From: Roseateles sp.
Lineage (GTDB): Bacteria > Pseudomonadota > Gammaproteobacteria > Burkholderiales > Burkholderiaceae_C
Direction: 5' to 3'
DNA: 50,176 nt
Assembly: GCA_016790285.1 (NCBI GenBank)
Contig: JAEUPJ010000026.1
Span: 1 to 50,176 of the forward strand
Below are positions 1 through 50,176 of the stretch, piece by piece (position 1 is the stretch's first letter; each line of letters begins with the position of its first letter). The translations under genes were made by a program, and so were the position numbers. The notes beneath the pieces were generated by a model that saw only the letters and a program-made list of their open reading frames with translations, was not told the origin of the DNA and did no database searches.

Positions 1-141
1 CATGGAGCATCAGGCCTGCCCCGCTGCCTGCGTCCATCCAGCTGATGCACAGGAGGATCTGGATGGCGGGTCTTGACCCGCCCTACGGCGCCCTCTGCAC
101 CGAACCGTTGAACGACGGCTTTCAGGCTGTGAACTCGATGG
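1..141 (+). repeat. 141-bp end repeat, inverted copy of 49863-50003
   Basis: This stretch is the reverse complement of 49863-50003 with no indels and two differences seen by eye (positions 17 and 98). Positions 1-6 are the tail of the conserved 44-nt core of the hairpin family described at 30194-30287. Positions 7-31 are that hairpin's distal arm, whose partner arm lies outside the window. Positions 67-84 hold the near-palindrome GGCGGGTCTTGACCCGCC. A reading frame starting at 45 (MHRRIWMAGLDP) is the same in both copies but has no recognisable product, and I do not call it a gene. From 142 to 194 I see nothing beyond the exbD downstream flank. Confidence 0.85.
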
Positions 142-194
142 GGTCGGAAGGCCGCTTCGGGTCGATACCCGCCCGCCATCCCCATCTAACCCGC

Positions 195-623
195 CTACTT
201 CACGAACGCCTCATTCCCCAGCACACCCATGTTCACGACCCCGCTGCGCTGAGCGGTGGCCATGACGTGTGCGACGCGGCCGTAGTCGACGAGGCGGTTG
301 GGTTGGATCTGCACTTGCGGCTGCGTCGCTGCCGGGCCGGTGCCGATGTCGCGCAACCGGGCTTCGAGTGCGTCGCTGTTGGCCAGTGGCTGCCCGTCCC
401 AGGACAGCGCACCGTCGAAGTCGATGCCGACCCGGTGCACCACCGGCACCCGGTCGGGCGGCTCGCCGCCGATGGTGAGGCTCACCGAGTGCAGCTGCAT
501 CGGGAGGGTGACGATGAGCATCACCAGCAGCACCAGCATCACGTCGATCAGCGGCGTCGTGTTGAGGTCCATCAGGGGCTCGGCCCCCGCGGTGCTCGTC
601 AAACCCGTGAGCTGCATTCCCAT
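195..623 (-). CDS. exbD: ExbD/TolR-family biopolymer transport protein
   Basis: Inner-membrane protein of the ExbB-ExbD-TonB (or TolQ-TolR) proton-driven energy complex. The 142 residues fit the family. A short cytoplasmic N-terminus is followed by one transmembrane segment at about residues 25-41 that carries the conserved aspartate (D27 in TTPLIDVMLVLL). A periplasmic domain follows and ends in VLGNEAFVK. The chosen ATG has a GGGGAG ribosome site a few bases upstream. No exbB or tonB lies next to it: the upstream neighbour is an unrelated hypothetical gene, so this copy is isolated here. It could help energise the TonB-dependent receptor at 27394, but nothing in the sequence links them. The family call is secure; the exact partner is not. 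Confidence 0.9.
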   Translation of the reverse strand: MGMQLTGLTSTAGAEPLMDLNTTPLIDVMLVLLVMLIVTLPMQLHSVSLTIGGEPPDRVPVVHRVGIDFDGALSWDGQPLANSDALEARLRDIGTGPAATQPQVQIQPNRLVDYGRVAHVMATAQRSGVVNMGVLGNEAFVK

Positions 624-850
624 GGTGCTCTCCCCGTTTCAAGGTCGTTGAAGAAAGGTGGTGCTGAACGCGTGCGGCCCATCATGCCGATTCCGCCAGC
701 CAGCGCAATGGGCAATGGGCGCCTGTAGGTTTCGCCCTACGCCATCACCCGGCGTCCTGCCCCTGCACCGCCGCAGCGACCCCGCCTACATTGGATTCAT
801 CGCGAGCCCGCATGGCTGCACTGACCTGCAGCTGGATGGGCAGACCGATG

Positions 851-888
851 GAAGGCCCGGCGCTCCGAACGCCGGGCCTTCACTTTTT
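851..888 (+). terminator. Rho-independent terminator
   Basis: A perfect 12-bp stem (GAAGGCCCGGCG at 851-862 and its complement at 870-881) with a 7-base loop is followed by CACTTTTTG. The T-run lies on the plus-strand side, so it would end a rightward transcript, although no rightward gene precedes it. For the leftward gene ending at 897 the hairpin lies just past the stop but has no T-run on that strand. The remaining sequence from 624 to 850 holds no gene that I can support. Confidence 0.7.
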
Positions 889-896
889 GTGCGCGT

Positions 897-1544
897 TCAG
901 CGCTGCTGCAGCAAGGCCTTGGCGGCCTCCACGCGCAGGGCCAGCGGCGCGGCCTCGTCGTTGAGCACGCGTTGCAGGAAGGCGCGCGGGTCCAGGTCGG
1001 CGCCGGCTGCCGGCGCCGCGGCGACAGCCGGGGTCGCGGGCTGCAGCAGCTGCAGCGCCGCGTCCAGCGCGGCGGGCGTTGTGGGCGCCAGCCGGGCGAG
1101 CAGGTCGGCCTGGCCGTCGCGGCCGGGTTCGATGTCCAGCCAGGGTGTGTCGGCAAAGACGGGTGCCAGGTCGGGCGCGACAAAGGCCGACCAGTTGCCG
1201 GTGGCCGGGTCCTGCGCGGGCACGTCGGGGCGCGGGCCGTCGGCGCGGGTGCGCACGCGCGCCGGTGCCAGCGTCGGCAGGTAGCGGTCCTGCAGCCGGG
1301 CGAGGAACGCGGCTGCGCGCGCGACCGGCACGGGGTGCTGCAGCGAGAACCACAGCTGCAGCGCGTCGGTGCCGGACACGGCGATCGCCGGCGCGGGCAG
1401 GGCCAGCTCGGCCTGCACGGCCCGCCACACCACGCCCAGGGCGTCCCAGTCGGCCGGGGCGGCGACTTCCAGCAGCAGCGACTGCGTGCTGCCGGGCGGG
1501 GGCGGTGGGTACAGGCGGTGGAGTTCGGCGGCGAGACGGCTCAT
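897..1544 (-). CDS. Hypothetical protein, function unknown
   Basis: A 215-residue product without signal peptide or membrane segments, so probably cytoplasmic. I recognise no domain. The N-terminal two thirds is a mixed, globular-looking region (RLYPPPPPGS near the start, then LWFSLQHPVP and FLARLQDRYLP). An alanine/proline-rich stretch near residue 170 leads to a helical tail (FLQRVLNDEAAPLALRVEAAKALLQQR region) that looks like a small conserved module. Codon use and GC match its neighbours, and the frame is open throughout, which supports a real gene. It is followed at 851-888 by a hairpin. It may be a conserved betaproteobacterial hypothetical; no function is proposed. Confidence 0.6.
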   Translation of the reverse strand: MSRLAAELHRLYPPPPPGSTQSLLLEVAAPADWDALGVVWRAVQAELALPAPAIAVSGTDALQLWFSLQHPVPVARAAAFLARLQDRYLPTLAPARVRTRADGPRPDVPAQDPATGNWSAFVAPDLAPVFADTPWLDIEPGRDGQADLLARLAPTTPAALDAALQLLQPATPAVAAAPAAGADLDPRAFLQRVLNDEAAPLALRVEAAKALLQQR

Positions 1545-1602
1545 GGCGCGGCGAATCTACTACGCGCCGCGCCGGCCCGCCTGGGCCCGCCGTGGTGCCG
1601 GG

Positions 1603-1800
1603 CTACTTGCGCCGGATGAACCTCACCGCGACGAGCACCCCCAGCGCCAGGCCCACCAGCGGCCAGCTGCCGGGTTCGGGCGTCGGGCACGGGGGCGTGC
1701 CCTGCACACCGCAGTTGGCAGCCTGGGCGCTGGCCAGCATGGGGGCGAGGGTGAGCGCCGCGACGGCCGCGCGGGCGGCCAGGGTGGACAGTCGGGTCAT
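1603..1800 (-). CDS. Very short PEP-CTERM-like exported protein
   Basis: A 65-residue product. The start at 1800 is chosen because AAGGAGA lies just upstream and the encoded N-terminus (MTRLSTLAARAAVAALTLAP) is a good signal peptide ending near ASAQA at residue 27. The C-terminus has the layout of an exosortase sorting signal: TPEPGSWPL, a hydrophobic segment, then the basic tail RFIRRK. Only about a dozen residues, with two cysteines, lie between signal peptide and PEP motif, so the mature part is tiny. Known family biology: PEP-CTERM tails are cleaved by exosortase and link proteins to exopolysaccharide export. No exosortase gene is in the window. The 284 bp from 1801 to 2084 hold nothing else that I can identify. 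Confidence 0.7.
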   Translation of the reverse strand: MTRLSTLAARAAVAALTLAPMLASAQAANCGVQGTPPCPTPEPGSWPLVGLALGVLVAVRFIRRK

Positions 1801-2084
1801 GGGGTTCTCCTTGCCGGAACACCTCCGGTCAATGAGCTTGGGCGGTCGAGGGCGCGGTTTCAAATGCGGATGGCCCTGCGAACGGGTGGCGGCCCCGTGG
1901 ATGAGGGGGCGGCGCGCTACCCCGTGACGATGCCCGCATGGCCCCCGGCGATCGTGCCCCCGCCGCCACGGGGCAACCGCCAATCCTGAGGCGGTGGCCG
2001 CCGAAGAAAAATCGCGCCACCCCGTCATGCCGGCGCCGGCCCGATCGTCATGGGGTTCCCTCACTCACTGAAAGGACCCCTGCC

Positions 2085-2438
2085 ATGCCTTCCTATCTGC
2101 TGCTGCTGCACGAGAACCCCGCCCGGAGCGCCGCCCTCAGCGCGGCCGAGCTGCAGGACATCATCCACGCCCACCAGGCCTGGGCCGAGCGCCTGGCCGC
2201 GGCGGGCGCCCTGCTCGGCGGCGAGAAGCTCACCGACGACGGCGGGCGCCGCCTGCACTTCGAGGGCGACCGGCCCGTGGCCAGTGACGGGCCCTATGCC
2301 GAGGCGCATGACGTCGTCGGCGGCTACTACCTGCTGAAGGCGGCCGACATGGCCGCCGCCGAGGCGCTGGCCGCCGGCTGCCCGCACCGGCAGGCGGGCC
2401 AGTGGATCGAGCTCCGCCAGGTCGAGGACCTTGGCTGA
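2085..2438 (+). CDS. YCII-related (DGPF) domain protein
   Basis: A 117-residue cytoplasmic protein of the YCII/DGPF family. It begins MPSYLLLLHENP, has the signature SDGPYAEAHDVVGGYYLL near residues 65-82 and ends with a Glu/Leu-rich strand (QWIELRQVEDLG). The ATG at 2085 fits the family N-terminus; GAAAGGA upstream is a moderate ribosome site. It overlaps the following sigma-factor gene by 8 bp, so the two are translationally coupled. DGPF proteins are the standard genomic partner of ECF42 sigma factors; their biochemical role is unsettled. No anti-sigma factor is nearby, as is usual for this group. Confidence 0.88.
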   Translation: MPSYLLLLHENPARSAALSAAELQDIIHAHQAWAERLAAAGALLGGEKLTDDGGRRLHFEGDRPVASDGPYAEAHDVVGGYYLLKAADMAAAEALAAGCPHRQAGQWIELRQVEDLG

Positions 2439-3744
2439 CGCCGCCGCCGTCCTCGGCCCGCTGCTGGCGCGCGAGCAGCGGCGCGTCGTGGCGCTGCTGG
2501 CCCGCCAGCTCGGCCTGGCGGAGCTGGCCCTGGCGGAAGACGCCGTGCAGACCGCCGCGCTGCGCGCCCTGGAGCGCTGGCCGCGGGACGGCACGCCCGA
2601 GCGCCCCGCGGCCTGGCTCTACCAGGTCGCCCGGCACTGGGCGCTGGACCAGCTGCGCACCGCGGGCCGGCACGTTTCGCTGCCGGACGACGACGCCGGG
2701 CTGCTGCCGCCCCTGCCGCCGCCCACGGGCCGCTTCGCGGGCGAGCTGGACGACGACGAGCTGGCCCTGCTCTTCGCGGCCTGCCACCCCGCGCTGCCGC
2801 CCGCCACGCAGGTGCTGCTGGCCCTGCGCAGCGGCGCGGGGCTGACCCTGGCGCAGCTGGCGCCGCTGCTCTTCACGCACGAGGCTGCCCTTGCCCAGCG
2901 CCTGGCCCGCGCGCGGCGGCGCCTGGCGGGCGAAGCCGTGGCCCTGCCGGCCGGGGCCGAACTCGCGCCGCGCCGCGAGGCGGTGCTCACCGCGCTGGCG
3001 CTGGCCTTCCACCAGGGCCAGCTCGCCGCGGGGCGGGCGGGCGCACCGGCCTCGCCCGATGCCGCCCCGGCGCACGAGGCCTGCTGGGAAGCCATCCGGC
3101 TGGCCCGCGCGCTGGCCGCCCACCCGGCCGTGGCGGCCCCCGAGGCCGATGCGCTCGCGGCCCTGTTGCTGCTGCACGGCGCGCGGCTCAGCGGCCGCAT
3201 CGACGACCACGGCGACCCCATACCGCTGGCCGGCCAGCCGCGCGAGCGCTGGGACGCCGGCATGATCCGCCTCGGCCTGGCGCACCTGCAGGCCTCGCAG
3301 CGCGGCGCGGCGCTGAGCCGCTGGCACCTGCAGGCGGGCATCGCGGCCGAGCACGCGATGGCGCCGCGACCCGAGGCCACGCGCTGGCCGGTCATCGTGC
3401 GCTACTACGAGATGCTGCTGGCGCTGGACCCGTCCGACGCGCCGCGCCTGGGCCACGCCATCGCGCTGGCCGAGGCCGGCCAGCCCGGCCCCGCGCGCGA
3501 GCGGCTGCTGGCCCTGCTGCCCACGCTGCCCGCGGCCTTGCGCGCGCACGGCCTGGCGGCGCTGTCGCGCGCCGCCGAACACGAAGGCGCGCTGGCCGAC
3601 GCCTCAACCTGGCTCGCGCAGGCCGTGGCCCACGCGCCCGACGCGGCCCAGGCCCGCGTCCTGCAGGCGCGGCTGCAGCGGCTGCAGGCCCACGGCCCCG
3701 GCCTCAGGGCCGTTGGTCCAGCCGCAGCACCGGGTAGAGGTTGA
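2431..3744 (+). CDS. ECF42-type RNA polymerase sigma factor with C-terminal extension
   Basis: A 437-residue ECF sigma factor, about twice the length of a minimal ECF. The N-terminal ~175 residues contain region 2 (ERPAAWLYQVARHWALDQLR, about residues 57-76) and region 4 (near 125-170). The long helical C-terminal part (about 185-425) is the TPR-like, DUF6596-type domain typical of ECF42. The start is TTG at 2431, overlapping the stop of the DGPF gene; no ATG fits better. ECF42 factors are thought to be controlled through their own C-terminal domain rather than an anti-sigma factor, and often act on nearby DGPF genes. The last 41 bp overlap the convergent peptidase gene. The extreme C-terminus (AVGPAAAPGRG) looks like read-through of that overlap. 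Confidence 0.88.
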   Translation: MADAAAVLGPLLAREQRRVVALLARQLGLAELALAEDAVQTAALRALERWPRDGTPERPAAWLYQVARHWALDQLRTAGRHVSLPDDDAGLLPPLPPPTGRFAGELDDDELALLFAACHPALPPATQVLLALRSGAGLTLAQLAPLLFTHEAALAQRLARARRRLAGEAVALPAGAELAPRREAVLTALALAFHQGQLAAGRAGAPASPDAAPAHEACWEAIRLARALAAHPAVAAPEADALAALLLLHGARLSGRIDDHGDPIPLAGQPRERWDAGMIRLGLAHLQASQRGAALSRWHLQAGIAAEHAMAPRPEATRWPVIVRYYEMLLALDPSDAPRLGHAIALAEAGQPGPARERLLALLPTLPAALRAHGLAALSRAAEHEGALADASTWLAQAVAHAPDAAQARVLQARLQRLQAHGPGLRAVGPAAAPGRG

Positions 3745-5440
3745 GCCGCTCGTCCCAGCTCGCGTGGCGGCGGTGGAAGAAGGCCAGCCGGGCCGCCGGG
3801 CTGGCCGCGAAGGCAGCGTCATCGCGCAGCCGGGCGGCGAAGGCCTCGCGCAGCGCGGGGCTGGCGGCAAGCTGCTCGCGCGCCACCTGCTCGGCGACAT
3901 AGGGCTCCATGTACTCCTTGGTCTCGAAGGCCGTGGCGAAGCGGCCCCAGGCGGCCAGGGAGTCGGGCGCGTCGGGCTCCAGCAGGTGCATGGCCAGCGC
4001 GGCCAGGGGCTGCGCGATGGGCACGAAGAGGCTCCCCGCCGGCACGTCGCGCGGCTCGTCGCGCCAGTCGCCGTTGAGGGTCACGCGTTGCCGGCCTTCG
4101 GTCGTCGCGGCGTCGGCCTTCACGCCCGTGGCGCGAAAGACCTGGGCCGGCACCGCGCTGCGGGCCTGCACCAGCCGCTCGAAGCGCACGCCGTGCTGCG
4201 CGAGCTTCTCGCCCACCCAGGCGGCATGCTCGGCGGGCACCACGTAGCCCGCGCCGGGCGCACGCCGCACGCGGTCGGGCTCGATGCGCTCGCGCAGCGG
4301 CAGCCGCCACACCTCGGGCCGGGTCTCGTCGTAGCGCGTCATCAGCGCGCCGGAGATGTCGCTGGGCGTGCGCGTGTAGGCATAGCCGCGGAAGTCGATC
4401 TCGCGTGCCTCGTCCAGGGTGCGCCACGTCAGCGGCACTTCGGCGGGCGGCCGGGCATCGGCGGCGTGGGCGGCCAGCAACCAGCCGCGGCCGTGGCGGG
4501 CGACCTGCTCGAGCACCGCGTCCACCGTCTGGCGCGTGACGCTCACGCGGTGCGGGTAGGGGCGCCAGCTGTGGGTCTCCACCAGCATCCCGAGGCGGTT
4601 GCGCAGCAGGAAGTAGCCGTGCGAGAAGCGCGGCGTGGGCACGTTGTCTTTGAAGCCGCTGGCCGGGTTGTCGCTCTCCACGAACGACGGGTAGAAGGGC
4701 AGCGGCAGCGCGCCCTGCCCGGCCAGCGCGGCGATGACGCCGTCGCGCCAGGTGGTGCCGGCCGTGCGCAGCGCGGGGTCGCCGGCGTGCACGGGCTCCA
4801 CCATCACGGCGATGTCGTGCTCGAACTGCGCGCCGTCGGTCGTGTGCAGGTCCACCATGGTCAGCGGGTCCCAGGCGCGCACCAGTGCCAGCATGGCCTG
4901 CATCTCGGGGGCGTCGGCCTTGACGTAGTCGCGGTTGAGGTTGAGGTTCTGGGCGGTGGTGCGCCAGCCCATCTGCTCGGGGCCGCGCTGGTTGGGGCGG
5001 TTCCAGGCGCCGAAGCGCTCATGGCCGTCGACATTGAAGACCGGCACGAACACGAGCACCTGGTGGCGCAGCGCGCCGGGCCGCGCGAGCTGCTCGCGCA
5101 GCGCGAGGAAGCCCGCGTCCTTGCCTTCGATCTCGCCGGCATGGATGCCGCCCTGGATGAGCGTGACCGGCAGCCCCGCGCGGCGCGCCGCCTCGGGCGT
5201 GAGTGCGCCGGACTGGCTGGCCACCAGCGCCCACATCGGGCGACCCTGCGGCGTGCGGCCGAACGCCGTGCAGCGCACCGCGCGCGGGTGGGTGCGGGCG
5301 AAGTCGTGGCACAGGCGGCCGACTTCCTCGTAGCGGCCGGTCTGCAGGAAGCCGCTGCGCTCGGCGTGCGTCGTGAGCGGGGGCGCGGCGGTGGCCGAGA
5401 GGCCGACCAGGGCCAGGGCCAGGAGCGGGAGTCGGAGCAT
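3704..5440 (-). CDS. Secreted M14-family zinc carboxypeptidase
   Basis: A 578-residue exported metallopeptidase. The N-terminal ~18 residues are a signal peptide (MLRLPLLALALVGLSATA). Zinc ligands of the M14 family are visible: H100 and E103 in GGIHAGEIEGKD, and H199 in MVDLHTTDG. E288 in LGMLVETHSW is the likely general base. The NLNLNRDY stretch (residues 165-172) is a typical M14 substrate-site region. The C-terminal ~250 residues form an extra domain without a clear assignment. The enzyme would trim C-terminal residues of peptides in the periplasm or medium. It converges on the ECF42 gene with a 41-bp tail overlap, so no room is left for a dedicated terminator. Confidence 0.88.
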   Translation of the reverse strand: MLRLPLLALALVGLSATAAPPLTTHAERSGFLQTGRYEEVGRLCHDFARTHPRAVRCTAFGRTPQGRPMWALVASQSGALTPEAARRAGLPVTLIQGGIHAGEIEGKDAGFLALREQLARPGALRHQVLVFVPVFNVDGHERFGAWNRPNQRGPEQMGWRTTAQNLNLNRDYVKADAPEMQAMLALVRAWDPLTMVDLHTTDGAQFEHDIAVMVEPVHAGDPALRTAGTTWRDGVIAALAGQGALPLPFYPSFVESDNPASGFKDNVPTPRFSHGYFLLRNRLGMLVETHSWRPYPHRVSVTRQTVDAVLEQVARHGRGWLLAAHAADARPPAEVPLTWRTLDEAREIDFRGYAYTRTPSDISGALMTRYDETRPEVWRLPLRERIEPDRVRRAPGAGYVVPAEHAAWVGEKLAQHGVRFERLVQARSAVPAQVFRATGVKADAATTEGRQRVTLNGDWRDEPRDVPAGSLFVPIAQPLAALAMHLLEPDAPDSLAAWGRFATAFETKEYMEPYVAEQVAREQLAASPALREAFAARLRDDAAFAASPAARLAFFHRRHASWDERLNLYPVLRLDQRP

Positions 5441-5537
5441 GGTGAGGGGGGCAGGTCAGCGAAGCCCCGGATTATTCGGGCGGCTGCTGCCAGCGCGTGT
5501 CAGCCGGCGCGGGCGGGTTCGCGCGGCCGTGCGGCCT

Positions 5538-8060
5538 TCAGAACTCGCCGCCCGAGAAGCGCGTGTCGGGCAGCTGCAGCATGCTGCGCAGCTGCAGCCG
5601 CGTGGACGGCCAGTTCTGCGGCGGCGAGTTGACCGAGTCCAGGTGCGCCTCGCGCGCCGCGGCCAGGCCCTTGCGGTGGGCCAGCTCGACGAAGGCCTGC
5701 GTGGCATCCCGCGGCAGCGCCTGCGCAAACAGGAAACCCTGGCCGAGCGCGCAGCCCATCTCGGCCAGCACGTGCTGCTGCTCGGCCGTCTCGATGCCTT
5801 CGGCCACAGTGTGCAGGCCCAGGGCCTGGGCCAGGTCGTGGATGGCCGACACGATGGCGCGCGCCTTCTGGCCCACGCGCGGGTTGTCCAGGTCGGCGAT
5901 GAAGGCGCGGTCGATCTTGAGCTGGTCCAGCGGCAGCCGGCGCAGGTAGGCCAGCGACGAGAAGCCCGTGCCGAAGTCGTCCAGCGCGATGCGCACGCCC
6001 AGGGCGCGCAGCCGCGTGAGCAGGTCGATGGCGCGGTGGTTGTCCTGCAGGAGGGCAGATTCGGTGAGTTCGATCTCCAGCCGGTCCGCGCGCAGGCCGC
6101 TGCGCTCCAGCGCCTCCAGCACGTGCAGCTCCAGCGGGCTGCGCTCGAACTGGTGGGCCGACACGTTCACGGCCACGCGCAGCGTGCCGGGCCAGCGGGC
6201 GGCGTCTCGGCAGGACACCAGCAGCGCCCAGGCGCCCATGGCGACGATGAGTCCGCTCTCCTCGGCCAGCGGTATGAAGACCGACGGCGGCACCAGGCCC
6301 CGCGTGGGGTGGCGCCAGCGCATCAGCGCCTCGAAGCCCAGCAGCTGGCCGCTGGCCAGCTCGATCTGGGGCTGGTAGTGCATCTCCAATTGACCCGTGT
6401 CCAGCGCCAGGCGCAGGTCGGCCAGCAGCGCCAGGCGCTCCTGCGCCTCCTGCTGCAAGCTGGGCTCGTAGAGCATGAGCCGGTCCCGGCCGGCGGCCTT
6501 GGCCGCGTGCAGGGCCAGGTCGGCCGCGCGCAGCAGCGGGTCGGGCGCCTGGGCGTGGCGAGGCGCGCAGGCCGCACCGATGCTGGCGCGCACGTCGATC
6601 TCGTGGCCGTCGATGACGACCGGCACGCGCAGCGCCGTGCGCAGCTGCTTGCCCAGGCGCTGGATGGCTTCCGTGCTCAGCTCGTCGCGCAGCAGCACGG
6701 CGAACTCGTCGGCGCCGAGCCGCGCGACCAGGTCGCCCGTGCCGCGGCGTGCGGCCAGGCTGTCGGCCAGGCGCTCGCCCACGGTCGCCAGCAGGTGGTC
6801 GCCCGCCGCATGGCCCAGGGTGTCGTTGACCTGCTTGAAACAGTCCAGGTCCAGCAGCAGCACGGTGCAGGGCGCCACGGGGCCGCCGCCGCCCAGCAGC
6901 AGCGCCAGGCGGCGCTGGAACTGGTGCCGGTTGGCCAGGCCCGTGACGGCGTCCTGGTCGGCCATGCGCAGCAGCTCGCGTTCGCGTTCGCGCACCTCGC
7001 TCACGTCGGTGCCCACGCCGCGCCAGCCGTCGCCGTCCAGCGGCCCGCCGCTGAGCGACCACCAGACATCGTCCTCGCCGAGGTGCAGGTGCAGGTCGTG
7101 GTCGCGCAGCGGCTCGGCCGCAGCCAGCGCGCTGCCCAGGCGGTCCAGGCGCTGGCGGGCATCGCCGTCGCCCGGCGGCAGGTGGCGCGCGAGCACCTCC
7201 AGCAGCGGCTGGTCGATCAGCGCCTCCACCGTCTGCCCCAGCCGCTCGGCCAGGCGCCGCGACACATGGCGCAGCCGGCCGTCGCGTCCGACCTCCCAGA
7301 GCCAGTCGCTCGCGTGTTGTTCAAAGTCGCGCAGCAGCAGCGACACCGTGAGCCGGTCGCGCGCGGCGGCGTGCTGCGCGTGCCGGCCCTGCAGGAACAG
7401 GCGCGCGTTGACGAGGGCCGCCAGCATCAGCACCACGGTGAAAAGCGGCAGCAGCGGCAGCAGCCCGTTCATCCAGTCCAGCGGGTGCAGCACGATGCCC
7501 ACGGCCAGCGTTCCGCAGGAGGCGAGCACCCAGGCCAGCGACACGGCCGGCAGCAAGGCGAACATCCAGGCAGCGGTTGCGATCGCGCCCGCCAGGCCGG
7601 CCACGAGCGGCGCCTGCAGCGGCGGGGGGATGAGCTGCGCCGCCTGCAGCACGAGCACCGCATCCAGCACGCCGCCGACGAAGAGATCCAGCGCCAGCAG
7701 CAGGCCGGCGCGCACGCCGCGCAGCGGGGCGCTGGCCGTGCGGTACTGGCGCTCGTGCCACCAGAGCGCGAAATTGAAGCTGTTGAGCACCACCAGCGCG
7801 ATCAGCGTGGGGCCGAAGGGGGTCAGGTCGGTACCGGCGGGCAGTGCGGCGAACAACATCGCCACCGCAATGGCCGTGGCGATGGCCGAGGTGGGCAGCT
7901 GGTCGACGATGGCGCGCCACTGGTCGTCGCGCAGCCGGGCGACGTCCTCGGGGCGGTCGCCGGGCACCTGCCAGGCAGCGGCGACGAGCCCGCGCAGGCC
8001 GGCCAGCGGCCGCCAGCCGGGCGCTGTGGAGAGGGCGAGAGTGGACACAGGCTCGGCCAT
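5538..8060 (-). CDS. Membrane-bound GGDEF-EAL cyclic-di-GMP protein with degenerate GADEF
   Basis: An 840-residue protein of the inner membrane. The N-terminal ~220 residues contain about five or six hydrophobic helices. A PAS-like sensor (around 235-345, with WLWEVGRDGRLRHVS) leads to the GGDEF domain (about 365-525). There the signature reads ARLGADEF, so the second glycine is alanine, while the upstream DLDCFKQVND is normal. The EAL domain (about 545-790) has intact motifs: FEALMRW, VNVSAHQF, DDFGTGFSSL and EGIET. It is therefore probably an active phosphodiesterase with a weak or purely regulatory cyclase domain, degrading cyclic di-GMP. It stands alone as a transcription unit. Domain calls are secure; net activity is inferred. 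Confidence 0.92.
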   Translation of the reverse strand: MAEPVSTLALSTAPGWRPLAGLRGLVAAAWQVPGDRPEDVARLRDDQWRAIVDQLPTSAIATAIAVAMLFAALPAGTDLTPFGPTLIALVVLNSFNFALWWHERQYRTASAPLRGVRAGLLLALDLFVGGVLDAVLVLQAAQLIPPPLQAPLVAGLAGAIATAAWMFALLPAVSLAWVLASCGTLAVGIVLHPLDWMNGLLPLLPLFTVVLMLAALVNARLFLQGRHAQHAAARDRLTVSLLLRDFEQHASDWLWEVGRDGRLRHVSRRLAERLGQTVEALIDQPLLEVLARHLPPGDGDARQRLDRLGSALAAAEPLRDHDLHLHLGEDDVWWSLSGGPLDGDGWRGVGTDVSEVRERERELLRMADQDAVTGLANRHQFQRRLALLLGGGGPVAPCTVLLLDLDCFKQVNDTLGHAAGDHLLATVGERLADSLAARRGTGDLVARLGADEFAVLLRDELSTEAIQRLGKQLRTALRVPVVIDGHEIDVRASIGAACAPRHAQAPDPLLRAADLALHAAKAAGRDRLMLYEPSLQQEAQERLALLADLRLALDTGQLEMHYQPQIELASGQLLGFEALMRWRHPTRGLVPPSVFIPLAEESGLIVAMGAWALLVSCRDAARWPGTLRVAVNVSAHQFERSPLELHVLEALERSGLRADRLEIELTESALLQDNHRAIDLLTRLRALGVRIALDDFGTGFSSLAYLRRLPLDQLKIDRAFIADLDNPRVGQKARAIVSAIHDLAQALGLHTVAEGIETAEQQHVLAEMGCALGQGFLFAQALPRDATQAFVELAHRKGLAAAREAHLDSVNSPPQNWPSTRLQLRSMLQLPDTRFSGGEF

Positions 8061-8146
8061 GGCTGGCCGATGCTAGGCGGGGTCGGGGCGGCGTGGTTGT
8101 GACGCAATCCCCGATTCGGCGCGGAATCTGCGGCCGCGGGGCTGGC

Positions 8147-8701
8147 TCAGCGGTCGGCGGTGTTCTCGCGCAGCATGCGCTGCATCAGCGTGAAAAAGCG
8201 GTCGTAGAACTCGCCAGCCGGGATGGTTTCGGAGGCGACCTTCACCAGCGAATCCTGCGTGGACGACAGGGGCACCGAAATGGAGCCCAGCGCGCTCACG
8301 CCGAGGCTGGCCGCCTGCGGGTTGCGCTTGAGCGCGTAGCGGTCCTGCTGGGCACTGACATAGGCGGTGGCGATCTGCTGCTTGGGGCCGTCGCCCACGC
8401 AGACCACGTTGAACGCGATCTCCACGTGCACCTCGCCCTCGGGCTGGAAGTGCTTGGCGCCGCGCACCACGCCGGCGTCGGCCTTGCTGATGACGTAGCC
8501 CTGGCTCAGCAGGGCGCGCCGGGCGGCCTCGCAGGTCGCGTCGACATTGGCGTCGAAGAGCCGCGAGTAGGTCTCCTCGGCGGCGAAGCTCTCGCGCTGG
8601 TAGACCTTGCCAACCTTGTCCGAGGCCGCGGGCATGCCGCCACAGGCGGTCAGCAGCAGGCTGGCCAGGACGGGCAGGGTCGAAAGGGAAATGCGTCGCA
8701 T
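8147..8701 (-). CDS. DUF2242-family lipoprotein
   Basis: A 184-residue lipoprotein. The start at 8701 is set by the signal peptide MRRISLSTLPVLASLLLTAC, whose lipobox LTAC puts the lipidated cysteine at residue 20. The mature part carries the DUF2242 pattern: YSRLFDANVDATCEAARRAL, GYVISKADAGVVRG, the DRYALK stretch and the conserved tail ETIPAGEFYDRFFTL. The family is widespread in Burkholderiales and its function is unknown. The bases before the start are C-rich on the coding strand with no Shine-Dalgarno sequence. The 198 bp between this start and the rightward gene at 8900 must hold any divergent promoters, but I see no clear boxes. Confidence 0.88.
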   Translation of the reverse strand: MRRISLSTLPVLASLLLTACGGMPAASDKVGKVYQRESFAAEETYSRLFDANVDATCEAARRALLSQGYVISKADAGVVRGAKHFQPEGEVHVEIAFNVVCVGDGPKQQIATAYVSAQQDRYALKRNPQAASLGVSALGSISVPLSSTQDSLVKVASETIPAGEFYDRFFTLMQRMLRENTADR

Positions 8702-8899
8702 GGGGGGATTATTCCGTCGTCTCGTATCGCTTTGTTGCTGGCCGGCGCCCGGGTGCCCGGCGCGGATGCGACAAGGCGTGACAGGCGGAACGCACCGCGG
8801 GCCGTGGCCGATGACAGGGTGATTGGCGAGCAACGCGCCAGCCTTGCTGGCCCTGCCGGCCCCGCGCCTGCGGCCAAAATGCGCCTCCAGGGAGGGCAC

Positions 8900-9373
8900 A
8901 TGGACAAAAAATCGCTGAGCGAGCGCGACATCTGCACCAAGTTCATTGCGCCGGCAATCTCGGCGGCCGGCTGGGACATCCAGCGGCAGGTGCGCGAGGA
9001 AGTCAGCTTCACCAAGGGGCGCATCATCGTCCAGGGCAAGCTGCACAGCCGGGGCAAGTCGCGCCGCGCCGACTTCATCCCCTACCACCAGCCCAACCTG
9101 CCCTTGGCCGTGATCGAGGCCAAGGACAACACCCACACGGTGGGCGACGGCATGCAGCAGGCCCTGGACTATGCCGAGGCGCTGGACGTGCCCTTCGTGT
9201 TCTCCAGCAACGGCGACGGCTTCCTGTTCCATGACCGCACGGGCAATGCAGCGCTCACCGAGACCGAGCTGACCCTGGCTATCTGCGATCAACTCAAAGC
9301 CAGCATCGCCGCCGCACGTACCAACCATGCGCAGCTGGCTGAGTCGTTGGTGGCGCATGCGGTCGCCGCTTGA
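8900..9373 (+). pseudogene. HsdR N-terminus fused in frame to an HsdS-like C-terminus
   Basis: An open frame of 157 residues. Residues 1 to about 126 match the N-terminal restriction domain of type I restriction subunit HsdR (usually over 750 residues): MDKKSLSERDICTKF, then RRADFI and AVIEAKD. The last two give the PD-(D/E)XK nuclease residues D58, E73 and K75. Around 9275 the sequence switches to a tail (ICDQLKASIAAARTNHAQLA to the end) that resembles the extreme C-terminus of specificity subunit HsdS. The helicase motor, methyltransferase and nearly all of HsdS are missing, consistent with one internal deletion across an hsdR-hsdM-hsdS operon. GGAGGG precedes the ATG. It overlaps or abuts the next gene. 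It is a remnant, though a small nuclease-like product could still be made. Confidence 0.8.
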
Positions 9374-9375
9374 GA

Positions 9376-10902
9376 ATGGATGACATGTTGATCCATGACG
9401 AACCTCGTCCCCGCGCGGACGCGCTCACCCAACTGCTGATCAGCTCGGGCGAGAGCCGCCAGCGCGAGTTCAAGCGCGTCAGCGGCAAGATGGTGGGCAA
9501 GGCGCTGGAGACCGTCTGCGCCATGGCGAACACCGAGGGCGGCATGCTGGTGCTGGGCGTGGCCGACCTGAAGGAATTCAAAGGCCCGGCCCGGCTGTTT
9601 GGCGTGGAGGAGAACCCCGAGGCGGTGGACGAGCTGCTGCGCAAGTTGAGTACCGAGTTCCAACCGGCCATCGCGACCACCCAACTGCGCCGCCTCCCCT
9701 GCACGCTTCACAACGGCTCGGCCAAGGGCACCGAGGGGCACTTGCTGTTGGTGCTGGTGGGCCGAAGTCGCGCGGTGCATTCCATCGTCAATGGGGGCAC
9801 CTACACGCGGCTGGATGCCGGCAACCGCCAGATGACTGCGGCGGAGGTGACGGAGCTGTCGTACCGCCGGGGTGTGCGCAGTGCGGCCAGTGAGCCTGTG
9901 GCGGTTTCATTGGACCGGCTGCAGACCGACGCCTGGCGCCGGTACGTCCGTACCCGCGGGCTCAAGAGCGGCGACATGGCCGACCAGTTGCTGCGTATCG
10001 GCCTGGCCGACGAGGTGGACGGCGTGGTTCAGCCCAAGCGGGCGGCGGTGCTGCTGTTTGCCGATGAGCCGGGCAGCCTGCTGGCCGCGCACGACACACG
10101 AGCTGATGTCCGCGTGATGGTGTACGACGGCAAGGCAGTGGTGCCTGGCGCCACGCCCAACCTACGCAAGCAGCCCAAGACCGTGCGCGGGCCGCTGGTG
10201 GACCAGATCGACGCCGCTGTGACCCTGGTTCTAGACGAACTGGCGCAGGGGCTGACGCTCTCAAGCAGTGGCTTCAAGACCCAGCATGTGTACCCCGAGC
10301 GGGTGGTCAAAGAGGCCATCGTCAACGCCGTGGTTCACCGCGACTACCGGCTCAACCGCGATATCTTCATCCGCATCTTCGACGACCGGGTCGAGGTGGA
10401 GAGCCCCGGCGTCTTTCCGGGCGGCATCACGCCGGCAACCATCGCGCGGGCTGGTTCACGGGCGCGCAACCCGCTCATTGCCCAGAACCTGCGGGAGTTT
10501 CCAGTGGCCCCCAACATCGACGCCGGCGAGGGCGTGCGCATGATGTTTGCCGAGATGGCGCAGGCCAAGCTGTACCCGCCCCAATACCGCCAGAGCACCG
10601 ACGCTGAGGTGGAAAGCGTGACCGTGACGCTGCTAAATCTGATGCGCCCCAGCGCGTGGGATGAGGTCAGTGACTGGCTCGACCGTCACGGTTCGATTGC
10701 CAACGCTGACGTGGTGCGCATTGCCAAGATCGACACGCTGAAAGCATCCAAGCTGCTGGCGGGTTGGCGCGAGCAAGGCTTGCTGGTGGCACTGCCAGGG
10801 CGAGGCAAGCGCAACATGGCATACGCCAGGCCCGCGCAGGGTGCAGAGAGCGGGCCGTTGTTTGCCGTGCTGGAGGAGAACAACGGCGATGCACGGGATT
10901 AG
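9376..10902 (+). CDS. AlbA_2/Schlafen-type ATP-binding protein (RecG-like C-terminal ATPase)
   Basis: A 508-residue protein, apparently intact. The N-terminal AlbA_2 (Schlafen-like DNA-binding) domain covers about residues 12-150: SSGESRQREFKRVSG, then AMANTEGGMLVLGV. The middle contains the HATPase_c_4 signature VVKEAIVNAVVHRDY near residue 310, followed by FDDRVEVESPGVFPGG. The C-terminal part looks like a winged helix (ADVVRIAKIDTLKASKLLAGW). An in-frame TTG at 9370, overlapping the upstream stop, is a possible alternative start. Such genes are common companions inside type I restriction-modification operons, between hsdS and hsdR. Here it survives beside the deleted hsd genes. Its cellular role is unknown. 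Confidence 0.82.
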   Translation: MDDMLIHDEPRPRADALTQLLISSGESRQREFKRVSGKMVGKALETVCAMANTEGGMLVLGVADLKEFKGPARLFGVEENPEAVDELLRKLSTEFQPAIATTQLRRLPCTLHNGSAKGTEGHLLLVLVGRSRAVHSIVNGGTYTRLDAGNRQMTAAEVTELSYRRGVRSAASEPVAVSLDRLQTDAWRRYVRTRGLKSGDMADQLLRIGLADEVDGVVQPKRAAVLLFADEPGSLLAAHDTRADVRVMVYDGKAVVPGATPNLRKQPKTVRGPLVDQIDAAVTLVLDELAQGLTLSSSGFKTQHVYPERVVKEAIVNAVVHRDYRLNRDIFIRIFDDRVEVESPGVFPGGITPATIARAGSRARNPLIAQNLREFPVAPNIDAGEGVRMMFAEMAQAKLYPPQYRQSTDAEVESVTVTLLNLMRPSAWDEVSDWLDRHGSIANADVVRIAKIDTLKASKLLAGWREQGLLVALPGRGKRNMAYARPAQGAESGPLFAVLEENNGDARD

Positions 10903-11224
10903 TGCTTTTAGTTCAACCACTTGCTGATCCCGTTTTCTGTCGGGTAAGTTGGTCGACCCGGGGAGTCTGACCCTGGCAATCAAGCCTTGAGCCGGTCCTG
11001 GGATTTGTTTTCTGCGGCTGCGGAAAACAACGACGTCGCGCCAGGAATCGCCTTGCTGATCAACAACTTAGCGGTGGAGTTGTTTTCCGGCGAGGGGCAA
11101 GGGTGGTCAACGGCTGATTTGACACATTGGCGTCGGCGGTTCGCAGGGGTGCGCACGGTCGTTCGATACATTGGCCTCCAGCCGGACACTTCGTTATCAA
11201 CCACTTGCAGCCCCGGAGCCCCCC
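10903..11224. other. 322-bp gene-free stretch with inverted-repeat debris
   Basis: No convincing gene. It contains a hairpin at 11005-11030 (TTGTTTTC, central GC-rich loop, GAAAACAA) and a related GTTGTTTTCCGGCG at about 11078. The segment CGGGGAGTCTGACCC near 10959 resembles GGGTCAGAC-type sequences often found beside transposase or REP elements. A 74-codon leftward frame at 10980-11204 has no recognisable product. This may be scar tissue at the right edge of the decayed defence locus; its origin is not proven. Confidence 0.4.
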
Positions 11225-11668
11225 ATGGACCAACCCACCGTCACCCTGACCCAGCGCCAGGGCTACCAGTTCGAACACCAGTTCGCCCCCGGCCTGCCCC
11301 TGCTCCTGGCCGACGAGCCCGCGCCCCTGGGCACCGGCACCGGCCCGAGCCCCGTCGACCTGCTGGCCTCGGCGGTGGGCAACTGCCTGAGCGCGTCGCT
11401 GCTGTTCGCCTGCCAGAAGTACAAGGACGACCCCGGCAGCCTGCGGGCCGAGGTCAAGGCCGAGGTCGGGCGCAACGAGCGCAACCGGGTGCGCGTGCTG
11501 GGCCTGGCGGTGGACCTGCACCTGGGCCGGCCAGCGGCCGAGGTGGCGCACCTGCAGCGGGTGCTGGACACCTTCGAGGACTACTGCACCGTCACGCAAA
11601 GCGTGGCCCCGGCCATCCCCGTGGCGCTGCGCGTGCTCGACAGCACGGGCGCCGTCGTGAAGGGTTGA
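11225..11668 (+). CDS. OsmC-family protein
   Basis: A 147-residue cytoplasmic protein of the OsmC/Ohr fold. These proteins reduce organic hydroperoxides with a pair of cysteines. Both cysteines are in family positions: one in SAVGNCLSASLLFACQKYK (helix after the GTGPSPVDLLA motif) and one in EDYCTVTQSV near residue 120. The start at 11225 gives the family N-terminus and the frame has no later plausible start. It stands alone between the gene-free stretch and a terminator shared with the convergent gdhA. Substrate type (organic peroxide or lipoyl-linked thiol) cannot be read from sequence. Confidence 0.87.
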   Translation: MDQPTVTLTQRQGYQFEHQFAPGLPLLLADEPAPLGTGTGPSPVDLLASAVGNCLSASLLFACQKYKDDPGSLRAEVKAEVGRNERNRVRVLGLAVDLHLGRPAAEVAHLQRVLDTFEDYCTVTQSVAPAIPVALRVLDSTGAVVKG

Positions 11669-11674
11669 CGCAAA

Positions 11675-11697
11675 AAAGCCCGCGCAGGGCGGGCTTT
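11675..11697. terminator. Shared convergent terminator
   Basis: A 9-bp stem AAAGCCCGC / GCGGGCTTT with a 5-base loop lies 6 bases after the OsmC stop. The A-run on its left (11672-11677) is a U-run for the leftward transcript. It is therefore a good terminator for gdhA, which ends at 11742, and a weaker one for the rightward OsmC gene. Confidence 0.8.
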
Positions 11698-11741
11698 GCG
11701 TGGGGCCTGGCCGTGCGAAGGCTCAGGGGCCTCCAGGGGGC

Positions 11742-13013
11742 TCAAGGGTACAGGCCGCGCTCCTCGCGCGCCTGCAGCACCCGCGTGCAGGCCACCGTGA
11801 AGGCGGCGGTGCGCAGCGGGATCTTGTGTTGCTCGCCCGTCTCCCAGATGTGCTTGAAGGCGCCGATCATGATCTTGTCCAGGCGGACGTTGATCTCGTC
11901 TTCGGTCCAGAAGAAGGACGAGAAGTCCTGCACCCACTCGAAGTAGGACACCGTCACGCCACCGGCGTTGGCGATCACGTCGGGCACGACGATGATGCCG
12001 CGGTCGGCCAGCACGGCTTCGCCGTCGGGCGTCGTCGGGCCGTTGGCGCCTTCCAGCACCAGGCGGGTGTGGATGCGCTGGGCGCGCTCGGCGGTGATCT
12101 GGCCTTCCAGGGCCGCGGGGATCAGCACGTCGCTCTTGACGTCCCAGAACTCCTCGTTGGCGATCAGGTCGCCGCCCTTGAAGCCGGCCACGCCGCGCGT
12201 CTGGGCGACGTGGTCCAGCAGGGCCTGCATGTCGAAGCCGTTCTGGTTGAGGATGGTGCCGGTGTGGTCCTGCACGCAGACGATCTTGGCGCCGTTGGCG
12301 GCGAACAGCTTGGCGGCGATGGAGCCGACGTTGCCGAAGCCCTGCACCGCGACGCGCGCACCTTCCATGTCGATGTTCAGGCGGCGCATGGCTTCACGGC
12401 CCACGACGAACACGCCGCGGCCGGTGGCGGCCACGCGGCCGAGCGAGCCGCCCAGCTCGATGGGCTTGCCCGTGACGACGCCGGTCGCCGTGGCGCCGGT
12501 GTTCATCGAGTAGGTGTCCATCATCCAGGCCATGATCTTGCCGTTCGTGTTCACGTCGGGCGCGGGGATGTCCTGGTTGGGGCCGATGATGATGCCGATC
12601 TCGCTCGTGTACCGGCGCGTAACCTTTTCGAGCTCCTTCATGGACAGCAGCGACGGGTCCAGCCGGATGCCGCCCTTGGCGCCGCCGTAGGGCAGGTTGA
12701 CGGCAGCGTTCTTCACCGTCATCCAGGCCGACAGGGCCATCACTTCTTCCAGCGTCACGTCGGGGTGGTAGCGCACGCCACCCTTGCCCGGGCCGCGCGT
12801 CAGGCTGTGCTGCACGCGGTAGCCCTCGAAGTGGGCGACGGTGCCGTTGTCCAGCTCGATGGGGATGTCCACGATCAGGGCGCGCTTGGGGCGGCGCAGC
12901 GTCTCGACCCAGCGGCTGAGGTGGCCCAGGTAGGGCTCCACGGCGTCGATCTGGGACAGGTAGGTCCCCCACGGGCTGTTGCGCGTGGGCGAAACGAACG
13001 ACAGGTTGGGCAT
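11742..13013 (-). CDS. gdhA: Glutamate dehydrogenase (Glu/Leu/Phe/Val family)
   Basis: A 423-residue cytoplasmic enzyme that interconverts glutamate and 2-oxoglutarate plus ammonia. The N-terminal substrate domain has [11 protein letters not shown] (residues 74-84) and the catalytic lysine K113 in [12 protein letters not shown]. The C-terminal Rossmann domain has the nucleotide-binding glycines in VQGFGNVGS, followed by the family motifs [10 protein letters not shown] and [17 protein letters not shown]. Length and motifs fit hexameric bacterial GdhA; NAD versus NADP preference is not clear from sequence. It is a single-gene unit ending at a strong hairpin. The 223 bp to the divergent antiporter gene hold its promoter, not resolved here. 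Confidence 0.94.
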
Positions 13014-13236
13014 GAAATGCTCCGTAACTTTGAGTGGGGCGAACGGTATCGCGAAGCTTCACCCTGCCGCCACGGCTTGTCTAGCCAAGTGTTCATGCGC
13101 TCATGCAAGCAATGCATGGGCTGTCCGCGCGCGGAAAGATTTCACGACCGGCGCGGGTGAGTGAGCGGGCGTTGCGGCGCTGCACCATGCCGCCGGGGCC
13201 CCAGAGTGCGGGGGGCGCGCCGCATACCATCTGGGC

Positions 13237-15228
13237 GTGACCTCCCTGGACCTCGCCCTGCTCTATCTCGTCGCCGCGGTGCTCGGCGTCGTCGTCTGCC
13301 GCTCGCTGAAGCTGCCGCCCATGCTGGGCTACCTGGCCGTGGGGGTGCTGATCGGCCCGAATGCGCTGGCTTTCGCGCACGACTCCGCCGGCATCCAGTA
13401 CCTGGCCGAGTTCGGCGTCGTGTTCCTGATGTTCGCGATCGGCCTGGAGTTCAACCTGCCCAAGCTGCGCGCGCTGCGCACGGCCGTGTTCGGGCTGGGC
13501 ATGTCGCAGGTGGTGCTGACCATCGCCGGCGCGGTGGCGGGCAACGTGATGCTGACCATGGGGTTCGCGATGCTCGGCCGGGCCTGGGACCTGGGCTGGC
13601 AGGGTGCGCTGGTGCTGGGCGCGGCCATGGCCATGAGTTCCACCGCCATCGTCGTCAAGCTCATGGCCGAGCGGCTGGAGCTGGAGAGCCCGCACGGCAA
13701 GCTCGTCATGGGCGTGCTGCTCTTCCAGGACCTGGCCGTGGTGCCGTTGCTGGTGCTCATCCCGGCGCTCAACAGCAGCGGCGGCGCCATGGCCGAGGCC
13801 CTGGCCTGGGCCGGGCTGAAGGCCGCGGTGCTGCTGACGCTGCTGCTGTACGGCGGCCAGAAGCTCATGCGCTGGTGGCTCACGCTGGTGGCGCGGCGCA
13901 AGAGCGACGAGCTCTTCATGCTCAACCTGCTGCTCGTCACGCTGGGCCTGGCGTGGATGACGGAGCACGCGGGGCTGAGCCTGGCGCTGGGCGCGTTCGT
14001 GGCCGGCATGCTGATCGCCGAGACCGAATACAAGCACCAGGTGGAGACCGACATCCGGCCCTTCCACGACGTGCTGCTCGGGCTGTTCTTCATCACCATC
14101 GGCATGAAGCTGGACTGGCGGCCGCTGGTGGACAGCTGGTGGCTCGTCATCCCGCTCACGGCCCTGCCCATCCTGGCCAAGTTCGCGCTGATCGCGGGCC
14201 TGGCGCGGGTCTTCAAGACGCCGCCGGGCGTGGCGCTGCGCACGGGCCTGTACCTCGCGCAGGCGGGCGAGTTCGGCTTCGTGCTGCTCACGCTCGGCGC
14301 CCAGCACCAGCTCATCGCCGCGCAGTGGGTGAGCCCGGTGCTGGCCAGCATGGTGCTGTCCATGCTCGCCACACCCATCCTCATCATGTACAGCAACCGC
14401 ATCGTCATGAAGCTCTCCAGCAGCGACTGGCTGATGCAGTCGGTGCAGCTCACCACCATCGCCAAGAAGAGCATCAAGGCCGAGGCCCACGTCATCATCT
14501 GCGGCTACGGCCGCTCGGGCCAGAACCTGGCCCGGCTGCTGGAGGGCGAGCACATCCCCTACATGGCGCTGGACCTGGACCCCGACCGCGTGCGCCAGGC
14601 CGCCGCTGCGGGGCAGAGCGTCGTCTTCGGTGATGCGGCCAAGGTGCAGAGCCTGATGGCCGCGGGCCTGGCGCGGGCCAGCGCGGTCGTCGTGAGCTAC
14701 CACGACACGCCCTCGGCGCTGAAGATCCTCAACCTCGTGCAGCAGCACGCGCCGCGCGTGCCCGTCGTCGTGCGCACCATCGACGACAGCGACCTGGAGC
14801 GGCTCAAGGCCGCCGGCGCCACCGAGGTGGTGCCCGAGGCCATCGAGGGCTCGCTGATGCTGGCCTCGCACGCGCTGGCCCTCGTGGGCGTGCCCATGCG
14901 CCGCGTCATCCGCATCACGCGCGACGCGCGCGACAAGCGCTACGGCCTGCTGCGCGGCTACTTCCACGGTGCCGACGACGACACCGCCGACGAGATCGAC
15001 CAGGCGCGCCTGGCCTCGGTCACGCTGCCCACCGCGAGCCCGCATGCCGGCGAGCCGCTGGAGGCCCTGGCGCTGCATGCGCTGGGTGTCGCCGTGGTGT
15101 CACTGCGCCGCGCCAGCGGCAAGACCGTCATCGTCGACGACGCCACCGCGCTGGCGGGCGGCGACACCCTCGTCATCAGCGGCATGCCCGCTGCACTGGC
15201 GCTGGCCGAGGCCAAGCTCATCGGCTGA
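13237..15228 (+). CDS. CPA2-family K+/H+ antiporter with RCK domains (KefB/YbaL-like)
   Basis: A 663-residue inner-membrane transporter. The N-terminal ~385 residues are a Na+/H+-exchanger-type membrane domain of roughly 12 helices, with the CPA2 hallmarks [27 protein letters not shown] and [11 protein letters not shown]. After it come an RCK_N (TrkA_N) domain beginning [17 protein letters not shown] at about residue 420 and an RCK_C domain at about 580-660. This layout is that of monovalent-cation:proton antiporters of the Kef/YbaL group. The GTG at 13237 starts directly on the first hydrophobic helix. No KefF/KefG-type partner is adjacent. Confidence 0.9.
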
Positions 15229-15298
15229 TGCCGCCTGCGCGACAAGCGCGCGCGGCGCCCTGCGCCACACTCGCGGCACCGCCCCCAGGAGCCGCGTC

Positions 15299-16561
<1,263 letters not shown>

Positions 16562-16683
16562 CGAACCCCACGCCCGGAGCGCGGCGCTGAGGCCGCGCGG
16601 GCCGGCGTGAGGCTTCGGGTGGGCCTGCCGCGGGCCAGCGCGGCTAGAGTCGGTCCTCACGCACGAGGAGCGCCTCACCGGCC

Positions 16684-18837
16684 ATGCACGCCCATCCGCA
16701 GTTCGACCGTTACGTCCGGCACCTGGAAGCCCAGGCGCCGGCGCTGGCCCGCCAGTGGCTCGAGGCGATGCTGCAGGCCATGCGCGACCCGGTCGAGGCG
16801 GGCCTGGGCCACCTGGACCGCAAGGGCCTGTCCGGCCTGCTGCGAGGCACGGAGCCCCTGCGCCTGCACATCGGCGAGTGCCTGGCCGGGCACCTGCTGC
16901 AGGGCATCCAGGGTGCCGAGGCGCGCGCGCTGGGCCGGGGCGCGGCGGCGTCGGCGCTGAGCGGCTTCGACATCGACGAGCTCACCCTCGTGGATGAAAT
17001 GCAGGCCGAGAAGGACATCGAGATCTCGCGTGTCGTGCAGCTCGTGGACCTGCAGCTCGAGTGGGAGCTGCGCGAGCTGCAGGGCCTGGCCACGCTGATG
17101 CTGCCGGACATGCGCGGCGGCGAGGACCCCACCGTCTGTGGCCCGGCCGTGTTCGCGCGGGCCATCAGCCAGACGGTCTATGAGCAGGTGCTGGAGCCTG
17201 AGCAGCAGGCGCTGTGGATGCGCCTGGCCGCGCCGACCCTGGTGGCGCAGCTGCGGCCTTTCCTGCCGACGCTGAGCGAGATGCTCAAGGCCGCAGGCCT
17301 GCAGGCGCCGCGCTACCGCACCATCCTCGCGCCGAACTCCAGCGCCGTGCTCAAGGGGGCGGGCGACGCTTCAGCTGCAGCCGCGGGCACCGCCACGGTG
17401 GCCGTGCCCGGCATCGACCCCGCGCAGCTGCAGGCCCTGCTGCGCAGCATGCCGCTGCTGCAGCGAGGGCTGCCCGGTGCGGCGGCCCGGGCCGCGGCGC
17501 CAGCGCTGGCGCCGCCTGAGGGCGAGCCTGCCTTCAGCCTGCAACCCATGGTGCCCGCCGGTGCCCCGGCCCCCGACGCCGCGGCCGCTGCCGCCAGCCA
17601 CGCGCTGCTCGGCCGCCTGTTCGAGCGGCTGCTGGACGACCCGCAGCTCGCGCCCGCCCTGCGCGGCGCCGTCGCGCGGCTGGAGGCGCCGGTGCGCCGG
17701 CTCGCCGCGCAGGACCCGGGCGTGCTGTCCTCGGAGCAGCATCCGGCCTGGGCGCTCATCAACAAGATCGCCAGCCATTCCGGCGCCATGCCCGCGCACG
17801 ACGCCGAGCGTGGCGAGGCCTTCCAGCGCTTCGTCGAGCCGCTGGTCACGCAGCTCAGCACCGACGCCGCGCCTGCGCCCGAGGCCTACGAGCAGGCGCT
17901 GCAGCAGGTGCAGACCTTCATCGACGACGAGCGTGACCAGCAGATCGAGCGCACCCGGCCGGCCACCGATGCGCTGCGCCAGATGGAGGCCGAGCGGCGG
18001 CTGCTGCCGCTGCTGCGCGACCAGGTCGAGGTGCAGCTCATGCGCGCCCAGGACGTCAGCCCCATGGTGCAGACCTTCCTGCGCGGCCCGTGGATCGAGG
18101 TGCTGGCCAAGGTGATGGCCACCGACGGCGCCGAGTCGCCCGAGGCGCAGGCCCTGGTGGGCACGGTGGACGAGCTGCTGGCCAGCCTGCAGCGCCCCGA
18201 GACGCCCGAGGCGCGGGCCGAGCTGCGCCGCCGCCTGCCGCGCCTCATCGGACGCGTGCAGCAGGGCATGGCCCTCATCGACCTGCCCCAGCAGCACCGC
18301 AACCGCGTGCTGGCCGAGCTGATGCAGACGCACCGGCGGCACCTGGCGGAGAAGGCCGATGCCCCGGCCCCGGTGGCGCAGGCCGCACCCGCGCCAGCGG
18401 CCGTCCAGGCGCCAGCAGCCCCACCGGCCATCGAGTCGGTCGCCCAGAGCCCTGCCTTCGCTTCGCAGCCCGACGAGGACAGCCTCGTGCCCGCCGCCTG
18501 GCAGGGCCACGAGACCCACGTGGGCACCCTGCCCACCGTGCCCATGCCGCTGGGCGACGCGGCCGATGCCGCCAGCGACTGGATCGACGCGCTGCGCCCG
18601 GGGCGGCGCTGCAAGCTCTACCTGCAGGGCGTGTGGGCCACGGCGCAGCTGGTCTGGTCCAGCGACAACGGCGCCATCTTCATGTTCACGAGCAACCTGG
18701 CCGGCGGCATGCACTCCATGACGCGCCGCGCGCTCAAGCGCCTGCGCGCCGAGGGCCTGGCCACCGACCTCGCCGACCCGAGCGCCGTGCAGCGCGCACT
18801 CGGCGGCCTGCTGCAGGAACTCGGAGCAGCAACCTAG
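16684..18837 (+). CDS. DUF1631-family protein
   Basis: A 717-residue, largely helical cytoplasmic protein of the DUF1631 family, occasionally mis-named thymidine phosphorylase in databases. The N-terminal half has the conserved LVDEMQAEKDIEISRVVQLV segment. An Ala/Pro-rich, low-complexity linker lies near residues 215-300, another at about 560-590. The C-terminal region has a small beta domain (CKLYLQGVWATAQLVWSS) followed by MTRRALKRLRAEG, resembling a PilZ-like or ribosome-associated fold, though this is only a visual impression. Its stop overlaps that of the convergent recQ by 4 bp (CTAG). Function unknown. Confidence 0.83.
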   Translation: MHAHPQFDRYVRHLEAQAPALARQWLEAMLQAMRDPVEAGLGHLDRKGLSGLLRGTEPLRLHIGECLAGHLLQGIQGAEARALGRGAAASALSGFDIDELTLVDEMQAEKDIEISRVVQLVDLQLEWELRELQGLATLMLPDMRGGEDPTVCGPAVFARAISQTVYEQVLEPEQQALWMRLAAPTLVAQLRPFLPTLSEMLKAAGLQAPRYRTILAPNSSAVLKGAGDASAAAAGTATVAVPGIDPAQLQALLRSMPLLQRGLPGAAARAAAPALAPPEGEPAFSLQPMVPAGAPAPDAAAAAASHALLGRLFERLLDDPQLAPALRGAVARLEAPVRRLAAQDPGVLSSEQHPAWALINKIASHSGAMPAHDAERGEAFQRFVEPLVTQLSTDAAPAPEAYEQALQQVQTFIDDERDQQIERTRPATDALRQMEAERRLLPLLRDQVEVQLMRAQDVSPMVQTFLRGPWIEVLAKVMATDGAESPEAQALVGTVDELLASLQRPETPEARAELRRRLPRLIGRVQQGMALIDLPQQHRNRVLAELMQTHRRHLAEKADAPAPVAQAAPAPAAVQAPAAPPAIESVAQSPAFASQPDEDSLVPAAWQGHETHVGTLPTVPMPLGDAADAASDWIDALRPGRRCKLYLQGVWATAQLVWSSDNGAIFMFTSNLAGGMHSMTRRALKRLRAEGLATDLADPSAVQRALGGLLQELGAAT

Positions 18838-20618
18838 CGGGCCGCAGCGGCCGCCAGGACGAAATCGGGGTGGATGTCCCGCACGCCGTGGCGGGGGAAG
18901 TCGATGCGCACGCGCTCGGCATTGCACGCCTGCACCTCACCCCAGCCGAAACGCCGCACGCGCACGCGCTGGCCCGGCTCGAAGGGCGCGGCGGCGCTGG
19001 GCGGGCACGCGTCGGGCGTCGCGTCCTGCGGCGCGGCACGCTCCGCGGCGAGAAGCCGCTCGAAGCGTGCGCAGCTGTCGCAATGCCCGCAGCGGCCCGC
19101 ATCGCCGTCCAGCGTCTCGCCGAAGTGCGCGAGCACCGCCGCCCAGCGGCAACCGCCGGCCTTGGCATAGAGCACCATGGCTGCGAGGCCGTCGCGGTCG
19201 GCCTGGCGGCGTTGCTGGGTGGCGGCCTCGGCGGCGTCCACCACGGCCTGCGGCGCGCGGCGCGTGGCCGGCGCCGTGGGCACCAGGCCCGTGGCGTCGT
19301 TGCCGCGCAGGGCGCGCACCGAGCGCAGCGCCACCAGCACGCGCTCCAGGCGCCGCTGGGGCAGGCGTGCCATCTCGGCCAGGGCCGGCGGCAGCCAGCC
19401 GCGCTGGGGCGTCTGGCTCGTCAGGGCCTGCCACACCGCGGAGAGCTCCTCGCGCGATGGCGCCTGCCCGCCTGCGAAGAACTGCTGCAGCGCGCGGTCG
19501 CCCTCGCGGAACAGCAGCACGGCCTCGGCCGGCTCGCCATCACGCCCGGCGCGGCCGAACTCCTGCACGTAGGCCTCGATGGAGGCGGGCATCTGCGCAT
19601 GCAGCACGAGGCGGATGTCGGGTTTGTCGATGCCCATGCCGAAGGCGTTGGTGGCGACCATGACGCGGCAGTCGCCCCGCATGAAGGCCTCCTGCGCGGC
19701 GATGCGCTCGCGCGCCGGCAGCTTGCCGTGGTACAGGCCGACGCTGATGTCGGGCTCGCCGGCACCGGCCAGCTCGCGATGCAGCGCGGTCGCCTCGCGC
19801 ACGGTGGCGCAGTAGACGATGGCCGGGCCGGTGCAGGCCTGCAGCCGGCGCAGGATGAGTTCACGCCGCGCCTTCTCGGTCTGTGGCAGCTCCACCGCCA
19901 GGCTCAGGTTGGGGCGGTAGACGCCGTGGCAGAGCACGCCGTCGCGCGGGATGGCCAGCGCCTCGGCGATCTCGCGCTGCACCGCCGCCGGGGCGGTGGC
20001 GGTGAGCGCCAGCACGGGCGGGCGGCCGAGCGCGCGGCGGGCGTCGCGCAGCGCGCTGAAGGCGGGCCGGAAGTCGTGGCCCCACTGCGCGATGCAGTGC
20101 GCCTCGTCCACCACCAGCAGGCCCACGCGCTGCTCCTGCAGCAGCCCGAGGGTGCGCGGGTCGGCCAGGCGCTCGGGCGTCGTGAACAGCACGCGCACCG
20201 CGCCGCGCGTGAGCAGGGCCTCGGTTTCCAGGCGCGAGTTCGCGTCCACCCCCGAGTGCAGCTGGCGCGCGGCGATGCCCTTGGCCTGCAGCGCGTCGCA
20301 CTGGTCCTTCATGAGCGCGATGAGCGGCGAGATGACGACGGTGAGCGTCTCGCGCAGCACGGCCGGCAGCTGGTAGCACAGCGACTTGCCGGCGCCCGTG
20401 GGCATGACGGCCAGCGTGTTCTCGCCGGCCAGCACCCGCTCGATCACCTCCGCCTGCCCGGGCCGCAGCGCCTGCAGGCCGAACACGCGGCGCAGCGCCT
20501 GGCGCAGCTTGATGGGCGTCACCGGCTCGCGCGGCGGCAGCTTCTCGGGCACGGGCGCCGGGGCCGGGCCGGGCGGGTCGTCACGGGGGGCCACGCGCCA
20601 GGTGGCGGTCGCGCTCAC
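18834..20618 (-). CDS. recQ: RecQ-family ATP-dependent DNA helicase
   Basis: A 594-residue 3'-5' DNA helicase for recombination and replication repair. Helicase motifs in order: MPTGAGKSLCYQLPA (Walker A), VISPLIALMKDQ, LLVVDEAHCIAQWGHDFRP (DEAH), LALTATA, IVYCATV, MVATNAFGMGIDKPDIR and the arginine finger region QEFGRAGRDG. A zinc site follows (CRWAAVLAHFGE, then RCGHCDSC), so the RQC zinc module is present. No HRDC domain is seen; instead there is a short C-terminal beta module (VRVRRFGWGEVQ). The GTG at 20618 is chosen because it overlaps the stop of the upstream hydrolase gene as GTGA, a typical coupled start; an upstream extension would only read through that gene out of frame. Confidence 0.93.
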   Translation of the reverse strand: MSATATWRVAPRDDPPGPAPAPVPEKLPPREPVTPIKLRQALRRVFGLQALRPGQAEVIERVLAGENTLAVMPTGAGKSLCYQLPAVLRETLTVVISPLIALMKDQCDALQAKGIAARQLHSGVDANSRLETEALLTRGAVRVLFTTPERLADPRTLGLLQEQRVGLLVVDEAHCIAQWGHDFRPAFSALRDARRALGRPPVLALTATAPAAVQREIAEALAIPRDGVLCHGVYRPNLSLAVELPQTEKARRELILRRLQACTGPAIVYCATVREATALHRELAGAGEPDISVGLYHGKLPARERIAAQEAFMRGDCRVMVATNAFGMGIDKPDIRLVLHAQMPASIEAYVQEFGRAGRDGEPAEAVLLFREGDRALQQFFAGGQAPSREELSAVWQALTSQTPQRGWLPPALAEMARLPQRRLERVLVALRSVRALRGNDATGLVPTAPATRRAPQAVVDAAEAATQQRRQADRDGLAAMVLYAKAGGCRWAAVLAHFGETLDGDAGRCGHCDSCARFERLLAAERAAPQDATPDACPPSAAAPFEPGQRVRVRRFGWGEVQACNAERVRIDFPRHGVRDIHPDFVLAAAAAR

Positions 20619-21367
20619 TTGGCGCCTCCGCGGCGGCAGGTCAGCACGCTGGTCACGCGCTCGAGCACTTCCGGCGCCCAGCCCATGCCCATGTGGCTGG
20701 CCTGCACCTCGATGTCGCGCGCCAGCGGGTAGCCGCGGGCATGGCGGCAGGCCTGCCAGGCGACGACGCCGTCGCGGCGGCTGTACAGCGAGATCGTCGG
20801 CACCGGTGGCGGCTCGGCCAGGCGCGCGCGCAACTCGGCCTCGTTGGGCGGGCGCTGGCCATTGAGCAGCCGGAAGAGCCAGCCCACGTTGGTGTCGTCG
20901 ACGCTGCCGTTGAACGGCGTGCCGATGGTGACGACGTGGTGCACGCGCTCGGGCCAGCGCTTGGCCAGCTCCCGCGCGTAAAAGCCCCCGAGGCTCCAGC
21001 CCACGAGGCTCACCTCGCGCGCCGGCGCGACGCGGGCGTGCACGGCCTCGGCAAGCTCGTCGAGCCAAGCGTCGACATCGCCCCGCGGGCCGGTGTTCAG
21101 GCCCTGGCCCCAGTCGAGCGCGCGAAAGCCAGAGCGGGTCAGGTGGCGGCGCAGCGGCCACAGCGTGAGGCCGTCCGTGCCCAGGCCGGGGAAGAGCACG
21201 ACGGTGTGGTCGCGCCCGACCTGCCGCGGCGCGGTGTTCCAGCGCCCCAGGGCCTGCACGGCCTCCAGCGTCGCGCGCAGCGGTTCGGAGGCCAGCAGCG
21301 ACAGCGCCGGGCGGCGGCGCGGCGGCGCAGCGGGCGTGGGCAGGGGGAGGGAGGTGGTGGAGGTCAT
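20615..21367 (-). CDS. Alpha/beta hydrolase, lipase/esterase-like
   Basis: A 250-residue alpha/beta-hydrolase. The nucleophile elbow is GWSLGG (serine near residue 125) in REVSLVGWSLGGFYAREL. An oxyanion-region strand VVLFPGLGTDGL precedes it. Candidate acid D in YSRRDGVVAW and histidine in QASHMGMGW complete a triad. The VVTIGTPFNGS segment resembles triacylglycerol-lipase/PGAP1-like proteins. There is no signal peptide (the N-terminus is Pro/Ala-rich), so it is probably cytoplasmic. It is coupled to recQ by a 4-bp overlap, but a functional link is not evident. Substrate unknown. Confidence 0.85.
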   Translation of the reverse strand: MTSTTSLPLPTPAAPPRRRPALSLLASEPLRATLEAVQALGRWNTAPRQVGRDHTVVLFPGLGTDGLTLWPLRRHLTRSGFRALDWGQGLNTGPRGDVDAWLDELAEAVHARVAPAREVSLVGWSLGGFYARELAKRWPERVHHVVTIGTPFNGSVDDTNVGWLFRLLNGQRPPNEAELRARLAEPPPVPTISLYSRRDGVVAWQACRHARGYPLARDIEVQASHMGMGWAPEVLERVTSVLTCRRGGAK

Positions 21368-21529
21368 GGCTTCGTGGCGGCTAAGCCGTGGGTCTGTCCG
21401 TGGCCTGCATGCTGGGGCGCGGCCCGCCCGGCCGGTGCCAGCGCGGCGGAGGAGGCGTTGTAGGACGCGCGGTGACGCGGCGCCTTCCTACGCAGCCCGG
21501 CCCGCGGCCCCGGGCACACTGGCCTGGCC

Positions 21530-21925
21530 ATGAACACCTTCTTCAAGCCCTACCTCGCCGCCCTGCTCGTCATGGGTGTGCTCGACGCCCTCTGGCTCGG
21601 CGTGCTGGCCCGCGACTTCTACCGCCAGGAGATGGGCGCGCAGATGGCCGAGCAGATCCGCTGGGTGCCGGCCGCCTTGTTCTACTTCGGCTTCCCGGCG
21701 GCACTGGTCGCGCTGGCGCTCTTCCCGGCCGGGCAGCCGCTGAGCCACCAGGTCGCCCGCGCGGCCCTGGTCGGCCTCGTGGCCTACGGCGTGTACGACC
21801 TCACCAACCTCGCCACGCTGCAGCACTGGCCGGTGAAGCTGGCCCTGGTCGACACGGCCTGGGGCACCTTCGCCAGCACGCTGGCCGGCGCGGCGGCGGC
21901 CTGGGTGGCGCAGCGCTGGGGTTGA
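21530..21925 (+). CDS. DUF2177-family membrane protein
   Basis: A 131-residue integral membrane protein with four hydrophobic helices. The family pattern is clear: LLVMGVLDALWLGVLARDFY at the N-terminus, then WVPAALFYFGF, and GLVAYGVYDLTNLATLQHWP near residues 80-102. The family's function is not known. The gene is divergent from the hydrolase at 21367 and convergent with the kelch gene. The 162-bp intergenic stretch on its left has no distinct promoter that I can pick out. Confidence 0.85.
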   Translation: MNTFFKPYLAALLVMGVLDALWLGVLARDFYRQEMGAQMAEQIRWVPAALFYFGFPAALVALALFPAGQPLSHQVARAALVGLVAYGVYDLTNLATLQHWPVKLALVDTAWGTFASTLAGAAAAWVAQRWG

Positions 21926-21947
21926 GGCGCCGGGCGCTGCGGCGCGG

Positions 21948-23324
21948 CTATTCGTAGACCAGCCCGCCGCCCGCGGCACCGCCGTTGCCCGCATCGCCCC
22001 CGAGGATGAGCACGCGGCCGTCGGGCAGGGCGTTCACCGTGTGCCAGGCGCGCCCGGCGGGCATGGCGGCCAGCGGCTGGGCGGTGCCGTCGCGAAAGAC
22101 CGCGGCGGAGGCGGTGGCGGGTTCGTCCAGGCCTTCGCCGCCGAACATCAGCACGCTGCCGTCGGGCCGCAGCAGGCTGCGCACGAGGGAGCGCGGCCGG
22201 TCCAGCGCGCCTGCGGGCGACAGCGCCTGCGTGGCGGGGTCAAAGCGCAGTACCCCGGCCAGCGGCGTGCGCGAGGCCAGGCCGTCACGGCGCTCGCCGC
22301 CGACGATGAGCACCTGCCCGTTCGGCAGCACGTGGGCGTCGTGGAAGTAGCGCAGCGGCAGGTCCGCCGGGCCGCCCACCGGCTCGAAGCGCTCCGTGCG
22401 CGGGTCGAAGACCTCCGCAGGCACGTCGACGTCGTCGACATGGTCGCCCCCGACGATGAGCACGCGCCCGTCGGCGAGGAGCGTGGCGCTGGGGAACTCG
22501 CGGCTGTGGCGCATTGGCGCCGCGACGAGCCGAAAGCTCAGCGTCGCCGGGTCCCACAGCTCCACGGTCGCGCGCCACAGCCCGCCCACGACGAGCACCC
22601 GTCCGTCGGCCAGCGTCACGCCCGCGTGGCGGTTGCGCGTCTGCACGAGGCGGCCGGCCGGCGTGACCGTGCCGCGCACGGGGTCGATCAGCTCGGCCTG
22701 CACCGCGCTGGAGAGCGACACCTGGCCCCCGAGCACGAGGATGCGCCCGTCGGGCAGCCGGTGGGCGGTGTGGCCGCTGCGGCCCGTCACCAGGGTGGCC
22801 ACCTGGGTGAACTGGCGCGTCGCGGGGTCGAAGCGGTCGACGGCGTCGGACAGGGTCGGCAAGCCGCGCGAGCCGCCGATGACGATGACGCTGCCATCCG
22901 CCGCGGTCACGGCCGCGTGGTACTGCAGCGGCAGCGGCGTGGCCAACGGCACGTAGCGGTTGCGGTAGTGCGGCACCACGTCCAGCATCTGCCTGACCGC
23001 AGGCTGGCCCGCAGCCTCGACGACCAGCGTGTAGCGGCGCGCCTGCGCCAGCGCCGGCGTGCTCACCGGCACGCCGCTTTGCACCGCGCCGATGTTGGGC
23101 TCGATGCGGCCACTGCCGCCGCTGAACGTGGCGGTCAGGCGCGCGGCGTCGCCCACGGCGACCGGCTCGGCGGCCAGGCCCTGGATGGCGGGCGGCCCAC
23201 CGGGTGAGGCGCCTTCCCCGCCACCGCCACAGGCGCTCAGCGCGGCGCCGCCCAGCCCGCAGGCGGTGGTGGCGAGGAAGCGTCGGCGTGACAGGATCTG
23301 GGTGGCGGGGCGGGGGGCGTTCAT
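21948..23324 (-). CDS. Tat-exported kelch-repeat (galactose-oxidase-like) lipoprotein
   Basis: A 458-residue exported beta-propeller. The N-terminus has a twin-arginine signal (RRRFLATT) followed by a lipobox (LSAC), so it should be a Tat-dependent lipoprotein. A short Ig-like region (about residues 45-120) precedes six or so kelch-type repeats, each marked by a pattern such as LPDGRILVLGG, LADGRVLVVGG and LPNGQVLIVGG. Kelch propellers bind partners or carbohydrates, and some are oxidases. I do not see the copper-ligand set of galactose oxidase clearly, so no activity is claimed. It is divergent from a LysR regulator only 83 bp away, its likely controller. Confidence 0.85.
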   Translation of the reverse strand: MNAPRPATQILSRRRFLATTACGLGGAALSACGGGGEGASPGGPPAIQGLAAEPVAVGDAARLTATFSGGSGRIEPNIGAVQSGVPVSTPALAQARRYTLVVEAAGQPAVRQMLDVVPHYRNRYVPLATPLPLQYHAAVTAADGSVIVIGGSRGLPTLSDAVDRFDPATRQFTQVATLVTGRSGHTAHRLPDGRILVLGGQVSLSSAVQAELIDPVRGTVTPAGRLVQTRNRHAGVTLADGRVLVVGGLWRATVELWDPATLSFRLVAAPMRHSREFPSATLLADGRVLIVGGDHVDDVDVPAEVFDPRTERFEPVGGPADLPLRYFHDAHVLPNGQVLIVGGERRDGLASRTPLAGVLRFDPATQALSPAGALDRPRSLVRSLLRPDGSVLMFGGEGLDEPATASAAVFRDGTAQPLAAMPAGRAWHTVNALPDGRVLILGGDAGNGGAAGGGLVYE

Positions 23325-23378
23325 GGGGACTCCGGGTCGACAAGGCCGCGCATGCTGGGCCCCGCCCGCGGTGGCGTG

Positions 23379-23390
23379 AATTCCGGAATT
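23379..23390. promoter_or_regulatory. Perfect palindrome in the kelch-LysR divergent region
   Basis: AATTCCGGAATT is a perfect 12-bp palindrome in an otherwise GC-rich 83-bp gap between the divergent kelch gene and the LysR gene. It lies 17 bp before the LysR start. This position and symmetry suit an autoregulatory LysR operator, but no experimentally known motif is matched. Confidence 0.4.
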
Positions 23391-23407
23391 GGTGATACCT
23401 TTTCGGC

Positions 23408-24322
23408 ATGAACCTGGCCCGCCATCGCAGCATCGACATCCGCCAGCTGCGCTACTTCCTGGTGCTGGCCGAGGAACTCAATTTCCGGCGCGCCGCCGAG
23501 CGGCTGCACCTGACGCAGCCGCCGCTGTCGCGCCAGATCGCCGCACTGGAGCAGGCCCTGGGCGTGGCCCTGCTGGACCGCAGCGGCCCGCTCACGCGGC
23601 TCACGGCGGCGGGCGAGCAGGCGCGCGCGGCCTTTGCGCAGGCCGTGCAGGCCTTCGACGCGGCGCTGGCGGGTGTGGCGGCGCAGGCCGCGGCGCTGCC
23701 CGCCACGCTGCGGCTGGGCCTGCCGTGGTGGTTCGACATGAGCGCCTTCGCCCAGCTGGACGCCGCCTGGCGCGCGGCGACCGCGCAGGTGCCGCTGGAG
23801 CCGCAGCTGGAGGCCGGGCCCGAGCTGCTGGCCGGCCTGCTGCGCCAGACGCTGGACGCGGCCCTCATCGCCATGCCGCACGACCTGCAGGGCCTGCGCC
23901 ATGTCGAGGTGGCGCGGCTGCAGCACGTCGCCGTCGTGCCGGCGGCCAGCCCGCTGGCGCGCAAGCGGGCGCTGCGCCTGGCGGACCTGCAGGACGGCCC
24001 GGTCTTCCTGCGCTTTGCCCGCCGCGTGAACCCGGCGCTGTGGACGCACTACCAGCGCCAGTACGAGGCGCTGGGTTTCCGGCCCCGGCGCGAGGCCGAG
24101 GCGCCGGGCACCACCGCCACCATCGCGCAGATCGCCGCGGGCCGGGGCTGCACGCTGCTGCCCACCGCGCTGGCGCGACAACGCTACCCGGGTGTTGCCT
24201 ACCGCCGGCTGGTGGACCCGGTCACGGTGGATGTGCACCTCGTGCTGCGCGAGGGCCTGGACCCCACCCTGGTGAAAGCCCTGAGCGAGCAACCCGCCCT
24301 CTTCGGGGCCGCACTCGGCTGA
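23408..24322 (+). CDS. LysR-family transcriptional regulator
   Basis: A 304-residue LysR regulator. The winged helix-turn-helix spans about residues 10-69: IRQLRYFLVLAEELNFRRAA, then LTQPPLSRQIAALE. The C-terminal two thirds is the periplasmic-binding-protein-like effector domain (from about 95), with IAQIAAGRGCTLLPTA as the usual late motif. It is divergent from the kelch lipoprotein gene and separated by a short region with a perfect palindrome, the classic LysR arrangement of a regulator beside its target. Effector unknown. There is no sign that it controls the distant arabinose locus. Confidence 0.9.
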   Translation: MNLARHRSIDIRQLRYFLVLAEELNFRRAAERLHLTQPPLSRQIAALEQALGVALLDRSGPLTRLTAAGEQARAAFAQAVQAFDAALAGVAAQAAALPATLRLGLPWWFDMSAFAQLDAAWRAATAQVPLEPQLEAGPELLAGLLRQTLDAALIAMPHDLQGLRHVEVARLQHVAVVPAASPLARKRALRLADLQDGPVFLRFARRVNPALWTHYQRQYEALGFRPRREAEAPGTTATIAQIAAGRGCTLLPTALARQRYPGVAYRRLVDPVTVDVHLVLREGLDPTLVKALSEQPALFGAALG

Positions 24323-24354
24323 CGCCGCCCCGCAGCGACGCCACAATCCGCGCC

Positions 24355-24588
24355 ATGGCCAAGACCGCCCCCCGACTCAGTCCCGAAGACGTCCAGCGCG
24401 TCATCGCCACCGCCTTCGAGGACGTGCCGCCCTACAACAAGGTGCTGCTCCTGCACGGCATCGGCCACGGCGAGCTGGTCGCGCTGCTCAAGCGCGAGCT
24501 CACGCCGGCCGCCTACAAGGTGTGGGCCGCGCGCGGCAAGTCGAGCAAGGGCCCGACGAAAAAGGCCACCTGGCCGCACGGACGCTGA
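24355..24588 (+). CDS. Small DUF2805/TIGR03643-family protein
   Basis: A 77-residue basic protein. After MAKTAPR it shows the family pattern LSPEDVQRVIATAFEDVPPY, a helix-turn-helix-like middle (HGIGHGELVALLKREL) and the tail YKVWAARGK with a lysine-rich end. The family is widespread and uncharacterised; the fold suggests nucleic-acid binding. It ends one base before the GTG of the next gene, so the two could be co-transcribed. Confidence 0.82.
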   Translation: MAKTAPRLSPEDVQRVIATAFEDVPPYNKVLLLHGIGHGELVALLKRELTPAAYKVWAARGKSSKGPTKKATWPHGR

Positions 24589-24589
24589 C

Positions 24590-25891
24590 GTGAAAGGCCG
24601 GACCCTCTCCAACGCCCCCCTCCGCCCGGTTCCTTCGCAAGGCCTGGCCCCGCGCCTGACGCGCCGCGGCTCGCTCGCCTTCCTGGCGGGCGTGACGGGC
24701 ATGTGGGGCCTGGCCGCCTGCAGCGACCCCGACGGCAGCTACCGCAACCGGGTCGACACCGGCTGGCACCGCGACGACCTGGAGGCCCTGCTGCTGCGCT
24801 GGCACAGCCACGCGCCGCGGCCCGACGGCAGCTTCCAGCTGCGCTTTGACCGCCGCTGGAAGCCCCAGCCGCAGGCCGAGCTGGACCTCGTGGGCCAGGC
24901 CCGGCTCGTGTACGCCTTCGCCGCGGCGCACGAGTTCATCCCCGACGGCGGCTACCTGGCCGTGGCCAAGCGCGCGGCGAGTTTCATGCTGCTGCGCTTT
25001 CGCGACGAGGTGCATGGCGGCTTCTTCCACACCGTGGGTGCCGACGGCCGCCCCAAGGCGGTTGGCAAGCACGCCTACGACCATGCCTTCGTGCTGCTGG
25101 CCCTGGCCGAGCTCTACCGCATCGGCGGGGACGTCCGCCACCGCGAGGCGGCCCAGCAGGCGTGGCTGGACATCGACCGTGGCTTCACCGACGCCGAGGG
25201 CGGCCTGCACACCGAGTGCGAGCGCGACTTCAAGCCCCGGCCCGGCCCGCGCTCGCAGAACGCCGTCATGCACATGTTCGAGGCCCTGCTGGCTCTTCGC
25301 GGGGCCAGCGGCGACAAGCTCGCCGAGGCGGGCGCCCGCCGGCTGGGCGACTTCGCCGCCAACAAGCTGCTGCAGGGCCAGGCCGACGGCGGCGCCCTGA
25401 TCCCGGAGTGGTTCGACGAGTCCTGGAAGCCCCTGCCCACCAAGGCCGAAGGCGGCTTCATCGACCTGGGGCACCAGTTCGAATGGAGTCATCTGCTGAC
25501 GGTGGGGGCCGTGGTGTCGCCCGTGTACGGCCAGGTCGCCGAGCGCGTGCTCGCCTATGCCATGGCCACGGGCTACGACGAGGTCGAGGGCGGCTGCGGC
25601 ATGCGCGCCTTCCCCGACGACCACAAGGCCGACATGCGCAAGGGCTGGTGGCAGCAGGCCGAGTGCCTGCATGCGCTCATCGTGTCGGCCCAGGCCAGCG
25701 GCCGCACCGACCTCTGGCGTCGCTACGAGCAGACCCAGGGCCTCATCAAGCGCCAGCTGATCGACGCCGAGCACGGCGGCTGGTTCGCCGCGGACGCCCT
25801 GCCCTGCAAGAGCGGCGGCTGCCGCGACGAGCAGCCCGACCCGTATCACATGGTGCGCCTGCACCAGGCGGCGCTGAAGGCGGCGAGCTGA
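24590..25891 (+). CDS. Exported AGE-family (N-acylglucosamine 2-epimerase-like) sugar isomerase
   Basis: A 433-residue (alpha/alpha)6-barrel protein of the AGE/YihS family, which contains aldose-ketose isomerases and 2-epimerases. Typical motifs are AYDHAFVLLALAELY, RSQNAVMHMFEALLAL, DLGHQFEWSHLL and GWWQQAECLHAL; the last three supply the family's active-site histidines and arginine. It starts with GTG. The N-terminus (LTRRGSLAFLAGVTG, then LAACS) looks like a twin-arginine lipoprotein signal, unusual because most AGE enzymes are cytosolic. Its stop directly abuts the convergent POT transporter. A role in sugar processing outside the inner membrane is possible but unproven. Confidence 0.84.
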   Translation: MKGRTLSNAPLRPVPSQGLAPRLTRRGSLAFLAGVTGMWGLAACSDPDGSYRNRVDTGWHRDDLEALLLRWHSHAPRPDGSFQLRFDRRWKPQPQAELDLVGQARLVYAFAAAHEFIPDGGYLAVAKRAASFMLLRFRDEVHGGFFHTVGADGRPKAVGKHAYDHAFVLLALAELYRIGGDVRHREAAQQAWLDIDRGFTDAEGGLHTECERDFKPRPGPRSQNAVMHMFEALLALRGASGDKLAEAGARRLGDFAANKLLQGQADGGALIPEWFDESWKPLPTKAEGGFIDLGHQFEWSHLLTVGAVVSPVYGQVAERVLAYAMATGYDEVEGGCGMRAFPDDHKADMRKGWWQQAECLHALIVSAQASGRTDLWRRYEQTQGLIKRQLIDAEHGGWFAADALPCKSGGCRDEQPDPYHMVRLHQAALKAAS

Positions 25892-27163
25892 TCAGGCCAT
25901 GCCGGCGTGGCGCCGCAGGGCGCCTGACAGGCCGATGAGCAGCAGGCCGCCCGCCAGGCACACGGCGGTCACCACGGCGTACAGCGACAGCCCCGTGGGC
26001 AGCAGCCAGCCGTAGAGCTGCCCGGCCAGGAAGCCCGCGGCCGCCTTGGCCAGCATCCAGGCGCCCATCAGCGTGGCCGTCCAGCCGGCCGGCGCGTAGC
26101 GCGACACCACCGCCAGCCCGATGGGCACGACGAGCAGCTCGGCCACCGTCTGTACGGCGATCACGCCGACCATCATCCACGCCGGGATGAGCTGGCCGCT
26201 GGCGGCGCGGTCCTGCAGCGCCTGCAGCGCCTGCAGCGCCACGAAGCTCACGCCCAGCACGAGCATGCCGATACCCTGGACGCGGAACTCGGGCCAGGCC
26301 AGCCGCGACAGCACCCGTGCTGCCGCGGGCGCCAGCAGGATGACGAGCAGCGGGTTCACCGCCAGGAACTGCGCGGCCGACAGCGGCACGCCGAGGAACT
26401 CGGGAGAGACATGGTCGCGCACGAACAGCGTCATGACGCCGGCCGCCTGTTCGTAGCCGACGTAAAAGCAGATGGCCACCAGCGACATCAGCAGGATGAC
26501 CTGGATGCGGCGTCGCGCCTGCGCATCAGTCCAGGCGGCGCGTGCGGGCTCCTGGGCCGGGGCTGGCGCGGGGGGCAGCCAGCGCCAGCCGGCCATGAAA
26601 ACGACGATACCCAGCGCCATGCCGACGGCCGCCGCCATGAATCCATACCCCCAGCCGTGGTGCTGGGCGAGGTATCCGCCAATCAGGGCCGACAGTGCGG
26701 CACCGATATTGATACCCATGTAGAAAACCGTGTAACCACCCTGCCGGCGGGCGTCATCGGGTGAATAAAGGGCGCCGACCATGGCGGTCGTCGTGGGTTT
26801 GAAAAGCCCCGTGCCCACCGCCAGCAAACCCAGGGCCAGGCCGACCGGCAAGGCCGCACCGAGCGCGATGTGGCCGGCCATCATCAGCAGCATGCCCAGC
26901 ACCACGGCGCGTCGCTGCCCCAGGAAACGGTCGGCCAGCCACCCGCCGACGATGGCGCAGAAGAACGCCGAGCCGGTGTACATGCCATACATCGAGAGCG
27001 CGTCGGCGCGCGAATATTGCAGGGCTTCCACCAAATACAGCACCAGCAGGGACCGGACCCCATAGAAACTGAAGCGCTCCCACATTTCTGAGCCTGCCAG
27101 CACAAACAGCCCCGCAGGTTGGCGGGAGGGGGCGGCGGGCCGGAATGGGGAGGGGCTGGACAT
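25892..27163 (-). CDS. POT-family (PTR2) proton-coupled peptide transporter
   Basis: A 423-residue inner-membrane transporter of the major facilitator superfamily, POT branch, with about 12 helices. The helix-1 ExxER motif (E26, E29, R30 in GSEMWERFSFYG), the PTR2 signature region FYMGINIGAALSALIGG and the GTGLFKPTTTAMVG loop are all present. It is somewhat short for the family (usually 450-500). It would import di- or tripeptides with protons. It is transcribed away from the TonB-dependent receptor, with 230 bp of shared upstream sequence. TTATTATCG lies only about ten bases before its ATG, too close for a normal leader. Confidence 0.9.
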   Translation of the reverse strand: MSSPSPFRPAAPSRQPAGLFVLAGSEMWERFSFYGVRSLLVLYLVEALQYSRADALSMYGMYTGSAFFCAIVGGWLADRFLGQRRAVVLGMLLMMAGHIALGAALPVGLALGLLAVGTGLFKPTTTAMVGALYSPDDARRQGGYTVFYMGINIGAALSALIGGYLAQHHGWGYGFMAAAVGMALGIVVFMAGWRWLPPAPAPAQEPARAAWTDAQARRRIQVILLMSLVAICFYVGYEQAAGVMTLFVRDHVSPEFLGVPLSAAQFLAVNPLLVILLAPAAARVLSRLAWPEFRVQGIGMLVLGVSFVALQALQALQDRAASGQLIPAWMMVGVIAVQTVAELLVVPIGLAVVSRYAPAGWTATLMGAWMLAKAAAGFLAGQLYGWLLPTGLSLYAVVTAVCLAGGLLLIGLSGALRRHAGMA

Positions 27164-27301
27164 GGTTTTCGATAATAAGGGCCCGCACGGCTGGCGGCCG
27201 TGTTGGCGCGCGGATGCTCTCCGGGATTGCCCGCAGTGACGATGCAGGAAGCGACATCGAGAAGTCCAAAAATGTGATTAGTCGCAGATCGGTCGGACCC
27301 A

Positions 27302-27327
27302 TAGCATGAATTGAGACCCGGCCCACG
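27302..27327 (+). promoter_or_regulatory. Candidate promoter segment upstream of the receptor gene
   Basis: TAGCATGAATTGAG at 27302-27315 lies in the relatively AT-rich part of the 230-bp gap before the TonB receptor. TAGCAT is a 4-of-6 match to a sigma-70 -10 box. The same TAGCATG followed by TTGA occurs upstream of the arabinonate dehydratase gene (31320). No good -35 box is seen at normal spacing, so this is only a lead. Confidence 0.22.
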
Positions 27328-27393
27328 GCCCGCACCTGAGGCCCGCCAACCAGCGTGCCGGGTTCGACCCCCAATAACGATTCCGGAGACAAG

Positions 27394-30021
27394 ATGAACC
27401 CACGCACCCGGGCGCCGCTGCATGCTGCCGCCACCACCTCCCGCTTCGCCCTGCGCCTGACCGCCGCTGCCGCACTCGCCACGCTGGCGTCGGCCGCGCT
27501 GGCCCAGCAGTCCGCCCCCGGCACGCAGCTCGAGACGGTCGTCGTGACCGGTGCGCGCGCCTCCGCCGAGACCGCGCAGGCCATCAAGAAGAACGCCGAC
27601 CAGGTGGTCGACTCCATCGTCGCGGAGGACATCGGCAAGTTCCCGGACAAGAACGTGGCCGAGCTGCTGGGCCGCGTGACAGGGGTGCAGATCCAGCGCG
27701 GCAACGGCGAGGCGGGCACGGTCATCGTGCGGGGCCTGGGCGGCATCGTGACGTTGCTCAATGGTCGCGAGTTCTTCTCGGATGCCGGCCGCAGCCTGTA
27801 TCTCGCCGACGTGCCGGCCACCATGCTCAAGCGCATCGACGTCTACAAGACGCAGGAAGCCACGCTGCCCGAAGGCGGCACGGCCGGCGTCATCGACGTG
27901 CGCACCAACCGCCCGTTCGACTTCAAGAACGCACAGTTCGTCGTCAACGGCCGCATGGAGCACCGTGACAAGGCCGACGTCAACAACCCCGACCTCTCCG
28001 GCATGGTTTCCAACCGCTGGAAGACGGACCTGGGCGAGGTGGGCGCGCTGTTCGGCCTGTCCTACCAGCGCGGCAAGTACCACGACGAACGCGCCTGGGT
28101 GGGCGACCCGCTGACCTTCACGAACGCGGGCCGCAGCATCGTCGGCTCCGACGCCGTGGGCCGCGTGCTGGACCTGGGCGATCGCAAGCGCCTGGCCGGC
28201 AACTTCGCGCTGCAGTGGAAGCCCAGCGCGGACAAGGAGGTCTACCTGGAAGGCTTTGGCACCAGCATCGACCACCGCTACCAGCAGTCCTTCCTGGTGG
28301 CCGGCGCGCCCGTGTTCGAGCCGAACTCGGTGGTGACGGTCAAACCCGGCACGAACTTCCTGGACACGGTGACCAACACCAACTACGTGGGCTGGGGCTT
28401 CACCTCCACGCAGGCCAAGCGCGACCAGGTCACCAACGCCCAGGTCGCCCTGGGCGCCAACTGGGACGTGACCGACCGACTGCGCCTGTCCACCGAGCTG
28501 GCCCGCACCAACAGCCAGATCGATTGGGTCAACCGCATCCTGGACAGCGGCTACACGCCCACGAGCACCATCGCCAAGGTGCAGGACGGCGGCGGCTTCA
28601 TCGACTACCCCACGCTGGACCTGACCAACAAGGCCAACTTCCGCATCAACGGCGGCGTGGACGTGCGCGGTGAGCGCGAGGGCCACAGCACCGACTGGCG
28701 CGGCGACGCCACCTACGACATCGGCGACGGCTTCTTCCGCGAGGTCACGGGCGGCGTGCGCCTGGCCAAGCGCTCGGCCATGTCCATCAACACGAACATG
28801 CCCTGGCAGACGGGTTTCTCCGCCGTGGGTCGCTCGGCCGCTGATGCCAGCGTGGCCGACATCTTCTCGGTGTCGCCCGCGACCTGGGGCGACTACGGCG
28901 TCAAGCAGTACGTCTACGCTGACCGCGACTGGCTGCTGAACAACGGCGAGGCTTTCCGCAAGCTGCTGACCAACGGCAACGGCGCGCTCACCGCCTACGA
29001 CCCGATGACGCTGTTCGACGACACGGAGACGACCAAGGCCGTCTACGGCCGCCTGAAGTTCGGCTTCGACGCCGCGGGCGTGCCGGTCAGCGGCGTGTTC
29101 GGCCTGCGCGTGGTGCAGACCGACCAGGCGCTGATGGGCAACTCGCGCAATGCCGCCACGGGCGTCATCACGCCGGTCAACAAGGACACCTCGCGCACCG
29201 ACGTGTTGCCGATGCTGTCGCTGAAGGCCGAGTTCACGCCCAAGCTGTTCGGCCGCCTGGTCACCGGCAAGACGCTGGAGCGCCCGGGCTTCAACGCCTA
29301 CAACCCGGGCCAGACCATCACCCCGCCCGGCGGCGGCGTCACGTTCGGCACCATCTTCGGCGGCAACCCGGACCTGAAGCCGACCGAGTCGACCAACGTG
29401 GACGCGGCGCTGGAGTACTACTTCTCGCGCACTGGCTCGCTGACCGGCACGGTGTTCGAGCACAAGTTCAAGAACCGCGTGTTCGACCAGACCGTCTCGA
29501 CGACGATCAATGGCGTCAAGTACAACGTGACGCAGCCGATCAACGTCAGCAAGGCCAAGCTGCACGGCTACGAGCTGAGCTACCGCCAGTTCTACGACTT
29601 CCTGCCGGGCTGGCTGGGCGGCTTCGGTCTGGAGGCCAACTACACCTACATGACCGGCAAGCAGACCGACCCGAACACGGGCGCGGAAGGCCCCTTCCTC
29701 GGCCAGTCCAAGTCGGCCTACAACCTCGTGGCGCTGTATGAGCAGGGCCCGGTCTACGGTCGCTTGGCCTACAACTGGCGCGCCAAGTTCCTGGCCGAGA
29801 AGCCCTACCGCTCCACCGGCCGCGAGCTGTGGGTCGCCCCGCTGCGCACGCTGGACGCCTCCTTCGGCTACAGCATCAGCAAGCAGCTCACCGTGTCGGT
29901 GGACGTCACCAACCTGCTCAACCAGGCCTACCACGACTACTTCGACCAGACCCCGGCCCTGGTGCGCGACGTGCGCTACTACGACCGCACGGTGGGGGTG
30001 TCGGTGCGCTGGAAGATGTAA
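27394..30021 (+). CDS. TonB-dependent outer-membrane receptor, likely for arabino-oligosaccharides
   Basis: An 875-residue outer-membrane transporter. The ATG at 27394 gives a signal peptide ending near LASAALAQ (residue 38) and has CCGGAGA upstream. The TonB box-like stretch ETVVVTGAR follows at once. The plug domain (about 60-170) contains FPDKNVAELLGRVTGVQIQR and VIVRGLGGIVTLLNGREFF, the TIGR01782-type pattern found in many carbohydrate receptors of Proteobacteria. The rest is the 22-strand barrel, ending SVRWKM. Family knowledge: such receptors take up plant oligosaccharides using TonB energy. The following arabinan-degrading genes on the same strand suggest arabino-oligosaccharides as ligand. 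No SusD-like partner is present. Confidence 0.9.
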   Translation: MNPRTRAPLHAAATTSRFALRLTAAAALATLASAALAQQSAPGTQLETVVVTGARASAETAQAIKKNADQVVDSIVAEDIGKFPDKNVAELLGRVTGVQIQRGNGEAGTVIVRGLGGIVTLLNGREFFSDAGRSLYLADVPATMLKRIDVYKTQEATLPEGGTAGVIDVRTNRPFDFKNAQFVVNGRMEHRDKADVNNPDLSGMVSNRWKTDLGEVGALFGLSYQRGKYHDERAWVGDPLTFTNAGRSIVGSDAVGRVLDLGDRKRLAGNFALQWKPSADKEVYLEGFGTSIDHRYQQSFLVAGAPVFEPNSVVTVKPGTNFLDTVTNTNYVGWGFTSTQAKRDQVTNAQVALGANWDVTDRLRLSTELARTNSQIDWVNRILDSGYTPTSTIAKVQDGGGFIDYPTLDLTNKANFRINGGVDVRGEREGHSTDWRGDATYDIGDGFFREVTGGVRLAKRSAMSINTNMPWQTGFSAVGRSAADASVADIFSVSPATWGDYGVKQYVYADRDWLLNNGEAFRKLLTNGNGALTAYDPMTLFDDTETTKAVYGRLKFGFDAAGVPVSGVFGLRVVQTDQALMGNSRNAATGVITPVNKDTSRTDVLPMLSLKAEFTPKLFGRLVTGKTLERPGFNAYNPGQTITPPGGGVTFGTIFGGNPDLKPTESTNVDAALEYYFSRTGSLTGTVFEHKFKNRVFDQTVSTTINGVKYNVTQPINVSKAKLHGYELSYRQFYDFLPGWLGGFGLEANYTYMTGKQTDPNTGAEGPFLGQSKSAYNLVALYEQGPVYGRLAYNWRAKFLAEKPYRSTGRELWVAPLRTLDASFGYSISKQLTVSVDVTNLLNQAYHDYFDQTPALVRDVRYYDRTVGVSVRWKM

Positions 30022-30062
30022 GTCTGCAAGACCTTGCCAAGAGCGGGTGGGCGCCAGGCTGC

Positions 30063-30138
30063 GCCTGCCCGCCATTGCTTCGTGTCCCCCGGGCCGCTGC
30101 GCGTCCCTCCTCCTCTACCTTCGCAATGGCGGGCAGGC
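30063..30138 (-). repeat. Core-and-stem hairpin, copy 1 (reverse)
   Basis: Arms GCCTGCCCGCCATTGC (30063-30078) and its exact complement (30123-30138) enclose a 44-nt core. Read on the minus strand the core contains GAGGAGGAGG, a small hairpin CGC-GCA-GCG, and CGGGGGACA. The core is the same length as, and closely similar to, the core of copy 2, but the stem sequence is unrelated. It lies 41 bp after the receptor stop and could act as a transcript-end structure. The 55-nt spacer to copy 2 contains the further small dyad CTGGCT/AGCCAG. Confidence 0.85.
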
Positions 30139-30257
30139 ACATCCTGGCTTGTCCACCAGGGGCTTTCTAGCCAGCAAACCGATGCACCGAGAAGCAGGAG
30201 GGCGGGGAGGCCTGATGCGCAAGTGAAGGAGGAGGGCCGCGTAGCGGACCGGGGGAC
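30084..30257. repeat. 174-bp element with ~45-bp terminal inverted repeats
   Basis: The span from GTCCCCCGG at 30084 to CCGGGGGAC at 30257 reads as one unit with imperfect terminal inverted repeats of about 40-45 bp and a unique centre. A second unit of the same plan and nearly the same length (173 bp) occupies 50004-50176. The paired inverted layout recalls REPIN/BIME doublets or MITEs. No flanking direct repeat is visible; instead each end lies inside a longer hairpin (see 30063-30138 and 30194-30287). Confidence 0.75.
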
Positions 30258-30287
30258 ATGGAGCATCAGGCCTCCCCGCCCTCCTGC
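30194..30287 (+). repeat. Core-and-stem hairpin, copy 2 (forward)
   Basis: A perfect 25-bp stem: arm 30194-30218 (begins GCAGGAGGGCG, ends CCTGATGC) pairs with 30263-30287. The loop 30219-30262 is 44 nt and holds AAGGAGGAGG, the mini-hairpin CCGC-GTA-GCGG and CCGGGGGACATGGA. Its right arm ends 19 bp before the start of the following GH43 gene, so the structure would sit in that gene's leader. The AAGGAGGAGG is a perfect Shine-Dalgarno sequence, but no frame convincingly uses it. Confidence 0.88.
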
Positions 30288-30306
30288 GCCCAACCCACCC
30301 GCACCC

Positions 30307-31260
30307 ATGTCCGACCTGCTCCAGCCCCTGATCCCCCAGCGCGCCGACCCCCACATCAGCCGCCAGCCTGGCGGCCCTTACCTCTTCACCGCCTCGGTCC
30401 CCGAATACGACCGCATCGAGCTGCGCCGCGCCGACACCCTCGAAGGCCTGGCCACGGCCCCCGCCTTCGTCGCCTGGCGCAAGCCCGACACCGGCCCGGC
30501 GTCCGAGCTGGTCTGGGCGCCCGAGCTGCACTTCAACGAGGGCGCCTGGTACCTCTACTTCGCCGCCGCCCCCACCCGTGCGCTCGACGGCCTGGGCATG
30601 TTCCAGCACCGCATGTACGCGCTGCGCAACACGGCCGCGGACCCGTTGACGGACAGCTGGGAGTTCCTCGGCCCCGTCGACACCGGCCTGGACAGCTTCT
30701 GCCTGGACGCCACCACCTTCACCCACCGCGGCCAGCTCTACTACCTCTGGGCGCAGAAGGACCCGGCCATCCCCGGCAACTCCAACCTCTACCTGGCGCC
30801 CATGGCCACACCCTGGCAGCTGGCCGGCGCGCCCGTGCTGCTCAGCCGCCCGGAGTTCGACTGGGAATGCCGGGGCTTCCTCGTCAACGAGGGCCCGTCG
30901 GTGCTGCAGCGCCATGGGCGCGTCTTCATCAGCTACTCCGCCAGCGCCACCGACGAGAACTACGCCATGGGGCTGCTGTGGGCCGACGACGGCGCCGACC
31001 TGCTCGACCCGGCCGCCTGGCACAAGTCGCCCGACCCCGTCATGCGCAGCTGCGCCGAAGACCGCGTCTTCGGCCCCGGGCACAACAGCTTCACCACCGG
31101 CGCGACCGAGGACGAGGTGCTGCTGGTCTACCACGCCCGCACCTACACCGAGATCGTCGGCGACCCGCTGTGGAACCCCGACCGCCACACCTTCGTGAAG
31201 CCGCTGCGCTGGTCCGCCGACGGCATGCCGCTGTTCGGGCGGCCCTCCCGGCGCGATTGA
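30307..31260 (+). CDS. GH43 exo-alpha-L-arabinofuranosidase, probably cytoplasmic
   Basis: A 317-residue five-bladed beta-propeller of glycoside hydrolase family 43, closest in appearance to subfamily 26 (exo-alpha-1,5-L-arabinofuranosidases). Visible catalytic candidates are D14 (base, in QRADPHIS), D134 (pKa modulator, in SFCLDATTF) and E195 (acid, in LVNEGPSV). The ATG at 30307 begins MSDLLQPLIPQ, which is neither a signal peptide nor a lipoprotein signal. An earlier in-frame extension would run through the repeat. It would act on short arabino-oligosaccharides inside the cell, in contrast to the exported GH43s at 36585 and 48536. It lies directly downstream of hairpin copy 2. Confidence 0.85.
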   Translation: MSDLLQPLIPQRADPHISRQPGGPYLFTASVPEYDRIELRRADTLEGLATAPAFVAWRKPDTGPASELVWAPELHFNEGAWYLYFAAAPTRALDGLGMFQHRMYALRNTAADPLTDSWEFLGPVDTGLDSFCLDATTFTHRGQLYYLWAQKDPAIPGNSNLYLAPMATPWQLAGAPVLLSRPEFDWECRGFLVNEGPSVLQRHGRVFISYSASATDENYAMGLLWADDGADLLDPAAWHKSPDPVMRSCAEDRVFGPGHNSFTTGATEDEVLLVYHARTYTEIVGDPLWNPDRHTFVKPLRWSADGMPLFGRPSRRD

Positions 31261-31286
31261 TGTCAGTTTCAGTATCGGTACGCCGA

Positions 31287-31327
31287 GGAAATTGATTGGA
31301 TTGCAATTCCTGGCCTGCCTAGCATGG
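31287..31327 (+). promoter_or_regulatory. Candidate operator and promoter before the arabinonate dehydratase
   Basis: A local AT-rich patch in the 123-bp gap. GGAAATTGATTGGATTGCAA continues to AATTCC at 31310 and forms an imperfect dyad (GGAA at one end, TTCC at the other). TAGCATGG at 31320 matches the TAGCATG seen before the receptor gene. A repressor operator overlapping a promoter is plausible, but no known consensus is matched and no regulator gene is nearby. Confidence 0.25.
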
Positions 31328-31383
31328 GCTTGAACCGGCTGCCCGCGCGCGGCGCCGCCCAGAACGACAGCGAGACAACCCCC

Positions 31384-33138
31384 ATGACGACTGAGGACAA
31401 GAAGCGCAACGTCAAGCTGCGCTCGGCCGAATGGTTCGGCACCCAGGACAAGAACGGTTTCATGTACCGCTCCTGGATGAAGAACCAAGGCATCCCCGAC
31501 CATGAGTTCCAGGGCAAGCCCATCATCGGCATCTGCAACACCTGGAGCGAACTCACCCCCTGCAACGCCCACTTCCGCAAGCTCGCCGAGCACGTGAAGC
31601 GCGGCATCCTGGAGGCCGGCGGCTGGCCCGTCGAGTTCCCGGTGTTCTCCAACGGCGAGAGCAACCTGCGCCCCACCGCCATGCTCACGCGCAACCTGGC
31701 GAGCATGGACGTGGAAGAGAGCATCCGCGGCAACCCGATGGACGCCGTCGTGCTGCTGGTGGGCTGCGACAAGACCACGCCCGCGCTGCTGATGGGCGCG
31801 GCCAGCGTGGACGTGCCCGCCATCGTGGTCACGGGCGGGCCCATGCTCAACGGCAAGCTCAAGGGCAAGAACATCGGCTCGGGCACGGCGGTGTGGCAGC
31901 TGCACGAGCAGGTCAAGGCCGGCGAGATCAGCATGCACGACTTCATGGCCGCCGAGGCCGGCCATTCGCGCTCGGCGGGCACCTGCAACACCATGGGCAC
32001 GGCCAGCACCATGGCCTGCATCGCCGAGGCGCTGGGCACCTCGCTGCCGCACAACGCCGCCATCCCTGCCGTCGATGCGCGCCGTTATGTGCTGGCCCAC
32101 CTCTCCGGCATGCGCATCGTCGACATGGTGTGGGAGCAGCTCACGCTGTCCAAGGTGCTGACCAAGCAGGCCTTCGAGAACGCGATCCGCGTGAACGCGG
32201 CCATCGGCGGCTCCACCAACGCCGTCATCCACCTCAAGGCCATCGCCGGCCGCATCGGCGTGGACCTCGAACTCGAAGACTGGACCCGCATCGGCCGCGG
32301 CACGCCCACCCTCGTGGACCTGCTGCCCTCGGGCCGCTTCCTGATGGAGGAGTTCTATTACGCCGGTGGCCTGCCCGCCGTCATCCGCCGGCTGGGCGAA
32401 GCCGGCCGGCTGCCCAACCCCGACGCCCTCACCGTCAACGGCAAGAGCCTGTGGGCCAACTGCGTGGATGCACCCATCTACGACGACGAGGTCATCCGCC
32501 CGCTGGACAAGCCCCTCATCGAGGACGGCGGCATCTGCATCCTGCGCGGCAACCTTGCGCCGCGCGGCGCCGTGCTCAAGCCCTCGGCGGCCACGCCCGA
32601 GCTGATGAAGCACCGCGGCCGTGCCGTCGTCTTCGAGGACTTCGAGGACTACAAGGCCCGCATCGGCGACCCCGACCTGGACGTCGACGCCAGCTCCATC
32701 CTCGTCATGAAGAACTGCGGCCCCAAGGGCTACCCCGGCATGGCCGAGGTCGGCAACATGGGCCTGCCGCCCAAGCTGCTGGCCGCCGGCGTGAAGGACA
32801 TGGTGCGCATCTCCGACGCGCGCATGAGCGGCACCGCTTACGGCACCGTCGTGCTGCACGTGGCGCCCGAGGCGCGCGCGGGCGGGCCGCTGGCCATCGT
32901 GCGCGAGGGCGACTTCATCGAGCTCGACTGCGCCGCCGGCCGCCTGCACCTGGACGTGCCCGAGGCCGAGATCGCCCAGCGCCTGGCCGATTGGGCCGCG
33001 GCCCAGACCGTCGACCCGATGGACGCCAGCGGCTACCGCAACCTCTACGTGCAGCACGTGCTGCAGGCCGACGAGGGCTGCGACTTCGATTTCCTGCGCG
33101 GCAAGCGCGGCTCCGCCGTCCCGCGCCACTCCCACTGA
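31384..33138 (+). CDS. L-arabinonate dehydratase (IlvD/EDD family)
   Basis: A 584-residue cytoplasmic dehydratase that removes water from L-arabinonate to give 2-keto-3-deoxy-L-arabinonate. The ATG at 31384 (MTTEDKKRNVKLRSAEWFG) matches the N-terminus of sugar-acid dehydratases of this family; an upstream ATG at 31324 is less likely. Iron-sulfur cysteines are seen at C60 (SELTPCN), C128 (VGCDKTTP) and C201 (AGTCNTMG), at offsets matching the [2Fe-2S] L-arabinonate dehydratase of Rhizobium. A role in branched amino-acid synthesis (ilvD) is less likely because of this N-terminus and the sugar locus. With the aldehyde dehydrogenase that follows, it marks the non-phosphorylative arabinose route. 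A CACAGAG hairpin separates the two genes. Confidence 0.87.
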   Translation: MTTEDKKRNVKLRSAEWFGTQDKNGFMYRSWMKNQGIPDHEFQGKPIIGICNTWSELTPCNAHFRKLAEHVKRGILEAGGWPVEFPVFSNGESNLRPTAMLTRNLASMDVEESIRGNPMDAVVLLVGCDKTTPALLMGAASVDVPAIVVTGGPMLNGKLKGKNIGSGTAVWQLHEQVKAGEISMHDFMAAEAGHSRSAGTCNTMGTASTMACIAEALGTSLPHNAAIPAVDARRYVLAHLSGMRIVDMVWEQLTLSKVLTKQAFENAIRVNAAIGGSTNAVIHLKAIAGRIGVDLELEDWTRIGRGTPTLVDLLPSGRFLMEEFYYAGGLPAVIRRLGEAGRLPNPDALTVNGKSLWANCVDAPIYDDEVIRPLDKPLIEDGGICILRGNLAPRGAVLKPSAATPELMKHRGRAVVFEDFEDYKARIGDPDLDVDASSILVMKNCGPKGYPGMAEVGNMGLPPKLLAAGVKDMVRISDARMSGTAYGTVVLHVAPEARAGGPLAIVREGDFIELDCAAGRLHLDVPEAEIAQRLADWAAAQTVDPMDASGYRNLYVQHVLQADEGCDFDFLRGKRGSAVPRHSH

Positions 33139-33154
33139 AATGAAATCCAGACAA

Positions 33155-33224
33155 AGCCACAGAGGCGCGCAGACACAGAGAGGCCGTCATCCCTCGGCCT
33201 CTGTGTCTCTGTGCCTCTGTGGCT
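33155..33224. repeat. CACAGAG-type hairpin, copy A
   Basis: The arms AGCCACAGAGGCGCGCAGAC and onward (33155-33186) pair imperfectly with 33195-33224, which contains CTGTGTCTCTGTGCCTCTGT. The loop is 8 bases. It lies between the dehydratase stop and the aldehyde dehydrogenase start, ending 25 bp before the latter. Confidence 0.85.
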
Positions 33225-33249
33225 GTGTTCCATCGTCCCGAGAACAGAC

Positions 33250-34836
33250 ATGAGCAACAACATTCAAGGTCTCGCTCTGATTGGCGGTCAGCCCGTGCGC
33301 GGCAAGGGTGCTGTCTTCCAGGCCTTCGACCCGAGCAAGAACGAAGCCCTCGGGCCTGACTTCCACGCCGTCGATGCTGCGCAGGTGAACGAGGCCTGCG
33401 CGCTGGCCGGAGCCGCCTTCGACGCCTACCGCGCCACCGGCGACCACGAGCGCGCCGACTTCCTCGACCAGATCGCCGCGCAGATCCTGGCCCTGGGCGA
33501 CGACCTCATCGTGCGCGCCATGGCCGAGACCGGCCTGCCCCGCGCGCGACTCGAAGGCGAGCGCGGTCGCACCGTCAACCAGCTCAAGCTCTTCGCCGAG
33601 CTGCTGCGTGAAGGCAGCTGGCAGGACGCCCGCATCGACACCGCCCTGCCCACGCGCACGCCACCGCGGCCGGACCTGCGGCTGCGCTTCGTCGGCGTGG
33701 GCCCCGTGGCCGTGTTCGGCGCGAGCAACTTCCCGCTGGCCTTCTCGGTGGCCGGGGGCGACACCGCCGCGGCGCTCGCCGCCGGCTGCCCCGTCGTCGT
33801 GAAGGCGCACTCGGCCCACCCCGGCACGTCCGAACTCGTCGGTCGCGCGGTGGTCGAGGCCGTCAAGCTGAGCCAGCTGCCGGCTGGCGTCTTCGCGCTG
33901 CTGACCGGCAGTGGCCACGGCATCGGCGACACCCTCGTGCGCCACCCGGCCATCCAGGCCGTGGGCTTCACCGGCTCGCGCAGCGGGGGCCTGGCGCTGA
34001 TGGCCGCCGCCGCCGCGCGCCCGCAGCCGATTCCTGTCTACGCCGAGATGAGCAGCATCAACCCGGTCGTCCTGCTGCCCGGCGCGCTCAAGGCCCGCGG
34101 TGCCGAGATCGCCAGCGGCTTCGCCGCCTCGCTGACGATGGGTGTCGGCCAGTTCTGCACCAACCCCGGCCTCGTGCTCGGCATCGGCGGCGCCGACTTC
34201 GACCGCTTCGCCGCCGCCGCCGCCGAGGCCCTGCAGCCCCTGCCCGCCGGCACCATGCTCACGCCCGGCATCGCCAGCGCCTACCAGCGCGGCGAGGACG
34301 CGCTCGCCGGCCAGGCCCAGGTCACGACGCTGCTGCGCGGCGCTTCCGCCGGCTGCCAGGGCGCGCCGGCCCTGTTCAAGACGACCGGCGCGGCCTTCCT
34401 GGCCAACCATGCGATGTCGGCCGAGATCTTCGGCCCCGCCTCGCTGTTGGTGGCCTGCCGCGACGCCGACGAGCTGCTCGCCGTCATCGAGGGCCTGGAA
34501 GGCCAGCTCACCGCCACGCTGCAGCTGCAGGACGACGACGAGGCCGACCTCGCCGCCGCCCGCCACCTGCTGCCCGCGCTGGAGCGCAAAGTCGGCCGCA
34601 TCCTGGCCAACGGCTTCCCGACGGGCGTAGAAGTGTCCACCGCCATGGTCCACGGCGGCCCCTTCCCGGCCACCAGCGATGGCCGCAGCAGCTCGGTCGG
34701 CACGGCGGCCATCCAGCGCTTCCTGCGCCCGGTCTGCTACCAGAACCTGCCGCGCGCGCTGCTGCCCGCCGTGCTGCGCGAACCCAACGAGCGCGGCGTC
34801 TGGCGGCGACGCGACGGGGTGTTGACCCGGAATTGA
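33250..34836 (+). CDS. Alpha-ketoglutaric semialdehyde (2,5-dioxovalerate) dehydrogenase
   Basis: A 528-residue NAD(P)-dependent aldehyde dehydrogenase. The nucleophile is C303 (VGQFCTNPG), the general base E266 (VYAEMSSINPV), and the nucleotide loop is GFTGSRSGG. The sequence FGASNFPLAFSVAGGDTAAALAAGCPVV is characteristic of the 2,5-dioxovalerate dehydrogenase branch. It would oxidise alpha-ketoglutaric semialdehyde to 2-oxoglutarate, the last step of non-phosphorylative pentose oxidation, feeding the citric acid cycle. Placement right after the arabinonate dehydratase supports this. Several related branches exist (fatty aldehyde, galactarate pathways), so the exact substrate is inferred from context. 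Start ATG 33250 is the first good start after the hairpin. Confidence 0.88.
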   Translation: MSNNIQGLALIGGQPVRGKGAVFQAFDPSKNEALGPDFHAVDAAQVNEACALAGAAFDAYRATGDHERADFLDQIAAQILALGDDLIVRAMAETGLPRARLEGERGRTVNQLKLFAELLREGSWQDARIDTALPTRTPPRPDLRLRFVGVGPVAVFGASNFPLAFSVAGGDTAAALAAGCPVVVKAHSAHPGTSELVGRAVVEAVKLSQLPAGVFALLTGSGHGIGDTLVRHPAIQAVGFTGSRSGGLALMAAAAARPQPIPVYAEMSSINPVVLLPGALKARGAEIASGFAASLTMGVGQFCTNPGLVLGIGGADFDRFAAAAAEALQPLPAGTMLTPGIASAYQRGEDALAGQAQVTTLLRGASAGCQGAPALFKTTGAAFLANHAMSAEIFGPASLLVACRDADELLAVIEGLEGQLTATLQLQDDDEADLAAARHLLPALERKVGRILANGFPTGVEVSTAMVHGGPFPATSDGRSSSVGTAAIQRFLRPVCYQNLPRALLPAVLREPNERGVWRRRDGVLTRN

Positions 34837-34857
34837 TTACGTCCACGGCTGGCGGAA

Positions 34858-34983
34858 CACAGCCACAGAGGCACAGAGACACAGAGAGGCTCAGAAGAAT
34901 CCAAGACGAAATCCAGACATAGACAGGTATCGAGCCGGCGACGAGACCCGGCGCCTCTGTGTCTCTGTGCCTCTGTGGCTGTG
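34858..34983. repeat. CACAGAG-type hairpin, copy B
   Basis: Arm CACAGCCACAGAGGCACAGA onward (34858-34886) is perfectly complementary to 34955-34983, a 29-bp stem. Unlike copies A and C the loop is long (about 68 bases). It fills most of the 203-bp gap between the aldehyde dehydrogenase and the GH51 gene, whose leader follows with GACAGGAGAC as ribosome site. Confidence 0.9.
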
Positions 34984-35039
34984 CTTCATGCACGGCGGCC
35001 GGCACGCCCCAGATCACGACTAGACAGGAGACAAACGAC

Positions 35040-36581
35040 ATGAAGAAGCAACTGCTGGCCCTCGTGGCCACGCTCGCCCTGGCAGCGCATGCCGCCGACC
35101 CGCAGCTGGTCATCAACGCCGACCAGCCCGGCCCCGTCATCCACCGCAACATCTACGGCCAGTTTGCCGAGCACCTGGGCACCGGCATCTACGAAGGCAT
35201 GTGGGTGGGCCCCGAGAGCAAGATCCCCAACGTGCGCGGCTGGCGCAAGGACGTGATCGGCGCGCTCAAGGACCTGAAGGTGCCTCTCGTGCGCTGGCCC
35301 GGCGGCTGCTTCGCCGACGAATACCACTGGCGTGAAGGCATCGGCCCGCGCAGCAAGCGCCCGGTCAAGGTCAACAGCAACTGGGGCGGTGTGCCCGAGA
35401 ACAACGCGGTCGGCACGCACGAGTTCTTCGACCTCGTCGAGCAGCTCGGCGCCGAGGCCTACGTCAACGGCAACCTCGGCACCGGCACGCCGCAGGAGAT
35501 GGCCGAGTGGCTGGAGTACATGACGGCCGAGGGCAACTCCACGCTCGCCCAGATGCGCCGCAAGAACGGCCGCGACAAGCCCTTCCGCGTGCACTACTTC
35601 GCCGTCGGCAACGAGAGCTGGGGCTGCGGCGGCAACATGCGGCCCGAGTACTACGTGGACCTGTACCGTCAGGCCGCCACCTTCCTGAAGACGCCGCAGC
35701 ACAACCGGCCCGTCTTCATCGCCAGCGGCGGCCACGACGCCCGCACCGACTGGACCGAGGCGCTGGCCAAGGGCCTCAAGGGCGTGCCCTTCGACGCCAT
35801 CTCCCACCATGGCTACACCCTGCCCACCGGCAAGTGGGAGAAGAAGGGCGCGGCCGTGGGCTTCCCCGAAGCCGAGTGGATCTCCACGCTCGCCCACACG
35901 CAGAAGGTCGACGAGTGGGTGCGCAAGAACACGGCTGTGCTGGACCAGCATGACCCGAGCAAGAAGGTGGGCTTCTACTTTGACGAGTGGGGCAGCTGGT
36001 ACGACCCCGAGCCCGGCAGCAACCCCGGCTTCCTCGTGCAGCGCAACACCCTGCGTGACGCGCTGCTGGCGGCCCTGCACTTCCATGTCTTCCACGCCAA
36101 TGCCGAGCGCGTGAAGATGAGCAACGTGGCCCAGATGGTCAACGTGCTGCAGGCCATGATCCTCACCAGCAAGGACAAGCTGGTGCTCACGCCCACCTAC
36201 CACGCGTTCAAGCTCTACGCCCCCTTCCAGGACGCCACCTCGCTGCCCGCGCGGATCGACAACAACCCGGTCTACAAGGTCGGCGCTGTGGAGATGCCGG
36301 GCCTGTCGGCCACCGCCGCGCGCGGCAAGGACGGCAAGCTCTACATCGGCCTCGTCAACTCGAACGCGAACCAGCCGGCTGCACTGACCGTGCAGGTGGG
36401 CAGCGGAGCACCCAAGGCCGCGCGCGGGCAGTTGCTGACGGCCGCGGCGATGGACGCCCAGAACGAGCTCGGCAAGGCGCCGCAGGTCGTGCCCCAGGCC
36501 TTCGAGGCCCAGGCGGCGGACGGCAAGCTGACGCTGAAGCTGCCGGCCAAGTCGGTGCTCGTCGTCGCCATCGAGGGCTGA
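35040..36581 (+). CDS. Exported GH51 alpha-L-arabinofuranosidase
   Basis: A 513-residue enzyme that releases terminal alpha-L-arabinofuranose from arabinan, arabinoxylan or arabinogalactan. It has a signal peptide (MKKQLLALVATLALAAHA, cut near residue 18), placing it in the periplasm or outside. The (beta/alpha)8 domain shows NIYGQFAEHLG, VRWPGGCFADEYHW, the acid/base E192 (AVGNESWG) and the nucleophile E316 (GFYFDEWGSWY). A C-terminal beta-sandwich begins at about residue 400. AGGAG lies 8-12 bases upstream of the ATG. Only 3 bp separate it from the next gene, so the two share an operon. Many GH51 enzymes are intracellular; the clear signal peptide is notable. Confidence 0.93.
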   Translation: MKKQLLALVATLALAAHAADPQLVINADQPGPVIHRNIYGQFAEHLGTGIYEGMWVGPESKIPNVRGWRKDVIGALKDLKVPLVRWPGGCFADEYHWREGIGPRSKRPVKVNSNWGGVPENNAVGTHEFFDLVEQLGAEAYVNGNLGTGTPQEMAEWLEYMTAEGNSTLAQMRRKNGRDKPFRVHYFAVGNESWGCGGNMRPEYYVDLYRQAATFLKTPQHNRPVFIASGGHDARTDWTEALAKGLKGVPFDAISHHGYTLPTGKWEKKGAAVGFPEAEWISTLAHTQKVDEWVRKNTAVLDQHDPSKKVGFYFDEWGSWYDPEPGSNPGFLVQRNTLRDALLAALHFHVFHANAERVKMSNVAQMVNVLQAMILTSKDKLVLTPTYHAFKLYAPFQDATSLPARIDNNPVYKVGAVEMPGLSATAARGKDGKLYIGLVNSNANQPAALTVQVGSGAPKAARGQLLTAAAMDAQNELGKAPQVVPQAFEAQAADGKLTLKLPAKSVLVVAIEG

Positions 36582-36584
36582 ACC

Positions 36585-38129
36585 ATGGCCTCACCGACCC
36601 GACGCGAGATCCTCGCGGGCGGAGCCGCGCTCGCGCTGACCGCCTGCGGTGGCGGGGGCGGCGGCAGCGCCTCGGCCCCGGCGCCTTCTCCAGCGCCTTC
36701 CCCGGCCCCGGCCCCCGCCCCTGCTCCGGCGCCAGCACCGGCGCCTGCCCCATCGCAAGCGCCCGTCAGCTTCGCCAACGTCTCCGTGCATGACCCCTCG
36801 GTCATCCGCGTGGACGGCACCGCCTACGTCTTCGGCTCGCACCTGGCTGCGGCCAAGACCACCGACTGGATGAACTGGACCCGGGTTGCCGATGGCGTCA
36901 ACGACGCCAACCCGCTGTTCAGCAAGGTCACGACCGCCCTGGCCGACACCTTCGCCTGGGCGCAGGTGACCGACCTCTGGGCGCCCGACGTGACGCGCCT
37001 GGCCAACGGCAAGTTCGCGATGTACTACTGCGCCTGCAAGGGCGACTCGCCGCGCTCCGCCCTGGGCCTGGCCCTGGCGGACAAGGTCGACGGGCCCTAC
37101 GCCAACCAGCAGATCCTGCTCAAGTCCGGACAGTGGGGCCTGCCGAGCGAAGACGGCAGCATCTACGACGCGACCGTGCACCCCAACGTCGTCGACCCCG
37201 CCGTGTTCAAGGATGCGGCCGGCCAGCTGTGGATGGCCTACGGCTCCTACTCCGGCGGCCTCTTCATCCTGAAGCTCGACGGCGCCACCGGCCTGCCCCT
37301 GCCCAACCAGGGCTACGGCAAGCACCTGATGGGCGGCAACCATGCGCGCATCGAGGGCGCCTACGTGCTCTACAGCGCGCAGACGCAGTACTACTACCTG
37401 TTCGTCTCCTTCGGCGGGCTCGATGCCGCGGGCGGCTACAACGTGCGCGTGGCGCGGTCCCGCAACCCCGATGGGCCGTATGTGGACGGCGCCGGCACCG
37501 ACATGGCCACCGTCAAGGGCGCGGCCGGCACGCTGTTCGACGACGCGAGCATCACGCCCCACGGCATGAAGCTGATGGGCGGCCACCAGTTCGCCCTCGC
37601 CACGGGCGAGACCGGCACGGCGTTGGGTTATGTCTCGCCCGGCCACAACTCGGCCTACTTCGACGCGGCGACCGGCCAGTACTTCATCGTCTTCCACACG
37701 CGCTTCCCCGGCACGGGCGAAGTGCACGAGGTGCGCGTGCACGAGATGCACCTCAACGAAGACGGCTGGCCGGTCATCGCGCCGCTGCGCTATGCGCCGC
37801 TGAGCCTGGCCACACCCGCGCAGACAGCCGACGTGAGCGCGGCGCAGGCGGCGGGCAGCTACAAGCTCGTCAACCACGGCAAGGACATCACGGCGGCGCT
37901 CAAGGCCTCCATCAATGTCACGCTGGGGGCTGACGGCACGGTGAGCGGCGGCCTCACCGGCACCTGGACGCACAAGGGCGGCAACAAACTCAGCGTCGTG
38001 AGCGGCGGCGTGACCTATGCGGGCGTACTGTCCCGGCAGTGGAACACCAACGCCAACGCCTTTGTCGTGTGCTTCAGCGCGCTGTCGGCCAGCGGCGTGT
38101 CGCTCTGGGCCATCCGTACCGGTGCCTGA
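36585..38129 (+). CDS. GH43 endo-arabinanase-like lipoprotein with Pro-Ala linker
   Basis: A 514-residue protein. The N-terminus has a twin-arginine-like signal (TRREILAGG) and a lipobox LTAC with C21, so it is lipid-anchored. Residues 29-60 are a Pro-Ala repeat linker that would hold the catalytic domain off the membrane. The GH43 propeller follows, with D70 (SVHDPSVIR), D204 (NVVDPAVFKD) and E257 (ARIEGAYVLYS) as the base, modulator and acid. Motifs such as GSYSGGLFILKLD recall two-domain endo-1,5-alpha-L-arabinanases of the Abn2 type. The C-terminal ~100 residues form the extra beta domain of that group. Its role would be to cut long arabinan chains at the cell surface or in the periplasm. 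Confidence 0.86.
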   Translation: MASPTRREILAGGAALALTACGGGGGGSASAPAPSPAPSPAPAPAPAPAPAPAPAPSQAPVSFANVSVHDPSVIRVDGTAYVFGSHLAAAKTTDWMNWTRVADGVNDANPLFSKVTTALADTFAWAQVTDLWAPDVTRLANGKFAMYYCACKGDSPRSALGLALADKVDGPYANQQILLKSGQWGLPSEDGSIYDATVHPNVVDPAVFKDAAGQLWMAYGSYSGGLFILKLDGATGLPLPNQGYGKHLMGGNHARIEGAYVLYSAQTQYYYLFVSFGGLDAAGGYNVRVARSRNPDGPYVDGAGTDMATVKGAAGTLFDDASITPHGMKLMGGHQFALATGETGTALGYVSPGHNSAYFDAATGQYFIVFHTRFPGTGEVHEVRVHEMHLNEDGWPVIAPLRYAPLSLATPAQTADVSAAQAAGSYKLVNHGKDITAALKASINVTLGADGTVSGGLTGTWTHKGGNKLSVVSGGVTYAGVLSRQWNTNANAFVVCFSALSASGVSLWAIRTGA

Positions 38130-38150
38130 CGATGAAACGCTCCAAGGCAA

Positions 38151-38236
38151 CACAGCCACAGAGACACAGAGGCACAGAGGCGGCGGGCTGCCTCGGTGTG
38201 CACGTGATCTCTCTGTGTCTCTGTGCCTCTGTGGCG
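38151..38236. repeat. CACAGAG-type hairpin, copy C
   Basis: CACAGCCACAGAGACACAGA onward (38151-38180) pairs imperfectly with 38211-38236 (CTCTGTGTCTCTGTGCCTCT and onward). The order of the GACAC and GGCAC subunits differs between the arms, which makes the stem less perfect than in copy B. It lies between the GH43 lipoprotein and GH127/GH146 genes. Confidence 0.85.
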
Positions 38237-38257
38237 ATGCTTTGACCTGAGTTCGCC

Positions 38258-40663
38258 ATGCGCCACCTGCTCGCTGCCTTCGTCCTCGCACCTGCCGTCG
38301 CGCTGTGCATGCCGGCCGCGTGCGCGCAGGCGGCGGTGCAGGCCTTCCCGCTGGAGCGCGTGCGGCTGCTCGACGGCCCCTTCCTGGACGCGCAGGCCAC
38401 CGACCTGCACTACCTGATGGCGCTGGACGCCGAGCGGCTGCTCGCGCCCTTTCGCCGCGAGGCCGGCCTGCCCGTGCCGGTGCCGCCCTATGGCAACTGG
38501 GAGTCCAGCGGCCTGGACGGCCACATGGGCGGGCACTACCTGTCGGCGCTCGCGCTGATGTGGGCGTCCACCGGCGACCCGGCCGTGAAGCAGCGTCTGG
38601 ACCACGTCGTGGCCGAGCTCAAGCGCTGTCAGGACGCCCTGGGCACCGGCTACCTCGGCGGCATCCCCGAAGGCGGCAAGGCCTGGGCCGAGGTCGCGGC
38701 CGGGGACCTGAAGGTCGACAGCTTCTCGGTGAACGGCCGCTGGGTGCCCTGGTACAACCTGCACAAGCTCTTCGCCGGCCTGCGCGACGCCTGGGTGCAT
38801 GCCGGTAACGCCGACGCGCGCGCCATGCTCGTGCGCCTGAGCGACTGGGCCCTGCGCCTGACCACGCCGCTGTCGGACGCGCAGATGCAGGACATGCTGC
38901 GCGCCGAGCACGGCGGCATGGCCGAGGTGCTGGCCGACGTGGCGCAGATGACCGGCGACCTGCGCTACCTGGCCCTGGCGCGGCGCTTCTCGCACCAGGC
39001 CCTGCTGCAGCCGCTGGCCGCCGGGCGCGACACGCTCTCCGGCCTGCACGCCAACACGCAGATCCCCAAGGTCATCGGCTTCGCCCGCATCGCGCAGGCC
39101 ACGGGCGACGACGAGGGCCGGCGCGCGGCCGAGTTCTTCTGGCGCACGGTCGTCGGGCAGCGCAGCGTGGCCATCGGCGGCAACAGCGTGAAGGAGCACT
39201 TCCACGCCGCCGACGACTTCCGGCCCATGCTCGACGAGGTCGAGGGCCCCGAGACCTGCAACAGCTACAACATGCTCAAGCTGACCGCGCTGCTCGCGCA
39301 GGCGCAGCCGGGCCAGGGCGCCTACGCCGACTACTACGAGCGCACGCTCTACAACCACATCCTCGCGTCGCAGCACCCGGGCGAGGGCGGCTTCGTCTAC
39401 TTCACGCCGATGCGCCCGCAGCACTACCGCGTCTACTCGCAGGTGCACGAGGGCATGTGGTGCTGCGTGGGCTCGGGCCTGGAGAGCCACGCCCGCCACG
39501 GCGAGTTCATCTACGCGCACGACGGCGACACGCTGCACGTCAACCTCTTCATCGCCTCCACGCTGGACTGGCGCGAGCAAGGCGTGCGCATCACCCAGCG
39601 CACGCGCTTCCCCGACGAGGCGCGCACCGAGCTGACGGTGGACGGCGCCGGCACCTTCGCGCTGCGGCTGCGCTACCCCGGCTGGGTGGCGCCGGGCGCG
39701 CTGACGGTCAAGCTCAACGGCAAGCGCGTGCCCGTGAAGGCCGCACCGGGCGGGCAGGTCGAACTGCGCCGCACCTGGGCGGCGGGCGACCGTGTGGAGG
39801 TCGCACTGCCCATGCGCACGACGCTGGAGCCCCTGCGCGGCCTCAAGCACCAGGTGGCCGTGCTGCACGGGCCCATCGTGCTGGCGGCCCGGACGCCGCA
39901 GCCCGGCGAGGCGCTCTCCTTCAAGGCAGACGGCTCCCGCATGGGCCACGTCGCGCACGGCGCCGTCTGCCCGCAGGAGGCCGCGCCCATGTTCGTGAGC
40001 GACCGGGCCGACTTCATCCGCCGGCTCAAGCCCGTGCCGGGTCAGCCGCTCACCTTCACCGCGCCCGGCCTCATCCAGGGCCGCCCCGACGCCGACCGGC
40101 TGCAGCTCATCCCCTTCTTCCGACTGCACGATGCGCGCTACATGGTCTATTGGGCCCGCAGCACGCCGACCGAATACCGCGCACTGCGCCAGCAGCTCGC
40201 CAGCGCCGAAGCCGAGCGGCTGGCGCTGGACGCGCTGACGGTGGACCAGGTCGCCCCCGGCGAGCAGCAGCCCGAGGTGGACCACGGCTTCCAGGGCGAA
40301 GGCGTGGAGGCGGGCATCGCCCCGGCCGGCCGCTGGCGGCATGCGCGCGGCTGGTTCGCCTACACGCTCGCCGACCCGCGCGGTGACGGCCGCGTGCTGC
40401 GCCTGACCTTCTCGGCCACCGACGCCGGCCGGCGCTTCGACCTTGTCGTCAACGGCGAGCGGCTTGCGCAGGTCACGCTGGATCGCCCCGATGCGGCCGG
40501 CGGCCTCTACACCCGAGACTTCACGGTGCCCGTGGGGCTCGCCGCCGCCGAGGGCGGGCGGCTCACCGTGAAGTTCATCGCCCATCCGGGCAGCATCGCC
40601 GGGGGCCTGTACGGCCTGCGGCTGCTGCGCCAGCAACCCATCACACCAGGAGACGCCTCATGA
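38258..40663 (+). CDS. Exported GH127/GH146 beta-L-arabinofuranosidase
   Basis: An 801-residue exported enzyme (DUF1680 fold) that removes beta-L-arabinofuranose, a linkage found on hydroxyproline-rich plant glycoproteins and in some pectins. The signal peptide ends near residue 26 (ACAQAA). The catalytic barrel has the zinc-cysteine set of this clan: E332 and C334 (GPETCNSYNML) and C402-C403 (GMWCCVGSGLES). By analogy with HypBA1, C402 is the nucleophile and E313 (VKEHF) the possible acid/base. The N-terminal pattern (LLDGPFLDAQ, YGNWESSGLDGHMGGHYLSA) and length favour the GH146-like branch. A C-terminal beta domain follows from about 650. It overlaps ytfQ by 4 bp (ATGA). Confidence 0.88.
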   Translation: MRHLLAAFVLAPAVALCMPAACAQAAVQAFPLERVRLLDGPFLDAQATDLHYLMALDAERLLAPFRREAGLPVPVPPYGNWESSGLDGHMGGHYLSALALMWASTGDPAVKQRLDHVVAELKRCQDALGTGYLGGIPEGGKAWAEVAAGDLKVDSFSVNGRWVPWYNLHKLFAGLRDAWVHAGNADARAMLVRLSDWALRLTTPLSDAQMQDMLRAEHGGMAEVLADVAQMTGDLRYLALARRFSHQALLQPLAAGRDTLSGLHANTQIPKVIGFARIAQATGDDEGRRAAEFFWRTVVGQRSVAIGGNSVKEHFHAADDFRPMLDEVEGPETCNSYNMLKLTALLAQAQPGQGAYADYYERTLYNHILASQHPGEGGFVYFTPMRPQHYRVYSQVHEGMWCCVGSGLESHARHGEFIYAHDGDTLHVNLFIASTLDWREQGVRITQRTRFPDEARTELTVDGAGTFALRLRYPGWVAPGALTVKLNGKRVPVKAAPGGQVELRRTWAAGDRVEVALPMRTTLEPLRGLKHQVAVLHGPIVLAARTPQPGEALSFKADGSRMGHVAHGAVCPQEAAPMFVSDRADFIRRLKPVPGQPLTFTAPGLIQGRPDADRLQLIPFFRLHDARYMVYWARSTPTEYRALRQQLASAEAERLALDALTVDQVAPGEQQPEVDHGFQGEGVEAGIAPAGRWRHARGWFAYTLADPRGDGRVLRLTFSATDAGRRFDLVVNGERLAQVTLDRPDAAGGLYTRDFTVPVGLAAAEGGRLTVKFIAHPGSIAGGLYGLRLLRQQPITPGDAS

Positions 40664-41616
40664 CCTTCCTCGCTGCCCGCCGCACCCTGCTTGCCGCCGC
40701 GCTCGCGCTGCCCGCCTTCCACGCCCTGGCCGCCCCGCTCACGATGGGCTTCTCCCAGGTCGGTGCCGAGAGCGAATGGCGCACCGCCAACACCGCCTCC
40801 ATCAAGGCAGCGGCCAAGGAGGCCGGCATCACGCTGAAGTTCGCCGACGCGCAGCAGAAGCAGGAGAACCAGGTCAAGGCCATCCGCAGCTTCATTGCGC
40901 AGAAGGTGGACGTCATCGCCTTCTCGCCGGTGGTGGAGAGCGGCTGGGACACGGTGCTGAAGGAAGCCAAGGCGGCCGGCATCCCGGTCATCCTGACCGA
41001 CCGCGCCGTGAAGGTGGCCGACACGTCGCTGTACGTCACCTTCATCGGTTCCGACTTCGTCGAGGAAGGCCGCAAGGCCGCGCGCTGGCTGCTGGAGCGT
41101 GCGGCCAAGACGCCGAACGCCGCGCTGAACATCGTCGAGCTGCAGGGCACGGTGGGCTCGGCCCCGGCGATCGACCGCAAGAAGGGCTTCGAGGAGGTCA
41201 TCAAGGGCAACCCCAAGCTTCAAATCATCCGCTCGCAGTCGGGCGAGTTCACGCGTGCCAAGGGCAAGGAGGTGATGGAGTCCTTCCTGAAGCAGCGCGA
41301 CAAGAAGATCGACGTGCTCTTCGCGCACAACGACGACATGGCCATCGGCGCCATCCAGGCGATCGAGGAGGCCGGGCTCAAGCCGGGCCAGGACATCGTG
41401 ATCATCTCGATCGACGGGGTGCGTGGCGCGTTTGAAGCGATGAAGGCGGGCAAGCTCAACGTGACGGTGGAATGCAACCCGCTGCTGGGGCCGCAGCTGA
41501 TGCAGCTGGCCAAGGATGTGGTGGCGAAGAAGCCGGTGGAGAAGCGGATCACCGTCAATGAAGGGGTGTTTCCGGCGGAGGTGGCGGCGAAGGAGTTGCC
41601 GAATCGGAAGTATTGA
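40660..41616 (+). CDS. ytfQ: Sugar ABC transporter substrate-binding protein, YtfQ type
   Basis: A 318-residue periplasmic binding protein with a signal peptide (MTFLAARRTLLAAALALPAF, cut near residue 24). The mature protein starts APLTMGFSQVGAESEWRTAN, the diagnostic YtfQ sequence. VDVIAFSPVVESGWDTVL, LTDRAVKV and FAHNDDMAIGAIQAIEEAG are further family signatures. Escherichia coli YtfQ binds galactofuranose; in this arabinofuranosidase-rich locus L-arabinofuranose is the likely ligand, by inference. Translation is coupled to GH127/GH146 through the ATGA overlap. The remaining transporter genes are displaced by a 495-bp palindromic stretch, unusual for this operon type. Confidence 0.92.
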   Translation: MTFLAARRTLLAAALALPAFHALAAPLTMGFSQVGAESEWRTANTASIKAAAKEAGITLKFADAQQKQENQVKAIRSFIAQKVDVIAFSPVVESGWDTVLKEAKAAGIPVILTDRAVKVADTSLYVTFIGSDFVEEGRKAARWLLERAAKTPNAALNIVELQGTVGSAPAIDRKKGFEEVIKGNPKLQIIRSQSGEFTRAKGKEVMESFLKQRDKKIDVLFAHNDDMAIGAIQAIEEAGLKPGQDIVIISIDGVRGAFEAMKAGKLNVTVECNPLLGPQLMQLAKDVVAKKPVEKRITVNEGVFPAEVAAKELPNRKY

Positions 41617-41685
41617 AGCGGGGGTGGGGGCTGGGGCTGGGGTTTTGGGGATGCTTTTGCGTGGAGCCTTTGGACTCGGTGCACC

Positions 41686-42075
41686 GTGCCGGGAGTTCGC
41701 CCCGGCGGGCGACCTACTTTTTGTGTCGACAAAAAGTAGGCAAAAAACGACCCCTGCAAAACCGCCCCTGCGGGGTTCCCTGCGATGCTCGAAGCCCGGG
41801 GCCGCGCCCAACTCACTTCGCTACGCTCCGTTCAGACAAAGGGGCGCGAAGTCAGATGTTGAAGCGTGCTGCGCACGCGCCCCGGGCTTCTGCGCTTCTC
41901 GGCGGTTTAGAAGGGGAGGCCCAGAACAGCCGAACAGCCAACAGCCAAACGCCGCAACCCTGCGGTCGCGGCTGTTTCATCACTCCCCCTTGGAGTCCGC
42001 CGAGCAGCGCAAGGACTTGAGGGCGCGTGCGCAGCACGCTACAGAAGGTCGCCCGCCGGGGCGAACTCCCGGCAC
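41686..42075. repeat. 390-bp nested palindrome between ytfQ and ytfR
   Basis: Perfect 30-bp outer arms: 41686-41715 (starts GTGCCGGGAGTTCGCCCCGG) and 42046-42075. Inside lie a 12-bp hairpin CCTACTTTTTGT-GTCG-ACAAAAAGTAGG (41713-41740), a pair GAAGCCCGGGG (about 41791) / CCCCGGGCTTC (about 41879), a pair GCGTGCTGCGCACGCGCCC (about 41863) / its complement (about 42020), and further partial pairs. No frame inside looks like a gene. The flanks 41617-41685 and 42076-42111 hold nothing else. It interrupts an operon that is normally contiguous and would either attenuate ytfR expression or carry its own promoter. Confidence 0.88.
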
Positions 42076-42111
42076 CACCCGCGCCACCAAACCAACCGTG
42101 GAGCAACAACC

Positions 42112-43635
42112 ATGACAACAGCTCCCGTGCTGGAGATCACCAACCTCCACAAATCCTTCCCCGGCGTCAAAGCCCTCAGCAACGTCCACCTTCGCCTCTT
42201 CCCCGGCGAAGTCCACGCCCTCATGGGCCAGAACGGCGCTGGCAAATCCACGCTCATCAAGGTGCTCACGGGCCTCTACACGCCCGACGCCGGCACCATC
42301 ACGCTCGACGGCCAGCCCATCGCCCCGAAGCGCACCGAAGACGCCCAGGCCCTGGGCATCCGCACCGTCTACCAGGAGGTCAACCTCTGCCCCAACCTGA
42401 GCGTGGCCGAGAACATCTGCGCCGGGCGCTTCCCGCGCACGGCCTGGCTGAGCGGACGCCGCATCGACTGGCCCGCCGTGCACGCCGAAGCGCGCCGCGT
42501 GCTGGGCCAGATGGACCTGGACATCGACGTCACCGCGCCGCTGTCGAGCTACTCGCTGTCCATCCAGCAGATGGTGGCGATTGCGCGGGCGCTGCGCATC
42601 TCCGCGCGCGTGCTCATCCTGGACGAACCCACGTCGAGCCTGGACGACGCGGCCGTGCAGCGGCTCTTCACGGTGCTGCGCCGGCTGCGCGAGCAGGGCC
42701 TGGCCATCCTCTTCGTCACGCATTTCCTCGACCAGACCTACGCGCTGGCCGACCGCATCACCGTCATGCGCAACGGCGAGACCGAGGGCGAGTACCTGGC
42801 CAGCGAGCTCAGCCGCCTGGCGCTCGTGAACAAGATGGTGGGCGCGCCGCCCGACCAGCAGCCCACGCGGCTGCAGAGCCAGGCGCCGGTGGGCGGCGAG
42901 CCGGTGCTGCAGGCCACGGGCCTGGCGCGGCAGGGCGCGCTGCAGCCGCTGGACCTCGAACTGCGCCGGGGCGAGGTGCTGGGCCTGGCCGGGCTGCTGG
43001 GCTCGGGGCGCACCGAGGCCGCGCGGCTGCTCTTCGGGGCCGACACGGCGGACGCCGGCGACATCAGCACACCGGGCCGCACGGGCCGCTGGCGCTCGCC
43101 GCGCGAGGCCATCGCCGCGGGCATCGCCTTCTGCTCGGAGGACCGCAAGCACGAAGGCGCCATCCTGGACCTGTCAGTGCGCGACAACATCCTGCTCGCG
43201 CTGCAGGCCCGCCACGGCCTGCGTCTGGTCATGAGCCGCGAGCAGCAGCAGGCGCTGGCCGACGACTACATCCGCCGCCTGGGCATCAAGACGGCCAGTG
43301 CCGACACCCCCATCGGCCAGCTCTCCGGCGGCAACCAGCAAAAGGCGCTGCTCGCCCGCTGGCTGGCCACCGAGCCGGCGGTGCTCATCCTGGACGAACC
43401 CACGCGCGGCATCGACGTGCGCGCCAAGGAAGACCTCATGGACGCCGTGCGCGCGCTGGCCCACAAGGCCGATGGCAGCGGCATGGCCCTGCTCTTCATC
43501 TCCTCCGAACTGCCCGAGGTGCTGCATTGCAGCGACCGCGTCCTCGTGCTGCGCGACCGCCGCGCGGCGGGCACCTACCGCCGCGGTGAGCTGGACGAGC
43601 GCAGCGTGCTCGAAGTGATTGCCGCCGATGATTGA
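42112..43635 (+). CDS. ytfR: Sugar ABC transporter ATP-binding protein, YtfR type
   Basis: A 507-residue cytoplasmic ATPase with two fused nucleotide-binding domains, as usual for sugar importers. Domain 1 (about 1-240): Walker A GQNGAGKST, Walker B RVLILDEPTSSLD, with a relaxed signature SYSLSIQQM. Domain 2 (about 255-500) has a degenerate Walker A (LLGSGRTEAARLL), a canonical signature LSGGNQQK and Walker B AVLILDEPTRGID. This asymmetric pattern is normal for the family. It powers the YtfT/YjfF channel. It overlaps the GH31 gene by 8 bp, so the glycosidase is embedded in the transporter operon. It follows the 390-bp palindrome rather than ytfQ directly. Confidence 0.93.
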   Translation: MTTAPVLEITNLHKSFPGVKALSNVHLRLFPGEVHALMGQNGAGKSTLIKVLTGLYTPDAGTITLDGQPIAPKRTEDAQALGIRTVYQEVNLCPNLSVAENICAGRFPRTAWLSGRRIDWPAVHAEARRVLGQMDLDIDVTAPLSSYSLSIQQMVAIARALRISARVLILDEPTSSLDDAAVQRLFTVLRRLREQGLAILFVTHFLDQTYALADRITVMRNGETEGEYLASELSRLALVNKMVGAPPDQQPTRLQSQAPVGGEPVLQATGLARQGALQPLDLELRRGEVLGLAGLLGSGRTEAARLLFGADTADAGDISTPGRTGRWRSPREAIAAGIAFCSEDRKHEGAILDLSVRDNILLALQARHGLRLVMSREQQQALADDYIRRLGIKTASADTPIGQLSGGNQQKALLARWLATEPAVLILDEPTRGIDVRAKEDLMDAVRALAHKADGSGMALLFISSELPEVLHCSDRVLVLRDRRAAGTYRRGELDERSVLEVIAADD

Positions 43636-46546
43636 CGCCCTGCTTCGCCGCGCCCTGGCGGCCCTCGCCCTGACAGCGGCCGCGTGCGGCGCGCTGGCCG
43701 CCTCGCCCACCGGCCTGGACGCTCTTGGCCAGGCGCAGCGACTGCCCTTGGCGCCAAACGCGCAGGGGCTGGCCTGGGCCCGGCTGGAGGCCGGCGTGCA
43801 GCTCCAGTTCGGGCCTCTGACCCGCAACGTCCTCTTCTACGGGTCGGGCCTCGTGCGCGTGACGACCCACCTCGGCCAGAGCCACGCCACGCAGCCGAGC
43901 CTTGTCGTCGTGGGCCAGCCCCAGGCCGTGGCCCTGAGCGTGCAGGAGACGGCCGCCCAGCTGGTGATCACCGGGCCGGCGCTGCGCGTCGAGGTGGACA
44001 AGGGCAGCGGCGCGCTGGCCTTCCTGCGCCCCGACGGCCGCCTGCTCACCCGCGAGGTGGCGCCCGCCACGCTGCAGCCGCTGGAGGTCTCGGGCGCGCC
44101 GACCTACGCGATGACGCAGGCCTTCCGGCTTGCCGACGACGAGTCGCTGTACGGCCTGGGGCAGTACAACGAGCCCTACTGGGACTACCGCGGCCGTGAC
44201 GTGACGATGGTGCAGACCAACATAGGCATCGTGCTGCCTTTCATGGTGTCCACGCGCCGCTGGGGGCTGCTGTGGGACGTCTACTCGAAGATGCGCTTCA
44301 CCGACGACGCGCAGGGCGCTCGCTTCTGGGCCGAGAGCGCGCCGGCCGGGGGCGACTATTACGTCGTCGCCGGCGACACGATGGACGAGGTGATGGCCGG
44401 CTACCGGCAACTCACCGGCGCGGCGCCGCTCTTTCCCCGGAGCGCCCTGGGCCTGTTCATGAGCAAGGAGCGCTACAAGACGCAGCAGCAACTTCTGGAC
44501 GTCGTGAAGCGCTTCCGCGCCGAGCACTTCCCGCTGGACACCATCGTGCAGGACTGGCAGTACTGGGGCGGCGACAAGGACGGCAGCTGGAGCGGCATGA
44601 TCTGGGACGCCCAGCGCTTCCCCGACCCGCGCGGCATGGCCGACACGCTGCACTGCGAGCTGCACGCCAAGCTGATGGTCTCGATCTGGCCCTCGGTGGG
44701 TGACGACACCGCGCTGGCCCGCGAGCTCGATGCCCAGGGCCTGCGCTTCGCGCCCAAGCACTGGATCTCGGGCAAGGCGCAGATCTACGACGCCTTCAGC
44801 GCCGAGGCTCGCCGCATCTACTTCAAGCACGTGGCGCGCGGCCTGCTGGACGTGGGCGTGGACGCGCTGTGGATGGACGGCACCGAGGTCGAGGTCGGTG
44901 GCGCCGCGCACGACCCCGGCGAGGTGGAGGCCGACATCAAGCGGCTCGGCACCCACGCCATGGGCGACTTCACGCGCTACCTCAACGTCTACAGCCTGCT
45001 CACGACGCGGGGCGTCTATGAAGGCCAGCGAGCCCGCAGCCCCCAGCGCGCCATGACACTGACGCGCTCGGCCTGGGCCGGCCAGCAGCGCTACGCTGCC
45101 CTGCCATGGTCGGGTGACACGACGGCCAGCTGGGCGACGCTGCGCGCACAGATCAGCGGCGGGCTGAACGTGGGCATGGCCGGCATGCCCTACTGGACGC
45201 AGGACACGGGCGGCTTCTTCGTGCGCCACGCCCGGGGCGAGCGCAACGCGGCGTGGCGCGAGCTGTTCGCGCGCTGGCACCAGTTCGCGATCTTCAACCC
45301 CATCTACCGCATCCATGGCACGGACGTCGAGCGCGAGCCCTATGTCTTCAAGTCACTGGACCCGCCCGTCTACCGCTCGCTGCTGGCGGCGGCGCAGCTT
45401 CGCTACCGACTGCTGCCCTACCTCGACGGCCTGGCCTGGCGAGCGCATGAGCAGGGCTACATCATGATGCGCGGCCTGCCGATGGACTTCCCCGACGAGC
45501 CCGCGCTGCGCAAGGTCGACGACACCTTCATGTTCGGCCCGGCGCTGCTCGTGCAGCCCATCACCCGGCCCACGCTCCACCCCGAGGTGCCTGCAGCCAC
45601 CACCGTGCCGGCCAGCGCGCTGCGCACGCCCGACGGCCAGCCGGGGCTGGCGCTGAGCTACTACGAGGGCATGGCCTTCGAGCGGCTCGCGAGCCGCACC
45701 GTCGATGCGCCGGTGGACCACGACTGGCCGCCGCCGCCCCTGGGCAGCCTGCCGCCGGGGCTCCAGAGCCTGAACCAGTTCTCGGCGCGCTGGGAGGGCA
45801 GCCTCGTGGCGCCCGAGGCGGGCGAGTACGAGATCGGCGTGGAGGGCGACGACGGCTTCCGGCTGTGGCTGGACGACAAGCTCGCCGTCGACGACTGGCA
45901 CCACGGCGCCCCGCGCTACCAGGGCGCCCGCCTCACGCTGGCCGCCGGCCAGGCGGTGAAGCTGCGCATCGAGTTCTTCCAGGACGCCTATGGCCGCAAG
46001 CTGCGCCTGGCCTGGCGCACGCCCGCGCAGCTGCGCGCGCTGGCAGCGGCGCGGCTTCACCTGGACAAGCGCCAGGTCACGCAGCTGCCGGCCGGGGCTG
46101 CCTGGTACGACTTCTGGAGCGGCCACCGCCACGCGGGTGGCGAGGCCGTGTCGCGCGAGTACGCCCTGCAGCAGTTCCCCCTCTTCGTGCGGGCCGGCAG
46201 CATCCTGCCGCTGGGCCCGGTCGTCGAGCACGTCGGCCAGCGGCCCGGTGCGCCGTGGGAGATCCGCATCTACCCCGGTGCTGACGCGCAATTCACGCTG
46301 TACGAGGACGATGGCGAGACCTACGCCTATGAGCGGGGCGAGCGCGCCACCGTCACGCTGCGCTGGGACGACGCGCGGCGCGTGCTGCACGTCGGCGCAC
46401 GCGAGGGCCGCTACCCCGGGCTCGTCGCCCAGCGCCGGCTCGACGTGAAGCTCATCGACCCCACCGGCCGCGCACCCCAGGCCCGCGCCCTGACCTACCG
46501 CGGTGAAGCCGCCACGCTGCGCTTCCCGCCCCTGACGACCCCATGA
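43628..46546 (+). CDS. Exported GH31 glycosidase with PA14 insertion
   Basis: A 972-residue enzyme, long for GH31. The ATG at 43628 overlaps the ytfR stop and starts a signal peptide cut near residue 25. The N-terminal beta-sandwich contains ESLYGLGQYNEPYWDYRG (around 173-190). The catalytic barrel has the nucleophile D417 in DALWMDGTEVE and the acid/base D497 in PWSGDTTASW. A PA14 domain lies at about 675-800 (SLVAPEAGEYEIGVEGDDGF, then LRIEFFQDAYG), followed by the C-terminal sheets. PA14-bearing GH31 enzymes include alpha-xylosidases acting on xyloglucan. Neighbouring arabinofuranosidases make an arabinoside-related substrate possible, so specificity is open. It also overlaps ytfT by 4 bp. 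Confidence 0.88.
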   Translation: MIDALLRRALAALALTAAACGALAASPTGLDALGQAQRLPLAPNAQGLAWARLEAGVQLQFGPLTRNVLFYGSGLVRVTTHLGQSHATQPSLVVVGQPQAVALSVQETAAQLVITGPALRVEVDKGSGALAFLRPDGRLLTREVAPATLQPLEVSGAPTYAMTQAFRLADDESLYGLGQYNEPYWDYRGRDVTMVQTNIGIVLPFMVSTRRWGLLWDVYSKMRFTDDAQGARFWAESAPAGGDYYVVAGDTMDEVMAGYRQLTGAAPLFPRSALGLFMSKERYKTQQQLLDVVKRFRAEHFPLDTIVQDWQYWGGDKDGSWSGMIWDAQRFPDPRGMADTLHCELHAKLMVSIWPSVGDDTALARELDAQGLRFAPKHWISGKAQIYDAFSAEARRIYFKHVARGLLDVGVDALWMDGTEVEVGGAAHDPGEVEADIKRLGTHAMGDFTRYLNVYSLLTTRGVYEGQRARSPQRAMTLTRSAWAGQQRYAALPWSGDTTASWATLRAQISGGLNVGMAGMPYWTQDTGGFFVRHARGERNAAWRELFARWHQFAIFNPIYRIHGTDVEREPYVFKSLDPPVYRSLLAAAQLRYRLLPYLDGLAWRAHEQGYIMMRGLPMDFPDEPALRKVDDTFMFGPALLVQPITRPTLHPEVPAATTVPASALRTPDGQPGLALSYYEGMAFERLASRTVDAPVDHDWPPPPLGSLPPGLQSLNQFSARWEGSLVAPEAGEYEIGVEGDDGFRLWLDDKLAVDDWHHGAPRYQGARLTLAAGQAVKLRIEFFQDAYGRKLRLAWRTPAQLRALAAARLHLDKRQVTQLPAGAAWYDFWSGHRHAGGEAVSREYALQQFPLFVRAGSILPLGPVVEHVGQRPGAPWEIRIYPGADAQFTLYEDDGETYAYERGERATVTLRWDDARRVLHVGAREGRYPGLVAQRRLDVKLIDPTGRAPQARALTYRGEAATLRFPPLTTP

Positions 46547-47559
46547 GCCCCCCGACCCTCGCCATGCCGTCCCCTTCCCCGATCGCAGGCCTCTGGCGCC
46601 ACCCACTCGCCCGGCCCCTGGCGGCTCTGGCCCTGCTGCTGGCCGTGGCTGCCTTCGCGGTGCCGGGCTTCCTGCACCTCGAGATCAAGGACGGTCATCT
46701 CTACGGCAACCTCGTCGACATCCTGCATCGCGCCGCACCCTTGATGCTCGCGGCGCTCGGCATGACGCTGGTCATCGCCACGCGGGGCATCGACGTGTCC
46801 GTGGGCGCGGTCGTCGCCATCGCCGGCACGGTGGCGTGTGCGCTCGTGGGCTCGCACGGCGTGGCGGTCGCGTTCGCGGCGGCACTCGCAAGCGCGCTGC
46901 TGTGCGGGCTGTGGAACGGGTTGCTGGTGTCGGCCCTGGGCCTGCAGCCCATCATCGCCACGCTCATCCTGATGGTGGCCGGTCGGGGCCTGGCGCAGCT
47001 GCTGACGGATGGCCAGATCCTGACCGTCTACGAGCCCGCGAGCTTCTTCTGGCTGGGCGGCGGCTGGCTGCTCGGGCTGCCGGTGTCGCTCTTCATCGTG
47101 GCCACGGTGGCCGGCCTCACGGCGCTGCTGATGCGGCGCACGGCGCTGGGCCTGTTCATCCAGACGGTGGGCATCAACCCCGTGGCCGCGCGGCTTGCCG
47201 GCGTGCACACGGCGGCCATCGTCTTCTTCGTCTACGTGTACTGCAGCCTGGGCGCCGGCCTGGCCGGCCTGATGGTGGCCTCCAACATCAAGAGCGCCGA
47301 CGCCAACAACGCCGGCCTGCTGCTGGAGCTGGACGCCATCCTGGCCGTGACGCTCGGCGGCGGCCAGCTCAGCGGCGGCAAGTTCAGCCTGCTTGGCAGC
47401 CTCATCGGGGCCCTCATCATCCAGACGCTCACCTCCACCATCTACGCGCTCGGCGTGCCACCGCAGGTGACGATGGTGGTCAAGGCAGTCGTCGTGTTCG
47501 CGGTGTGCATCTCGCAGTCGTCGGCCTGGTCCGCGTGGACTGCACGGAGGCCGTCATGA
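46543..47559 (+). CDS. ytfT: Sugar ABC transporter permease, YtfT type
   Basis: A 338-residue inner-membrane permease of the BPD_transp_2 (RbsC-like) family with about eight to ten helices. Signatures are LAALGMTLVIATRGIDVSVGAVVAIAG near the N-terminal third, IIATLILMVAGRGLAQLL in the middle, and LDAILAVTLGGGQLSGGKFS near the C-terminus. The IKSADANNAGLLLELDAI stretch is typical of YtfT. It pairs with YjfF to form the import channel. Its start overlaps the GH31 stop (ATGA) and its end overlaps the yjfF start by 4 bp. Confidence 0.92.
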   Translation: MSPPTLAMPSPSPIAGLWRHPLARPLAALALLLAVAAFAVPGFLHLEIKDGHLYGNLVDILHRAAPLMLAALGMTLVIATRGIDVSVGAVVAIAGTVACALVGSHGVAVAFAAALASALLCGLWNGLLVSALGLQPIIATLILMVAGRGLAQLLTDGQILTVYEPASFFWLGGGWLLGLPVSLFIVATVAGLTALLMRRTALGLFIQTVGINPVAARLAGVHTAAIVFFVYVYCSLGAGLAGLMVASNIKSADANNAGLLLELDAILAVTLGGGQLSGGKFSLLGSLIGALIIQTLTSTIYALGVPPQVTMVVKAVVVFAVCISQSSAWSAWTARRPS

Positions 47560-48536
47560 GCGCCCGCCTGCGCGCCCTCACTGGCGCCCCCGCCTTCACG
47601 ACCTGGGTCAGCGTCGCGCTGATGGTGCTGCTGTTCGGCGCCGGTGCGGTCAGCTACACGGGCTTCGCGTCGCCGCAGGTGGTGCTCAACCTGCTCATCG
47701 ACAACGCCTTCCTGCTCGTCATCGCGGTGGGCATGAGCTTCGTCATCCTGTCCGGCGGCATCGACCTCTCGGTGGGCTCGGTGCTCGCGCTGACCACCAT
47801 GGTCGCGGCCTGGCTGCTGCAGGTGGCGCAGTGGCCGGCCGAGGCCGTCATCGCGCTGGTGCTGGTGGGCGGCGCGGCCTTTGGTGCGCTGCAGGGCCTG
47901 GTGATCCACGTCTTCCGGCTGCAGCCCTTCATCGTCACGCTGGCGGGCATGTTCCTCGCGCGCGGGCTGTGCTTCCTGATCAGCGTGGACAGCATCACCA
48001 TCGACGCCCCGCTCTTCGTGGCCCTGTCGCAAACGCAGATCCCGCTCTTCGGCGGCGCCTTCCTGTCGCCGGGCGCGGTCATCGCGCTGGCCGTGCTGGC
48101 GGCTGGCCTGTGGGTGGCGCACGGCACCGCGTTCGGCCGCACCGTCTATGCCCTGGGCGGCAACGAGACCTCGGCCCTGATGATGGGCCTGCCGGTCGGC
48201 CGCACCAAGGTGGCCGTGTACGCGCTCAGCGGCGCGTGTGCCTCGCTCGCGGGGCTGCTCTTCGCCTTCTACATGCTCAGCGGCTACGGCCAGCACGGGC
48301 AAGGCGTGGAGCTGGACGCCATCGCGGCGGTCGTCATCGGCGGCACCGTGCTGACGGGCGGTTACGGCTACGTGGCCGGTGCGCTGTCGGGCGTGCTGGT
48401 GCTGGGCCTGATCCAGACGCTGATCGCCTTCGACGGCACGCTCAGCTCCTGGTGGACCAAGATCGTCATCGGCGCGCTGCTCTTCGTCTTCTGCGCCGTG
48501 CAGCGCCTGCTTTCCCTCAAGAAGCCCCACCCCTGA
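47556..48536 (+). CDS. yjfF: Sugar ABC transporter permease, YjfF type
   Basis: A 326-residue inner-membrane permease, second half of the import channel. Motifs: NAFLLVIAVGMSFVILSGGIDLSVGSVLAL, LQPFIVTLAGMFLARGLCF, and LDAIAAVVIGGTVLTGGYGYV. The last differs from the corresponding YtfT motif and identifies the YjfF branch. ATG at 47556 overlaps the ytfT stop. Its own stop overlaps the start of the following GH43 gene (TGATG), continuing the tightly coupled operon from ytfR onward. Confidence 0.92.
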   Translation: MSARLRALTGAPAFTTWVSVALMVLLFGAGAVSYTGFASPQVVLNLLIDNAFLLVIAVGMSFVILSGGIDLSVGSVLALTTMVAAWLLQVAQWPAEAVIALVLVGGAAFGALQGLVIHVFRLQPFIVTLAGMFLARGLCFLISVDSITIDAPLFVALSQTQIPLFGGAFLSPGAVIALAVLAAGLWVAHGTAFGRTVYALGGNETSALMMGLPVGRTKVAVYALSGACASLAGLLFAFYMLSGYGQHGQGVELDAIAAVVIGGTVLTGGYGYVAGALSGVLVLGLIQTLIAFDGTLSSWWTKIVIGALLFVFCAVQRLLSLKKPHP

Positions 48537-49486
48537 TGTTCAAGCCCCTGCTGCTCGCCGCGGCGCTGTGCTGCGGCATGGCGCACGCCGCCAACCCGCT
48601 GTTCGCGCCCCTCTACACCGCCGACCCCGCCGTGCTCGTGGATCGCGGGCGCGTCTACCTCTTCGCGGGCCGCGACGAGGCGGCGCCCGACGGCAAGGAC
48701 TACGTCATGCACGAGTGGCGCGTGTTCTCCAGCTGCGACCTGGCCACCTGGCAGGACCACGGCGTGCCCATGCGCGCCAAGGACTTCGCCTGGGCCAAGG
48801 GCCGCGCCTGGGCGTCGGACATCGTCCAGCGCCATGGCAAGTACTGGCTCTACACGACGGTCGAGCACGCCACGGTGCCGGGTTTTGCCATCGGCGTGGC
48901 GGTGTCGGACTCGCCCACAGGCCCCTTCAAGGACGCTCGCGGCACGGCCCTCGTCACCAACGACATGACGACGCAGACCGACATCGCCTGGGACGACATC
49001 GACCCCGGCGTGTTCGTGGACGACGACGGCCAGGCCTACCTCTACTGGGGCAACACGGTGCTGAAGGTGGCCAAGTTGAAGGCCAACATGACCGGGCTGG
49101 ACGGCCCGGTCACGGCCGTGCCGGTGGCCAACTTCGTCGAGGCGCCCTACCTGCACAAGCGCGGGGGCACCTACTACCTGAGCTACTCCCAGCACTGGCC
49201 CGAGGAGACGGCCTACATGACCGGCCCCACGCCGCTGGGCCCCTGGACGCCGCAGGGCGTGGTGATGTCGCGCAACCTCAAGACCAAGACCATCCACCAG
49301 GCCTTCTTCGACTTCAACGGCCGCAGCTATGTGGCGTATCACAACGCCGAGCTGCCCGGCGGCGGCGAGTACCGCCGCTCGGTCGCGCTGGAAGAAGTGA
49401 CGTACCGCCCGGACGGCTCCATGGTGTTCGTGCACCAGACTGCCGCCGGCCCGCGCCCGAACCCGTCGCCCGGCTGCAAGCCCTGA
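48536..49486 (+). CDS. Exported GH43 glycosidase (probable arabinosidase)
   Basis: A 316-residue family 43 propeller with a signal peptide (MFKPLLLAAALCCGMAHA, cut near residue 19). The three acidic residues are clear: D30 (LYTADPAVLVD), D156 (DDIDPGVFVDDDG) and E202 (ANFVEAPYLHKRGG). HEWRVFSSCDLATWQDHG resembles the exported arabinofuranosidase/xylosidase branches of the family, distinct from both other GH43s in this locus. No binding module is attached. It is the last gene of the coupled transporter operon, and its stop lies 3 bp from the stop of a small convergent gene. Whether it takes arabinan or arabinoxylan side chains is not readable. Confidence 0.86.
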   Translation: MFKPLLLAAALCCGMAHAANPLFAPLYTADPAVLVDRGRVYLFAGRDEAAPDGKDYVMHEWRVFSSCDLATWQDHGVPMRAKDFAWAKGRAWASDIVQRHGKYWLYTTVEHATVPGFAIGVAVSDSPTGPFKDARGTALVTNDMTTQTDIAWDDIDPGVFVDDDGQAYLYWGNTVLKVAKLKANMTGLDGPVTAVPVANFVEAPYLHKRGGTYYLSYSQHWPEETAYMTGPTPLGPWTPQGVVMSRNLKTKTIHQAFFDFNGRSYVAYHNAELPGGGEYRRSVALEEVTYRPDGSMVFVHQTAAGPRPNPSPGCKP

Positions 49487-49489
49487 GCT

Positions 49490-49783
49490 TCAGGCGTCGG
49501 GCGCCACGGGCTCGGCGTGCCGGCAAAGCCAGGAGAAGTAGGTCGTCTTGCCCCGCGGCCGGCTGTAGCGCTGGCGCCTGAACGTCAGCCGCACGCGGCC
49601 GGCCCAACCGGCATCGATCTCGACGCGCAGCTCATCGTCGACCGCACAGGCCGGGTCGGGCAGGGTCTTGCAGGCTTGCGCCACGAACTGGCTGGGCACG
49701 CGGCCGAGGATGCCGTTGTCCGCCCCGGTCGGGGCGCGCAGGAGGGTGGGTTCGGAGGTGTGAGGCATGCGGTGATGCTGCAT
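49490..49783 (-). CDS. Small hypothetical protein
   Basis: A 97-residue product of unknown function, convergent with the GH43 gene. The body reads QFVAQACKTLPDPACAVDDE, then WAGRVRLTFRRQRYSRPRGKTTYFSW, giving a basic beta-strand-rich core. No signal peptide or membrane segment. The start may be ATG 49783 or the in-frame ATG 49768; neither has a good ribosome site. High GC and a clean frame up to the repeat boundary support a real gene, but homology cannot be judged here. The 79 bp upstream (49784-49862) contain nothing evident before the end repeat begins. Confidence 0.5.
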   Translation of the reverse strand: MQHHRMPHTSEPTLLRAPTGADNGILGRVPSQFVAQACKTLPDPACAVDDELRVEIDAGWAGRVRLTFRRQRYSRPRGKTTYFSWLCRHAEPVAPDA

Positions 49784-49862
49784 GCCGGTTGGCTCGCCAG
49801 ATGAGCCTGGGGCGGCGGGAGAGGGGTGGGTAGCAGCTCACGACCCTGTGCGGTCCTCCAAA

Positions 49863-50003
49863 CCATCGAGTTCACAGCCTGAAAGCCGTCGTTCAACGGT
49901 TCGGTACAGAGGGCGCCGTAGGGCGGGTCAAGACCCGCCATCCAGATCCTCCTGTGCATCAGCTGGATGGACGCAGGCAGCGGGGCGGGCCTGATGCTCC
50001 ATG
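49863..50003 (-). repeat. 141-bp end repeat, inverted copy of 1-141
   Basis: Reverse complement of positions 1-141 with two differences seen. It includes the GGCGGGTCAAGACCCGCC near-palindrome (49920-49937) and the outer arm of hairpin copy 3. The copy ends where the conserved core begins, at GTCCCCCGG (50004). Confidence 0.85.
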
Positions 50004-50062
50004 TCCCCCGGTCCGCTACGCGGCCCTCCTCCTTTACTTGCGCATCAGGCCCGCCCCACTGC
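49977..50062 (-). repeat. Core-and-stem hairpin, copy 3 (reverse)
   Basis: Arms 49977-49997 and 50042-50062 pair over 21 bp with a single mismatch (C opposite A). The loop 49998-50041 is again exactly 44 nt, the reverse complement of the copy 2 core with few changes (CCTCCTCCTTTACTTGC at the right side). The stem shares the ten bases nearest the core with copy 2 (GGCCTGATGC), then diverges while staying paired. Confidence 0.88.
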
Positions 50063-50121
50063 CCGCTTGCGTGACGCCCGGCTTGTTCGTCGTGGAATCC
50101 TGCGGTGCCGCAGTGGGATAC

Positions 50122-50176
50122 GGGGTGACGCAATTGCGAAGGTAAAGGAGGAGGACCGCGCAGCGGGCCGGGGGAC
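50122..50176 (+). repeat. Core-and-stem hairpin, copy 4 (forward, cut by window end)
   Basis: The core starts at 50138 (GAAGGTAAAGGAGGAGGACC) and runs 39 of its 44 nt to the window end at CCGGGGGAC. The left arm ends GACGCAATTGC at 50137; the partner arm is outside the window. With copy 3 it forms a 173-bp unit (50004-50176) like the one at 30084-30257. The spacer contains CTGCGGTGCCGCAG, a small palindrome at about 50099-50112. Confidence 0.8.

Follow-up and report, generated by a model that had tools for sequence, protein, structure and literature searches.

The window analysed here, a stretch of 50,176 nt from Roseateles sp., carries two copies of one element, each with two hairpin arms on opposite strands. 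We propose, at a probability of about one half, that this element is a non-autonomous mobile extragenic repeat with two outward-facing hairpin arms, each of which acts as its folded core strand, probably in the form of RNA.

Two copies of a two-armed element

The first element (30043..30302) is flanked by a TonB-dependent receptor gene, which ends at 30021, and by a gene of glycosyl hydrolase family 43 (GH43), which starts at 30307; both were assigned with Pfam. It consists of an outer stem (GCGGGTGGGCGC, 30043-30054, and GCGCCCAACCCACCCGC, 30286-30302), two arms and a spacer, and its sequence can be aligned to other loci. Arm B (30059..30142, core strand minus), which contains the hairpin 30063-30138, is matched by our covariance model with an E-value of 1.2e-14; its conserved core with the apical mini-hairpin (30084..30112, minus) fits the core pattern with 0 mismatches. 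A spacer that is weakly conserved in the alignments (30143..30193) separates it from arm A (30194..30287, plus), a 25-bp perfect stem (model match 30199-30282, E 1.6e-17) whose core at 30229..30257 on the plus strand also fits with 0 mismatches. The second element (49840..50176), recognized from the alignment of extended copies and from a 141-nt identical overlap, has a TIR-like left end (ACGACCCTGTGCGGTCCTCC, 49840-49859) and is cut by the end of the contig. It continues in contig C3: window positions 50036-50176 and G000:C3:1-141 are identical over 141 bases, which places the contig break inside the element. Its arm A is found at 49977..50062 (minus, E 1.1e-17) and its arm B, on the plus strand, is truncated at the window end (50142..50176; partial match, E 0.0013).

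The first-pass annotation had listed three complete hairpins, each with a 44-nt core. All three are present in the window with cores of this length. The first two are the opposite-strand arms of one element, and the third, complete as a hairpin, represents arm A of the second element, in which the contig end interrupts arm B. A further correction concerns AAGGAGGAGG, which in hairpins 1 and 3 is read on the minus strand. The three window hairpins have 23, 25 and 23 Watson-Crick pairs over 25 stem positions, and their core strands fold as RNA with z-scores of -6.3, -8.3 and -7.0, with 0 of 200 shuffles equally good for each. The opposite strands give -5.7, -9.4 and -7.1. Since both strands fold about equally well, folding energy alone cannot tell which of them matters. 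The core pattern, allowing up to 3 mismatches, was matched 4 times in the window and 0 times in 100 shuffles of it.

A conserved internal loop between two freely varying helices

The conserved part of each arm is a purine-rich internal loop, with the consensus 5' ...RGTNAAGGRGGAG (apical helix) CGGRGGACAYG... 3', which is held between two freely varying helices and shows covariation within the loop itself. In distant genomes both helices, outer and apical, have other sequences, and the apical one also varies in length, so that the fixed loop of 44 nt that had been described holds for the window hairpins and not elsewhere. Arm length, as delimited by the covariance model, is about 72-103 nt, with one arm of 150. 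Three source-genome arms contain, always at the same point of the core (GGGGGAC / ACG), a related secondary hairpin module of about 68 nt: at about 142-210 in L001, in the left arm of L002 and to the right of the core in L006.

The initial proposal of a conserved core on covarying stems, kept by selection for structure, was borne out by an alignment of 38 arms, mostly from the source genus. Changes on both sides were seen in 23 of the 31 stem pairs, and the covariation score was 0.595 compared to 0.139 in shuffled alignments, a value reached by 0 of 500 shuffles. Paired cells amounted to 95.7%, where shuffles gave 70.8% and slid controls 30-43%, figures that are favoured by the structure having been drawn from the same sequences. 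In further copies the stems likewise stay complementary.

A larger set of 159 distinct arms was obtained with a filter that demanded part of the core; most of the core letters that this filter left free are also nearly invariant. In this set, the loop pair -13/+10 is A-T in 85 arms, G-C in 69, G-T in 4 and C.T in 1. The pair -5/+4 is A.G in 130, G.A in 14, A.A in 10, C.G in 5 and G.G in 0, and the pair -6/+5 is G.G in 154, A-T in 4 and A.G in 1. The arms of L243 and L244, missed by the core filter, also have A with T at -6/+5. As far as sequence comparison can tell, these loop pairs suggest that the two sides pair antiparallel and in register, and they argue against a quadruplex as an obligatory form. 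The GGNGG present on both sides of the apical helix in most arms, and the G at -6 and +5 in 154 of 159, could raise the suspicion of a two-tetrad G-quadruplex whose central loop would be the apical hairpin. Such a structure is, however, extremely improbable, since the arms with an A-T combination at -6/+5 (4/159; L243, L244) do not have four GG tracts within the core, and the complete lack of G.G at -5/+4 (0/159) is better explained by antiparallel pairing.

Stem mismatches reveal which strand folds

If the arms served as duplex DNA, or were shaped by a symmetric mutation process, G:T and A:C mismatches should be equally frequent on the core strand. We counted 281 G:T and 20 A:C stem mismatches on this strand, besides 144 of other kinds, in 153 arms from 36 genomes; this tally leaves out the named-record loci L020-L036 and the loci not assigned to one of the 36 genomes. 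G:T was in excess in 34 of the 36 genomes, with one tie and one opposite case (G040, a single arm), and prevailed in 116 arms against 2, the two types being equal in 35. A wider and less clean tally, in which some arms occur twice and one chance match is included, gave 269 G:T and 26 A:C. Most of the 153 arms had been gathered with a covariance model that itself rewards pairing. The arms gathered by the core pattern alone gave 48 G:T and 1 A:C (40 arms, that is 46 candidates minus 3 with inserts, 2 with a one-base stem shift and 1 chance match), indicating that the bias was not produced by the model.

As a control, we used 193 other palindromes, 14 bp or longer, taken from the same DNA, which gave 110 G:T and 113 A:C on an arbitrary strand, a comparison that is weak alone, as 1:1 is expected anyway. 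The four terminator-like hairpins among them that could be oriented gave 0 G:T and 1 A:C. A mixing test is more informative in this respect: 24 of the 60 control palindromes with at least two such mismatches had all of one type, where random mixing predicts 24.5, and 109 of 147 mismatches belonged to the majority type, where 108.4 are predicted. Control palindromes thus mix the two mismatch types at random, and the strand preference belongs to the arms and not to other palindromes.

The G:T to A:C ratio was then broken down by context, with genes called by a codon-position heuristic and no annotation, as also for the placement counts given below. It was 80:3 for arms sense to tandem genes (36 arms), 58:3 for antisense arms (31 arms), 62:0 between convergent genes (31 arms), 5:1 between divergent genes (3 arms) and 45:4 where the context was unclear (24 arms). 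The equal bias in sense and antisense arms indicates that the constraint is independent of the direction of the neighbouring genes. Judged from these substitution patterns, one single strand per arm is under selection, whichever way the neighbouring genes run.

The asymmetry speaks against a protein-binding DNA cruciform, which had been among the first candidates. It bears equally on the notion that the palindromes are functionless and are kept perfect by a mutational process only, such as quasi-palindrome template switching or arm-to-arm conversion. Some arms do look as if they had been replaced wholesale between orthologues (L080/L085), and arm-less copies exist. Such a process would nevertheless predict strand symmetry, where 281:20 was observed, and it would have to account for the control palindromes, which mix at random, and for loop covariation between non-canonical partners. 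We consider it very improbable.

Arms are paired outward and located at gene 3' ends

The typical unit consists of two arms on opposite strands, facing outward, with their cores about 100 nt apart. Among the close arm pairs (less than 260 nt), 52 of 53 are outward (minus, then plus), and a smaller count gave 35 of 36. The one exception has a flipped arm: in L019:1318-1531, arm A is inverted and both cores lie on the same strand. With the strict core filter, 105 of 172 distinct arms have a close neighbour and 67 of 172 lack a partner within 260 nt; arms that stand alone, or whose partner has diverged beyond what the filter accepts, are thus common. The suggestion that the element inserts at the tips of pre-existing hairpins finds no support as a main process, since all but one of the 53 close pairs face outward. 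The bare hairpin with the same stem that it had led one to look for was not seen, by eye, at either of the two orthologous loci examined.

Elements sit at gene 3' ends and avoid divergent gaps. Element-bearing gene pairs were convergent in 28 cases, tandem in 37 and divergent in 2 (n=67), compared to 11, 48 and 16 for control gaps of 90-600 nt (n=75). The corresponding Fisher p-values are 3e-4 for convergent and 9e-4 for divergent pairs, with the reservation that copies and orthologues are not fully independent. A terminator was found at 19 of 81 gene ends facing an element and at 13 of 131 control ends; as the latter include ends inside operons, we do not claim from these counts that the element targets terminators. 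In the window and in the further copies inspected by eye, no T tract was found directly after the arms.

This placement raises the question of whether the element is simply a cis-acting signal at mRNA 3' ends, a bidirectional terminator or an exonuclease barrier, maintained by the host like enterobacterial REP. The 3'-end location and the depletion between divergent genes agree with such a role. So does the gap before the GH43 gene, where the element is found in a place in which 9 of 11 orthologues carry an intrinsic terminator, and where genome G498 has, by eye, a terminator hairpin lacking its T tract beside another copy. By contrast, no T tract follows the arms inspected, terminators are still present at 19 of 81 element-facing gene ends, and the constraint is just as strong on arms that run antisense to their flanking genes, which is awkward for a purely cis function in mRNA. 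Taken together, we regard this explanation as rather improbable.

Copies are multiple and patchily distributed

The core pattern with up to 3 mismatches has 12 matches in the source genome (5.88 Mb) and 0 for a reversed control, and the covariance model finds 14 arm matches at E 0.01, partial ones included. Two of the 12 (in C3 and at the end of C79) fall inside the 141-nt contig overlap and are probably one arm, so that one arm was probably counted twice in both numbers. The strict pattern was found in 6 of 200 genomes of the family, source genome included, and in 17 stretches of named genomes; viral contigs had 0 strict cores. As an order-wide probe it proved too strict, matching the source genome only among 300, and was replaced by the covariance model. 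At E 1e-4 the model detected arms in 31 of 120 relatives, representing 21 of 101 genera (source genome included in both), with 31 matches in G009, 23 in G011, 16 in G027 and 16 in G005. In the order, 11 of 250 genomes were positive, including the source; two genomes of one other family had 18 and 15 matches, and five of another had 2 to 6. In the class it was 3 of 185, again with the source: one genome outside the order had 12 matches, and G114, from the source family, had 1 weak match. The support that the first-pass annotation had asked for, many copies in this genome and in other Burkholderiales with mostly intergenic placement, was obtained. The family is absent from the majority of genomes and abundant in a small number of them, as expected of a mobile repeat.

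Near-identical copies also exist: three loci of one genome share 97% identity over 352-359 nt, and G009 has many such copies. By eye, the G009 loci L089-L107 contain long mosaic repeats around the arm, with GATAGCT terminal repeats, and most of them also contain a large hairpin of the GTGTGCGGCAGGGCC type with a conserved core of its own. A Roseateles-type element at L025, on a short contig of a cyanobacterial assembly (Nostoc sp. CMAA1605 contig188), is probably due to contamination.

Orthologous loci differ in element content and keep stems paired

The GH43 gene following the first copy has a close orthologue (at least 83%) in 11 of 20 genomes of the genus, source included. In 9 of these 11, inspection by eye found no element, and the gene is preceded by an ordinary terminator made of a GC hairpin with a T tract. 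The source genome has the element and no terminator, and the copy in G498 belongs to a different element subfamily, suggesting that insertion in this gap probably took place twice. The aspS locus was matched in 19 of 20 genus genomes, most of them with other neighbours; the same neighbour gene is kept, by eye, in G507, G502, G508 and G493. In G507 and G502 the sequence in common with the element is limited to CTGGGTGGG, G493 has no element, and G508 keeps an apparent outer end and the spacer, with both arms gone. We had taken CTGGGTGGG for a copied host flank and dropped this reading, as G508 makes a deletion scar the simpler one.

Stems at loci shared by descent changed together. Eleven locus pairs were compared, three of them from one three-way orthologue group. 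One pair (L069/L084) gave no arms, and the remaining 10 provided 17 arm comparisons. In these, 446 stem pairs were the same, 61 were changed on both sides and still paired, 28 had a one-sided change kept by G-U, 35 were broken, 5 were changed on both sides and unpaired, and 10 fell in gaps. Arm pairing is doubtful in L013/L019, L053/L073 and L227/L257; without these three locus pairs the numbers are 387, 39, 23, 18, 4 and 0, respectively. One-sided broken changes are therefore not rare (18, or 35 with the doubtful pairs), and gene conversion of whole arms could account for part of the compensation. L080 and L085/L145 come from two genera and have the element in the gap between one and the same pair of genes, which by their look presumably belong to the homoprotocatechuate pathway; the A.G and G.A states of its two arms are exchanged between them.

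Relation to known repeats and RNA motifs

No match at the gathering threshold was obtained with Rfam in the window, and the sole match among 8 other loci at E-values up to 1 was to a microRNA family, with an E-value of 0.51 that does not reach the threshold of that family. The element family was not found in the open-licence literature and catalogues that we searched.

The closest resemblance is to REP, BIME and REPIN sequences, which are likewise extragenic, multicopy and made of hairpins in inverted pairs, as in 52 of 53 close pairs here. REP sequences are also placed 3' of genes. Extragenic palindromic repeats are usually described by their conserved stems, whereas here it is the internal loop that is conserved, and the stems are free to change with compensation. 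REP have been described as bearing a GTAG or CGTC tag at one end (PMC3733652). The feet differ between the arms compared here, and by eye no GTAG or CGTC tag stands out among them. With MITEs the element shares its dispersed short copies and, in one subfamily, its TIR-like ends: by eye, CGRCC...GCGGTC ends occur in one Roseateles subfamily and other ends in G009, none being common to all. No target-site duplication was recognized by eye in the aligned copies, and a search covering the Y1 family found no parent transposon.

Such likenesses lead to a further explanation, in which the arms would be single-stranded DNA hairpins recognized by a transposase or a replication-linked enzyme, the element being a REPIN-like mobile unit with no RNA part. 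It would fit the outward pairing on opposite strands, the strand bias independent of gene direction, the TIR-like ends and the dispersed near-identical copies. Evidence on the enzyme side is less favourable. HUH transposases of the Y1 type, the one candidate family checked, were matched in 7 of 8 genomes and had no match in G011, a genome with 23 arm matches, and 17 Y1 loci (56 kb in total, near flanks only) contained 0 arms at E 1 or better, so that no RAYT link was found in this sample. Moreover, pairing is largely preserved in both arms of old orthologous copies, something that mobility alone would not need. We judge this explanation possible, although unlikely.

Three other systems deserve comparison, each as far as its published description goes. 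The Beta-proteobacterial repeat element BRE is described as usually intergenic, GC-rich, about 90 bp long, present in up to 29 copies, occurring in Comamonadaceae and tandem at some loci (Hot et al., 2011, PMC3110155). Our element resembles it in being betaproteobacterial, usually intergenic and GC-rich, and is set apart, by that description, in that close arms are inverted in 52 of 53 pairs where some BRE loci are tandem (PMC3110155). The Burkholderiales-1 RNA motif, a candidate RNA listed without an Rfam accession (Weinberg et al., 2010, PMC2864571), comes from the same order, a likeness by description alone. Either of the two could turn out to be related to the element. The intrastrand triplex motif of E. 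coli, given as CCCTCTCCC...GGGAGAGGG...GGGTGAGGG (Holder et al., 2015, PMC4666352), is similarly a G-rich single-strand fold in multicopy repeats; it differs, going by the published motif, in its CCCTCTCCC-type pyrimidine tract, which by eye is absent from the cores here.

A 78-bp tandem repeat of 2.4 copies was observed at L002:1157-1344 (G000 contig C40), with a TGGCGAAGGA...TGAGCC motif on variable stems. It is a different module from the arms. Our guess is that it represents a second hairpin family, perhaps BRE. Its 11-base motif is not enriched in the genome, with 8 matches compared to 19 for the reversed control.

A proposed orientation-independent signal

The sequence data call for a strand-specific fold of every arm, and for an explanation of why each strand carries one. 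We propose that each arm forms two helices of free sequence, the first of them long, on either side of a conserved purine-rich internal loop that is held by non-canonical pairing. In the simplest view, with the arms on opposite strands, a transcript running either way, or either exposed DNA strand, would contain one correctly folded arm, and having one good arm on any strand that is read would make the signal independent of orientation. RNA would be supplied by transcripts running past gene 3' ends, and single-stranded DNA by replication or transposition. The active form is most likely RNA derived from such read-through, and its internal loop may be bound by a protein. Our leaning towards RNA comes from the 3'-end placement and from the kind of loop, in which G.A and G.G type pairs between free helices resemble what we take to be a protein-binding RNA site. 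The DNA alternative is kept alive by the lack of dependence on gene direction. No promoter, transcript or binding protein was seen. Mobility, which would be provided in trans, is suggested by the patchy distribution, the 97% identical copies, the G009 copies and the probable independent arrivals at the GH43 gap. Any function at gene 3' ends is putative as well.

In these elements a non-canonical internal loop is conserved and both helices drift yet stay paired, which is the reverse of the usual repeats with conserved stems. The signature of this drift, G:T against A:C, shows which strand folds and amounts to a simple sequence test. It separates strand-specific RNA or single-stranded DNA elements from symmetric DNA cruciforms, and could be tried on further orphan palindromic repeats. 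The conserved loop, held between free helices, offers a ready bait for the putative binding protein. It is tempting to speculate, and we do so tentatively, that the element might represent a new class of folded signal, probably RNA, in which an antiparallel purine-purine loop is carried by an orientation-independent mobile pair and serves a putative trans-acting protein or a catalytic activity, with a range that covers several Burkholderiales families and one genome from beyond this order.
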